Virus record (IMG/VR): IMGVR_UViG_3300041402_000761
Location: 1-37,032 of that record
Strand: one strand, 5' to 3'
Length of the DNA: 37,032 nucleotides
Origin: a virus
Part shown: one piece after another, positions 1 through 37,032 of the stretch
Position numbering within the stretch: the first letter of the stretch is position 1
How the letters are laid out: the number at the start of each line of letters is the position of its first letter
Notes under the pieces: model-generated
The model's input: only the letters and a program-made list of their open reading frames with translations
Databases searched by the model: none
Told to the model about the DNA's origin: nothing
Program-made: the position numbers and the translations under genes

Positions 1-127
1 TCACTTTTTTCTCGCCGCCGAAACCTGTAAAAACCCCTTAACGCTTCTCTGTTCCGCTCTATGCTGCACAACCGAAGCTCGGGGGTCGCGCGCGTCCGTG
101 CGCGCTTCGCAGATTCAAAAAAAAAAA
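1..127. repeat. Terminal direct repeat (left copy)
   Basis: These 127 bases are identical to the last 127 bases of the window (36906-37032). The length equals a common assembler k-mer size, so I infer an overlap made when a circular or circularly permuted genome was closed, not a biological terminal repeat. Inside it lies a GC-rich hairpin (GCGCGC, loop GTCCGT, GCGCGC, about 91-108) followed by a run of 11 or more A. Confidence 0.9.
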
Positions 128-158
128 AGCTACAAGAAATGATATCACTCAACCCAAA

Positions 159-467
159 ACAACCGAACTTTTGGCAAAAAACAACCGAACTTTTTTAGTT
201 CGGTAGTCCTTTAAAGAGCTTACTCTTAGTGTCTTTATCTAGGAAAAACAACCGAACAACTTAACTTTTGCTTTTAATGAATAGTAAGAAAATAAAAAAA
301 CATGTAAATACTATAAAAATCATGTTTTTTGTCTTTTTATAGGTGCAGGAAATGGCAGAGTTGCGTTGTTCGGTTGTTTTTAGCAATGATCCCTTATGAG
401 GATAAGCGACTTACGGGACTACCGAACCAAGAAAAGTTCGGTAGTAGTTCGGTAGTAGTTCGGTTGT
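159..467. repeat. Iteron-like array with core ACCGAAC; candidate origin or control region
   Basis: At least nine copies of a 9-10 bp motif, ACAACCGAAC or CTACCGAAC, occur on both strands. They start near 159, 181, 248 and 419 in direct orientation and near 198, 368, 436, 447 and 458 inverted. The last three are tandem with an 11-bp period, one helical turn. Two inverted pairs stand out: 419-445 (CTACCGAAC, 8-nt spacer, GTTCGGTAG) and 182-206 (ACCGAAC, T-rich spacer, GTTCGGT). Clustered, helically phased copies in AT-rich, gene-free DNA are typical of replication iterons or repressor/partition sites. A partial copy (ACAACCGAAG) lies near 68. No protein-coding signal is convincing here. Which protein binds is not visible; the three AlpA-like proteins encoded at 1109-2729 are the nearest candidates. 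Confidence 0.7.
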
Positions 468-545
468 TTTGGGCTTTTTGGTCTTTTTTTTGAGTTTTTG
501 GGGTAAATATAACGGGATGTGATAGAATGGGGGTAACTCTGAAAT

Positions 546-622
546 CCGAAGGGTTATACAAAAATTCAAGAACCAACTTGAACTTTTGTTTTTTAAGATT
601 TTCTATCTTAAAAGCCCTTCGG
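546..622. other. Three-way-junction structured element
   Basis: Three helices fold this 77-nt stretch. The closing stem is CCGAAGGG (546-553) with CCCTTCGG (615-622). Arm one pairs 558-570 with 577-589 (ACAAAA.TTCAAG with CTTGAA.TTTTGT, one mismatch, 6-nt loop). Arm two is TTTTAAGAT (591-599) with ATCTTAAAA (605-613), 5-nt loop. It lies between the iteron array and the first gene. It could be a small structured RNA, a single- or double-strand origin extruding a cruciform, or a leader of the gene at 704. It is followed by CTATCTTTTCT. The pairings are seen in the sequence; the role is unknown. Confidence 0.55.
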
Positions 623-703
623 CTATCTTTTCTAACTAGGTCGATACTTTTCTCACATAAAAAAAATCTTGAAAAAGAGGCTGCAAAATTGTAGAATCCT
701 AGA

Positions 704-1000
704 ATGACTAATAAAAGTTTAGACGATGGCGAGTGTAAGTTTGACGATGGCGCGTGTAAGATTTATATGAAAGAGGGGCACGAGGGAACCGAAGTCAAAG
801 AGATTATGAAAAAAATGTTAAATCTAGTGATAGAGTTCGGCATTGAGTTTCCTTCTGAAGTTCACGTGGAGTCCGGGGGAACTTTAGACGCTCAGGAAAT
901 TCTCAAAAAAATTATTTATTTTGCAGACAGAGCCGTCAAGTACAGAGACCCCGCAATAGGCCATCTAGTACATCTAGCATATCTGGATAGTTTATGGTAG
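704..1000 (+). CDS. Hypothetical protein, 98 aa
   Basis: Unrecognised acidic protein with no membrane segment. The N terminus carries a short internal duplication, DDGECK then DDGACK, from a 21-bp tandem repeat. The rest is predicted mainly helical. No good Shine-Dalgarno precedes the ATG: a GAGG lies too far upstream, near 676. The start is therefore uncertain, and a later in-frame Met (MKEGHEG) is possible. It is the first gene after the iteron region. The N-terminal MTNK resembles the small gene at 34148-34309, but the similarity is too short to mean much. The end of the gene overlaps one copy of a 25-bp direct repeat. Confidence 0.5.
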   Translation: MTNKSLDDGECKFDDGACKIYMKEGHEGTEVKEIMKKMLNLVIEFGIEFPSEVHVESGGTLDAQEILKKIIYFADRAVKYRDPAIGHLVHLAYLDSLW

Positions 1001-1421
1001 CGTGGAGTTTGTTATCCCTCTAGTCTTTTGTATAATTGTTTTGAAATTGCTCCTGTGTGCTGCTATATACAATTACGTGTCGTAGCTCACAACAAACAAG
1101 GAGAAAACATGTACGTTGAAGAATGGATTAATAACCTAGAAAAAACATTGCCAGATGTCATAGCCCCTACCCAGCTTATCAAAGCCGGTATCTTTTGTTC
1201 GTCTGCACAAGCTTTTAATCGAAGAATGAGAAAGCAAGAACCCGAGTTTTTGCGCCTCTCCACTGCACGAGTTGTATACCCAAAAAAAGGCGTTATTGCA
1301 TGGTTAAGAAAAAAGCTGGAGACAACAAACGCCTCATAGAACACGCCCCCCACACAAAAAGCAATTCTGTAAAAGATATCTAGACAGCTTATCTTGAGTT
1401 TATGGTAGCATGGAGTTTATT
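989..1421. repeat. Pair of 25-bp imperfect direct repeats flanking the gene at 1109-1339
   Basis: Positions 989-1013 and 1397-1421 match at all but two bases (both contain TTTATGGTAGC and TGGAGTTT). They bracket the AlpA-like gene at 1109-1339. The pair could be operators, a duplication scar or a small att-like bracket; the sequence does not decide. Between the second copy and the next gene (1422-1522) I see nothing else. Confidence 0.5.
1109..1339 (+). CDS. AlpA/excisionase-like winged-helix DNA-binding protein
   Basis: A 76-aa basic protein. The start is fixed by AAGGAG seven bases before the ATG; the longer upstream reading lacks such a site. The layout LP-x-L-x-AGIF-x-S-x-QAFNRRMRK ... 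VVYPKKGVIAWLRKK fits the MerR-type HTH_17/AlpA/excisionase fold: an N-terminal helix-turn-helix, then a small wing ending in the Y-x-K-x-IAW-R strand and helix. The gene at 2267-2494 has the same pattern. No integrase is present, so a role in transcription control or replication seems likelier than excision. This is inference from fold pattern only. The gene lies between two copies of a 25-bp repeat. Confidence 0.6.
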   Translation: MYVEEWINNLEKTLPDVIAPTQLIKAGIFCSSAQAFNRRMRKQEPEFLRLSTARVVYPKKGVIAWLRKKLETTNAS

Positions 1422-1522
1422 GCGGTCGCTGGTTGTGAATAGTGAGTGGCCGCTGTTACGGGTGTCTATTGGAATGAAAAGCTTGCAGTTCCTCTAGGCG
1501 TCCGTTTTTTAACTTGTTTAAA

Positions 1523-1786
1523 TTAGCGATCTAAAAGGGCCCGTCTTTTTTCTTTTATTAGGTCAAAAAGCAACTTCATGTGGGCGTGTTTGGAAGACCT
1601 AAAAAAGCCCCCTTCGTGCTTCAAATCTTTTAAAATAGCGTTGCTGATGCTATTGAGCCCTTTGATTTGGGCGACAATCACCGCTCGTTGCTCGTAGTAC
1701 GCCCTATCTCGCTCCTCGTCGTAGACGCCAACATTAAACTCTAGCTGCCAGTCTATGTCGCTTTTCCCGTGTCTGTCGTCACTCAT
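1523..1786 (-). CDS. Hypothetical protein, 87 aa
   Basis: Unrecognised charged helical protein at the end of the leftward early block. I chose the ATG at 1786 because GAGGG lies five bases upstream; a GTG six bases earlier sits inside that ribosome site. The C-terminal half is rich in Lys, Arg and Leu and could form a helical hairpin. There is no signal peptide or membrane segment. It starts about 50 bases after the preceding gene (1837-2244) in the same direction and is probably co-transcribed with it. Confidence 0.55.
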   Translation of the reverse strand: MSDDRHGKSDIDWQLEFNVGVYDEERDRAYYEQRAVIVAQIKGLNSISNAILKDLKHEGGFFRSSKHAHMKLLFDLIKEKRRALLDR

Positions 1787-1836
1787 ACTCACCCTCTATC
1801 CATGTTAGTTTATCCGTACCCCGCTAAAAGGGCGCG

Positions 1837-2244
1837 CTAGAACTCAAACTCAGTTATATTGAAATGCTTTCGGATTTCCGATGTATGGGGTGCCCAACCG
1901 TGCGTCAGGTTCCTTTTGTTATAAGTACTACAAATGCCGTGCCCCTTAACTCGGACCTCGATGGTGTTATCGAGTCTGAGTAGAAAATACAGAAGCTTTT
2001 CGACTGGGGCTTCGATCAACTTTTGGTGACTGGTCCCCATCTTTTTGAGTGCTTCAGATACAGAAAGATTTTTGTTGTTAATAACCTCGGTTATTTTATG
2101 ACGCATAAAAGATACAGGCGCCTCGCCCTCCAAGTCTAGCAAAAAAAGGGGGGCGCTCTCCTCTTTGGTCGCGTCTTTAGAGCAGGGGTATTCTAGATGA
2201 TCCGACAGTAGTTTTTGTAGCATAAAAAAACAAATGAACGCCAT
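1837..2244 (-). CDS. Hypothetical protein, 135 aa
   Basis: Unrecognised. The reading frame is open further upstream, but the stretch above 2267 overlaps the better-supported gene at 2267-2494. GAGG placed five bases before the ATG at 2244 indicates that this is the true start (MAFICFF). The protein begins with a hydrophobic helix, then a mixed region (KITEVINNKNLSVSEALKKM) that looks like a small helix-turn-helix or helical bundle, and ends with basic and aromatic residues. It lies in the early leftward block behind three putative DNA-binding proteins and the replicative helicase. Function not assigned. Confidence 0.55.
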   Translation of the reverse strand: MAFICFFMLQKLLSDHLEYPCSKDATKEESAPLFLLDLEGEAPVSFMRHKITEVINNKNLSVSEALKKMGTSHQKLIEAPVEKLLYFLLRLDNTIEVRVKGHGICSTYNKRNLTHGWAPHTSEIRKHFNITEFEF

Positions 2245-2266
2245 ATTTTCCTCATTGTGTAGTCCT

Positions 2267-2494
2267 CTAAAAAACACGTCGAAACATGCCATGAAAAGCA
2301 CCCTCTCTACACCACGCAATATACTCACACTTTTTGTAATAGATTCTGCCGCCAGTACCGCGAATAAAAGGGAGGGGTTTTTCTTTCCTGTTGCGCATGT
2401 GATGGGCGCTTTGGTGAGAGCCAAGATATCCCAACTCCACCAGAGTTTTAGTGGTAAAAAACTCCGGCAACTCCGCGTGAAGTTTTGCTGACAT
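2267..2494 (-). CDS. AlpA/excisionase-like DNA-binding protein
   Basis: A 75-aa protein with the same architecture as the product of 1109-1339: LPEFFTTKTLVELGYLG, then SHQSAHHMRNRKEKPLPFIR, then a wing with RIYYKKCEYIAWCRE. This is the HTH_17/AlpA-type pattern in which the first helix pair contacts DNA. The nearest purine-rich site (AGAGGT) is about 20 bases before the ATG, so the start is less certain. Translation may be coupled to the gene upstream, whose frame overlaps the first 47 bases. Likely a regulator or replication accessory protein; not an excisionase in the strict sense because no integrase is seen. Confidence 0.55.
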   Translation of the reverse strand: MSAKLHAELPEFFTTKTLVELGYLGSHQSAHHMRNRKEKPLPFIRGTGGRIYYKKCEYIAWCREGAFHGMFRRVF

Positions 2495-2729
2495 GTCTAT
2501 GATTTTTCTTACCTCTATGTTTAATTCTTGGCCCCTTAGCGCGAGCGTCAGCCTCGCTCACAACAGTTACTATGCGCCGACGAACACCACTCTCTTCCTC
2601 ATCTGGATAAACACGCCTGTTAGATCCGGGCCAGAACGTTTCTCCCATTTCTATAAATTCTCTTAGTGGAAGAACCCCCCTTTTTTTCCTCATCAACCGA
2701 CCCCCCACCCTTGTTGTCTTAGCTTTCAT
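2448..2729 (-). CDS. Small basic protein, possible DNA-binding domain
   Basis: A 93-aa very basic protein. Its ATG lies inside the last codons of the helicase gene (AATGAAAGCTAA), so translation is probably coupled. An internal start (MRKKRGVLPL) is possible. The segment LPLREFIEMGETFWPGSNRRVY followed by RRRIVTVVSEADARAKG weakly resembles the AlpA-like layout of the next gene, with a helix pair, a short linker and a strand containing basic residues. The C terminus is a Lys/Arg/His-rich tail that overlaps the next gene by 47 bases, which makes this the less certain of the overlapping pair. Confidence 0.45.
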   Translation of the reverse strand: MKAKTTRVGGRLMRKKRGVLPLREFIEMGETFWPGSNRRVYPDEEESGVRRRIVTVVSEADARAKGPRIKHRGKKNHRHVSKTSRGVAGVFYH

Positions 2730-4650
2730 TTATCCGCACCCCACGCCACGCTTTAGTTTTCGCTAGCCAACACTCTGTAAAGAGCTTGTTTAGGTAAGCG
2801 GAAACCTCCAGCCTAGTGGGCCTTGTAAAATCGTTCGCATCACAAAACTCTTTTATGGCCGATTCCACCTTACCCTTTGGTGTAGACCACTCGGGGGCTA
2901 GCTCACACGCCTCCTCTAGAAACATCCCTATGGGGTCGTTCTCTTGCCTGTACAACGCCGTCTCTGCCCGTACGAATTCCGGGATCTGTAGCCCCTCCTT
3001 ACGATATCTCATAGCCCCTTCTACGACCCACTGCAAAATACCCTCCAATTCTTCGGCAAGCTCCTCTTGCAGCCCCTCCCTTAGCGGTCGCTCGTGTTCC
3101 TCTTTTGGTTCCCGCACAAAGCTCATGGGAAAGGGTATTATCACCGTCCTAGCCCATAGCGCACTGTCATCAGAGGGTGCCTTTGGCTTGTAGTTGGTCT
3201 GTAGAAATATGGTGTGGGTGGGGCGGATTTGCAAGTCGGTGTTAGAAAAGAGTCTTCTGCAAGTGATCGTGTCCCCACCCGAAAGAGTTTTTACTCGTGC
3301 CGAGTCTATGCGTCTTCCCTCGTTTATCTCACTGAACAGAGCTAGACGCACGCCCTGCAGGTTGGCTAGCTCGGGACTCGCAGAGCTGGACGACGGTAGG
3401 TTGCGCTGCATTAACAACATCTCTGGAGGGAAGACCCTCGCCATGCTACCTAGAACGCCCTGTATGAGGTTCATAAGCGTGCCCTTACCATTCCTACCCT
3501 CCTTGCCGTAAAGGTAGACCACAACGTGCTCTGAAGGCTCACCGATGGCAGCGTACCCTATGAGGATCTGCATAAAGTCCATCCACTCACAACTATGCCC
3601 CGAGATCTCCCATAGAAAAGCCTCAAATTTGGGGCACTCTGCTTCTGCATTATGCTCTACAGGGCATATAGATCTCACTAGATCACCCCTATCAGACGGT
3701 GCCAACTCCCCGGTGTCTAGGGAAATGGTGCCGTTTCGTACGGGAAGCCTCCCAGCGGTTGCGTCCCATGTACCGTCGAGCATAAGACTGTCAGCTACCA
3801 TCTCAAACGCGTGTCGCCTTCTCACTGGACACTGTAATTGGAAAGAACGCTTTTTAAGAGCCTCTACGAGCTTATCGTCTCCCCCCCCGTGTTGTGTGTG
3901 GGCTTCTTCTATATAAAGCCGTGGCACTGCCTTAAAATCCTCGTGGCGTCTATTGTTGACGTCTAACCCCCAACGATTATCAAGCCACACATAGAACGCC
4001 CCCACACGACCCTCTGTTGGATCAAATAAATACTTATCTTCAAAAAGCCCCACGAAAAGGTCGGCGTCCCCCTGCTTGTTTTTGATCAGGGCTGTGGTTA
4101 TCTCCGTCCCGCTATCTCCCCCGTATACAGCCTCACTTACCGAGCTACTCTGAAGGCGGGCCAGCTCCCGCCGTTGCTCCTCTATGCCCATAGTACCCAA
4201 ATAGAGGCCCATCTCCATGGTGTGCCTAGGCTCATCATCAGGGCCCGTGCACTCACGCGGTTTGAAGTAGAAATCACTCATGGTCAACGTATCGTCGTAA
4301 GCGGCAATGTCTTGCAGAAGATACGACAAGTTTGCTGCTATTGAGCCCTCGAGGATAGCCTCTCGGGTAGACAGGGAGTGTGAGGCGTCACTCGCATCTA
4401 AGGCGCGAGTTTCTATTTCGGTGAAAATGAACGCCTTACCAACCCCCTCATGCATAAAATGTTTCGCTAGCAACGCTGCAGCGGCGTCCCGTTTGTCATA
4501 TGCACACACGTAGCCCCGAACTTCTGCATCGTAGCGACATCCGAGCGATTTGAGTGCGCGCTTTGTCACCGCGGTGAGTTTGGTGCCTTTGTGTAAGAGT
4601 ATTTTGAGGGCGGTTTTAGGTTGCGTTTGCGGTTCTGTAGAGTCGGTCAT
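2719..4650 (-). CDS. SF3 replicative helicase (D5/P4-primase C-terminal type)
   Basis: A 643-aa protein. The start at 4650 has AAGGAA seven bases upstream. The C-terminal two thirds match the D5/P4-family superfamily 3 helicase: Walker A GKEGRNGKGTLMNL (about residue 380), Walker B region LALFSEINE, and motif C IFLQTNYKP with the sensor Asn. SGGDTITCRRLF between them is typical of this family. The middle (YLFDPTEGRVGAFYVWLDNRW) resembles the D5_N region. I see no archaeo-eukaryotic primase or TOPRIM motif, so priming may need the host. It should unwind DNA at the origin as a hexamer. The first about 75 residues form a separate domain (ALKILLHKGTKL ... CRYDAEVRGYVCA) that is duplicated as the gene just upstream. 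Confidence 0.85.
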   Translation of the reverse strand: MTDSTEPQTQPKTALKILLHKGTKLTAVTKRALKSLGCRYDAEVRGYVCAYDKRDAAAALLAKHFMHEGVGKAFIFTEIETRALDASDASHSLSTREAILEGSIAANLSYLLQDIAAYDDTLTMSDFYFKPRECTGPDDEPRHTMEMGLYLGTMGIEEQRRELARLQSSSVSEAVYGGDSGTEITTALIKNKQGDADLFVGLFEDKYLFDPTEGRVGAFYVWLDNRWGLDVNNRRHEDFKAVPRLYIEEAHTQHGGGDDKLVEALKKRSFQLQCPVRRRHAFEMVADSLMLDGTWDATAGRLPVRNGTISLDTGELAPSDRGDLVRSICPVEHNAEAECPKFEAFLWEISGHSCEWMDFMQILIGYAAIGEPSEHVVVYLYGKEGRNGKGTLMNLIQGVLGSMARVFPPEMLLMQRNLPSSSSASPELANLQGVRLALFSEINEGRRIDSARVKTLSGGDTITCRRLFSNTDLQIRPTHTIFLQTNYKPKAPSDDSALWARTVIIPFPMSFVREPKEEHERPLREGLQEELAEELEGILQWVVEGAMRYRKEGLQIPEFVRAETALYRQENDPIGMFLEEACELAPEWSTPKGKVESAIKEFCDANDFTRPTRLEVSAYLNKLFTECWLAKTKAWRGVRINES

Positions 4651-4676
4651 TTGGGCTTCCTTTTGTGGTGCCGGCG

Positions 4677-4934
4677 TCACTCGTGTATCTCACTGAACGA
4701 GTAGTCATAGCTCTCGTGCATGTCGTGCTCCGCTAGCGCGCATTTTACAGCGTACCGCCAAGACTTCGCGCACACATACCCGCGATGGTCCTCGTCATAT
4801 CGACAATCTTGCCAACAAATATCCCGCCTCATCGCCTCAGTGAGTTTGGCGCCTTTATGTAGCGTTATTTTGAGAGCTTTTTTCTGTTGCTGTTCTGGTT
4901 GCGTTAAATCGTCAAGTGGTGTAGACTCGCTCAT
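4677..4934 (-). CDS. Stand-alone copy of the helicase N-terminal domain, 85 aa
   Basis: Residues about 18-85 align with the N terminus of the helicase downstream: KALKITLHKGAKL against TALKILLHKGTKL, CRYDEDHRGYVCA against CRYDAEVRGYVCA, then MHE and a shared FSEI/FTEI ending. The 5' leader is also duplicated: ACCACAAAAGGAA precedes both starts, and fixes this ATG at 4934. So a gene segment with its ribosome site was duplicated in tandem, or the helicase arose by fusion. The domain is unknown to me; it could load the helicase, bind iterons, or modulate helicase activity by competing for partners. Stop and next start are 26 bases apart. Confidence 0.75.
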   Translation of the reverse strand: MSESTPLDDLTQPEQQQKKALKITLHKGAKLTEAMRRDICWQDCRYDEDHRGYVCAKSWRYAVKCALAEHDMHESYDYSFSEIHE

Positions 4935-4962
4935 GTGATTTCCTTTTGTGGTAACCGGATTG

Positions 4963-5050
4963 CGATTCCCCGCCAACGCGGGGATGGACCTTGATCTGAT
5001 CGAGTTTTAAGGCTCAGTTGCCTTTTCCCCCGCCAACGCGGGGATGGACC
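4963..5050. CRISPR. Two-repeat, one-spacer mini-CRISPR (type I-E-like repeat)
   Basis: Two repeats end at 4990 and 5050, giving a 60-bp period. The last 23 bases of each (from 4968 and 5028) are identical and the preceding five are diverged. Each contains the palindrome CCCCGC-CAAC-GCGGGG followed by ATGGACC, the layout of type I-E repeats (stem CCCCGC/GCGGGG, then AT-x-x-ACC). The spacer is about 32 bases (4991-5022), the normal I-E length. Read through, the repeats encode GPSPRWRG twice, the false-protein signature often seen over such arrays. No cas genes are present, so it would depend on host Cas proteins. It lies in the leader of the gene at 4677-4934. A pair of regulatory hairpins is the alternative. 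Confidence 0.6.
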
Positions 5051-5081
5051 GGCTATGGGTTCGTTGTGAGTTCGCAGTTGT

Positions 5082-5219
5082 TTAAACCGCGGTTCGGTTA
5101 CCTCTTTTTTTATCGTCACTACTATAGTGGCTCTGTTGCCCTCCAGAACCAATCTCGACCATCTCGTTGATGTCCACGAAATGGTCCTCAATACAGTGTC
5201 TGTTATTATTCCGTTGCAA
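5082..5219 (-). CDS. Small hypothetical protein, 45 aa, TTG start
   Basis: The frame is open further up to 5273, but a strong site (ACCACAAAGGAG) seven bases before a TTG at 5219 marks the likely start. The same ACCACAAA leader precedes the next two genes, which supports this choice. The product (LQRNNNRHC ... KKRGNRTAV) is hydrophilic with a His/Cys pair near the N terminus and a basic tail. No family recognised. It is the first gene leftward after the regulator at 5360-5668, and its stop lies about 30 bases before the mini-CRISPR. Confidence 0.45.
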   Translation of the reverse strand: MQRNNNRHCIEDHFVDINEMVEIGSGGQQSHYSSDDKKRGNRTAV

Positions 5220-5359
5220 AAAATCACTCCTTTGTGGTAGACTACCCGCAAACAAAAAGCCACACCCCAACAAAAAGGGTTATGTTTCTCCGAACTGTGT
5301 GGCGAGCTAGACACTCATACGTTTATCTCTAGTGGCCTACAATACGCTACTAGAGATTT

Positions 5360-5668
5360 TTACTTTATATCTGAGTCAACCTTTTTGCGCGCCTTTTTTT
5401 CCATATAGGCGGTGTGTTTTCTCCTTTTTTCTATCTCTTTATCAGAGGTGGCGAGCATGTCCTCGTATGACACCTGCCCGTGAGTAGCTGCGTGTATGCG
5501 AACAGCTAGCTCTAGAGATGGGGAGAGTGACCGCGCGCATAGTTTAGATATCGTACTCGGTGTAGATTTCACTAGCGCGCTAAATTCTGTTTGTGTTGCC
5601 CCAACGGAACGTAAAAATTCGCGTAGGTTTTTTGTTTTTGTGCCTTTCGGTGGTGTAGTAAATCCCAT
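5360..5668 (-). CDS. Cro/CI-type (XRE-like) transcriptional regulator
   Basis: A 102-aa protein with a lambda-repressor-like helix-turn-helix at about residues 14-65: LREFLRSVGATQTEFSALVKSTPSTISKLC, then ARSLSPSLELAVRIHAATHG. The order is helix, ATQTEFS turn and recognition helix STPSTISKL, followed by a helix usual for YdaS/Cro-like proteins. The tail is Lys-rich. There is no C-terminal protease domain, so it is not a LexA-like CI. AGGAG six bases before the ATG supports the start. It is transcribed divergently from the operon starting at 5819. The intervening DNA has three similar half-sites, one over the promoter of that operon, so it very likely controls the early switch. Confidence 0.75.
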   Translation of the reverse strand: MGFTTPPKGTKTKNLREFLRSVGATQTEFSALVKSTPSTISKLCARSLSPSLELAVRIHAATHGQVSYEDMLATSDKEIEKRRKHTAYMEKKARKKVDSDIK

Positions 5669-5682
5669 GGTCTATCTCCTAT

Positions 5683-5756
5683 ATTTCGACAAGCATTTAT
5701 TTTATTTCGAACACCATACATTTCCTATTGCGAACAAATCGACGATCGATTATATT
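5683..5756. promoter_or_regulatory. Divergent early control region: three operator-like sites and a + strand promoter
   Basis: Three related sites are spaced two helical turns apart: ATTTCGACAAG (5683), ATTTCGAACACC (5704) and ATTGCGAACAAA (5727). The last overlaps the -35 of a sigma70-like promoter TTGCGA (5728-5733), 17-bp spacer, TATATT (5751-5756), which would drive the operon at 5819. An imperfect palindrome, AATCGACGATCGATT, fills the spacer. The layout suggests repression of the rightward operon by the regulator encoded at 5360-5668. Confidence 0.6.
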
Positions 5757-5818
5757 GGTCGTATACAGAATAACAGGTGACGCAGATCACCGCAAAGGAA
5801 AAGAAAAAGGAGACCAAA

Positions 5819-6346
5819 ATGGAACGTATAATCAAAGGTTTTAAAGAACAGAAATCAATGAGAGCCGTAATAGAATTTCTTAGAAACCCATACGAGGAGG
5901 AGTTAGACTACGACGACGATGGATTCAAGGGAGAGGAAGGGGACGACGACGATGGCTACCGCGGAGGAGAGAACGGCTATGACAATATAGATCAAAACAA
6001 CCTCGATTACATACGAGATTATTTACTAAATCCCGAGATGGTGGGATCTAAATATACAAACGACAAAGAATTTATTAAGGAGGTTTCAAAATTCTATCCC
6101 AACATCATCGGTTTTATAGCGTCAGAGATGTTATGTGACAGGGCGTTTGTTTTTGAACTCATAAAAATTAGTCCAATGTGTTTGGTTTTTGACGACAGAA
6201 ACGGAACGCAGTTGAACAGTTTTTTTGAATCAGGGGGGCTTTACGACGATCCAGAGATTAAAAAGGCTGCTTTACAATCGTGGGTTGCTAGTGGTGAGGA
6301 CGAAAAAGATTTTGAAGAGAAATTTTGGAAAAAATACATAGCATAA
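5819..6346 (+). CDS. Asp-rich protein with DUF4116-like repeats, paralogue A (175 aa)
   Basis: The start follows AAGGAGACCAAA. Residues 1-25 form a helical head (MERIIKGFKEQ). Residues about 30-60 are a strongly acidic, Gly-containing tract (DDDGFKGEEGDDDDGYRGG). Residues about 75-175 are helical, with NDKEFIKEVSKFYPNIIGFI followed by DRAFVFELIKISPMCLVFDD, a layout like the short helical repeats of DUF4116. It is the first gene of the rightward early operon and is nearly identical in plan to 6786-7313, from which it is separated by an ArdA-like gene. A dense acidic tract next to an antirestriction gene suggests a DNA-mimic or anti-defence role; this is inference. The function is unknown. Confidence 0.65.
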   Translation: MERIIKGFKEQKSMRAVIEFLRNPYEEELDYDDDGFKGEEGDDDDGYRGGENGYDNIDQNNLDYIRDYLLNPEMVGSKYTNDKEFIKEVSKFYPNIIGFIASEMLCDRAFVFELIKISPMCLVFDDRNGTQLNSFFESGGLYDDPEIKKAALQSWVASGEDEKDFEEKFWKKYIA

Positions 6347-6376
6347 ACAAAAGCAAACAGAAAAAAGGAGAAGCAA

Positions 6377-6727
6377 GTGACTTTAACAGCAAAAACTTTA
6401 GCAACGCTATCTGAACACGACATCGACCCAGATGCTTTTTTAGCGTACGCTGATTGTTATCGCGAAAATCAAGACGCTTCTTCTGAGGCAGTCGAGGACT
6501 TTTTGGACCGTTTTGACGGAGAGTTTGCCTCTTCTGAGGAGTGGGCTAAAAAAACTCTGTATATGCACGTAAATGATTCTTTTGATGAGGGTGTAGGCGA
6601 CTTTTTAACTCATCTGCTGAATTATGTAAATTTTTTTGAATATGCGCGGGATTGTGAATTGAATGGGGATATTTACGTGATAGAAAGCAGAAAAACTGGG
6701 GAAACATATGTTTTTAAGGGTAACTAA
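6377..6727 (+). CDS. ArdA-like antirestriction protein (short form)
   Basis: A 116-aa protein with a GTG start, GGAG six bases upstream. It resembles the C-terminal part of ArdA DNA mimics: a helical segment (AVEDFLDRFDGEFASSEEWAKK), then LLNYVNFFEYARDCELNGDIYVIE and TYVF, corresponding to ArdA's ...YxGEFxSxEEFA... NLxxYFDYExFARD...SGD and a final VYVF. ArdA proteins are normally about 165-180 aa, so the N-terminal domain is missing or replaced. It is very acidic overall, as expected for a mimic of B-form DNA that blocks type I restriction enzymes. It sits between two acidic paralogues in an early operon, the usual position for such a gene. Family assignment is by eye. Confidence 0.6.
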   Translation: MTLTAKTLATLSEHDIDPDAFLAYADCYRENQDASSEAVEDFLDRFDGEFASSEEWAKKTLYMHVNDSFDEGVGDFLTHLLNYVNFFEYARDCELNGDIYVIESRKTGETYVFKGN

Positions 6728-6785
6728 CCCCGCAGTCTTTTCAACGGAATAAAGAACAACACAAACATAAAAAAGTAGGAAAAAA

Positions 6786-7313
6786 ATGGAAAGAATTATC
6801 AAGGCATTTCAAGAACAAAACTCGATGGAAGAGGTGATAGAATTTCTTAAAAACCCCTACGAGGTACACCTATGCTACGGCGACGATGGATTCATGGGAG
6901 AGGAGGGAGACGACGACGACGACTACCGCGGGGGAGAGGATGGATGTGATAATATAGGCCCAGGTGGGCTTGGTTATATAAGAGATTATTTACTAAATCC
7001 CGAGATGGTGGGATCTAAACATACAAACGACAAAGAATTTATTAAGAAAGTGGCTAGATTCTATCCCAGCATCGTGGGTTTTGTAGGATCAGAGGTGCTA
7101 GGAGATAAGGAATTTGTTTTGGAACTCATAAAAATTAATCCAAAGTGTTTGGTATTTGAGGATTGCACCGGATCACTGTTGCATACAGCTTTTTATTCAA
7201 GCGGATTTTACAAAGATCCAGAGATTAAAAAAGCTGCTTTACAGTCTTGGGTGTCTAGTGGTAAGAATGAGGAAGATTTTGAAGAGGAGTTTTGGGGAAA
7301 ATACATAGCATAA
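6786..7313 (+). CDS. Asp-rich protein with DUF4116-like repeats, paralogue B (175 aa)
   Basis: Same length and architecture as the product of 5819-6346: a MERIIKAFQEQ head, an acidic tract (GEEGDDDDDYRGGEDG) and the helical repeat region (NDKEFIKKVARFYPSIVGFV, then DKEFVLELIKINPKCLVFED). The central segment RDYLLNPEMVGSK is identical in both, and the DNA just after both genes is also similar (TACATAGCATAAACAAA), so the duplication included the 3' flank. AAGTAGGA precedes the ATG. The best-conserved parts are the helical repeats and the acidic character rather than any catalytic motif, which points to a binding role. Confidence 0.65.
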   Translation: MERIIKAFQEQNSMEEVIEFLKNPYEVHLCYGDDGFMGEEGDDDDDYRGGEDGCDNIGPGGLGYIRDYLLNPEMVGSKHTNDKEFIKKVARFYPSIVGFVGSEVLGDKEFVLELIKINPKCLVFEDCTGSLLHTAFYSSGFYKDPEIKKAALQSWVSSGKNEEDFEEEFWGKYIA

Positions 7314-7341
7314 ACAAACAAAAAAAAGGAGAACCATACAG

Positions 7342-7389
7342 ATGAATAAATTATTAAAAGGGGAAAAAAGAGGACAAGAAGATTATTAG
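7342..7389 (+). CDS. Short leader peptide, 15 codons, coupled to the next gene
   Basis: AAAGGAG precedes an ATG that opens a 15-codon frame (MNKLLKGEKRGQEDY). Its TAG overlaps the GTG of the following gene (TAGTG), so it could pass ribosomes to it. The same leader DNA (CATACAG-ATGAATAAATTATTAAAAGGG) begins the gene at 8040, where it forms the true N terminus. Either this is a leader peptide or a decayed 5' end left by duplication. Confidence 0.4.
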   Translation: MNKLLKGEKRGQEDY

Positions 7390-7844
7390 TGAAATTTAAA
7401 ACTGAAGACAAAACTTTAATCAAACACTTAACTGCCATATATACAATGATCTCTAAAATTACTGATCCCCTAACGGCGAGAATTCCGTACGATTATTGTA
7501 GACCAAATACGTTCGAGGTTTTAACAGTACTAAACGAGATGATCGAGGTTGATATTGAGCTTGTAGATAGTTATCTTGAACCTAAGAGTTTCGAAAAAAA
7601 CATAGAGCGAGATGGGCCTAATACAGTCATCGACTACAAAACAGACAACAAAAAAATAAAAAGGCTCCTATTGGACGTTATAAAAAGATGTGCAAAATCA
7701 AGAAAAATTCTTCCAAAAGACGTAGCAAACAATACACTAACCAATAAAGAGCAATTAGCTATAGGTTTAAAAATGTCAGATATACACACAGGACGATTAT
7801 ACAAATTAGCAAAATTTCTTGCCTATTACATAGAACGGGAATAA
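7389..7844 (+). CDS. Hypothetical protein, 151 aa
   Basis: A GTG start overlaps the stop of the 15-codon leader frame (TAGTG), so translation is likely coupled; the nearest independent site (GAGGA) is about 14 bases away. The protein is Lys-rich and helical with no recognised domain. Its first residues (KFKTEDKTLIKHL) resemble those of the unrelated-looking small gene at 35250-35468 (NFKTEDKRLAEFL), also a late-starting gene with a non-ATG start, so a shared short N-terminal module is possible. It ends with TAATG, overlapping the start of a 43-aa gene. Part of the rightward early operon. Confidence 0.55.
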   Translation: MKFKTEDKTLIKHLTAIYTMISKITDPLTARIPYDYCRPNTFEVLTVLNEMIEVDIELVDSYLEPKSFEKNIERDGPNTVIDYKTDNKKIKRLLLDVIKRCAKSRKILPKDVANNTLTNKEQLAIGLKMSDIHTGRLYKLAKFLAYYIERE

Positions 7845-7975
7845 TGACAGTGATATTAGATATTGATCGTGAAAAAACACTAAATTTTTACTGGAAAAAG
7901 TTGGAGTGCAATTGCAAAACTACAAGAGACGATTATGAAATTTTATTTGCTCTTGCAAAAGAGACTGCTCGTTAA
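7844..7975 (+). CDS. Small hypothetical protein, 43 aa
   Basis: The ATG overlaps the preceding stop (TAATG), which suggests coupled translation. The product (MTVILDIDREK ... LFALAKETAR) is a short acidic-basic helical protein with a Cys pair (ECNC) in the middle and no membrane segment. No family recognised. The spacer to the next gene (7976-8039) holds the ribosome site AAGGAG and a weak CCCCC/GGGG inverted repeat without a T-run. Confidence 0.45.
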   Translation: MTVILDIDREKTLNFYWKKLECNCKTTRDDYEILFALAKETAR

Positions 7976-8039
7976 ATAAAGATATTTTAACCCCCTTTTA
8001 CGGGGAGAAACACAAGCAACAACAAGGAGAAACATACAG

Positions 8040-8471
8040 ATGAATAAATTATTAAAAGGGAAAATAATGTTACAAAATCTTTTACGAGATTGGAGTATTG
8101 CTAAAATTCAAGGGGAATACAGAGACTCATTTTTAGACAAATCGCTTTGTATTAGCACGTGTACTAATGTTTTTATGGACTGTGATGTTCCTTATTTTTC
8201 AATCGTTGGAGAGCGGTTGGCGTGCGATAAAAATATCGTTATAAAGGTCGCTTGGATTAGTTACTCTATAAAAATCAACGGCGACCAGATCCCATATAGC
8301 GCTGACGACTATTCGCCAGATCAAAAGAAGGATTTTGAGTTAGGTTTTGAATACATGCCAGCTATCATAGCTCACGGGCTAGAATATGTCGAGAATTTAA
8401 TGGGGTTAGAAGAGAAAGAAGAAGGAATGGACGAGGTAGAAAGCAAAACTGTTAGTTTACAAACAGCGTAA
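8040..8471 (+). CDS. Hypothetical protein, 143 aa
   Basis: AAGGAG eight bases before the ATG supports the start. The first nine codons duplicate the leader at 7342. Beyond that (MLQNLLRDWSI...) the protein looks like a compact mixed alpha/beta domain of about 110 residues: several Cys (CISTCTNVFMDC), a beta-rich centre (NIVIKVAWISYSIKING) and an acidic C-terminal tail (EEKEEGMDEVESK). No family is recognised. It lies between unknown early genes and the putative ssDNA-binding protein, all in the same direction. Confidence 0.55.
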   Translation: MNKLLKGKIMLQNLLRDWSIAKIQGEYRDSFLDKSLCISTCTNVFMDCDVPYFSIVGERLACDKNIVIKVAWISYSIKINGDQIPYSADDYSPDQKKDFELGFEYMPAIIAHGLEYVENLMGLEEKEEGMDEVESKTVSLQTA

Positions 8472-8519
8472 GTAAAAAAAACAGTGTACAAACAGCACAG
8501 ACAAAAAACGGAGAAAATT

Positions 8520-9356
8520 ATGAGTGTCGAATCAAATTTAGATTATTACGATATGTTGCCAGATGGCTACGACAGAGGGCAGGACAAATCTGGATACATT
8601 CAGGTGTCGAAACTGAGCGAGGGAGAGCACCGCATGCGCATACTCCAGAAGCCCATCTGTGGGTGGCAGGAGTGGACTGCAAAAACTGGCGGTAGTCCGA
8701 TACGATACAGACATCAGGAGTGCCCAAAAACACTACTCATCCCCGGATCTCCTCCAGAGTGGTTCTGGATGGCACCGGTTTGGTCGTACGATGCAGAGAA
8801 GGTTTGCATTATCACTATCAAACAAACGCGTCTTTTTAAGGCGCTGACCGATCTGGTTAAAAACGAAGATTGGGGAGATTTCAGAAATTACGATATTAAA
8901 ATCATAAAAATCGTCGACATGAAAAAGCCAGAAAAGTTTAGGAACACCTATTCGATCTCTCCAGCACCCCCTAAGTCTTTGTCTGACGATATCTTAAAAG
9001 TTGTTCGAGAAACCCCTATCAATCTAGAGGCTATCTGGGATGGGGGCAATCCGTGGGGAGAGGAAGGAGACGAGAAAGCAAGGGTTAAGTGTTTTTTTGA
9101 AGTCGAGTCAGAAAAGCCAGAACTAAAAACCATAACTCAAGCCGATTTAAATGAATTGGAGGGTATTTTTGCTGATTTTCCAGAGTATAAGACACATACG
9201 AAAGATTTATTAGAGAGGGGAGGGCTCGGCCACTCACTCATGGACATGCCTAGAGAGATGTTCGCGTCTCTAAAGGAGAGGGCAGAAGCGCATAGAAAAG
9301 AGGTTCAGGACAATACGAACCGGACCCAGCTTCTCCCGCCATCTCTTTTTGTGTGA
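8520..9356 (+). CDS. Putative phage ssDNA-binding or replication protein (278 aa)
   Basis: The start follows ACGGAGAAAATT. The core (residues about 20-150) is beta-rich: SGYIQVSKLSEGEHRMRILQ, then FWMAPVWSYDAEKVCIITIKQ, then ALTDLVKNEDWGDFRNYDI. The order, a strand with a limit-like SEGEHRMRIL, a W-x-x-x-V-x-x-Y strand and a helix ending in DWGD...YDI, is what I know from phage single-stranded-DNA-binding proteins placed next to recombination exonucleases. The C-terminal 60 residues are charged. Its position just upstream of the YqaJ nuclease fits a role in recombination-dependent replication. Moderate confidence. A terminator-like hairpin follows the gene. Confidence 0.5.
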   Translation: MSVESNLDYYDMLPDGYDRGQDKSGYIQVSKLSEGEHRMRILQKPICGWQEWTAKTGGSPIRYRHQECPKTLLIPGSPPEWFWMAPVWSYDAEKVCIITIKQTRLFKALTDLVKNEDWGDFRNYDIKIIKIVDMKKPEKFRNTYSISPAPPKSLSDDILKVVRETPINLEAIWDGGNPWGEEGDEKARVKCFFEVESEKPELKTITQADLNELEGIFADFPEYKTHTKDLLERGGLGHSLMDMPREMFASLKERAEAHRKEVQDNTNRTQLLPPSLFV

Positions 9357-9380
9357 GGTCTGTGAATGGAGTTTAACCCT

Positions 9381-9403
9381 AGCCCCCGCGGGGGGGCTTT
9401 TAT
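9381..9403 (+). terminator. Rho-independent terminator-like hairpin
   Basis: AGCCCCC, GC loop, GGGGGGGCT, then TTTTAT. It lies between the putative ssDNA-binding gene and the YqaJ gene, whose ribosome site (AAGGAG) follows directly. It probably attenuates rather than separates expression of the exonuclease. Confidence 0.65.
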
Positions 9404-9421
9404 AAGAAGGAGAAGAAAATT

Positions 9422-10327
9422 ATGAGAGTCGAGAAAATACCGGAAAGCAAAAAAGAGTGGCTTGCGATTAGGAAAAATTACATTGGCGCTTCAGAAGCTG
9501 CGGTGCTAATGCATGGAAAACATTTTGAGCAAACGCCATACAAGCTATGGGAAGAAAAAGTGGGTTTTGGTAGCGAACGGGTAGACAATCCTGCAATGCA
9601 AGCGGGTCGGCTAGTTGAAGAAAGGGCTCGTCAGATCTACGAGAGGATGACAGGGGTTTTCATGCGTCCTATGATGGTTTTTAATACAGAGAAAAAGTTT
9701 ATGATGGCCACGCTTGATGGACTTTCATTAGACGAGAAAATAGTGGTTGAGATAAAAAAAGCAAAACTAGAAGATCACGAGCTGGCTAAGATGGGCAAGG
9801 TTCCACAAAGATATTACCCCCAAAATCAGCATCAGTTGGCCTGTACAGGTCACGATATGCAGCACTATTTTTCATACTATTCCGATGATGACGTAGAGCT
9901 GGTCGAGGTTGCTAGAGATAATGAGTATATAGCAAAACTAGAGCAAGAGGAGGCTATTTTTTGGAAAAGCGTGCTTTCATTGAAACCACCTGAACTCACC
10001 GATGCCGATTACCGTAAAATAACCGCGGATGAGTGGAGGGGGAAAAAAGAACTTTATGATGAGGCTGACAATGACGAAAAACGGGCAGTCCAACGAAAAA
10101 AAGATCTTAAAAAATGGTTTGTTGAGACCTGCGAAGGGCAAAGTTCGCAAGGTTTTGGGCTAAGCGTAAGGAAAACCACGACTAAGGGGCTGGTTAACTA
10201 CAAATCCATTATTGAGCTTAAAGGGGTTGATTTAGAACGGTATAGGGGAAAGCTTAGGGAGTCATGGACTATACGTTCAACGAATTCCCGTCTAAGCACT
10301 GCGCCAAGTAAGTTTATATTGGACTAA
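9422..10327 (+). CDS. YqaJ-type viral recombinase (lambda Exo-like nuclease)
   Basis: A 301-aa protein with AAGGAG upstream of its ATG. Family motifs in order: RKNYIGASEAAVLM near the N terminus, AGRLVEERARQIYERMTG, then MMATLDGLSLDEKIVVEIKKAK with the PD-(D/E)xK triad Asp...Glu-x-Lys, and YYPQNQHQLACTG. These are the hallmark blocks of YqaJ. The enzyme should resect double-strand ends 5' to 3' to give 3' tails, working with an annealing or ssDNA-binding protein, probably the product of 8520-9356. The C-terminal 100 residues are a charged helical extension usual in phage members. A RusA-like resolvase gene faces it, five bases beyond its stop. Confidence 0.85.
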   Translation: MRVEKIPESKKEWLAIRKNYIGASEAAVLMHGKHFEQTPYKLWEEKVGFGSERVDNPAMQAGRLVEERARQIYERMTGVFMRPMMVFNTEKKFMMATLDGLSLDEKIVVEIKKAKLEDHELAKMGKVPQRYYPQNQHQLACTGHDMQHYFSYYSDDDVELVEVARDNEYIAKLEQEEAIFWKSVLSLKPPELTDADYRKITADEWRGKKELYDEADNDEKRAVQRKKDLKKWFVETCEGQSSQGFGLSVRKTTTKGLVNYKSIIELKGVDLERYRGKLRESWTIRSTNSRLSTAPSKFILD

Positions 10328-10332
10328 CGAAA

Positions 10333-10797
10333 TTAAGATGTCCTAAATAGGAGTTTCTTTATTTCTTCATAGGAAGCCATTGAAAACGGGAGGATATGTA
10401 TTTCAGTACGTAAATCTCTATTGTTTTTAGCATAAAATTTAGATCCGCTAGCCCACACATTTAGCTTGTCATCCTCGTAAATAACTTTTGAGAGCGCGTC
10501 TTCATAAAATTTCAAATAATTTGACGAATCAGCTTTTTTTGAGATCGGATATATGATGCCAGTTCGTGCCTTTTCCTGCTCCCCCTTAGTCCAACCAGTC
10601 GGTATCGGGAAGAAAAACTCACAAAAAAGAATCAACGGTTCGTTTAAAATTTTTCCATCGTATAGCGAGTTAGCGAACAACGAAACCATTTTCGCTTCTC
10701 TGCTTTTAGGGGCATAGCTGTTTCCCCCTTTCCCTCTTTTATATGCAGGTTTAGGAATGGGGGGCCCGGGAATTGTTAGAAAAATATAGTTGCTCAT
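10333..10797 (-). CDS. RusA-like Holliday junction resolvase
   Basis: A 154-aa protein. The N terminus has the family's IPGPPIPKPAYKRGK strand and basic turn. The centre has KKADSSNYLKFYEDALSKVIYEDD, giving the metal-binding Asp residues (KxD-x-x-N-x-x-K ... DAL ... xDD), and WASGSKFYAKNNRDLRTEIHI ends the fold. Phage RusA enzymes are usually 120-150 aa. It cuts four-way junctions or branched replication intermediates before packaging. It is the only recombination gene on the - strand here, convergent with the YqaJ gene and divergent from 10882. No strong Shine-Dalgarno is visible before its ATG (TTCAATGAGC context), so the start is moderately sure. Confidence 0.8.
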   Translation of the reverse strand: MSNYIFLTIPGPPIPKPAYKRGKGGNSYAPKSREAKMVSLFANSLYDGKILNEPLILFCEFFFPIPTGWTKGEQEKARTGIIYPISKKADSSNYLKFYEDALSKVIYEDDKLNVWASGSKFYAKNNRDLRTEIHILPFSMASYEEIKKLLFRTS

Positions 10798-10844
10798 TGA
10801 ATTGTTAAAAAATATGTTTGTTTATTTACATAGATGATAACACC

Positions 10845-10873
10845 TTGACAATATCTTTTGTAAGGTTCATAGT
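10845..10873 (+). promoter_or_regulatory. Sigma70-like promoter for the 10882-11673 genes
   Basis: A perfect -35 TTGACA (10845-10850), a 17-bp spacer and a weaker -10 CATAGT (10868-10873). The start of transcription would fall at about 10880, almost on the ATG at 10882, so the first gene may be read from a leaderless message. Confidence 0.5.
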
Positions 10874-10881
10874 TTTTAACT

Positions 10882-11094
10882 ATGAATAATCCTCAGATGT
10901 CCTTTTTGCCTCCTCCAACAGCAGAAGAAAAAATTGAAACTCAGCAGCTAGAGATAAAAGAGCTGAAGCGTAAATTGGATCATTATAGACGGAGCATGTA
11001 TGCTAATTTCGGTGAAGTAGAAAAAAAAATTGAGGGGTTGGAGGGAATAATTGATGACTTGGTGGAAGCGATTCAGAAAGTTTCTAGGGATTGA
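10882..11094 (+). CDS. Small coiled-coil protein, 70 aa
   Basis: A short Pro-rich head (SFLPPPTAEEK) is followed by a heptad-like helix (ETQQLEIKELKRKLDHYRRS ... EVEKKIEGLEGIIDDLVEAIQKV), a likely dimeric coiled coil. No Shine-Dalgarno is visible, and the nearest promoter would start transcription within two or three bases of the ATG, so it may be leaderless. It overlaps the next gene by 41 bases in another frame. Function unknown; short coiled coils in this position can be lysis regulators or scaffold accessories, but nothing here shows that. Confidence 0.5.
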   Translation: MNNPQMSFLPPPTAEEKIETQQLEIKELKRKLDHYRRSMYANFGEVEKKIEGLEGIIDDLVEAIQKVSRD

Positions 11095-11302
11095 TGCAGA
11101 AGAAGCTACCACTAGACATACTAAAAAAGAGTGTCGTTATACTGATAACGAGAAGAGCATTCGTAACATTGAGGTATTTTTATTACTTGAAAAAGACAAT
11201 CCTAAACGAAATGAAGATCTTTTTCAAGAAATGACTAGACTTCATCGCGAAAAGAAACTTGAGTGTGACGCTGATTGGGAAGAACTTATGAGGACTAAGT
11301 AA
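11054..11302 (+). CDS. Hypothetical protein, 82 aa
   Basis: Starts at an ATG with GAGGG about eight bases upstream; a TTG one codon earlier is possible. The N-terminal MTWWKRFRKFLG is an amphipathic, basic-aromatic helix that could associate with a membrane. The rest is charged and helical (RNIEVFLLLEKDNPKRNEDLFQ). It overlaps the coiled-coil gene before it and ends TAATG, overlapping the start of the next, so the three genes form one translational unit. No family recognised. Confidence 0.5.
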   Translation: MTWWKRFRKFLGIDAEEATTRHTKKECRYTDNEKSIRNIEVFLLLEKDNPKRNEDLFQEMTRLHREKKLECDADWEELMRTK

Positions 11303-11673
11303 TGAAAAAATTTATTTGCATGATCATTTGTACGATTGCTGCTGTCATATCATCAAGCGCAGTAGCAACCGAAACCGAAACCGAAACCGAAAAAATACCT
11401 TTAACCCATGGATTTCTAACTTTTGGCGAGGGACTTTTTTGTGTCTATTTGGATGGCGAGCTTTTTGAAACAGAAGTTATACATTTTGGAGAGGACGGCC
11501 TTTTTATTTTAGAAGACGATCTTGTATACAACGACCGTCCAAACGAGGACGTTGCACGAGTCAAAAAGTGGAGATGTCCTTATTGCTACCACTGGAGCGA
11601 GCTTGGCAAACGATGCGGAAATAAAGGGTGCCCTAAAAAATCATGGGAAGAAGTTAATTCGCCGTTTCCGTAA
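11302..11673 (+). CDS. Secreted or lipid-facing small protein with zinc ribbon, 123 aa
   Basis: The ATG overlaps the previous stop (TAATG). Residues 1-23 look like a Sec signal peptide: MKKF, a hydrophobic stretch (ICMIICTIAAVISSSAVA) and a possible cut after AVA. Next comes a Thr-Glu repeat (TETETETEK) from a (ACCGAA)4 microsatellite. The middle is beta-rich and acidic; the C terminus carries CPYC-x11-CGNKGC, a zinc-ribbon pattern. A secreted zinc ribbon is unusual in a phage; it might act at the cell envelope, for instance in exclusion or lysis, but no family is recognised. It converges with the virion operon, overlapping it by 20 bases. Confidence 0.55.
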   Translation: MKKFICMIICTIAAVISSSAVATETETETEKIPLTHGFLTFGEGLFCVYLDGELFETEVIHFGEDGLFILEDDLVYNDRPNEDVARVKKWRCPYCYHWSELGKRCGNKGCPKKSWEEVNSPFP

Positions 11674-12877
11674 CGTAAAGCACTGTGCTAGATACTCCGC
11701 CATAAAAACGTTCATCTAGTTTTCCGTTTACGTAAATATTAATAGCTAAATATGGGCCTATGCGTATTTTAAATATTCTAGTCGTCAAACTCCCAGATAT
11801 TCCAGACCAATTTAAAGTTCCAGATGACGTACTGCCCTGTATATAGGTAGCTGATATAGCATTTTGAATAGCATCTTGAAAAAGAGCAACAGTTCCATCG
11901 TTATTAAACATAGCTAGTGATCCAGCAAAAAAAACATGTAGTGTAGAAGTTGCTGATTTTGGTGTTATTGTCACGGTGAGAATTTCATCTCCTTCCGTTT
12001 GTATAGGTGGAACATCTTCAATGTCCATTAAAGTCGATGCAATAATAAAATCAGATGTGTTTGCGTAAACAGTTTGCAAAACTCCTCCGCTAGAAGAAAC
12101 CTCTATAGTATTGGGAGAAGAAGCTCGAGTACTTATCCCGTCAACCCCAACGACATTAGTTATTCCACCTAATGCTGCAACAGTGCCGTCATCAGTGACA
12201 AACTCTGTAGTCACTGGGTCGTCTACAGAGACAACCATCTCTGTGATTGGAGCTTCAGACTTTGTCTTGACGCCAAGCCCCCCTGCAAGCGTAAAAAGCC
12301 CATCAACGGGGACTGGCGTAGAAACTGCATCGTCAGTGATGAATTGCAGAGTGGAGTCTAAAACAATTTCATTTGTTAGGTTTTCGTAGGTGTACATGGC
12401 TCGTCCACCAAGAACTTTAGTCACTCCACCTATTGGAGTAACAGTCCCGTTGTCTGTCTCATACGCGGTTGTAACAACATCCCCATCTACAGACACCACA
12501 ACGTCGGTGTCTGGATCTTGTCCAGATGTAATAACACCAAGCCCCCCTTTGATTCCTGCAACGCCGTCAAGGGTCGGGTGTACAGCAGGGGCACCATCGT
12601 CCGTCTCTAATGATCGTATGCTATCAACTGTTATAGAGGTCTCAAATGGTAGCCACAGTGCATCTCCGTTAGAGTCAAATCGAGATAGATACCATAGCTC
12701 TCCATCTACTCCTGTAGACGGGGTTCGTCCAAGGATTACAAATTGACCTATCCTGTACTTCCTGTCTGTTGGAAGAGGTCTCCTAGGGAAGCGCTTTATA
12801 GGTATAACGTCCTGTTTTGGGCCTAGAGAACGCAGGGGGTTTTGAAACGGGATTCCAACTGGTTGGTTATTGCTCAT
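11654..12877 (-). CDS. Tail fibre protein with repeated beta modules (407 aa)
   Basis: Last gene of the leftward virion operon. After a basic N-terminal segment with RKYRIGQFVILGRTPS and WYLSRFDSNGDALWL, the protein contains two to three repeats built on (F/Y)-x-TD-x-GTV-x-x-x-GG-(V/I)-T-x-V-x-G, at about residues 145-165 and 225-245, with D-x-VVVSVD linkers. The last about 140 residues form a C-terminal domain without repeats, probably the receptor-contacting tip. Repeats of this kind occur in trimeric phage fibres. The start overlaps the stop of the preceding gene by 4 bases (ATGA), and its end overlaps the convergent gene at 11302-11673. Confidence 0.65.
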   Translation of the reverse strand: MSNNQPVGIPFQNPLRSLGPKQDVIPIKRFPRRPLPTDRKYRIGQFVILGRTPSTGVDGELWYLSRFDSNGDALWLPFETSITVDSIRSLETDDGAPAVHPTLDGVAGIKGGLGVITSGQDPDTDVVVSVDGDVVTTAYETDNGTVTPIGGVTKVLGGRAMYTYENLTNEIVLDSTLQFITDDAVSTPVPVDGLFTLAGGLGVKTKSEAPITEMVVSVDDPVTTEFVTDDGTVAALGGITNVVGVDGISTRASSPNTIEVSSSGGVLQTVYANTSDFIIASTLMDIEDVPPIQTEGDEILTVTITPKSATSTLHVFFAGSLAMFNNDGTVALFQDAIQNAISATYIQGSTSSGTLNWSGISGSLTTRIFKIRIGPYLAINIYVNGKLDERFYGGVSSTVLYVTETAN

Positions 12878-14694
12878 GGTAAGTCTCTTGGATATATATA
12901 TATTGGATCGCTTACAATGCCTGCTGCCACTCCTTGAGGAATCCCAAAATAAACATTTGCTGCTGCTATAGTCCCAGTGCCGTCCAAAACTATGTCAGCA
13001 ACATTTGGCGAATTTCTAATACAGTGTGTATTTGTCATAGAAATATTAGTTGCAGTTAAGTGAACGACAGATTGATTCGAAGAACTTATCAATTTGCTGT
13101 CGGATATTTCAGAGCCATTAACTCCAGACTCCATTCTAATACAGGGATTACTAGCTGCATCCACATGACCAACCGTTGATTTTGAAATAGATAACGTTCC
13201 GCCTAATAAAGAAATTGGATACGGAGTGTATGTATTATCTAAGATCAAAACCCCATCGTTAATTTCTATTTTTCCATTAGTACCAAGATCCAAATCCTCT
13301 CCCAAACGCCTACGACAATTAATCATTTTTATAGCAGAGGTAGACCCAGCAAATTTTTCAAAAAGACGCCGGTTGGTTGTTCCTGGTGGGTCAACAAATA
13401 AACAATCTGAAAAGGTCAGATCCCCATCTGATGAATAATCTCTTACCATTGAATTTGTATTGGAACTATGTCGTTCTATAATACAATTTACAAATGTTGC
13501 ATTACCTGAATGGTGTTGCCAACCAGCATTATAAACGAACATATGTAAATTTACAAATGTTACATCCGCATATATCTGGTATGTATAGCCAAGTGTGATA
13601 TATTCTTGTTCAGTCCCATAGAAACTTGTTACAAGAACTCTTTTGTTTATTGTTGTATTATTGTTTGATATAGGAACATCTTCACCAACATAAATCACAG
13701 ATCCGTCTGGCACTTTATCTATAGCAATTTTAAGATCGTTAAAATCTGAGTTGTGTGTTGAGGATGAGCCAACAACAAACCCTTTATATGTATGATAATC
13801 TTTATAACCCCAACGTACCTCGTAGTTGCTGCCGTTAAAAATAAAAGTTTCACTTTCGTTGTTTGCAGATAGAATGAACGATGACTTCCCGTCGATATTT
13901 CCAGAAGCTGTAGTAACAATAATATTTCTAATCGACGCGTTTCCAGTTCTGTCTTTTACTGTAAAGTTTCTATAGATGTCTGTATCGGGGAGTTGTATTT
14001 GTATGTCAAAATTTGTTGTGTCGCACGAAAGATATCCTTCGTTTGCAGCAGGAATAAACAAATCGTTTGTTGCTACGTCTACATAATCTCCAGCTCCTCC
14101 AGACGAGTTTATAGTAAGCGTCTTACCAGTCCCTGCTACCGTTATGTCTCCAACTCCTACGATCTCAATTTCTCCTCCTGATGGACTAGCAAACCCAAAG
14201 TTCCCTGAAAATACAGAAGCTAAAGCCTCTCCATCCGCAGAGAAAAGAATTTGACTCCCCGACGCAAGAGTGTTAATCCCAGCTCCACCAGTGAGGGATG
14301 TTCCCCCTGCTATAGGCACACCGACGCCTGAGTCAGCAGTAAAACTTGATGCCAGTGTGCTCATGTCTATGTCGTAGTTTGCGTCTTTTATAACGCGCGT
14401 AGCTCCAATGTCTATTGAGCTGAGATCGTGAGCTATTTTAGCGGTAGTGTTTACAGCATTAAAAACTCTAAACTCATCGTCAGCAAACTCAACTCCCCCT
14501 CCTCCGCCGCCAGTGAAGGCGACCCCAACTACACTACCAACACCTACGGTAGCTGCTTCTGCTCCGCCAACGATGCTTATAGTGTGGTTTTCAGGAAATG
14601 CAGAGCCGTTATCCGTTTTGATTTCGAATGTTGCGTCGATGCTTCTTTGGGTCCTGTCTAGCTCACCAGTAAAAGCATTTAGTTTGTATGGCAT
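12874..14694 (-). CDS. Tail spike with C-terminal parallel beta-helix (606 aa)
   Basis: The N terminus (MPYKLNAFTGELDRT) is a short particle-binding segment; residues 30-220 are Gly-rich beta modules (SLTGGAGINTLASG, VAGTGKTLTINSSGG) like those of tail fibres. From about residue 310 the sequence takes on the short-strand, turn-rich pattern of a right-handed beta-helix: YVGEDVPI, VTFVNLHMFVYNAGW, ATFVNCIIERHSSN, LTFSDCLFVD, IKMINCRR. This is the pectin-lyase-like fold used by spikes to bind or degrade surface polysaccharide. I cannot point to catalytic residues. It probably decides host range together with the downstream fibre. Confidence 0.65.
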   Translation of the reverse strand: MPYKLNAFTGELDRTQRSIDATFEIKTDNGSAFPENHTISIVGGAEAATVGVGSVVGVAFTGGGGGGVEFADDEFRVFNAVNTTAKIAHDLSSIDIGATRVIKDANYDIDMSTLASSFTADSGVGVPIAGGTSLTGGAGINTLASGSQILFSADGEALASVFSGNFGFASPSGGEIEIVGVGDITVAGTGKTLTINSSGGAGDYVDVATNDLFIPAANEGYLSCDTTNFDIQIQLPDTDIYRNFTVKDRTGNASIRNIIVTTASGNIDGKSSFILSANNESETFIFNGSNYEVRWGYKDYHTYKGFVVGSSSTHNSDFNDLKIAIDKVPDGSVIYVGEDVPISNNNTTINKRVLVTSFYGTEQEYITLGYTYQIYADVTFVNLHMFVYNAGWQHHSGNATFVNCIIERHSSNTNSMVRDYSSDGDLTFSDCLFVDPPGTTNRRLFEKFAGSTSAIKMINCRRRLGEDLDLGTNGKIEINDGVLILDNTYTPYPISLLGGTLSISKSTVGHVDAASNPCIRMESGVNGSEISDSKLISSSNQSVVHLTATNISMTNTHCIRNSPNVADIVLDGTGTIAAANVYFGIPQGVAAGIVSDPIYIYPRDLP

Positions 14695-14704
14695 AAAGTT
14701 CCCG

Positions 14705-15004
14705 TTATCTGTAGGTTAGCGACGCACGTTCATTCCAAGAAAATTCATAGTCAGAAGATGCAGTCCCGTTAAGCCTTTCTGGCCACGTAACTTCTGTAAC
14801 CCCCTCGTTTATGTCGTATGCGATTGCCCTAATTTGCCACCTGTCGGCAGCCTCGTGCTCCCCAACTTTCGACTTCCCTAGGTAGATTGGGTTTCCGTTT
14901 TCATCGTTTTCCGCTCGAAGAGCCACTTCAGAATTCTCAGAAATAAACTCTCTACGATCTTGTGGTCCGAATTTGAACGGTCGGTTTATAGCGCTGCTGG
15001 CCAT
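14705..15004 (-). CDS. Small virion-associated beta protein, 99 aa
   Basis: AGAGGTAAAACC precedes the ATG. The first codons (MASSAIN) are copied from the start of the gene before it (MASSTIN), including the leader. The sequence EVALRAENDENGNPIYLGKS ... RWQIRAIAYDINEGVTEVTW ... FSWNERASLTYR matches a pattern I know from small structural genes near tail fibres in many podo- and siphoviruses (alternating strands ending in W-x-x-R-ASL-x-Y). The role is unknown; it may be a tail or capsid accessory protein. Confidence 0.55.
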   Translation of the reverse strand: MASSAINRPFKFGPQDRREFISENSEVALRAENDENGNPIYLGKSKVGEHEAADRWQIRAIAYDINEGVTEVTWPERLNGTASSDYEFSWNERASLTYR

Positions 15005-15015
15005 GGTTTTACCTC

Positions 15016-15294
15016 TTAGTTTGTTAAATAACTTTCCTTGCCAACAAGAATTGTTTTGGGGAACTCCCCATCTCCTGTAAGTAGGTCTTCAGAGCATTGT
15101 ACAAAGCCCTTTCTTCTACCCTGATCCTTAAAACTTTCAGAATATTCTGCAATCCACTCTGTTTTATCTAGGTCCTTAACACTTTCAGAATATTCTGCAC
15201 CCCACTCTATTTTATCTAGGTCCTCAACACTTTTAGAACATTCTGTAATCCGCTCTCTTATACGTTTCCAGTCGTTTATAGTGCTGCTGGCCAT
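15016..15294 (-). CDS. Repeat protein with 16-residue units, 92 aa
   Basis: After MASSTINDWKRIRER the protein is built of about 3.5 repeats of 16 residues: ECSKSVEDLDKIEWGA, EYSESVKDLDKTEWIA, EYSESFKDQGRRKGFV and a partial QCSEDLL. The DNA repeats with a 48-bp period near 15134, 15182 and 15230. The units are amphipathic and probably helical. The leader and first codons are duplicated in the next gene. Tandem DNA repeats of this kind can vary in number between strains. No family recognised; the position among tail genes suggests a virion or fibre-assembly part. Confidence 0.55.
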   Translation of the reverse strand: MASSTINDWKRIRERITECSKSVEDLDKIEWGAEYSESVKDLDKTEWIAEYSESFKDQGRRKGFVQCSEDLLTGDGEFPKTILVGKESYLTN

Positions 15295-16076
15295 GGTAAT
15301 ACCTCTCGTTCGTCGATTAAATAATATGAAAATGTTGCTGCAATTGTGGTAGTTCCCCCACCAGTCGAGTGAACCCCCCGTACTTTAAAGTCAGATAGAG
15401 GGGGCAGTTTCCTAGGGGCAAGAAATCTCATGAAATTTACCGTATCTACCCCTCCAGATGGTATGGCGAGTCTATGACCAACAACCCAGCTCTCTCCCGG
15501 CTGTCTAAACTGAAAGTCAACTACGATCGAATCTACCCCCTCAGAAGAGGCTTGTACCCCAGTGATAAGAGCGCAGAATCCTCTTGGGATGGTCGTAATA
15601 GCCATAAGAGCTTGTCCTAGGCCGGGATCAACACGCCCGAGCGTTAGAGCTGTATCTGAAGAAACGACCAAAATATTTCCGACGTTTACACCACCAGCAC
15701 CCACGCGCATGGCTCTGATTTTAATCACACGCGTAAATGAATTCTCTGTTGTAACGGGGACTAAACCGCTTAGGGTTACGTCCTCTGTTATCAAATCAAA
15801 ATTACTATCCAACCCAGTGATTTTGATTTGATGAGCACCAGAGCCTAAATCTGTATCAAGGGCACTATCTGAAGAGACGTCGAGGGTTTCGGGATCAGAA
15901 AGAAAAGTATAGTTTCCCCCGACCGTCCATATGTCCTCAAAAGCAGCCGTTCCTATCGCATCGTTAAAGCCGAACGAAACTCCTGCATCTTTGAAACGTC
16001 CTCCGTATCCAGAGGCTATTTTAAACTCCCACGGTGGCTTCTCCCATTCGTGATCCCTAAGTCTTGTGTAACTCAT
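15276..16076 (-). CDS. Virion structural protein (tail or decoration), 266 aa
   Basis: A beta-rich protein with the signature NDAIGTAAFEDIWTVGGNYTFL, SGAHQIKITGLDSNFDLITEDVTLSG and NSFTRVIKIRAMRVGAGGVNVGNI. These blocks (EDIW-x-x-GG-x-Y, G-x-x-x-I-x-I-x-GLD-x-x-x-x-x-x-E-x-VTL-x-G, a Gly-rich G-x-NVGNI) belong to a widely seen but uncharacterised phage structural family of about 250 aa. It lies between the internal protein genes and the fibres, with a 4-base overlap to the gene before it and a 19-base overlap with the one after. Likely on the outside of the particle. Confidence 0.6.
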   Translation of the reverse strand: MSYTRLRDHEWEKPPWEFKIASGYGGRFKDAGVSFGFNDAIGTAAFEDIWTVGGNYTFLSDPETLDVSSDSALDTDLGSGAHQIKITGLDSNFDLITEDVTLSGLVPVTTENSFTRVIKIRAMRVGAGGVNVGNILVVSSDTALTLGRVDPGLGQALMAITTIPRGFCALITGVQASSEGVDSIVVDFQFRQPGESWVVGHRLAIPSGGVDTVNFMRFLAPRKLPPLSDFKVRGVHSTGGGTTTIAATFSYYLIDEREVLPWPAAL

Positions 16077-18583
16077 GCACCCTCCTCGTTCTCATCAAGA
16101 CCCTCATTTAGTTTTTGTATGACTGGAAAAATATTCTTCCCATTCCATTTAGAGGGATTAGCTAGTGAGGTAAAAGCCTTCCTTAGTACTGGGCTTGAAA
16201 TAATCCGAGCATACGACCACTTCGCCAATTTTGGGACGAACTTCAGTCCTAAATATGCTGCTAATCCCCCAGTTTTTCCTACAAGAGAGGCTAACGTTGG
16301 TTTTAGGTGAAGCCCCATAGATCCAGTCACTTCATCCACAACGCTTTTTGGTTGTTTCTTAAGAAACTGTTCCATGTTAGCTCGAATGTTTTTACCGTAC
16401 TTTTCTAAGTTTTTGAAAAACTTATGCCCCTCTTCTCCTACAGCCTCTTTCAACACTCTCTCTGCATGGGGATCTTTAAAAATACGTCCTGCTTTTTCCC
16501 AGTTAATCTCCCCTCTTGACGTCGTAATTGATTCAAAAACATCGTCAACATGCTGCTTCTGAAGAGCCTTGAACATTTTCGTGCCTTTTGGAGAGCTCAG
16601 CAAAGTATCTTTTACATGTCTATATCCGGTAGGGTTTTTCATCATCTTTAAGGCAAACTCTGGTCGCTCTCCTGTTGTTACAGCCTTCTGTATAGAATCT
16701 AGAAGCTTTTCGTTTGCGGCTGCTGCAGCTCCGCGTGAAGTTAGCTTATCTCCCATATCAACAAGCTTAGCTCCAACATCACGCCCACTTTCAGAAATGT
16801 GCGGAGAGATCTCCTTGAGGATTTTTTCTCCTGCATCTGAAGCGGAGCTTCCAATTTTATTAAGCGCCTGTCCCTCTAGAATACTTTTGCCCTTTACGTT
16901 TTTCCCTAGCGCTGTATTTAGTTGTTCCATATTAGAACCAGCAAAAGCCTTAGCCCCCACTGTTTCAGGAGCATCAGACTTTAAAAGCGACTTTACAATG
17001 TCTCTCCCATACGTCTCAGCAGTTTTGGCGTATTGCCCTTCTGCTATGTTATATGCGTGTTTCACAAGGGGCCTAGAACTCATCCCTTCTAAGATTTCAC
17101 TTTTTAAGCTTCGGATTACTGGAAGGAGAAGTTTTTTTACTGACGGAGCTATGTTCTCAAAGTTTATGATGTCGTTTAGAGCTCGTTTTAACGATATAGC
17201 ATTAGAAATTGGAACATTCTTCTGTTTGACTCCCAATCCAGTTTCTTCCATGGAAGGAATCCCGAGATCTTTTCTAGTGTTCCTAAGAGCGGTTTCCACC
17301 TCGAACTGGCCCTTTGTTTTAGTACTGATTTTAGTGAGTTTTTTAAGTAATCTCCCAGCCTCATTCGTTGTTTCAGAGAAAAGATGGGTCATATCTTTGG
17401 CCTGTCTTTCTACCGCTCCGTATAGGGCTCTATACTTTTGTTTTGCTTTTGTGAACTCCTCAGTTACATTTTCTGCAATAGATTTCCATGCTGATTGACT
17501 CGTTTGTTGTGTCTCTGGAACCGCTCTTAAGATCCCTTTCTTTGTGTCCTTTATTAAAGAATCTTCTACTGAACGCGCGCTAAAGCCGGGTTGATCAAAT
17601 GTGTTTTTTGCTAAATCAGAAGTTTTAGTTGCGTAACCCTCAATAGACTCCTCGCTTAACTTGTTTATTTGGTTCTGTATTTTTTTAGGTCGAGAGCGAA
17701 GTTCTGCTTGTGCAAGTCTTGTAGGCGGCTTATCTGCGATCTTGGGGACTACTCCCCCTGCTTCCGTAGCTCCTCTTTCAAGCAAACCCTCTAGCCTAGG
17801 GAATAGTTTCGTTGCCCCTTTAACAATTGGGCGAAGGACTTTTAGGGCAAATACTCCACTCCCTAAACCTCCAGCAATGTCCGCTACCAATTGCCCCGTT
17901 TCTCCTACTCCAATCCCCGCTGCTCCCTTTTTAGCTGCTAACCCCACTAACTCAGAGGCTAGAACTCTACCATATGCAGCGGGACCACCAGCAAGAAACG
18001 GAACTGATCGAGTCCCTCTTCTAACAATCTCTTGAGTTAAACCGCCCTCTGGGATTTGTTGCCGTATCTCCTCTCCAACCTGTCTTTTTTGTGGAAAGAT
18101 TGGCGCCCCAGCAATGTCATCGTCACCGCTTGCTAGAGCTATAAAGTCTGAGTCTGAAATGTTTGGATCTGCTAACGCTCTGTTGATTGCATCCTGACCA
18201 GTGGGCTCGGTTTCTTCTCCCCTTCTTTCGCTTGGAAGCCCAAGAGCTTTTACAAGCGCTGATTCAGCCCCTCTTGAGGCTAGGTTTATTGGCGCCTGTA
18301 TAACCATTCCGGCCAGTTGCGCTGTATCTGCTAAATCTAATCCACCCTCTAAAACACCACGAGCAGCTTGTGGTAAAAATCCCTGCTTCGCCCCCTCTTC
18401 TTTCTCTTCACCTTGAGATAAACTAATAAATGAATCTAGAATTTCTTGTGGTTTGTATCCCTTTTCTTTTAAGCTATTTACCTGCTCAGAACGGCTAGGA
18501 GACAGATTAGATAAAGACTCTAGAACTTCTTCAGGTGAGTACCCTTTTTTTAAAGCATCGGAGGTTATTTGTTGAAGGCTCAT
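16073..18583 (-). CDS. Large internal (ejection) protein, 836 aa
   Basis: The longest protein of the genome. The N terminus has two copies of a short helical repeat, KKGYSPEEVLESLSNLSPS and EKGYKPQEILDSFISLSQG. Residues about 70-290 are rich in Gly and Ala (FLAGGPAAYGRVLASELVGLAAKKGAAGIGVGETG), the kind of amphipathic region seen in proteins that insert into membranes during DNA ejection. The remainder is long and helical. Size, order (after two smaller internal proteins) and composition match ejection proteins such as P22 gp16 or T7 gp16, without sequence identity I can name. No lytic transglycosylase motif is evident. Overlaps both neighbours by 4 bases. Confidence 0.55.
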   Translation of the reverse strand: MSLQQITSDALKKGYSPEEVLESLSNLSPSRSEQVNSLKEKGYKPQEILDSFISLSQGEEKEEGAKQGFLPQAARGVLEGGLDLADTAQLAGMVIQAPINLASRGAESALVKALGLPSERRGEETEPTGQDAINRALADPNISDSDFIALASGDDDIAGAPIFPQKRQVGEEIRQQIPEGGLTQEIVRRGTRSVPFLAGGPAAYGRVLASELVGLAAKKGAAGIGVGETGQLVADIAGGLGSGVFALKVLRPIVKGATKLFPRLEGLLERGATEAGGVVPKIADKPPTRLAQAELRSRPKKIQNQINKLSEESIEGYATKTSDLAKNTFDQPGFSARSVEDSLIKDTKKGILRAVPETQQTSQSAWKSIAENVTEEFTKAKQKYRALYGAVERQAKDMTHLFSETTNEAGRLLKKLTKISTKTKGQFEVETALRNTRKDLGIPSMEETGLGVKQKNVPISNAISLKRALNDIINFENIAPSVKKLLLPVIRSLKSEILEGMSSRPLVKHAYNIAEGQYAKTAETYGRDIVKSLLKSDAPETVGAKAFAGSNMEQLNTALGKNVKGKSILEGQALNKIGSSASDAGEKILKEISPHISESGRDVGAKLVDMGDKLTSRGAAAAANEKLLDSIQKAVTTGERPEFALKMMKNPTGYRHVKDTLLSSPKGTKMFKALQKQHVDDVFESITTSRGEINWEKAGRIFKDPHAERVLKEAVGEEGHKFFKNLEKYGKNIRANMEQFLKKQPKSVVDEVTGSMGLHLKPTLASLVGKTGGLAAYLGLKFVPKLAKWSYARIISSPVLRKAFTSLANPSKWNGKNIFPVIQKLNEGLDENEEGA

Positions 18584-19587
18584 TTAGTCTTTTGTTTTCT
18601 ATTCTTTTCCATGTTAGCAATTAACTCATCTAATGTAGGTTCCCGTCCCGTGGAGGGCGTAGAGCTTTTTACTTTCATTTTTGTAGTTATAGAACCACCA
18701 GTACCTACTCCAGAAAATATTCCTCCACCCTCTTTATTTTCGTAATTTTCAAAAGTAGGAGCTACCCAGTCATCTTTATTTGGCTCTAGTAGTGAATCAA
18801 CATTTATCGAAAACATTGGATCATGCATAGCGTTAGGGTTTTCTTTTAGAAGTTGCTTAACTCGTTCTGGATACGACATCTTCCTTTCGAGTGTATCTTT
18901 GTAGATACGAAGCGCTTCTCTGTTCTCTGCTAACGACTTTTGTGGGTTAAAAAGAGAGTCCTCTAAAAATCTTAGCTTTAGGTCGGTTAGGCGAATCCCC
19001 TTAAGACTGCCGAGCTGCATAAGAGCTTCCTTCCTCAGAGTGTCAATGGTTTGCTCATCTCCGGGGCGTCCTTTTCCAGACATCCAACGAAATGCTTTAG
19101 TCACATCCCCAGGAAGCCCTGGCCCTCTTAGTTTTCCTCCCTCAATAGCAGATGAAAGCTTTTCAATATCTGAATAAAGCCCCTTAGCTACGCGAGAGTC
19201 TGCTGCTAGTCCAGCAACAAGCGTTTGATTTGTCTTATGGGTCTGTCTTTCTTCCGCTGCTCTAATAGGATCAGAAGCTGATTTCTGTGCCTCTGAAATA
19301 CTCTTAAGGTAGTTCATCGCTGTTTCTGGAGGGAGAGAGACTCCAGTTTGTGCAAGTGCATTTTGAAAAGCAGACATGCGCGCAATTGGATCTGTTTCTT
19401 GTTGTGCCGCGGACAAAGCTTGCCCTAGAGCTCCAATCTGAACCTGCTGTCTGTTTCGCTGCTGCTCTGCTTGACTCTCAGCGTATCTTCTATCTCCTGA
19501 TGTCTTAAAGGCTTCTTGAAGAGCATCCATCCCAGAAGAGAGTCCCTTTCCTATTCCTGTACGCTCTGGCAAAACCTGTATGCTCAT
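18580..19587 (-). CDS. Internal virion (ejection) protein, 335 aa
   Basis: A helical, Gln- and Ala-rich protein (YAESQAEQQRNRQQVQIGALG, ALSAAQQETDPIARM) with charged middle and C-terminal parts (SYPERVKQLLKENPNAMHDP). It lies between the Gln-rich small protein (19584-20048) and the 836-aa protein, each joined by 4-base stop/start overlaps, which suggests fixed stoichiometry. Three consecutive genes of rising size after the tail genes parallel the ejection set of P22 (gp7, gp20, gp16). No membrane segment or enzyme motif is visible. The family name is inferred from position and composition. Confidence 0.5.
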   Translation of the reverse strand: MSIQVLPERTGIGKGLSSGMDALQEAFKTSGDRRYAESQAEQQRNRQQVQIGALGQALSAAQQETDPIARMSAFQNALAQTGVSLPPETAMNYLKSISEAQKSASDPIRAAEERQTHKTNQTLVAGLAADSRVAKGLYSDIEKLSSAIEGGKLRGPGLPGDVTKAFRWMSGKGRPGDEQTIDTLRKEALMQLGSLKGIRLTDLKLRFLEDSLFNPQKSLAENREALRIYKDTLERKMSYPERVKQLLKENPNAMHDPMFSINVDSLLEPNKDDWVAPTFENYENKEGGGIFSGVGTGGSITTKMKVKSSTPSTGREPTLDELIANMEKNRKQKTK

Positions 19588-20048
19588 CTAAACATTCCTC
19601 CTCCCTTCATCAACGCTGCGATTAAGTCTCCTAGCATACCCTGCTGTTGATATGGTTGTTGCGTTTGGCCGGTTGCTAGCCCTCCCATCTGACCTAGGGC
19701 TTGCAATGTGTTTCCCTGCTGCCCCTGCATAAATGGTAGGTATTGAGAGGCTAGAGATGTTTGTAGATCCCCAGCCTTACCCGCAAGCGCCTGATTTAAT
19801 GCAGAGGAAGCACCGGCGTTTGCATCAGTAAATTGCGAGGTGACCCCGGGAATTACTTGCTGGTTGAACTGCTGCATACTAGGGTCAACGACTCCTTTTT
19901 GGAATGCCGACTGTAAATCCCCCTGCGACTGTGGCTGAAGAAATTGGCTGTAGGGGCTGTTCTCTCCAAAAACAGAGCTCAAATAGCTCGATTGCTCAGG
20001 AGTTATTAGGCTTTGACTTCCCGTGCTTCCCAGTAACGTTTTTCCCAT
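19584..20048 (-). CDS. Gln/Gly-rich internal virion protein, 154 aa
   Basis: GAGGGGAAAG before the ATG is a good ribosome site, although the start lies 53 bases inside the previous gene. The sequence is rich in Gln, Gly, Ser and Ala (LTPEQSSYL-like head, QPQSQGDLQSAFQKGVVDP, QQFNQQVIPGV, LGQMGGLATGQTQQPYQQQG) and ends in a short hydrophobic helix (MLGDLIAALMKGGG). Such composition is common in small ejection proteins that travel with the DNA. It is the first of three co-directional, overlapping ejection-type genes. Confidence 0.5.
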   Translation of the reverse strand: MGKTLLGSTGSQSLITPEQSSYLSSVFGENSPYSQFLQPQSQGDLQSAFQKGVVDPSMQQFNQQVIPGVTSQFTDANAGASSALNQALAGKAGDLQTSLASQYLPFMQGQQGNTLQALGQMGGLATGQTQQPYQQQGMLGDLIAALMKGGGMFR

Positions 20049-20532
20049 CTTTCCCCTCTTCCTCCTCTTTAAAAGATTCGTCGTACTCCATTAGAATATG
20101 CTTTGAACGAGCGAACCCATGTTTCTCACTATGTTTCGGTTTATTTGTGATCCAGAAGATTTTATTGAGTTTAAAATGGCGCCGAAAGTTCTTCATAAAC
20201 TCTGATAATTTTCCGACAATCCCACTGTTCCAGTAGAGAGAGTTGACGCTAAATGTTTGAATTACAAGATCTAGCGTTAGCGGGTCAATAACAAACCACA
20301 AGAACCCTTGTATTACGTTTCCAGTGTCCACAAGTGACCAAACATGGAAAAGTGGGTTGAGTTTAAACTGCTCTAATTCAAGGTTATTGCTTGTTGATAG
20401 GTTCCCCTCCACATGCTTAAGGAATGCTTCTGTTTCAAAATCACGATCGGTGATCTGATCCACTAAGAATACTGGGATGTGAGCACTAGTAAAAATACGA
20501 GCCCAACGCAAGTCGTTGATGTTAGCTTTCAT
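19996..20532 (-). CDS. GNAT-like virion protein (T7 gp13-like), 178 aa
   Basis: I chose the ATG at 20532, which has AGGGGG upstream and overlaps the end of the previous gene (AATGAAAGCTAA); a longer reading to 20562 is possible. The fold looks like a GNAT acetyltransferase: NPLFHVWSLVDTGNVIQGFLWFVIDPLTLDLVIQTFSV, then GIVGKLSEFMKNF, then KIFWITNKPKHSEKHGFARSKHILMEY, the last a typical final beta strand. Similar proteins occur beside tail and ejection genes in podoviruses, where T7 gp13 (internal virion protein A) is GNAT-like and acts in morphogenesis. The acetyl-CoA loop is not clear, so enzyme activity is doubtful. The C-terminal 30 residues are a Lys/Glu-rich tail. Confidence 0.55.
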   Translation of the reverse strand: MKANINDLRWARIFTSAHIPVFLVDQITDRDFETEAFLKHVEGNLSTSNNLELEQFKLNPLFHVWSLVDTGNVIQGFLWFVIDPLTLDLVIQTFSVNSLYWNSGIVGKLSEFMKNFRRHFKLNKIFWITNKPKHSEKHGFARSKHILMEYDESFKEEEEGKDGKNVTGKHGKSKPNNS

Positions 20533-21067
20533 TAGCATCCCCCTGATAACGAAGACTTCCAATTAGCCTTCCTGATGGAGGAACTGGGAGTTTATTAGTA
20601 TTAACAACGCTTCCAGATCCCCAAATCTCTCCCCTGAACGTATTGGGCGCAGCGTTTATAAATAGGCTATTATGTCCAGAAGGATAGAAAATCCCCGATG
20701 TTTGAAGCGCTGATGTATAGGGGATTCCGTCACTATTGCTAGCTCTATAGGGGAGTTCAACGTATAGGTCTCCAAGCGCGTCTCCTTCATCTGTCCACGC
20801 AATATCAAACCAAACATCGACAAAATTCCCCTGTCTAAAAGCCCATCCAACTTGGTTGGTATATGTAAAAATTCCCTCTTGCGTAGAGCCTTTTAAAATT
20901 GGAAGCCATTGATGATTTGGATCTAAAGAACTTCCCCTTACATAGCCGTTTATCCCGTCTGAAAGGGTTGTATACATTCCAGAGAGGACTTTCTTAAGCT
21001 CATTGTCGTACTCGTCAATGGGAATGTTTGTTCTATCTGGAAAAATAATACTCGTTGGGATTGTCAA
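20522..21067 (-). CDS. Tail structural protein, 181 aa
   Basis: Beta-rich, with no membrane segment. The N terminus IPTSIIFPDRTNIPIDEYDNEL resembles short attachment segments of tail fibres. The centre has WAFRQGNFVDVWFDIAWTD and LGDLYVELPYRASNSDG, followed by FYPSGHNSLFINAAP and a C terminus with GRLIGSLRYQGDAN, a common ending of small tail or head-fibre beta sandwiches. It lies directly after the gp10-like gene with a 4-base overlap, a place used in P22-like phages for tail needle or head-fibre proteins. The exact role is unknown. Confidence 0.5.
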   Translation of the reverse strand: MTIPTSIIFPDRTNIPIDEYDNELKKVLSGMYTTLSDGINGYVRGSSLDPNHQWLPILKGSTQEGIFTYTNQVGWAFRQGNFVDVWFDIAWTDEGDALGDLYVELPYRASNSDGIPYTSALQTSGIFYPSGHNSLFINAAPNTFRGEIWGSGSVVNTNKLPVPPSGRLIGSLRYQGDANES

Positions 21068-23178
21068 TTTATTGTCCTTTTTCCTGTTGGTGAAAACATA
21101 GGTCGGAAGGCGTGTATTCTGAACGCGCTAGCAAAACCACTGCTGCTAAACTCCATAAAATGTTCATATCCAATACCTCCCGCAAAAATACGTTTCCACG
21201 CTTTTGTTTTATAAAACGATCGGCGAACGACCTGCCCCCCAGAGACATAGGGAGAGTAAAGGGTAGAGTCCACGCCTTCCAATTCAAAAAAATTCTCCCC
21301 AGTTTCCCCTATTGTATACGGCCCTCCATTTATGGCTGACATGCCACTCACGAGATAGATGTAGATCACTTCTCCTTTTGTAAGACCATTACTTGGAGAG
21401 TTTACAATAGCTGGATTCGATTGTGAGATATTGATTATTGATGCGACGTAATCTAAGTTCGGCAAAAAATCGACTGTTTGTGTGGTATATGGGGAAATGT
21501 CGTTATCTTTTGAAAAACGAACAACCCCCGTAGTTTCTGTATCTGTATCTACAAAGATGTCCACGAAGGGCATGCGTACCTCGACCCCATCTTTTTGATG
21601 TGGATTCCACGCATTTGTTGCAAATGAGGCGCTTATCGGTTCTCTCGAATCAGAACTTTCAGCATCTAATACTACGACTGTCCCCGATATTGTCCCGCCT
21701 AAGAAAGCTTCTTGGCTATCTTGCCAAAAATAGTCCTGTAGCGTGCTATCGCCAGCTTCATCGAGGGTAAGATCAAGGTCGTTTTCAGCGGTGAAATCGC
21801 TTAAGCGGAAGTCTTCACCGAAATTACCATATCCTAAACAGCTAAGGGCTATCTCATAAACAGTAAAAGCCCCTGAGTCATCATCGTAGATCAGAGCAGA
21901 GTCGTTTTCCTCGGCCTCGTTTGATGGGTATAGCGTCCACCACCGTTCGGTCGTGTAATTCCGTTTGCAGTACACTTTTTCGAAAAAGTTTTCGTTGATT
22001 GCATTTACAACGAAGCGAGAAATTTTCTGGTCTATCCGCTGTGTGTTTGTTCCATCTGTCGCGGTGATGCCTCTCAGCCCTATAGAACGAACATCTTTGT
22101 CGTATCCTACCGTTGCAAATTTTCCTCCACACGCTCTAAAATCATTTACCTTTGACCACGCAAAAGGCAACGCCGGATCTGATACGGGGTTTATTGTCCA
22201 TACCGAGTTAGTAAACATCACAACGACAGAGTTTTGCAGTGACCTAGCAGATACGATCTGGTCTCCAGTCGGACAGTCAACATACCCTCCTCCGCCGGGG
22301 GTTATGTCGTCCCATATAGACGGCCCCTGAGATTTACACCACCGAGCCCTTTGTGGAAAACCTGTGGTTTCTGCTCCGTCATGCTCAAAGGTATGGAGGA
22401 TCAAAAGTCTTTGTTTTAGAACAAAAAGAAGTTTTCCACCATATAGAGTACGACCACCTCCTAAATCCCGGTCATTAAAGTCGACCGTAGTTAGCCCTGT
22501 TCCAGAGGCGTCGTAGTAACGAATCCCGTTTAAACCAGAGCCGTCATATGGTAAGCCGTTGGTGAAGTATAAGCGGTTGTTGATGTTTGATGCTGACCAA
22601 TTTACAGCCCATATGTAATCAAATTCCCCCCCGCTCATTATTGGTTCGCTATCTAACGGGTCGAATGTTTTTGAAACGCTGTTTAAAATCGACGCTTGCG
22701 TAGTATTAAATGCTAGAGTGTCGTAGAAGCCTCTTTCGTCTAAAAAGCGAAAAATACCCATAACACGGTCGACAGAGTCTTGGAGCCTTTTTGATTCTCC
22801 GTCGCTTACATAAGCAGCAAAGATTGAGGTATCTATATTTAGTTCAAAATCTGTTGGAGAGACCACTGTGATGGTGTATACAAGTCCGTTGACCTCGACC
22901 ATCCCAACAACATCATCAATGTAAACCCTATCACCAGATGCGTAATCATGGGGTATCCCTGTGGTCGTTGTGCCGGTGAGGTCTTGGGCAATCCCAACGA
23001 TCTCTATGCCTTGCTCTCTCTCCTGTATCTGAGCTAGCGGCCTAGTCCCTCCACGCTTCTCAATAACGCCGTTATCCACGTGGATGTTTTTAGCATCTCT
23101 AAACGAATCTAGCGGGGCTAGCCACGACTCGACGCTTGTAACAAGGCCAGATGTAAAGGGGGCTATTAATGAACTCAT
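21064..23178 (-). CDS. P22 gp10-like tail/DNA stabilization protein (704 aa)
   Basis: The N terminus GLVTSVESWLAPLDSFRDAKNIHVDNGVIEKRGGTRPLAQI is the characteristic opening of the gp10/tail-hub family (D-x-x-x-NI-x-V-x-x-GV-x-x-KRGG). Two insertions look like FCCH-type beta modules: about residues 70-115 (TGIPHDYASGDRVYIDDVVG ... YVSDG) and about 610-665 (SNGLTKGEVIYIYLVSGM ... YVSGG). The middle carries beta-propeller-like blocks (RLYFTNGLPYDGSG, GGKLLFVLKQRLLILHTF). P22 gp10 has 472 aa, so this one is enlarged. It should form the hexameric collar below the gp4-like ring and plug the packaged DNA. It lies downstream of the gp4-like gene in the same operon. Confidence 0.75.
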   Translation of the reverse strand: MSSLIAPFTSGLVTSVESWLAPLDSFRDAKNIHVDNGVIEKRGGTRPLAQIQEREQGIEIVGIAQDLTGTTTTGIPHDYASGDRVYIDDVVGMVEVNGLVYTITVVSPTDFELNIDTSIFAAYVSDGESKRLQDSVDRVMGIFRFLDERGFYDTLAFNTTQASILNSVSKTFDPLDSEPIMSGGEFDYIWAVNWSASNINNRLYFTNGLPYDGSGLNGIRYYDASGTGLTTVDFNDRDLGGGRTLYGGKLLFVLKQRLLILHTFEHDGAETTGFPQRARWCKSQGPSIWDDITPGGGGYVDCPTGDQIVSARSLQNSVVVMFTNSVWTINPVSDPALPFAWSKVNDFRACGGKFATVGYDKDVRSIGLRGITATDGTNTQRIDQKISRFVVNAINENFFEKVYCKRNYTTERWWTLYPSNEAEENDSALIYDDDSGAFTVYEIALSCLGYGNFGEDFRLSDFTAENDLDLTLDEAGDSTLQDYFWQDSQEAFLGGTISGTVVVLDAESSDSREPISASFATNAWNPHQKDGVEVRMPFVDIFVDTDTETTGVVRFSKDNDISPYTTQTVDFLPNLDYVASIINISQSNPAIVNSPSNGLTKGEVIYIYLVSGMSAINGGPYTIGETGENFFELEGVDSTLYSPYVSGGQVVRRSFYKTKAWKRIFAGGIGYEHFMEFSSSGFASAFRIHAFRPMFSPTGKRTIN

Positions 23179-23765
23179 AGTGGGCCTATCGCTATCCAGC
23201 CAAAATTAACCCCTGAAGTGTGGGTGATCCCGTTAAAAAGACGAGCTCTAAAGTCCTTTTCCGTTATTTGTTCTGCTCCCCACTCTCGCGGATTATTCGC
23301 GCCTGAAACTGGGTTTTGGTAAGGGTTTGTTGTTACTACCCAAGCGGTTGAGCTGAATTCTTTTGGGAACGTTACAAGCTTGCTCTGAGTACTTCCAGCT
23401 AGAGTGTCACGTCCCCATTGAAGAATGAATCCCGGGGGGATAAGTGCATATCCGGTCTGTCCAAGAGTTTTTTCTTTTGATGTAAACTGAGTAATAATAC
23501 CGCTAGGGTCTATTCCAAACAGTCCTAAATCTCCCTCTTCATCTTGCTTGCTATACAATGTAAAGCCGTCCCCCCTAGAAGTCCCTCCTTCCTCAGCTGG
23601 TGATGGGTCACTCCCTACAAGAAGAGGCGTCCTATCTGTTAGAATTAGGGCGTCTGGCTGAAACGATGAACTACCCTCTTCAATAGCCCCCCAGTTAGGT
23701 CTAATTACCGTACCTAGGTTTCTTATTTTCGTGGTGTTTGTAGGTTCTGCTCTATCCCAAACCAT
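23175..23765 (-). CDS. Tail fibre/needle-type protein with gp53-like C terminus, 196 aa
   Basis: An N-terminal segment (MVWDRAEPTNTTKIRNLGTVIRPNW) is followed by a linker and a C-terminal domain of about 90 residues: QTGYALIPPGFILQWGRDTLAG ... VTFPKEFSSTAWVVTTN, then INFGW-like HTSGVNFGWIAIGPL. The pattern P-x-G-x-I-x-QWG ... V-x-FP-x-x-F ... F-x-W-x-A-I-G is the gp53-like fold at the tips of many tail fibres. In this operon the position between the gp4- and gp10-like genes suggests a tail tip or needle rather than a side fibre. It overlaps the gp10-like gene by 4 bases. Confidence 0.6.
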   Translation of the reverse strand: MVWDRAEPTNTTKIRNLGTVIRPNWGAIEEGSSSFQPDALILTDRTPLLVGSDPSPAEEGGTSRGDGFTLYSKQDEEGDLGLFGIDPSGIITQFTSKEKTLGQTGYALIPPGFILQWGRDTLAGSTQSKLVTFPKEFSSTAWVVTTNPYQNPVSGANNPREWGAEQITEKDFRARLFNGITHTSGVNFGWIAIGPL

Positions 23766-23797
23766 TATTTCTCCCTCCTGAAAAGCTAGTTCAATTC

Positions 23798-23850
23798 GTG
23801 TTCTTCCTAAAAAGCCAGCCTAGCTTGTGTTGTTCCTAAAAAGCTGGTCT
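23798..23850. repeat. Short tandem duplication at the 3' end of the gp4-like gene
   Basis: Two 24-bp copies (23798-23821 and 23827-23850) with a 29-bp period share GTGTT-x-TTCCTAAAAAGC. The copy nearer the gene contains its final codons and stop (PAF-stop); the other is a decayed repeat of that ending outside the gene. It looks like a replication-slippage scar. Confidence 0.5.
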
Positions 23851-24732
23851 AACCCTAGTGTTAAGCAGGTTTTCTGATGTTCTTTCTGAGACGTAATTAA
23901 TCTGTTCTTGGTAATCCTCCTCTATCAGCCGCTTAGACTCTAACTCGCCATAATCAGCAAATATTTGCCTTGATGTTCCGTATGAGATCGCCGGTCCCCA
24001 CTCATTTAAAAGAGGGGTGTCTGCCGCATTTACTAGCGGTGGAGGCGTTCCCCATGCTTTTATTTTAAAACGATAGGTAGTGTTTGGAGGTGGAAAAAAC
24101 TTAAACTCATTCTCGTAAAACAGAACAGAAATAGGTCTCCCAGCCTTAAACTGCGTGTAGCTCAAATAGATAAGCTGCCCTTGATCAGGAGCAGCGGTAA
24201 ACGAAACAGAGATAGCCCCAGTTTTATAATTTATTGTGCCACCGCCTCCAAGAGATCCACTAATAGGGACAATGTCGTTTGTCCACTCTGTGTTAAAATC
24301 CTGAAAAATCTCGGTGTTGTCTGTGATTATAGTAGTGCCGGGCAAAATAGGATGGCCAACCAGAGTTGTTTGAAAACTCGAATCAACGCCGTTCCCTGTC
24401 CATGGGGTTGCCCTAGAAATTTGATACGGGTTTGTACTCTCAAAATCGTCCGGATTTTGGTAGTAGTCTATGCGTAAATTATCAATAGTAGCTGGTGGGA
24501 CTATCCCAGTAAAACCAGCACTATCAAAAACGTATGTGTCTTGGTTTGTGTCTGTTACAAACTGATAAAAGGTGCTCATCCTCTCCAGCTTTACTTCCGC
24601 TGGAAAGGTGAGTTGATAGTATTGATTTATACGTTTATCTAAATCACGATTTGACATTTCATTCGGGGAAAATCTCCCCGTTAGCTGTCTTGTTTTAAAA
24701 CGGATGTCCCCAAATGTCCATGTCGCACTCAT
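23836..24732 (-). CDS. P22 gp4-like head-to-tail adaptor, 298 aa
   Basis: The N terminus (GDIRFKTRQLTGRFSPNEMSNRDLDKRINQYYQLTFPAEV) has the helical opening of the gp4/tail-accessory family (RQLTG-x-x-x-x-x-x-S-x-x-x-L-x-x-x-IN-x-Y-x-x-x-FP). The C terminus (LLNEWGPAISYGTSRQIFADYGELESKRLIEEDYQEQINYV) is the helical segment that contacts the portal. The middle (residues about 100-210) is a beta insertion with GGGTINYKTGAISVSF. In P22, gp4 (166 aa) attaches to the portal after packaging; this protein is larger by the insertion. It starts 4 bases inside the preceding gene. Confidence 0.75.
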   Translation of the reverse strand: MSATWTFGDIRFKTRQLTGRFSPNEMSNRDLDKRINQYYQLTFPAEVKLERMSTFYQFVTDTNQDTYVFDSAGFTGIVPPATIDNLRIDYYQNPDDFESTNPYQISRATPWTGNGVDSSFQTTLVGHPILPGTTIITDNTEIFQDFNTEWTNDIVPISGSLGGGGTINYKTGAISVSFTAAPDQGQLIYLSYTQFKAGRPISVLFYENEFKFFPPPNTTYRFKIKAWGTPPPLVNAADTPLLNEWGPAISYGTSRQIFADYGELESKRLIEEDYQEQINYVSERTSENLLNTRVRPAF

Positions 24733-25088
24733 GAGAAAGAAAAAACCTGCTTCATCTGGAATCTAGGGGAAGTTCCTATTACTTTTTTGCACATCCCCCC
24801 CTCCTTATCAGAACTCCACTCTTTACGAGGAGTTGAGCAGTCCTCTAAATGCCTCGCTACGTGCCTAGGAACTTTGTAAGTTCCCCCGTCAAAAAACAAA
24901 AATGTATGATTGATTTTTGTGTTCCCATACAAAAACTTCTGACTAAGCGAGGGATCTCTGATGTTTCTGAATTCAAAATCATGAATCTCTCTTAAGAAAG
25001 CTTCCTCCTTTGGAGACTCGGGTTTTTTCCCTAAAATAGGCAGCCTTTTTAGAAACTCTTTAGTAACTTTTTTTTGTGGTTGTACCAT
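24729..25088 (-). CDS. Hypothetical protein of the head-completion region, 119 aa
   Basis: GGAGGGG precedes the ATG. A basic N terminus (QPQKKVTKEFLKRLPILGK) is followed by FLYGNTKINHTFLFFDGGTYKVPRHVARHLEDC and a Cys-containing C-terminal part. The block HTF-x-F-x-GG-x-Y-x-VPRHVA-x-HL-x-x-C recurs in P22-like podovirus genomes between coat and gp4 genes, in my recollection, but without a known function. It overlaps the gp4-like gene by 4 bases and so is probably made with it. Confidence 0.5.
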   Translation of the reverse strand: MVQPQKKVTKEFLKRLPILGKKPESPKEEAFLREIHDFEFRNIRDPSLSQKFLYGNTKINHTFLFFDGGTYKVPRHVARHLEDCSTPRKEWSSDKEGGMCKKVIGTSPRFQMKQVFSFS

Positions 25089-25111
25089 ATCACCCCTCCA
25101 GAGGTTTGTTT

Positions 25112-25714
25112 TTATACGACACTATTCTCTCCAGATACTACAGCAACGGCATCCTCTCCCGCTGTTCCCACAACATCTGTTCCAAGAATGATCCCGGTGA
25201 TTGCAAAATTCTCAGTAGGAATCGGCTCATCGTCTATATCAGAAACCCTCGTAACTGTTCCCCCAGAGACATAAACACTAAACCCGGGAGTTGAGGTGTC
25301 CTCTTCTACTGTTATACTCACAGGAGTAAGAGAGAGGATGGTATACAGACTATTTAGAGTAGACTCTCCAGTAAGGTCATCCGCTAGCTGCGCCACTTTT
25401 ATTGTGTCGCCAATAGCAAATCCGAAAACCCTAGTGTCGTCCACGGTTAATACCCCGTTAACTGCGTTTGTAAAGCCACTTATTACAGCTCCATAACGAA
25501 CTTTTTGCCTTATAGGAGTAAATCCGTTTGTTGCTACAATCGTTCCATCACTGATGTTTATGTATGAGTCGTTGTCCATTCCTAAAATCCACCTCCAACA
25601 TCCTACTGAAGTTACCCTAGCTACGGTGATATCAGAAACTATGAACCCAACATTCAAAGCCAGAGGCTCTTCTGGGGTTGTAGTTGTCCATTTAAAAGTT
25701 TTTATTTGTGCCAT
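25112..25714 (-). CDS. Putative capsid decoration or accessory protein, 200 aa
   Basis: AAAGGAGAAACAAA before the ATG. The N terminus (FKWTTTTPEEPLALNVGFIVSDITVARVTSVGCWRWILGMDN) is beta-rich with three Trp. The C-terminal half contains an FCCH-like module (LNSLYTILSLTPVSITVEED ... YVSGGTVTRV) similar to those in the gp10-like protein. The gene lies 12 bases after the coat gene, the usual place for head decoration or fibre proteins. That position, and the absence of enzymes or membrane segments, is the basis for the name. Confidence 0.45.
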   Translation of the reverse strand: MAQIKTFKWTTTTPEEPLALNVGFIVSDITVARVTSVGCWRWILGMDNDSYINISDGTIVATNGFTPIRQKVRYGAVISGFTNAVNGVLTVDDTRVFGFAIGDTIKVAQLADDLTGESTLNSLYTILSLTPVSITVEEDTSTPGFSVYVSGGTVTRVSDIDDEPIPTENFAITGIILGTDVVGTAGEDAVAVVSGENSVV

Positions 25715-25726
25715 TTTGTTTCTCCT

Positions 25727-26563
25727 TTATGAGTGGGTTGTTTGCAGGTTGCCCATAAACGCATCGTTTAAAATACGGGAGACATATGCGTGTTTCCATC
25801 CAACAGAGGATAATTGGTGCAGTGGGTCAACAGCTCCACCAGATCCAAGAGGTTCTACATAAAATTCTCCTGTAGAGCTTCTTAGGTTTACAACCCCGTA
25901 CGCCTCCTGCCCAACAACGATGTTGTTGTAAACAATAGGGTCTGAGTCGGTAAAGCTTCCGATAGATGTGTATAGCCATCTTATGTTGCCAGTGCTTCCC
26001 CACTCAAAATCTAAAACAGTGTTTAGAGACGCATAGTCGGAAGAACTAACAAAGTTGGCCACAGCCTCTAGGTCATCTAATAGATCTGTATGAATAAAAC
26101 CATAAAATGCAGGTCTTTGTGGAACTGTCGCATAGGCATCGCGCCCCTTGATCGTTTTAGTGATCATCTTGGCGTCGTTCCCAAGCAAAAGCTTGACTAG
26201 GCCATCTGTATCTGATTTAGTCATCTCTGTGGGAGTCTGTCCGTTCGAGCCGTTCGCAGCTTGAAGTACGGAGCTTGTTGATGCCAGTACGTCTCTAGTT
26301 ATCTCGTCAAGCGTTTCTCCAAAATTTTGAGCTAAAAGCCGTGTTGTTTCGTTTAGAACGGTATCCTCTACCGTAAGCTGAACTTGATCGGTGAGAATTG
26401 CGTAGTTTCCGTAAAAATCAACCCGCGCTTTAATAAGCTCAGATGTAATCGCGGTAGCTGGGGGAACAATTCCATCTACGATTGGGATTGTTACCGTTTC
26501 TAGTTTTAGATACCGACGATAAACTACTGTGTCGCCAACTTTTGAGGGTAATACCCTCTGCTG
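25727..26563 (-). CDS. Major capsid protein, exon 2 (278 codons)
   Basis: This is the larger part of the coat gene. Reading continues in frame well upstream of the first Met at 26224: QQRVLPSKVGDTVVYRRY, TIPIVDGIVPPATAI, YAILTDQVQLTVEDTVLNE, LLAQNFGETLDEITRDVL, then AYATVPQRPAFYGFIHTD and SGGAVDPLHQLSSVGWKHAY. These are the blocks of the P22/N4-gp56-like coat family in their normal order. The frame cannot start by itself: it has no start codon near 26563, and the family's N terminus is found at 27402-27506. Joined, the product is 313 aa. The splice site at 26563/26564 was chosen for frame and alignment; a site 3 bases away is equally in frame. Confidence 0.8.
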   Translation of the reverse strand, partial: QQRVLPSKVGDTVVYRRYLKLETVTIPIVDGIVPPATAITSELIKARVDFYGNYAILTDQVQLTVEDTVLNETTRLLAQNFGETLDEITRDVLASTSSVLQAANGSNGQTPTEMTKSDTDGLVKLLLGNDAKMITKTIKGRDAYATVPQRPAFYGFIHTDLLDDLEAVANFVSSSDYASLNTVLDFEWGSTGNIRWLYTSIGSFTDSDPIVYNNIVVGQEAYGVVNLRSSTGEFYVEPLGSGGAVDPLHQLSSVGWKHAYVSRILNDAFMGNLQTTHS

Positions 26564-27401
26564 CTATACCTTATTGCTCCACATTTCTGTGGGCACTTTA
26601 CGTTCCCGTAAAGAGGAGACTATATCTTCGGGGGGCTAACCCGCGGTTCCGTGCGTTTTTCGTCGTTAGATTTTATTTTGCTAGGGTGTAAATAAGCAGA
26701 AATACTATTCAAGAAAACCTCGATGTCCTTTTTTCGTAGCCTGATGTTCGGTCCATCTATACGCCACTGAAGCTTGAACTTTTTCTGTAAAATCCTTGTA
26801 AAAACACCTTTTTCTACAGAATTTAAGTGCGGCAGTCTCAAGCAAGGAATGCGTGTCTCTTCCTCAAAACGCCCCTTGTCTTGAAAAAGAATAGCCAACC
26901 CCCGAAGAGAGATGCACTTAACAGAATGCTCATCTAAGGATTTTCTATCCTCATGATACATGTGCTCGTGAAGCTTCGAGTACATAGGATGAGTTTTGGT
27001 TGAAATAGTTACATAATCCGTATGGTAAGATGCCCTCTCAAACGCATTATTAAGCATTATATGACCCGTAGCGTAGGACGATCTAGATGGTCTTTGTTTC
27101 AATTCTACGGTTTTGAACTCCTTTATCTCGCATTTTGTAAGATAAGATAAGGTTTTCTGTTTGTACAATGCATATTCCAACTCGAAAGTTTTCTTTTCTT
27201 TCATTTTTAGGTAATAGGATGTTTTGGTTCCTGCCTCTTTACAAAGGTCTGCATCTCCAAGTAGCATCCCTACTACCGTCCCTTTAAAATCTAATCTACT
27301 ACTAAACATAGTCGTTAAACTTCGCCTTAGCTTTAGCTAGGTGTTGCCCTTTTTCGGGTTTTCACCTAATTGGAAACCGTTTCACTTCGCCCAGTGTGTT
27401 A
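26564..27401 (-). ncRNA. Group I intron in the major capsid gene (838 nt)
   Basis: Read on the - strand. P1: exon end UUCGCU (27402-27407) pairs with GGCGAA (27386-27391), with the required U.G pair at the splice site. The R element GTTTAACGACTA (about 27309-27320) and S element AAGATATAGTC (26618-26628) match the group I core consensus and form P7 (ACTA with TAGT). P-like AATTAGGTGAAA precedes a GGGCAACACC segment. Behind S stand two hairpins: CTTTACG-GGAA-CGTAAAG (26596-26613) and CCACA-GAAA-TGTGG (26579-26592). The intron ends in G. CTG just before the guide can pair with CAG opening exon 2 (P10). An in-frame TAA at its first bases stops unspliced translation at codon 36. Confidence 0.88.
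26620..27309 (-). CDS. LAGLIDADG homing endonuclease inside the intron (229 aa)
   Basis: A first LAGLIDADG helix lies at about residues 9-21 (GTVVGMLLGDADL), giving the catalytic Asp. A second, weaker copy is at about 151-163 (LRGLAILFQDKGRF), so this looks like a single-chain two-motif enzyme. Between and after them are TGHIMLNNAFERASYH and basic strand regions expected for DNA contact. The ATG overlaps the R element of the intron core and the TAG stop lies within the S element, so the gene exactly fills the P8 loop. No Shine-Dalgarno precedes the ATG. The enzyme should cut intronless coat alleles and so spread the intron; a maturase role is possible. The second motif lacks one acidic residue (QDKG). 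Confidence 0.82.
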   Translation of the reverse strand: MFSSRLDFKGTVVGMLLGDADLCKEAGTKTSYYLKMKEKKTFELEYALYKQKTLSYLTKCEIKEFKTVELKQRPSRSSYATGHIMLNNAFERASYHTDYVTISTKTHPMYSKLHEHMYHEDRKSLDEHSVKCISLRGLAILFQDKGRFEEETRIPCLRLPHLNSVEKGVFTRILQKKFKLQWRIDGPNIRLRKKDIEVFLNSISAYLHPSKIKSNDEKRTEPRVSPPKI

Positions 27402-27506
27402 AGCGAATTTTGTGTACACCATCGGCGGGTACGCGGTTACTAGGATTAACCTATCGTAATAATCGCGAACCGCAGGTTTTAGTGTTTTGTTATCTGTAAT
27501 TGTCAT
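27402..27506 (-). CDS. Major capsid protein, exon 1 (35 codons)
   Basis: AAAAGGAGCTC lies before the ATG at 27506. The 35 residues (MTITDNKTLKPAVRDYYDRL, then ILVTAYPPMVYTKFA) match the N-terminal helix and first strand of N4-gp56/P22-like coat proteins, where a Y-YDR/K-x-L-L motif is followed by V-x-x-KFGQ. The natural continuation QQRVLP lies at the head of exon 2. The frame stops at TAA directly after codon 35, which is the first three bases of the intron. The intron therefore interrupts the family's conserved FGQ-x-R site. Confidence 0.82.
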
Positions 27507-27517
27507 GAGCTCCTTTT

Positions 27518-28150
27518 CTATGGTAAATGTTTGTTTGACTCTTTTATAAAGTCCTCGTCACTCATATGAAGATACCGGCTTCCAGGTGAAGCGCTGGAAG
27601 TCCCACCAATGCTTGACAGCGACCCTGACGCCTCTGAATTTTCTACAATACGTTTTGCGTCAGAACTCATCTTATTCTTAGCGGCCTCCTTCCTATAGCG
27701 ATCTGAGCTTTTCCCTAAATAATACGCCAGTGCATGATCCTGAGTGTTTTGCAGCGTATTGCGAAGAGCTGGATTTTCTTTTAGAACGTCTGGCAAAAAG
27801 TTCGTTACCACATCGTTGTAATCGTCGTGTTTGATGCTCATTTCTAGCTCGCTCAGTCTCCCCCCAAAAGAGGACGCAATTTCCCTAGCTGATTTTTTGT
27901 AGTCTCCTACCGTTAACACATCAGTATCGTCCAGCTCTGGAACCGAACTTTTTGCTGTTTGAGTTTCTTGTCTCTGTTGCGCTGTGTTTGCAGCAAAGCT
28001 TTCTCTAAACAACCTTAAATCATCCTGCGCCTGTTGCCTGAGTGCCTTTTCTGATTCGAAATCTGCAATAGGAACGCTTTTCCCCTCTTCTTGCTGTTCG
28101 GGGGGGTTACCCTCCTGCTCAGGAGCGGGTTCTGTTTCGTTGTCTTCCAT
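27518..28150 (-). CDS. Scaffolding protein, 210 aa
   Basis: Acidic, Gln/Glu-rich N terminus (EDNETEPAPEQEGNPPEQQEEGK), a helical middle (ALRQQAQDDLRLFRESFAANT) and a basic, Ser-rich C-terminal part (YRKEAAKNKMSSDAKRIVEN, then DEDFIKESNKHLP). This acidic-helix-basic plan and the position directly before the coat gene are what scaffolding proteins show; the basic C terminus binds the coat protein during procapsid assembly. P22 scaffold has 303 aa, so this is a short form. GGAGGGAG overlaps the start region. No protease motif is present. Confidence 0.65.
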   Translation of the reverse strand: MEDNETEPAPEQEGNPPEQQEEGKSVPIADFESEKALRQQAQDDLRLFRESFAANTAQQRQETQTAKSSVPELDDTDVLTVGDYKKSAREIASSFGGRLSELEMSIKHDDYNDVVTNFLPDVLKENPALRNTLQNTQDHALAYYLGKSSDRYRKEAAKNKMSSDAKRIVENSEASGSLSSIGGTSSASPGSRYLHMSDEDFIKESNKHLP

Positions 28151-28164
28151 CTCCCTCCATATAG

Positions 28165-28542
28165 TTAATGCGCCGTTATGTATGAATCCGCTATCGTAGA
28201 CGTCTCGAGTGTCTCAATTTTTTTAGAGCTTTCTTTTGCTCCGTGAGCTCTTAGGGCGTCATAATCGAATGGGATATCCGGCATGTTTATTTCCTCTATT
28301 ATCTCGCCTGTTTGGTTGTTTATTTCCCAAATAATCATGCCTACTTTTGAGGCTGGTTTTTTGAAATGGGCCTTCATGTAGCGGATCAGCGTATGTTTGC
28401 CATTTAAGTTCCGTTTCGCTGGTTTGCAGAACATGACAATCCAATAGGGCTTTTTTAGTTTTTTATTCGAGTTAATGAGAGCCGAGAAAAGCCTATCGTG
28501 GTCTTTCACTATCTCGTCCACGGTCTCTTTTAGTTCCTGCAT
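28165..28542 (-). CDS. Hypothetical protein, 125 aa
   Basis: AGGGAG with good spacing precedes the ATG. The protein begins with a charged helix (MQELKETVDEIVKDHDRLF) and contains a beta-rich core (KPYWIVMFCKPAKRNLNGKHTLIRYM, then SKVGMIIWEINNQTGEIIEEINMPDIPFDYDAL). No membrane segment or lytic motif is visible. Its place between the portal-proximal small gene and the scaffold suggests a head-assembly accessory. The family is not recognised; a Cys and paired basic residues in the core might bind nucleic acid. Confidence 0.5.
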   Translation of the reverse strand: MQELKETVDEIVKDHDRLFSALINSNKKLKKPYWIVMFCKPAKRNLNGKHTLIRYMKAHFKKPASKVGMIIWEINNQTGEIIEEINMPDIPFDYDALRAHGAKESSKKIETLETSTIADSYITAH

Positions 28543-28551
28543 AAAGACTCC

Positions 28552-28788
28552 CTAAAAGTCATAGTCGAAAGCCTTCTTGTCGTATCCCATGTTCCCTACG
28601 GGCTGTTTCTCAAGTCGTCCAAGGTCATCCTTGGCTGCTGTGCTGTCTAGGCCGTACACCGGTTTTTCTTGGTCTCCGTCTACTAAAGAAGGGACTGAAG
28701 ATTTTGTTGTGCCGTACCGCTCGCTTTTGCCCTTCTTTGAGTACCCCATGCTTCCGCTCATTGCCGTTTTGTCGTAGTTTTTAGGCAT
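28552..28788 (-). CDS. Small hypothetical protein, 78 aa
   Basis: GGAGGGTAG precedes the ATG, which directly follows the portal stop (TAG-ATG). The protein is short, hydrophilic and low in hydrophobic residues, so probably disordered. Two similar stretches, SGSMGYSKKGK near residue 15 and VGNMGYDKKAFDYDF at the C terminus, suggest a short duplicated binding motif. Its position immediately after the portal and before the scaffold fits a small head-assembly factor; this is inference from context. Confidence 0.5.
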   Translation of the reverse strand: MPKNYDKTAMSGSMGYSKKGKSERYGTTKSSVPSLVDGDQEKPVYGLDSTAAKDDLGRLEKQPVGNMGYDKKAFDYDF

Positions 28789-30897
28789 CTACCCTCCGTT
28801 TTGATTTATGTTTTGTGGCTCTTGCTGCTGTTGTTGTTGCTGCTGTGGCTCTTGCTGCTGCCCTTGATCAGCAGCACCCGTGCTTACCGCACCTGAAACA
28901 AGAACGTTTTTTTGCTGTATCAATTTCTCGTCGCTTAGGTCAGACTCCTCAATCTCCCTCAGCACCTCAAGCCATCGGAAAAGGCGTTCGTCACCTAAAG
29001 AGGCTATTTCTGTGATGGCCTTAGCTCTATTGAGTTTTGATTGGGATCTGTTTTCTACCGCCTCAGCTTCCCTCTCTGATTTAAGACCTAGGTTTGATAA
29101 TCCTCGTGCGGTCCTCTCTCCAGCAAGCGCGTAGTTAGACACCTCCTGCGATTTTGTTAGGTCTTTCTGCGAGTCAATTGTTTCCTTCTGTATCGCCTCT
29201 TGCTTTTGTTCCTGTTGCTGTGCTTTCTCAGACGCTGCTTTTTCTCGCTCTTCTATTGTTTTTAGATACCCAGATTTGCCTTGTAGCGGAGCAGCTCTAA
29301 TAAGATCAGACGCTGTTATTTGGCTATTTTCTCCACCTGTTATCTGCTTTAATTCAACGAGTTGCGCATAATGTATTTGCTGTTGAGTTTCACTAAGAAG
29401 TCCCTCTTGTACGCGCACGTCATATTTCGTAGATTCAGGGTCGTAGAAGGCGTCTGTTGGTTTTTTTCCAGTCATCCGCTCTATTTTTTCTGGAGTCCAA
29501 TTCTGTATGATTTTAAGAACTTTTAATGAGATCAACTTCTGCGTGTATGCCCAGTTGTCGATCACATCCTGCAAATTAGATAGAGCAGCTTGTTGCCTCA
29601 TAGCCATCAAAAAACCCGACTCACTACCGCTATTGGGGACTCCATATGAGGCTTCGTTTAACCCTAAAATCTCAACCATTTCCCTATCGAATAGGTCGTG
29701 CATTTGGAAATACGAGGCATCTATTCGACCGGGTGGAATTTTCTGAAGCGAGTCAGTAGCAGAGTTTTTGCTTTTCCAAATCACCTTGCCTTGAGAGCTT
29801 TGAAATAGAGCTTTTTTATTTGCAACTGTACCCTCGGTGGCTATCCATCCAGAATTTATTTGTGAATCCTGTATGTCGGTCATCTGAGAAATGCGCTTGT
29901 TTTTCTCTCTCTGAGGGTCTATCTGAGGGCGTACGAGGGATTGTATTTTTAACGACCAGTCACTTGACTCTGGCTCAAATATAGCTACAGATGGAGCAAA
30001 TGGGTATTCATCTAGCCCGTAGGGGTTTTTTTCTGTAAGGATAAATTCGCCGTTTACTATGATGTGCTTTTCTATGTACCTAGTAGGACGCATGATGACT
30101 TTTATCTGAGAGTAAAGCTGCTTTATCTTTTCTAGCCCTGCCCTATCTCCTTCCCACTTAAAGTATTTCCCCGTTTCCATATCTACAACAACGGGAACGT
30201 CCTCCCATTTTTGTAAATAAAACTCATCAACCGCAAGAAGCTCTTTCTGAGATGGTTGTGTTTTGTATGGCAACCAAGTGAACTTGTCGTCCTGATTCCA
30301 CCCCGTCCGGTGTAAATCCCTGATTTCTTTTTTGTGTTTTGGGAAAAAAGAGGACGCCTGATCCACGCCAAGAAATTTTCTACGCAAAACGTGGCCGCAA
30401 TCGGAAAAATCAAGTTTCGTAAAGTAGGGATCTGTTATAAATCCAGAGTACGGCTCTCTACCGAATTTGATGTCTCCGTTTACTGGATCTTCTCTATAGT
30501 CAACCCAAAGCGTCGCTAAATTAATACCAGTTTTTGCAGCTCCAGCGTGAGTCTCTGAAAACGTATTGTATGCATTTTCTTGGCTGTAGATCTGTAGAAG
30601 AAGCTCACTACGTAGATCTGCCACCTCTTGGTCAGAGTTTTCTACGGGCACCACTATAGAACTAAGCCTATGTTTTCTTTGATAACCAGTGATCATCAAA
30701 ATGCTTCTGCGTATCTTGTTGAAAACGAAGCTGTTGCGATGCTCTTTTGCTAGATATTCTTTTTCATCATCAGACCACTGATCTCCAAGGTACATCCTAA
30801 GATCGCGTGCAGCACACTCGTAGAACGATCCCCAAGCCGTATAGTCGTCTTGGTAGAACTCGTTGTGCATATATACAATATCGCGTGGATCGTCCAC
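28789..30897 (-). CDS. Portal protein, P22-like (702 aa)
   Basis: The length is close to P22 gp1 (725 aa). Family features: SFYECAARDLRMYLGDQWSDDEKEYL and NSFVFNKIRRSILMITGYQRKHR near the N terminus (the conserved N-K-x-x-x-x-I-x-x-I-x-G-Y), HAGAAKTGINLATLWVDYRED and GFITDPYFTKLDFSDC in the wing, and the helical clip and stem regions with MTDIQDSQINSGW. The C terminus has a long coiled-coil barrel (KAASEKAQQQEQKQEA) and a Gln-rich tail. The GTG at 30897 lacks a strong ribosome site; a Met nine residues in is an alternative. It forms the dodecameric DNA channel. It is the first gene of the 19-kb leftward virion operon. Confidence 0.82.
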   Translation of the reverse strand: MDDPRDIVYMHNEFYQDDYTAWGSFYECAARDLRMYLGDQWSDDEKEYLAKEHRNSFVFNKIRRSILMITGYQRKHRLSSIVVPVENSDQEVADLRSELLLQIYSQENAYNTFSETHAGAAKTGINLATLWVDYREDPVNGDIKFGREPYSGFITDPYFTKLDFSDCGHVLRRKFLGVDQASSFFPKHKKEIRDLHRTGWNQDDKFTWLPYKTQPSQKELLAVDEFYLQKWEDVPVVVDMETGKYFKWEGDRAGLEKIKQLYSQIKVIMRPTRYIEKHIIVNGEFILTEKNPYGLDEYPFAPSVAIFEPESSDWSLKIQSLVRPQIDPQREKNKRISQMTDIQDSQINSGWIATEGTVANKKALFQSSQGKVIWKSKNSATDSLQKIPPGRIDASYFQMHDLFDREMVEILGLNEASYGVPNSGSESGFLMAMRQQAALSNLQDVIDNWAYTQKLISLKVLKIIQNWTPEKIERMTGKKPTDAFYDPESTKYDVRVQEGLLSETQQQIHYAQLVELKQITGGENSQITASDLIRAAPLQGKSGYLKTIEEREKAASEKAQQQEQKQEAIQKETIDSQKDLTKSQEVSNYALAGERTARGLSNLGLKSEREAEAVENRSQSKLNRAKAITEIASLGDERLFRWLEVLREIEESDLSDEKLIQQKNVLVSGAVSTGAADQGQQQEPQQQQQQQQEPQNINQNGG

Positions 30898-31043
30898 CTG
30901 TAGTCCAGTAGTAAAAATCTCATGGTATCAACCGATGAAGATTTTCTTTGAAACCCGACAAGAATTTGTTAGTAACTTTGTTTATATGAAGGTTTTTTTA
31001 TTAAAATGTTCGCAAACAGCAGCTTTTAAACAAGTTATATGCA

Positions 31044-31151
31044 GGTTATGAACAAGCAAATTACCCTCTGTACATAAGTGGGTTATGAACATTTTAACAA
31101 CATACGAAGAAGAAGAGGATTGTTATTTAAATAATTCCTTCTTCTTCTTCG
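31044..31151. promoter_or_regulatory. Control region between portal and terminase: repeats and 47-bp palindrome
   Basis: The 328-bp gap 30898-31225 separates two divergent genes. It contains GGTTATGAACA twice (31044-31054 and 31081-31091) and a 47-bp imperfect palindrome at 31105-31151: arm CGAAGAAGAAGAGGA, centre TTATTTAAATAA (itself palindromic), arm TCCTTCTTCTTCTTCG. It could be a bidirectional regulator site, a packaging (pac) signal read by the terminase beside it, or a structured leader of the terminase message. I see no credible gene or clear sigma70 promoter in the gap. Confidence 0.5.
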
Positions 31152-31225
31152 GGGTTGTTACTTTTCTTGTCCGCATAAACCTCCATTTTATCTAGCCTGT
31201 TAAGCTTGGGTTTTGGAAAAAAAAG

Positions 31226-32596
31226 ATGGCTGTAGCCATCGAGGTTGGAGGGGACGGCATTATTACGCTTCCAAACTACACCCCGCGCCCCTACCAGCTT
31301 CCTTTCCACAAAGCCATGGACAGTGGCTGTACTCGTTTTTGTCTTGTCTGGCATAGAAGAGCTGGCAAAGAGATGGCTTGTTGGAATGAGATGGTCAAGC
31401 GTGCTTTCTGGCACCGTGTTGGTTCGTACGTGTACTTTTTCCCGACTTCAACCCTCGGCAGGAGAATAATCTGGGAGGGGATGGACAAAAAAGGGAAGCG
31501 TTTCGTTGACTATGTCCCGAGAGATCTTATTTCAGGACAGCCAAACCAAGTCGAGATGAGAATCCGTCTTATAAACGGAAGCTCTATCCAGATCATGGGC
31601 ACAAACCAAATTCTAAACGTTGGAATCAACCCTATTGGGTGTGTGTTTTCTGAATATTCACTAGAAAATCCTATGTGTTGGGATTTTATCCGTCCTATAT
31701 TACGAGAGAACAGGGGCTGGGCTGTATTTAATTTCACCCCAAGAGGAAAGAACCACGCCTACGACCTTCACAGGATGGCCAGAGAGAACGATTCGTGGTT
31801 TCATCAGGTTTCTACTAGGCTAGATACTGTTGATGGCACTGGAGAGCCTATAATCACCGAGGAGGACATTGGGGAGGAACGTCGCGAGGGAATGAGCGAA
31901 CACCTCATACAGCAGGAATACTACTGCAATTTCGAGCTAGGAGCAGAGGGTGCTTACTACTCTAGGTACATGAATTCCGCCTTTTTAGAGGGACGAATCA
32001 CCAATGTTCCGCACGATCCCCTTGCCCAAGTACACACGGCATGGGACATTGGTGTTAACGATGAAACTGTGGTTTTGTTTTTTCAGCAGTGCGGGAAAGA
32101 AATTCACATTATCGACATGTATAAAAATCAAAACATAGGAATGCCCGACTACATAGCTGAGGTAAGAAAAAGAAGAGACGAAAACGGGTGGATTTTAGGA
32201 GAACACTTTGCCCCTCATGACATACGAGTACGTGAATGGGGTAGTGGGGCTCGTGGAAGATTGGAGATGGCAGAGGATCTTGGGTTTAAATTTATAGTAA
32301 CCCCAAACATGTTGGTCATAGATGGAATAGAAATGGCGCGTGGAATTTTTAATCGGGTTTGGATAGACGGTACTAAATGCGCATATCTAGTACGAGCTCT
32401 AGAAAGCTACCACAAAGAATTCATCGAATCAAAAAATGTTTACGGAAACGCCCCAGTTAAAGACTGGTCTTCCCATTCCGCTGACGCATTCAGGATGTTG
32501 GCAATCATGGTTTCCTCTAACCTATCTGGCGATCGCATGAGCGAAGAAGAGGCTGAAAATCTAGAAAACAAATACCATAAAAAATGGTTTGCTTAA
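31226..32596 (+). CDS. Terminase large subunit (456 aa)
   Basis: N-terminal ATPase: adenine-binding YTPRPYQLPFHKA, Walker A-like VWHRRAGKEMA (residues about 41-51, the HRRAGK variant of many podovirus terminases), Walker B GCVFSEYSLENP and coupling NFTPRGKNHAYDL. C-terminal RNase H-like nuclease: TAWDIGVNDETVVLFF with the metal-binding Asp at about 271, then a late Asp in KDWSSHSADAFRML. All parts needed for translocation and cutting are present. The size is normal. No clear AGGAG precedes the ATG (only GGAAAAAAAAG). It is the sole virion gene on the + strand, split from the leftward portal operon and from the leftward small terminase. Confidence 0.88.
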   Translation: MAVAIEVGGDGIITLPNYTPRPYQLPFHKAMDSGCTRFCLVWHRRAGKEMACWNEMVKRAFWHRVGSYVYFFPTSTLGRRIIWEGMDKKGKRFVDYVPRDLISGQPNQVEMRIRLINGSSIQIMGTNQILNVGINPIGCVFSEYSLENPMCWDFIRPILRENRGWAVFNFTPRGKNHAYDLHRMARENDSWFHQVSTRLDTVDGTGEPIITEEDIGEERREGMSEHLIQQEYYCNFELGAEGAYYSRYMNSAFLEGRITNVPHDPLAQVHTAWDIGVNDETVVLFFQQCGKEIHIIDMYKNQNIGMPDYIAEVRKRRDENGWILGEHFAPHDIRVREWGSGARGRLEMAEDLGFKFIVTPNMLVIDGIEMARGIFNRVWIDGTKCAYLVRALESYHKEFIESKNVYGNAPVKDWSSHSADAFRMLAIMVSSNLSGDRMSEEEAENLENKYHKKWFA

Positions 32597-32604
32597 CATC
32601 TTCT

Positions 32605-32883
32605 TTATGTCTTAGTGTTAGATAAAATACTATCACCAAGCGCATCAACTGCTAAGGCTGTTTTTTTCACTACCCTATCCAACTTATGGAATACCAAAAG
32701 AGTTTCTTGAAGATGTGCGTTTGTCAGCCTAGAAAAACGTCTTATTTTAGAATCGAGCGCGTCTATCCTCTGGTTAGTGTCCAGTAGATATGTAAAAACC
32801 GACTCTGGCGTAAGCTTTTTTGGGACATCTAGTTTTTCAAGCACTCGTTTTAGCCTATGTTTGATCTCCAAGTCACCCATCAT
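32605..32883 (-). CDS. Hypothetical helical protein, 92 aa
   Basis: The ATG overlaps the end of the small terminase gene (ATGATGGGTGA), so translation is probably coupled. The sequence is almost wholly helical with heptad-like spacing (HRLKRVLEKLDVP, TYLLDTNQRIDALDSKIRRFSRL, VFHKLDRVVKKTALAV). Its end is 8 bases from the end of the convergent large terminase. It may work with the small terminase in packaging, by position only; no family is recognised. Confidence 0.55.
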   Translation of the reverse strand: MMGDLEIKHRLKRVLEKLDVPKKLTPESVFTYLLDTNQRIDALDSKIRRFSRLTNAHLQETLLVFHKLDRVVKKTALAVDALGDSILSNTKT

Positions 32884-33331
32884 CCCCCTCCCCTTTAGGT
32901 AGATCTGATTTTTCTTTGTCTTTCCATGGGCAAATTTGGGTTTCTGAAAAGTTTACAATGGTTACTCCTCCAGCAGACACCAAATCTACAACGTTCTCGT
33001 TCTGGTTTATGCGAAGCTCTCCTAGACGTATTAACAGCCTAGGATTTCGTTTGTTTACAGCCTCGTCCCACTGTGCGTATCTCAATATGTCATCACCATC
33101 TAACTTTTTTTTTGTAGCGTACTCACGAAAGGACATCCCCTTATCCTCTACACACCGCTTATAAAAAGAGTCCCTTGTTATGGCGTGATGATCAGCAATA
33201 GCAGCCCCCTTACACCCAGCCTCTAAAAGTTTGTCGATGTATTCCCAGTCAAGATTGGTCTTCTTTCTTCCTGCCTTTTTCTTTGTCTTTTTTTCTACTG
33301 GAACTGCTCTTTTTGGTTTCTTTACCGCCAT
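32873..33331 (-). CDS. Terminase small subunit-like protein, 152 aa
   Basis: A Lys/Arg-rich N terminus (KKPKRAVPVEKKTKKKAGRKK) precedes a helix-turn-helix of the small terminase type at about residues 28-60: WEYIDKLLEAGCKGAAIADHHAITRDSFYKRCVED. Then a helical oligomerisation region (SFREYATKKKLDGDDILRYAQWDEAVNKRNPRLLIRLGELRINQNE), with the W-x-x-A-x-x-x-N-x-x-x-L-I-x-L-G-K/E pattern usual in phage small terminases. The protein should recognise packaging-start DNA and feed it to the large subunit. It is on the opposite strand from its partner, which is unusual. RBS not evident beyond AGGAAAAG. Confidence 0.65.
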   Translation of the reverse strand: MAVKKPKRAVPVEKKTKKKAGRKKTNLDWEYIDKLLEAGCKGAAIADHHAITRDSFYKRCVEDKGMSFREYATKKKLDGDDILRYAQWDEAVNKRNPRLLIRLGELRINQNENVVDLVSAGGVTIVNFSETQICPWKDKEKSDLPKGEGDDG

Positions 33332-33383
33332 CTTTTCCTATCCCGATCAGTGTTTGATGCTTGTTTAGCGTGGAACTTCCTTG

Positions 33384-33701
33384 TTAATCTTGAGTAGCCT
33401 TTTCTACCTGCTCAATAATCGCCTTAAAAGACGCCACCTGACTAGTAATTCTAGCTAACTTCGCGTCTGTCTTGGCGGTGTATTCATAAAAAGTGAGATT
33501 CCATTCATTTTTGTTCTTCAAATCTTCTATTGAATTGTCTACATATTCCTTTAAAAGCACGTCTTCACGGTTTACATATTCCTTTAAACGACCGCCTTCA
33601 CAGTCTGTGTGCTTCTTTAACCGATTGCTTAAATTGTATACTGATTCTTCTAGACAATCTAAACGATGATTACTAAACATATTTCGTAAAAACCTAAACA
33701 T
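33384..33701 (-). CDS. Coiled-coil protein, 105 aa
   Basis: The N terminus (MFRFLRNMFSNHRLDCLEESVYNLSNRLKK) is a basic-aromatic amphipathic helix followed by a long helix. Two near copies, RLKEYVNRED and LLKEYVDNSIED, repeat about 12 residues apart. The rest is helical with heptads (AKLARITSQVASFKAIIEQVEKA). CAGGGAG precedes the ATG at nine bases. A 32-codon membrane peptide gene lies just upstream. The combination of a membrane-associating helix and a coiled coil would fit a lysis or membrane-linked accessory role, but no such activity is shown. Confidence 0.5.
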   Translation of the reverse strand: MFRFLRNMFSNHRLDCLEESVYNLSNRLKKHTDCEGGRLKEYVNREDVLLKEYVDNSIEDLKNKNEWNLTFYEYTAKTDAKLARITSQVASFKAIIEQVEKATQD

Positions 33702-33716
33702 TAAAACCGCTCCCTG

Positions 33717-33815
33717 TTATTTATCCTTGCAAATCAGGTCAATCATAATCATAAAAAGCGTACCAATGGCAAAACCAGACGACCACCCAATAAGAAACCC
33801 CCATTTATCCATCAT
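33717..33815 (-). CDS. Small single-pass membrane protein, 32 aa
   Basis: AGGA about six bases before two adjacent ATG codons opens a 32-codon frame. MMDKWGFL is followed by a hydrophobic helix IGWSSGFAIGTLFMIMIDLI and the basic end CKDK. One membrane span with a charged end is the plan of minimal holin-like or anti-holin proteins and of other small phage membrane peptides. No endolysin is recognised near it, so a lysis role is only a possibility. The next gene starts about 15 bases downstream. Confidence 0.5.
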   Translation of the reverse strand: MMDKWGFLIGWSSGFAIGTLFMIMIDLICKDK

Positions 33816-33866
33816 CACTTATCCTAAAAACTGTGATATATCTATTATTTCAGCTCGGTGTTTTTG

Positions 33867-34151
33867 TTACGTATGTTCCGCGTTCTTTTCTTCCGGTAAC
33901 GTAGCAACGGGGAGGTGTTCGCGAAAGAGATCGTAAAGACACTTCTTTAGAAAGTTTTCTAGGTCTTCGTCCCACGCGCCTGGTTCCCCTGCATAACTAC
34001 CGCAACCATATCCCCCATAAATATCCCTAAGCGCTGAACGCTCGGCGGGAAGTATTGACGCTTTCAACAATCTCTCTTCGTCAGTTAACCCATCGCTACC
34101 CAAAGGCAGCCAGCCCGGTCTAACGGGACTATGCTTTTTTGTTAGATTCAT
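33867..34151 (-). CDS. Hypothetical protein, 94 aa
   Basis: The ATG overlaps the stop of the 53-aa gene (ATGA). The protein has a Pro/Gly-rich centre (VRPGWLPLGSDGLTDEERLL, then DIYGGYGCGSYAGEPGAW) and a helical C terminus (DEDLENFLKKCLYDLFREHLP). No membrane segment. Unrecognised. It belongs to a chain of short overlapping leftward genes from 35009 to 33384 that look like one operon. Confidence 0.5.
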   Translation of the reverse strand: MNLTKKHSPVRPGWLPLGSDGLTDEERLLKASILPAERSALRDIYGGYGCGSYAGEPGAWDEDLENFLKKCLYDLFREHLPVATLPEEKNAEHT

Positions 34152-34309
34152 ACAATCTCCAACTGTACTAGACCGAAAGCTAGAATTGATGAATGGATCT
34201 CCTCAACCAGCTCTTTGTTGTTGTCTAATTCAAAACATTTTTCCATAGGAATCTTTATGCGGGGTGGGGGCTCTTCAAAAGTTGGTTCACTTAAATTTTT
34301 ATTAGTCAT
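34148..34309 (-). CDS. Small hypothetical protein, 53 aa
   Basis: Stop and start overlap on both sides: ATGA with the previous gene's end at 34306-34309 and with the next gene's start at 34148-34151. This tight packing is the main evidence that it is translated. The product MTNKNLSEPTFEEPPPRI is followed by a helical acidic part (CFELDNNKELVEEIHSSILAFGLVQLEIV). No family is recognised. Confidence 0.55.
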   Translation of the reverse strand: MTNKNLSEPTFEEPPPRIKIPMEKCFELDNNKELVEEIHSSILAFGLVQLEIV

Positions 34310-34563
34310 AAATCTTTTCGAGTTGTTAACTCACAAATAAACTCCACGCCATCTATAACCTCCTGTATGGTTTGCCTTTTTATTATTGTGGATTCAGCAA
34401 ACTCTATGGACGACACCTCTGGTATTACCATACCAATCAGCTCGTCCATAGAATCGGATAAATCACCAGTTATTTCGTCTTTTAAAAACTCCAACCTTTT
34501 TTTAAATGGATATTCCGGATTTTCGTTGTTGTGTAGTGTTTCTTTTATATTAACAATAACCAT
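34306..34563 (-). CDS. Hypothetical protein, 85 aa
   Basis: The ATG at 34563 overlaps the stop of the preceding gene (TGATG); a TTG one codon earlier is possible. The sequence is acidic and helical (KKRLEFLKDEITGDLSDSMDELIGMVIP) and ends with ATTAGCTACG-like helical residues TIQEVIDGVEFICELTTRK. No domain is recognised. It sits within the chain of overlapping small genes that continues to the small terminase. Confidence 0.5.
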   Translation of the reverse strand: MVIVNIKETLHNNENPEYPFKKRLEFLKDEITGDLSDSMDELIGMVIPEVSSIEFAESTIIKRQTIQEVIDGVEFICELTTRKDL

Positions 34564-35009
34564 CAAGCTCGGATTGTTGTGTCGCCAAGAGGCCCCACTT
34601 CCAATTTAACCCATAGCTCGGTCCTCTCTGTCTGAAGACCACCTGAGCACTCAAAACCATCGTCCCGTAGAGCTTTCCTGATGTCGGTGAGCTTCTCATT
34701 CCCTACGCTAGGATCTACCCAACTATCTTTGCTCGTATCAACAACTCGAAACTTTTTTGGAGAGGAAATAGCAGATATAATCCTAAGCAAATCAGCGTGC
34801 AAAAGAGATTGTTTTTCCTTTTCAGCCCAAAACCCTTCTTGTAGTCGCTCTATTTTTCCCTCCAAACACATAAGCGCGTCCTCAATGTGTTCTTTCTGTT
34901 TTCTACCAAAAAAAAATCTACTCATAAATCTACCGAATAGGCCAGTCGAGCCTTTTTTTGTGAATAACACCGAACTGTGGCTCTTCTTCAAAATATCTCT
35001 ACTACACAC
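34563..35009 (-). CDS. Hypothetical protein, 148 aa, GTG start
   Basis: GGAGG six bases before the GTG at 35009 fixes the start, although a later ATG (MSRFFFGRKQ) also has a weak site. The N terminus is basic and aromatic (GLFGRFMSRFFFGRKQKE). A coiled-coil stretch follows (HIEDALMCLEGKIERLQEGFWAEKEKQSLLHADLLRII). The C-terminal 60 residues look like a small beta domain (FRVVDTSKDSWVD ... TELWVKLEVGPLGDTT). The N-terminal FGRFMSRFFFG resembles the FRFLRNMF opening of 33384-33701. Function unknown. It is the first gene of this small-gene chain. Confidence 0.5.
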   Translation of the reverse strand: MCSRDILKKSHSSVLFTKKGSTGLFGRFMSRFFFGRKQKEHIEDALMCLEGKIERLQEGFWAEKEKQSLLHADLLRIISAISSPKKFRVVDTSKDSWVDPSVGNEKLTDIRKALRDDGFECSGGLQTERTELWVKLEVGPLGDTTIRA

Positions 35010-35073
35010 CCAAAACCTCCAATTTTAATATATGTACAAAGTTAACACATCGTAACAAAAAAATAGATTTTAC

Positions 35074-35102
35074 TTGACGTTTTTATGTCGTTATAGCATA
35101 AT
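35074..35102 (+). promoter_or_regulatory. Strong sigma70-like promoter facing a gene-free segment
   Basis: TTGACG (35074-35079), 17-bp spacer, CATAAT (35097-35102). The 35010-35249 gap downstream has no frame on the + strand. It has a folded segment (GGCGC ... GCAT, 7-nt loop, ATGC ... GCC, about 35169-35211). A short non-coding transcript, antisense to the gene at 35250-35468 if it extends, is the simplest reading. No terminator was found. Confidence 0.45.
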
Positions 35103-35249
35103 CTACCTTTTTTTGTTTTATTGGATTTGTTTTTAGAAAGAACCAAGAAATTTCACCAGATCAGAGTCGGCGCCCAACCCTCCCGCATCAATCTAATGCG
35201 CCATCTAAATGTTGTTTCCCCCAATTTGCTTTTGAGAAATCTATTTTGT

Positions 35250-35468
35250 TTATGTTTTGCCCTCATCATCTTGTAAATAATATTGCAGTAGGTCAACCAC
35301 CACATCTAGCATACAGAGAACGTCTTCTGTTCCAAGATTTTGTAGCTTTTCTAGGTCGTTAGAGTGATGTGTAGATCGTAGCCTTGAGGTGTTCATGCTG
35401 GTGATAAGCCCCATTGCCTCGTGTAAAAACTCAGCTAATCGTTTGTCCTCAGTTTTAAAGTTCGTCAA
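35250..35468 (-). CDS. Hypothetical protein, 72 aa, TTG start
   Basis: GAGAGG six to seven bases before a TTG supports this start (LTNFKTEDKRLAEFLHEAMG). The opening resembles that of the gene at 7389-7844 (KFKTEDKTLIKHL). The rest is helical and acidic (LEKLQNLGTEDVLCMLDVVVDLLQYYLQDDEGK). No family recognised. It stands directly downstream of the TnpB element, and its ribosome site lies in the stretch that would be the variable guide of the omega-RNA. The decamer AGAGTCGGCG occurs on both sides of it (35163 and 35493). Confidence 0.5.
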   Translation of the reverse strand: MTNFKTEDKRLAEFLHEAMGLITSMNTSRLRSTHHSNDLEKLQNLGTEDVLCMLDVVVDLLQYYLQDDEGKT

Positions 35469-35492
35469 AATTAACCTCTCTTTTTTTGTGTT

Positions 35493-35640
35493 AGAGTCGG
35501 CGGCTTCCGCTCAGGATCGTGAGCTTCCGCTCAACTAGCCACATCGTGTGGCTCCCTTCGCTGCGCTTTTCTTGTTTCAACGAGTCTGCTTGAACTTATC
35601 CGCTTAAAAGCAAACAGGGTTCAAGTCTTACGTCCTCTCC
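35493..35640 (-). ncRNA. Candidate omega-RNA (reRNA) at the 3' end of tnpB
   Basis: In IS200/IS605 elements the guide RNA scaffold spans the tnpB 3' end and the right end of the element. Here the segment after the tnpB stop folds into successive hairpins: AGCCACA-TCG/CGA-TGTGGCT (35537-35553), GAGC-GGAA-GCTC and GCGG-AAG-CCGC, with the repeated GAGCGGAAGC. It ends near GCCGACTC (35494-35501). The guide would be the next bases toward lower coordinates. Boundaries are inferred. Confidence 0.55.
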
Positions 35641-36873
35641 ACAAACTTCGCCTCTTTTAGAGACTCCCACCCTCTCGGCGGTACGTAAAATCATCCTAGC
35701 TGCCGAAATATCTCGATCATGCACCTGAAAACATTTGGGACACTCCCACTCTCTTTGGTCGAGCGTTAGCTTGGTATGTTCTTCGCAAATTGGACATACC
35801 CCTGTCGTTCTTTCAAATCGTGGGCATACTATCAAATCTCTGCCATACCACTTGGCTTTATACTCGAGATATGTTCGAAATTTCCTAAAACCCTGACTTA
35901 AGATAGAGCGATTTTTCGCTTTCTCTCCCCTTCGAGTTTTAAAAAAAGTGTGTTGCTCTCTCTTTCCTTCGTCCCTAACCGCTCCCGCTTTGGTTGAATT
36001 TTCAACCTTAACGACCTTTTTGGGGTCTAGGATCTTTCGGCTGTTCTTGGTTTTCACCATAGAACTCACAGATAAATCCTCGATCGCTATTACTTGGTTT
36101 TCGCGTACGATCGAAGTACTTAATTTGTGAAGAAAATCTTCGCGCTTGTTAGCTATTCGTCGGTGAGAGCGAGCAACACGCAACCTCTTTTTATTTCTAT
36201 TCTTTGAACCTTTTTTGCTTCTGCTTAAGCTCTTTTGGTTGTATTTAAGCTTGTTAGCTATTTTTACAAAATCCGATAGCCTCTTCTTTTCCCCGTCTGA
36301 AGTAACTACGGAGTCTTTACAACCTAAATCTATTCCAATTTTTTGACTTGTGAGTTTTGGGGTCACCACTTGATTAGAGTCAAATTGCAAAGAAACGTAA
36401 AAGTCTCCGCAACAATCTTTGCTAACGGTTGCTGAATTTGGGTATGTATCTACCCTAGAAGTCCATCTAATCTTGCAAGCTCCAAGTTTTGGTAATTTCA
36501 AAACTTTTCCATCAACAAAAGCTCTTTTTTGCCGTTTGTCCATCGTATATCTGCAAGAAGCCCTATACAAACGACGCTTCCTTTTTGGATACTTAGCATT
36601 CTTTTTGAAGAAAGCCTTAAATCCATTATCTAGATCTTCGAGAGCTTCACTTAAAACTGTAGCCGACGCTTCTTTTAGCCAAGAAATCTTTTTTTTTTCC
36701 TGAGTAAGTTGGTTTGACAAACCAAAACGGGAGATTGTTTGTTTGTCATTCTGGTATAATTCGCTTTTAGTTTTTAGTCCCCAATTATACACGTAGCGAG
36801 AATGACCAAATTCTTTGCTTAGATGTTTTCTTTGCTTTAGAGTAGGGTAAAATCTAAATTTTGCAGCTTTCAT
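35596..36873 (-). CDS. tnpB: TnpB, RNA-guided nuclease of IS200/IS605 type (425 aa)
   Basis: The N-terminal KAAKFRFYPTLKQRKHLSKEFGHSRYVYNWGL is the standard opening of the family. The RuvC-like nuclease is intact: Asp in IGIDLGCKDSVVTSDG (about residue 180), Glu in VIAIEDLSVSSMVK (about 265), a zinc finger CPIC-x16-CPKC, and the third acidic residue in HDRDISAARMIL. The length is usual for TnpB (about 400 aa). No TnpA (Y1 transposase) gene exists in the window, so the element cannot move by itself. TnpB with its omega-RNA cuts DNA next to a TAM and promotes element retention. No Shine-Dalgarno is seen before the ATG, common in these elements. Confidence 0.85.
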   Translation of the reverse strand: MKAAKFRFYPTLKQRKHLSKEFGHSRYVYNWGLKTKSELYQNDKQTISRFGLSNQLTQEKKKISWLKEASATVLSEALEDLDNGFKAFFKKNAKYPKRKRRLYRASCRYTMDKRQKRAFVDGKVLKLPKLGACKIRWTSRVDTYPNSATVSKDCCGDFYVSLQFDSNQVVTPKLTSQKIGIDLGCKDSVVTSDGEKKRLSDFVKIANKLKYNQKSLSRSKKGSKNRNKKRLRVARSHRRIANKREDFLHKLSTSIVRENQVIAIEDLSVSSMVKTKNSRKILDPKKVVKVENSTKAGAVRDEGKREQHTFFKTRRGEKAKNRSILSQGFRKFRTYLEYKAKWYGRDLIVCPRFERTTGVCPICEEHTKLTLDQREWECPKCFQVHDRDISAARMILRTAERVGVSKRGEVCGEDVRLEPCLLLSG

Positions 36874-36905
36874 GAGGGTAGTCTAACATGCTTAGTAAGT
36901 TAAAA

Positions 36906-37032
36906 TCACTTTTTTCTCGCCGCCGAAACCTGTAAAAACCCCTTAACGCTTCTCTGTTCCGCTCTATGCTGCACAACCGAAGCTCGGGGGTCGCGCGCGT
37001 CCGTGCGCGCTTCGCAGATTCAAAAAAAAAAA
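36906..37032. repeat. Terminal direct repeat (right copy)
   Basis: Exact copy of 1-127. It joins the 32 bases after the tnpB start (36874-36905, which hold no gene) to the iteron region at 159-467 once the circle is closed. Confidence 0.9.

Follow-up and report, generated by a model that had tools for sequence, protein, structure and literature searches.

A probable group I intron in the major capsid gene of an uncultured phage, and a capsid gene that looks like a favored home for such introns

The DNA that we analyzed, IMG/VR record IMGVR_UViG_3300041402_000761 (37,032 bases, called the window here), contains a major capsid protein (MCP) gene that, from its sequence, is very probably interrupted after codon 35 by a mobile 838-nt group I intron and spliced to give a 313-aa capsid protein. 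The virion protein that this phage needs most thus appears, on the same reading, to depend on RNA splicing. A first-pass annotation had proposed a group I intron in this gene, and the proposal is borne out by a gapless exon junction, compensatory changes in a homologous intron, empty sites in related phages, and weak, well-placed Rfam matches.

The two exons (Table 1) join exactly and in frame at ...GGTATAG^CAG, with a G as the last base of the intron. The boundaries first suggested (exon 1 ending at 27402, exon 2 starting at 26563, an 838-nt insert and a 313-aa product) all stood. By tblastn searches of 50,697 phage records, we found that residues 6-313 of the joined protein align with uninterrupted coat genes (best E-value 4e-38), and the junction is gapless in alignments with eight homologues, giving an end-to-end match to coat proteins. 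The profile of PHROG 1357 (major head protein) spans residues 3-311 of the joined protein (8.9e-38), and the coat protein matches Pfam PF25209 with 32.7 bits against a cut-off of 27, so that the match to MCP profiles (PHROG 1357, Phage_capsid_4) is full-length. The neighbors of the gene are a P22-type portal gene, a scaffold-like ORF and an SU10-type adaptor gene. When exon 1 is read on without splicing, translation stops immediately, because the first intron codon is TAA. We found no second coat gene in the 37-kb window. Because of the reverse order of the frames, the stop at the first intron codon and the lack of a second MCP gene in the window, an intact MCP requires the insert to be removed. 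Elsewhere in the window, the gene for the terminase large subunit (PHROG 2; 31226-32596, + strand) lies on the strand opposite to the portal and capsid genes, an IS605 OrfB/TnpB-like protein (Pfam OrfB_IS605, Cas12f1-like_TNB) is encoded at 35596-36873, and two similar adjoining ORFs at 5777-6346 and 6786-7313 (MERIIKGFKEQKSM... and MERIIKAFQEQNSM...) are probably a tandem duplication.

Table 1. Coordinates of the capsid gene exons, the intron and its parts in the window, and of two portal-gene introns in related phages.
Feature	Position	Strand	Details and evidence
Exon 1, major capsid gene	27402..27506	-	35 codons, MTITDNKTLKPAVRDYYDRLILVTAYPPMVYTKFA; aligned with uninterrupted homologues
Exon 2, major capsid gene	25727..26563	-	278 codons + stop, from QQRVLPSK...; Pfam Phage_capsid_4
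Group I intron, 838 nt, phase 0, IA-like	26564..27401	-	Rfam pieces; homologous L112 intron with compensatory changes; family model R1
P1	27386..27407	-	exon TTCGCT (27407-27402) with internal guide GGCGAA (27391-27386), U.G at splice site
P3, 5' strand, CGGUUUC	27373..27379	-	partner GGAACCG at 26650-26644; fold, pair count
P4 and P5	27338..27368	-	P4: 27368-27363 with 27343-27338; P5: CCC at 27358 with GGG at 27349
P7, 5' strand, GACUA (end of R element)	27309..27313	-	last base overlapped by intron ORF ATG
P7, 3' strand, UAGUC (S element)	26622-26618	-	contains ORF stop codon
P9	26613-26607 with 26602-26596	-	Rfam piece, L112 pair count, model R1
P9.1 hairpin, CCACA-GAAA-UGUGG	26579..26592	-	followed by intron end ...GGTATAG at 26564
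Intron ORF, 229 aa, LAGLIDADG_2 (I-SceI-like)	26620..27309	-	Pfam 5e-15, PHROG 2.4e-5; sense strand
Second-set intron at portal gene start, L099	9648-9766	-	R1
Second-set intron at portal gene start, L098	2779-2901	+	R1

All of the group I core features that had been read from the letters are present: a P1 helix with a U.G pair formed by the internal guide, the R element (GTTTAACGACTA), the S element (AAGATATAGTC), the P9 and P9.1 hairpins, and the terminal G. The P5 and P6 helices are short. A P10 pairing is possible between the CTG that directly precedes the guide and the CAG at the start of exon 2. The Rfam group I search that had been suggested as a check succeeded in part. Model RF00028 matched a 1.3-kb region in two pieces flanking the intron ORF (22.2 and 21.9 bits; E = 0.004 and 0.005), and these were the only Rfam matches with E ≤ 1 in the whole 37-kb window (E = 0.12 and 0.15 at that search size), but both scores are below the curated 50-bit gathering score. 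We attribute the low score partly to the splitting of the core by a 690-nt ORF and to the generality of the model, and it does not contradict the fold. At the curated cut-offs Rfam returned nothing in the window or in any of nine relatives, so the absence of a match at those cut-offs is uninformative.

The first-pass annotation overlooked that most of the intron is filled by a LAGLIDADG ORF (Table 1). This ORF is inserted between P7[5'] and P3[3'], the interval in which the extra sequence of IA introns (the P7.1/P7.2 region) would sit; its ATG overlaps P7[5'], and at the other end its last codons cover P3[3'] and P8 before the TAG in P7[3']. The position of the ORF and the T4-like R and S elements, rather than a subgroup model, point tentatively to subgroup IA.

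Searches of viral contigs with exon 2 or the intron ORF returned no close relatives, and exact patterns taken from the window intron had no matches, and relatives were gathered through their portal genes and through intron motifs of the relatives themselves. Among them, the contig IMGVR_UViG_3300037722_000725 (L112), whose MCP is 58-69% identical to the window MCP depending on the exon, has an intron of 947 nt whose nucleotide position and phase are those of the window intron. Its ORF has 34% identity to the window ORF over 224 amino acids by BLASTP (E = 2e-38), or 39% in a MAFFT alignment, and RF00028 pieces flank the ORF just as they do in the window. The conserved core from P3 to P9, including P7 with its R and S elements, can be traced through both introns. 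Across nine helices with 46 core pairs, 12 pairs have two-sided compensatory changes, two have one-sided G-U changes, and none is broken, a count that rests on two sequences and on helices picked with both in view. For example, P1 is TTTGCT:GGCAAA in L112 and TTCGCT:GGCGAA in the window, and three pairs of P4/P5 are changed on both sides. Uninterrupted versions of the site also exist. The MCPs of L150 and L178 (about 60% identical) read TKFAQKRMLP straight through where the window has TKFA^QQRVLP, and L080 and L104 carry TTCGCTCAAAAGAGG without interruption. By their sequences, these four alleles are the empty sites that would be expected of a mobile intron. Interruptions at site 35 also occur in L025, L105 and L110 (the last assigned by hand).

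In the LAGLIDADG family the Asp before the Gly is catalytic. The window ORF retains the first motif as GMLLGD, but its second motif is QDKG, compared to QDDG in L112 and MDDG in I-SceI, so that one predicted catalytic Asp is absent and the window enzyme is predicted to be impaired. The L112 ORF matches I-SceI over residues 10-198 (E = 5e-11) with QDDG lying beneath MDDG, whereas the same search found neither I-SceI nor any other solved relative for the window ORF.

This loss bears on the strongest of the alternatives, which is that the insert is a former group I intron that no longer splices, in a contig from a dead or decaying phage. The ORF without the predicted catalytic Asp, and without a solved relative where the L112 ORF has one, would fit such decay. 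However, the core helices are all intact, with 12 covarying pairs and none broken, both exons are open and well aligned, and an RBS-like AAGGAG precedes exon 1. A decayed ORF inside an intact ribozyme is moreover what is expected at a late stage of the homing cycle, and we consider loss of splicing improbable. It is less probable still that there is no splicing and that the parts are translated separately, with exon 2 alone or the protein starting at 26224 serving as a working coat protein. The ATG-started ORF at 26224 does exist, as had been reported, but its product is missing 148 residues at the N-terminal end, a stretch that every homologue conserves, Pfam searches did not recognize it, and the closest relatives have one continuous gene. 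An assembly chimera or an unrelated insertion is conceivable in principle for a single metagenomic contig, but is extremely unlikely when the independent contig L112 has an insertion at the same nucleotide position with an ORF that is 34-39% identical, and when further contigs are interrupted at this site. Equally implausible is a group II intron or an intein, even though LAGLIDADG ORFs are also known from inteins and a few group II introns (as cited in PMC3706429): the stop at the first intron codon and the out-of-frame ORF exclude an intein, and the covarying core, with its P3-P9 helices, a U at the 5' splice site and a G at the 3' end, is that of a group I intron.

We therefore return to a group I intron, which we infer is spliced in the cell. 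In the capsid mRNA the intron would fold around P3-P9, its internal guide would pair with the end of exon 1 (UUCGCU.GGCGAA), and guanosine would attack after the final U of exon 1, which would then be joined to the CAG of exon 2. The I-SceI-like LAGLIDADG ORF, the homologue at the same site in L112 and the empty site elsewhere (that is, an encoded homing endonuclease together with intron-less alleles) suggest that the intron is a mobile element. Because the window ORF lacks a predicted catalytic Asp, the intron has probably lost some or all of its capacity for homing and may persist in the window because it splices. Site 35 would be only one of many, in a capsid gene that seems to be a hotspot colonized repeatedly by group I introns.

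Among 23 portal-selected loci of this P22-portal podovirus-like group that have a full-length MCP gene, the gene is continuous in 15 and interrupted in eight (L012, L025, L033, L036, L040, L041, L042 and L044), and the eight interruptions are not one shared insertion. Two further loci, L004 and L005, appeared as split genes in tblastn searches, but we rejected them: what interrupts their capsid genes is no intron but some 70-80 codons inserted in frame, perhaps an additional surface domain. In a scan of 2.9 million viral contigs, a 20-base motif taken from the L012 and L025 introns, GACTTGGAACTCCTNGCTGC, was found in 47 contigs, and in all 47 it lies inside the MCP gene or directly beside an MCP piece at the end of the locus. 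Among 84,980 genomes of bacteria and archaea, its only match is in a Bacteroidales MAG contig that again carries this same MCP gene. This contig (L115, PLLX01000034.1) is a phage contig of the same group, and its binning with a Bacteroidales genome may hint at the host.

A second, independent motif, GTCTGAACTCTATGGNNACATAGAGAGG, which comes from the P9 region, was found in 73 of the same 2.9 million contigs: 60 times in or at the edge of this MCP gene, four times at a portal gene, and nine times elsewhere. From their translated flanks, two of those nine sites look like another type of coat gene, and others look like genes for anaerobic ribonucleotide reductase, terminase and tape-measure protein. 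In two larger phages (L119 and L121) the P9 motif is upstream of a seemingly different, putatively SU10-like, coat gene. We also aligned 26 3' domains from the second intron set, in which 14 of 16 predicted pairs have compensatory changes. The covariance model built from this domain (R1) has 95 matches in our loci at E-values up to 0.1, with 81 strictly within the MCP span, 10 at the edges of truncated or neighboring MCP genes, two at portal genes and two in Pseudomonas phage loci; because the loci were fetched through portal genes or motifs, these counts are no gauge of how frequent such introns are in other genes, for which the motif scans are fairer. In the window, R1 scores best, though weakly (16.9 bits, E = 0.085), at the 3' end of the intron, which makes the window intron no more than a distant member of this set. 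Strict exclusivity to the MCP gene was rejected, since portal genes (L098, L099 and the four contigs in 73) and a few other genes carry such introns. In L098, an apparent intein-like stretch (CIVGDTLVKTG...) is also present in the terminase large-subunit ORF at 81-1784.

To assign splice sites in the relatives, we required only that the exon end in U, that a guide helix form, that the last intron base be G and that the open frame align to the MCP. Intron ends of AACAGA or AATAGA received a small bonus in this procedure, so that feature is not independent support. The spacing between the guide and the 20-base motif was not built in; of 37 non-redundant introns, 30 have a spacing of exactly 24 nt and two others have one of 29 nt. 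In total we list 65 non-redundant introns, and those with a standard 3' end fall at about 29 nominal combinations of position and phase. Because several assignments are uncertain (L107 at position 45, L089, L095, and the neighboring pairs 212/213 and 275/276), we claim only at least 20 positions. Up to four introns occur in one gene (L124, with five MCP pieces). Removal of the inferred introns restores a gapless match to the continuous genes of close relatives, both for L102 and L106 against L022 (MCPs 91-93% identical) and for L033 against L046.

LAGLIDADG-type motifs recur in these introns, mostly in antisense ORFs. Of the 65 introns, 26 have such a motif in an ORF of at least 80 codons, compared to seven of 1370 ORFs in a control set. 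In 17 of the 26 the ORF is antisense to the capsid gene, in seven it is sense (including the window and L112), and in two there are both. Loci with LAGLIDADG-ORF introns, mainly antisense, include L025, L036, L040, L041, L074, L080, L086, L088, L111 and L112. With the gene in antisense, ribosomes would perhaps be kept away from the ribozyme as it folds, and the endonuclease would no longer be tied to very strong late transcription.

Taken together, these introns look like group I introns that favor the MCP gene and are apparently undescribed. We think it likely that in uncultured P22-portal podovirus-like phages the MCP gene is the preferred home of group I introns, with related small introns at 20 or more positions and as many as four per gene, many of them with antisense LAGLIDADG genes and with the guide re-fitted to each site, and only rarely in other genes. 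Every MCP intron would tax or gate virion production, and strong pressure to splice well is expected because the capsid protein is the product that the phage needs most. Natural alleles with and without an intron at the same nucleotide (L022 versus L102 and L106, and L046 versus L033) make intron gain, guide re-targeting and the cost of splicing testable. A practical consequence is that annotation wrongly presents the capsid genes of this group as fragments, and that surveys keyed to an intact MCP miss such phages.

Phage group IA introns of the T4 td type have R and S elements, a U.G pair in P1, and extra sequence between P7[5'] and P3[3']. The window intron shares the R and S elements and the U.G pair, and its ORF lies in the same interval, but it differs in its host gene and in having an I-SceI-like LAGLIDADG gene where td has a GIY-YIG gene. 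Its ORF belongs by Pfam match to the I-SceI family (LAGLIDADG_2), although its second motif is QDKG and not DDG. The Pseudomonas phages HHBS10_2 (L011) and SPA01 (L010) also have a LAGLIDADG_2 ORF beside a group I-like 3' domain (R1 scores of 49 and 25.5 bits), but, unlike the window intron, these are outside capsid genes. In HHBS10_2 (2384-4167), the LAGLIDADG_2 ORF splits the gene for the small subunit of ribonucleotide reductase, which is annotated as separate genes.

The novelty that the first-pass annotation implied for an intron in a coat gene was overstated, because such introns are already known. For an 819-bp intron in the capsid gene gp13 of mycobacteriophage LittleE, RT-PCR and N-terminal sequencing of the protein proved that splicing takes place (PMC3706429), and the same paper cites a capsid-gene intron in the lactococcal phage Tuc2009. 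Compared by description, the LittleE and window introns are both of group I type and in MCP genes, with a LAGLIDADG-like ORF, an exon 1 that ends in U and an intron that ends in G. The coat proteins and hosts differ, and the LittleE ORF is antisense whereas the window ORF is sense and overlaps the ribozyme core. The LittleE orientation is the majority arrangement among the relatives of the window, and the excess of antisense ORFs, recurring in LittleE, is a concrete question for study. MCP introns are also known in the Delta and Zeta groups of crAss-like phages, where one Zeta MCP is in five fragments (PMC7886860). These too are group I introns, but they occur together with inteins over many genes of large genomes, whereas the phages of the window's group are small and have P22-type portals, and their known introns are overwhelmingly in the MCP gene. 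In Bastillevirinae, introns are mostly in DNA polymerase genes and some terminase genes (PMC11878797). We found nothing on the present phage group in open-access papers (the subscription literature was outside our scope), and a blastn search with the intron of a relative gave no matches in phage records, as did another in plasmids. What may be new is how strongly such introns concentrate in a single gene within one group of phages. If this is true, capsid production would be a dedicated intron niche comparable to fungal cox1 or rDNA.
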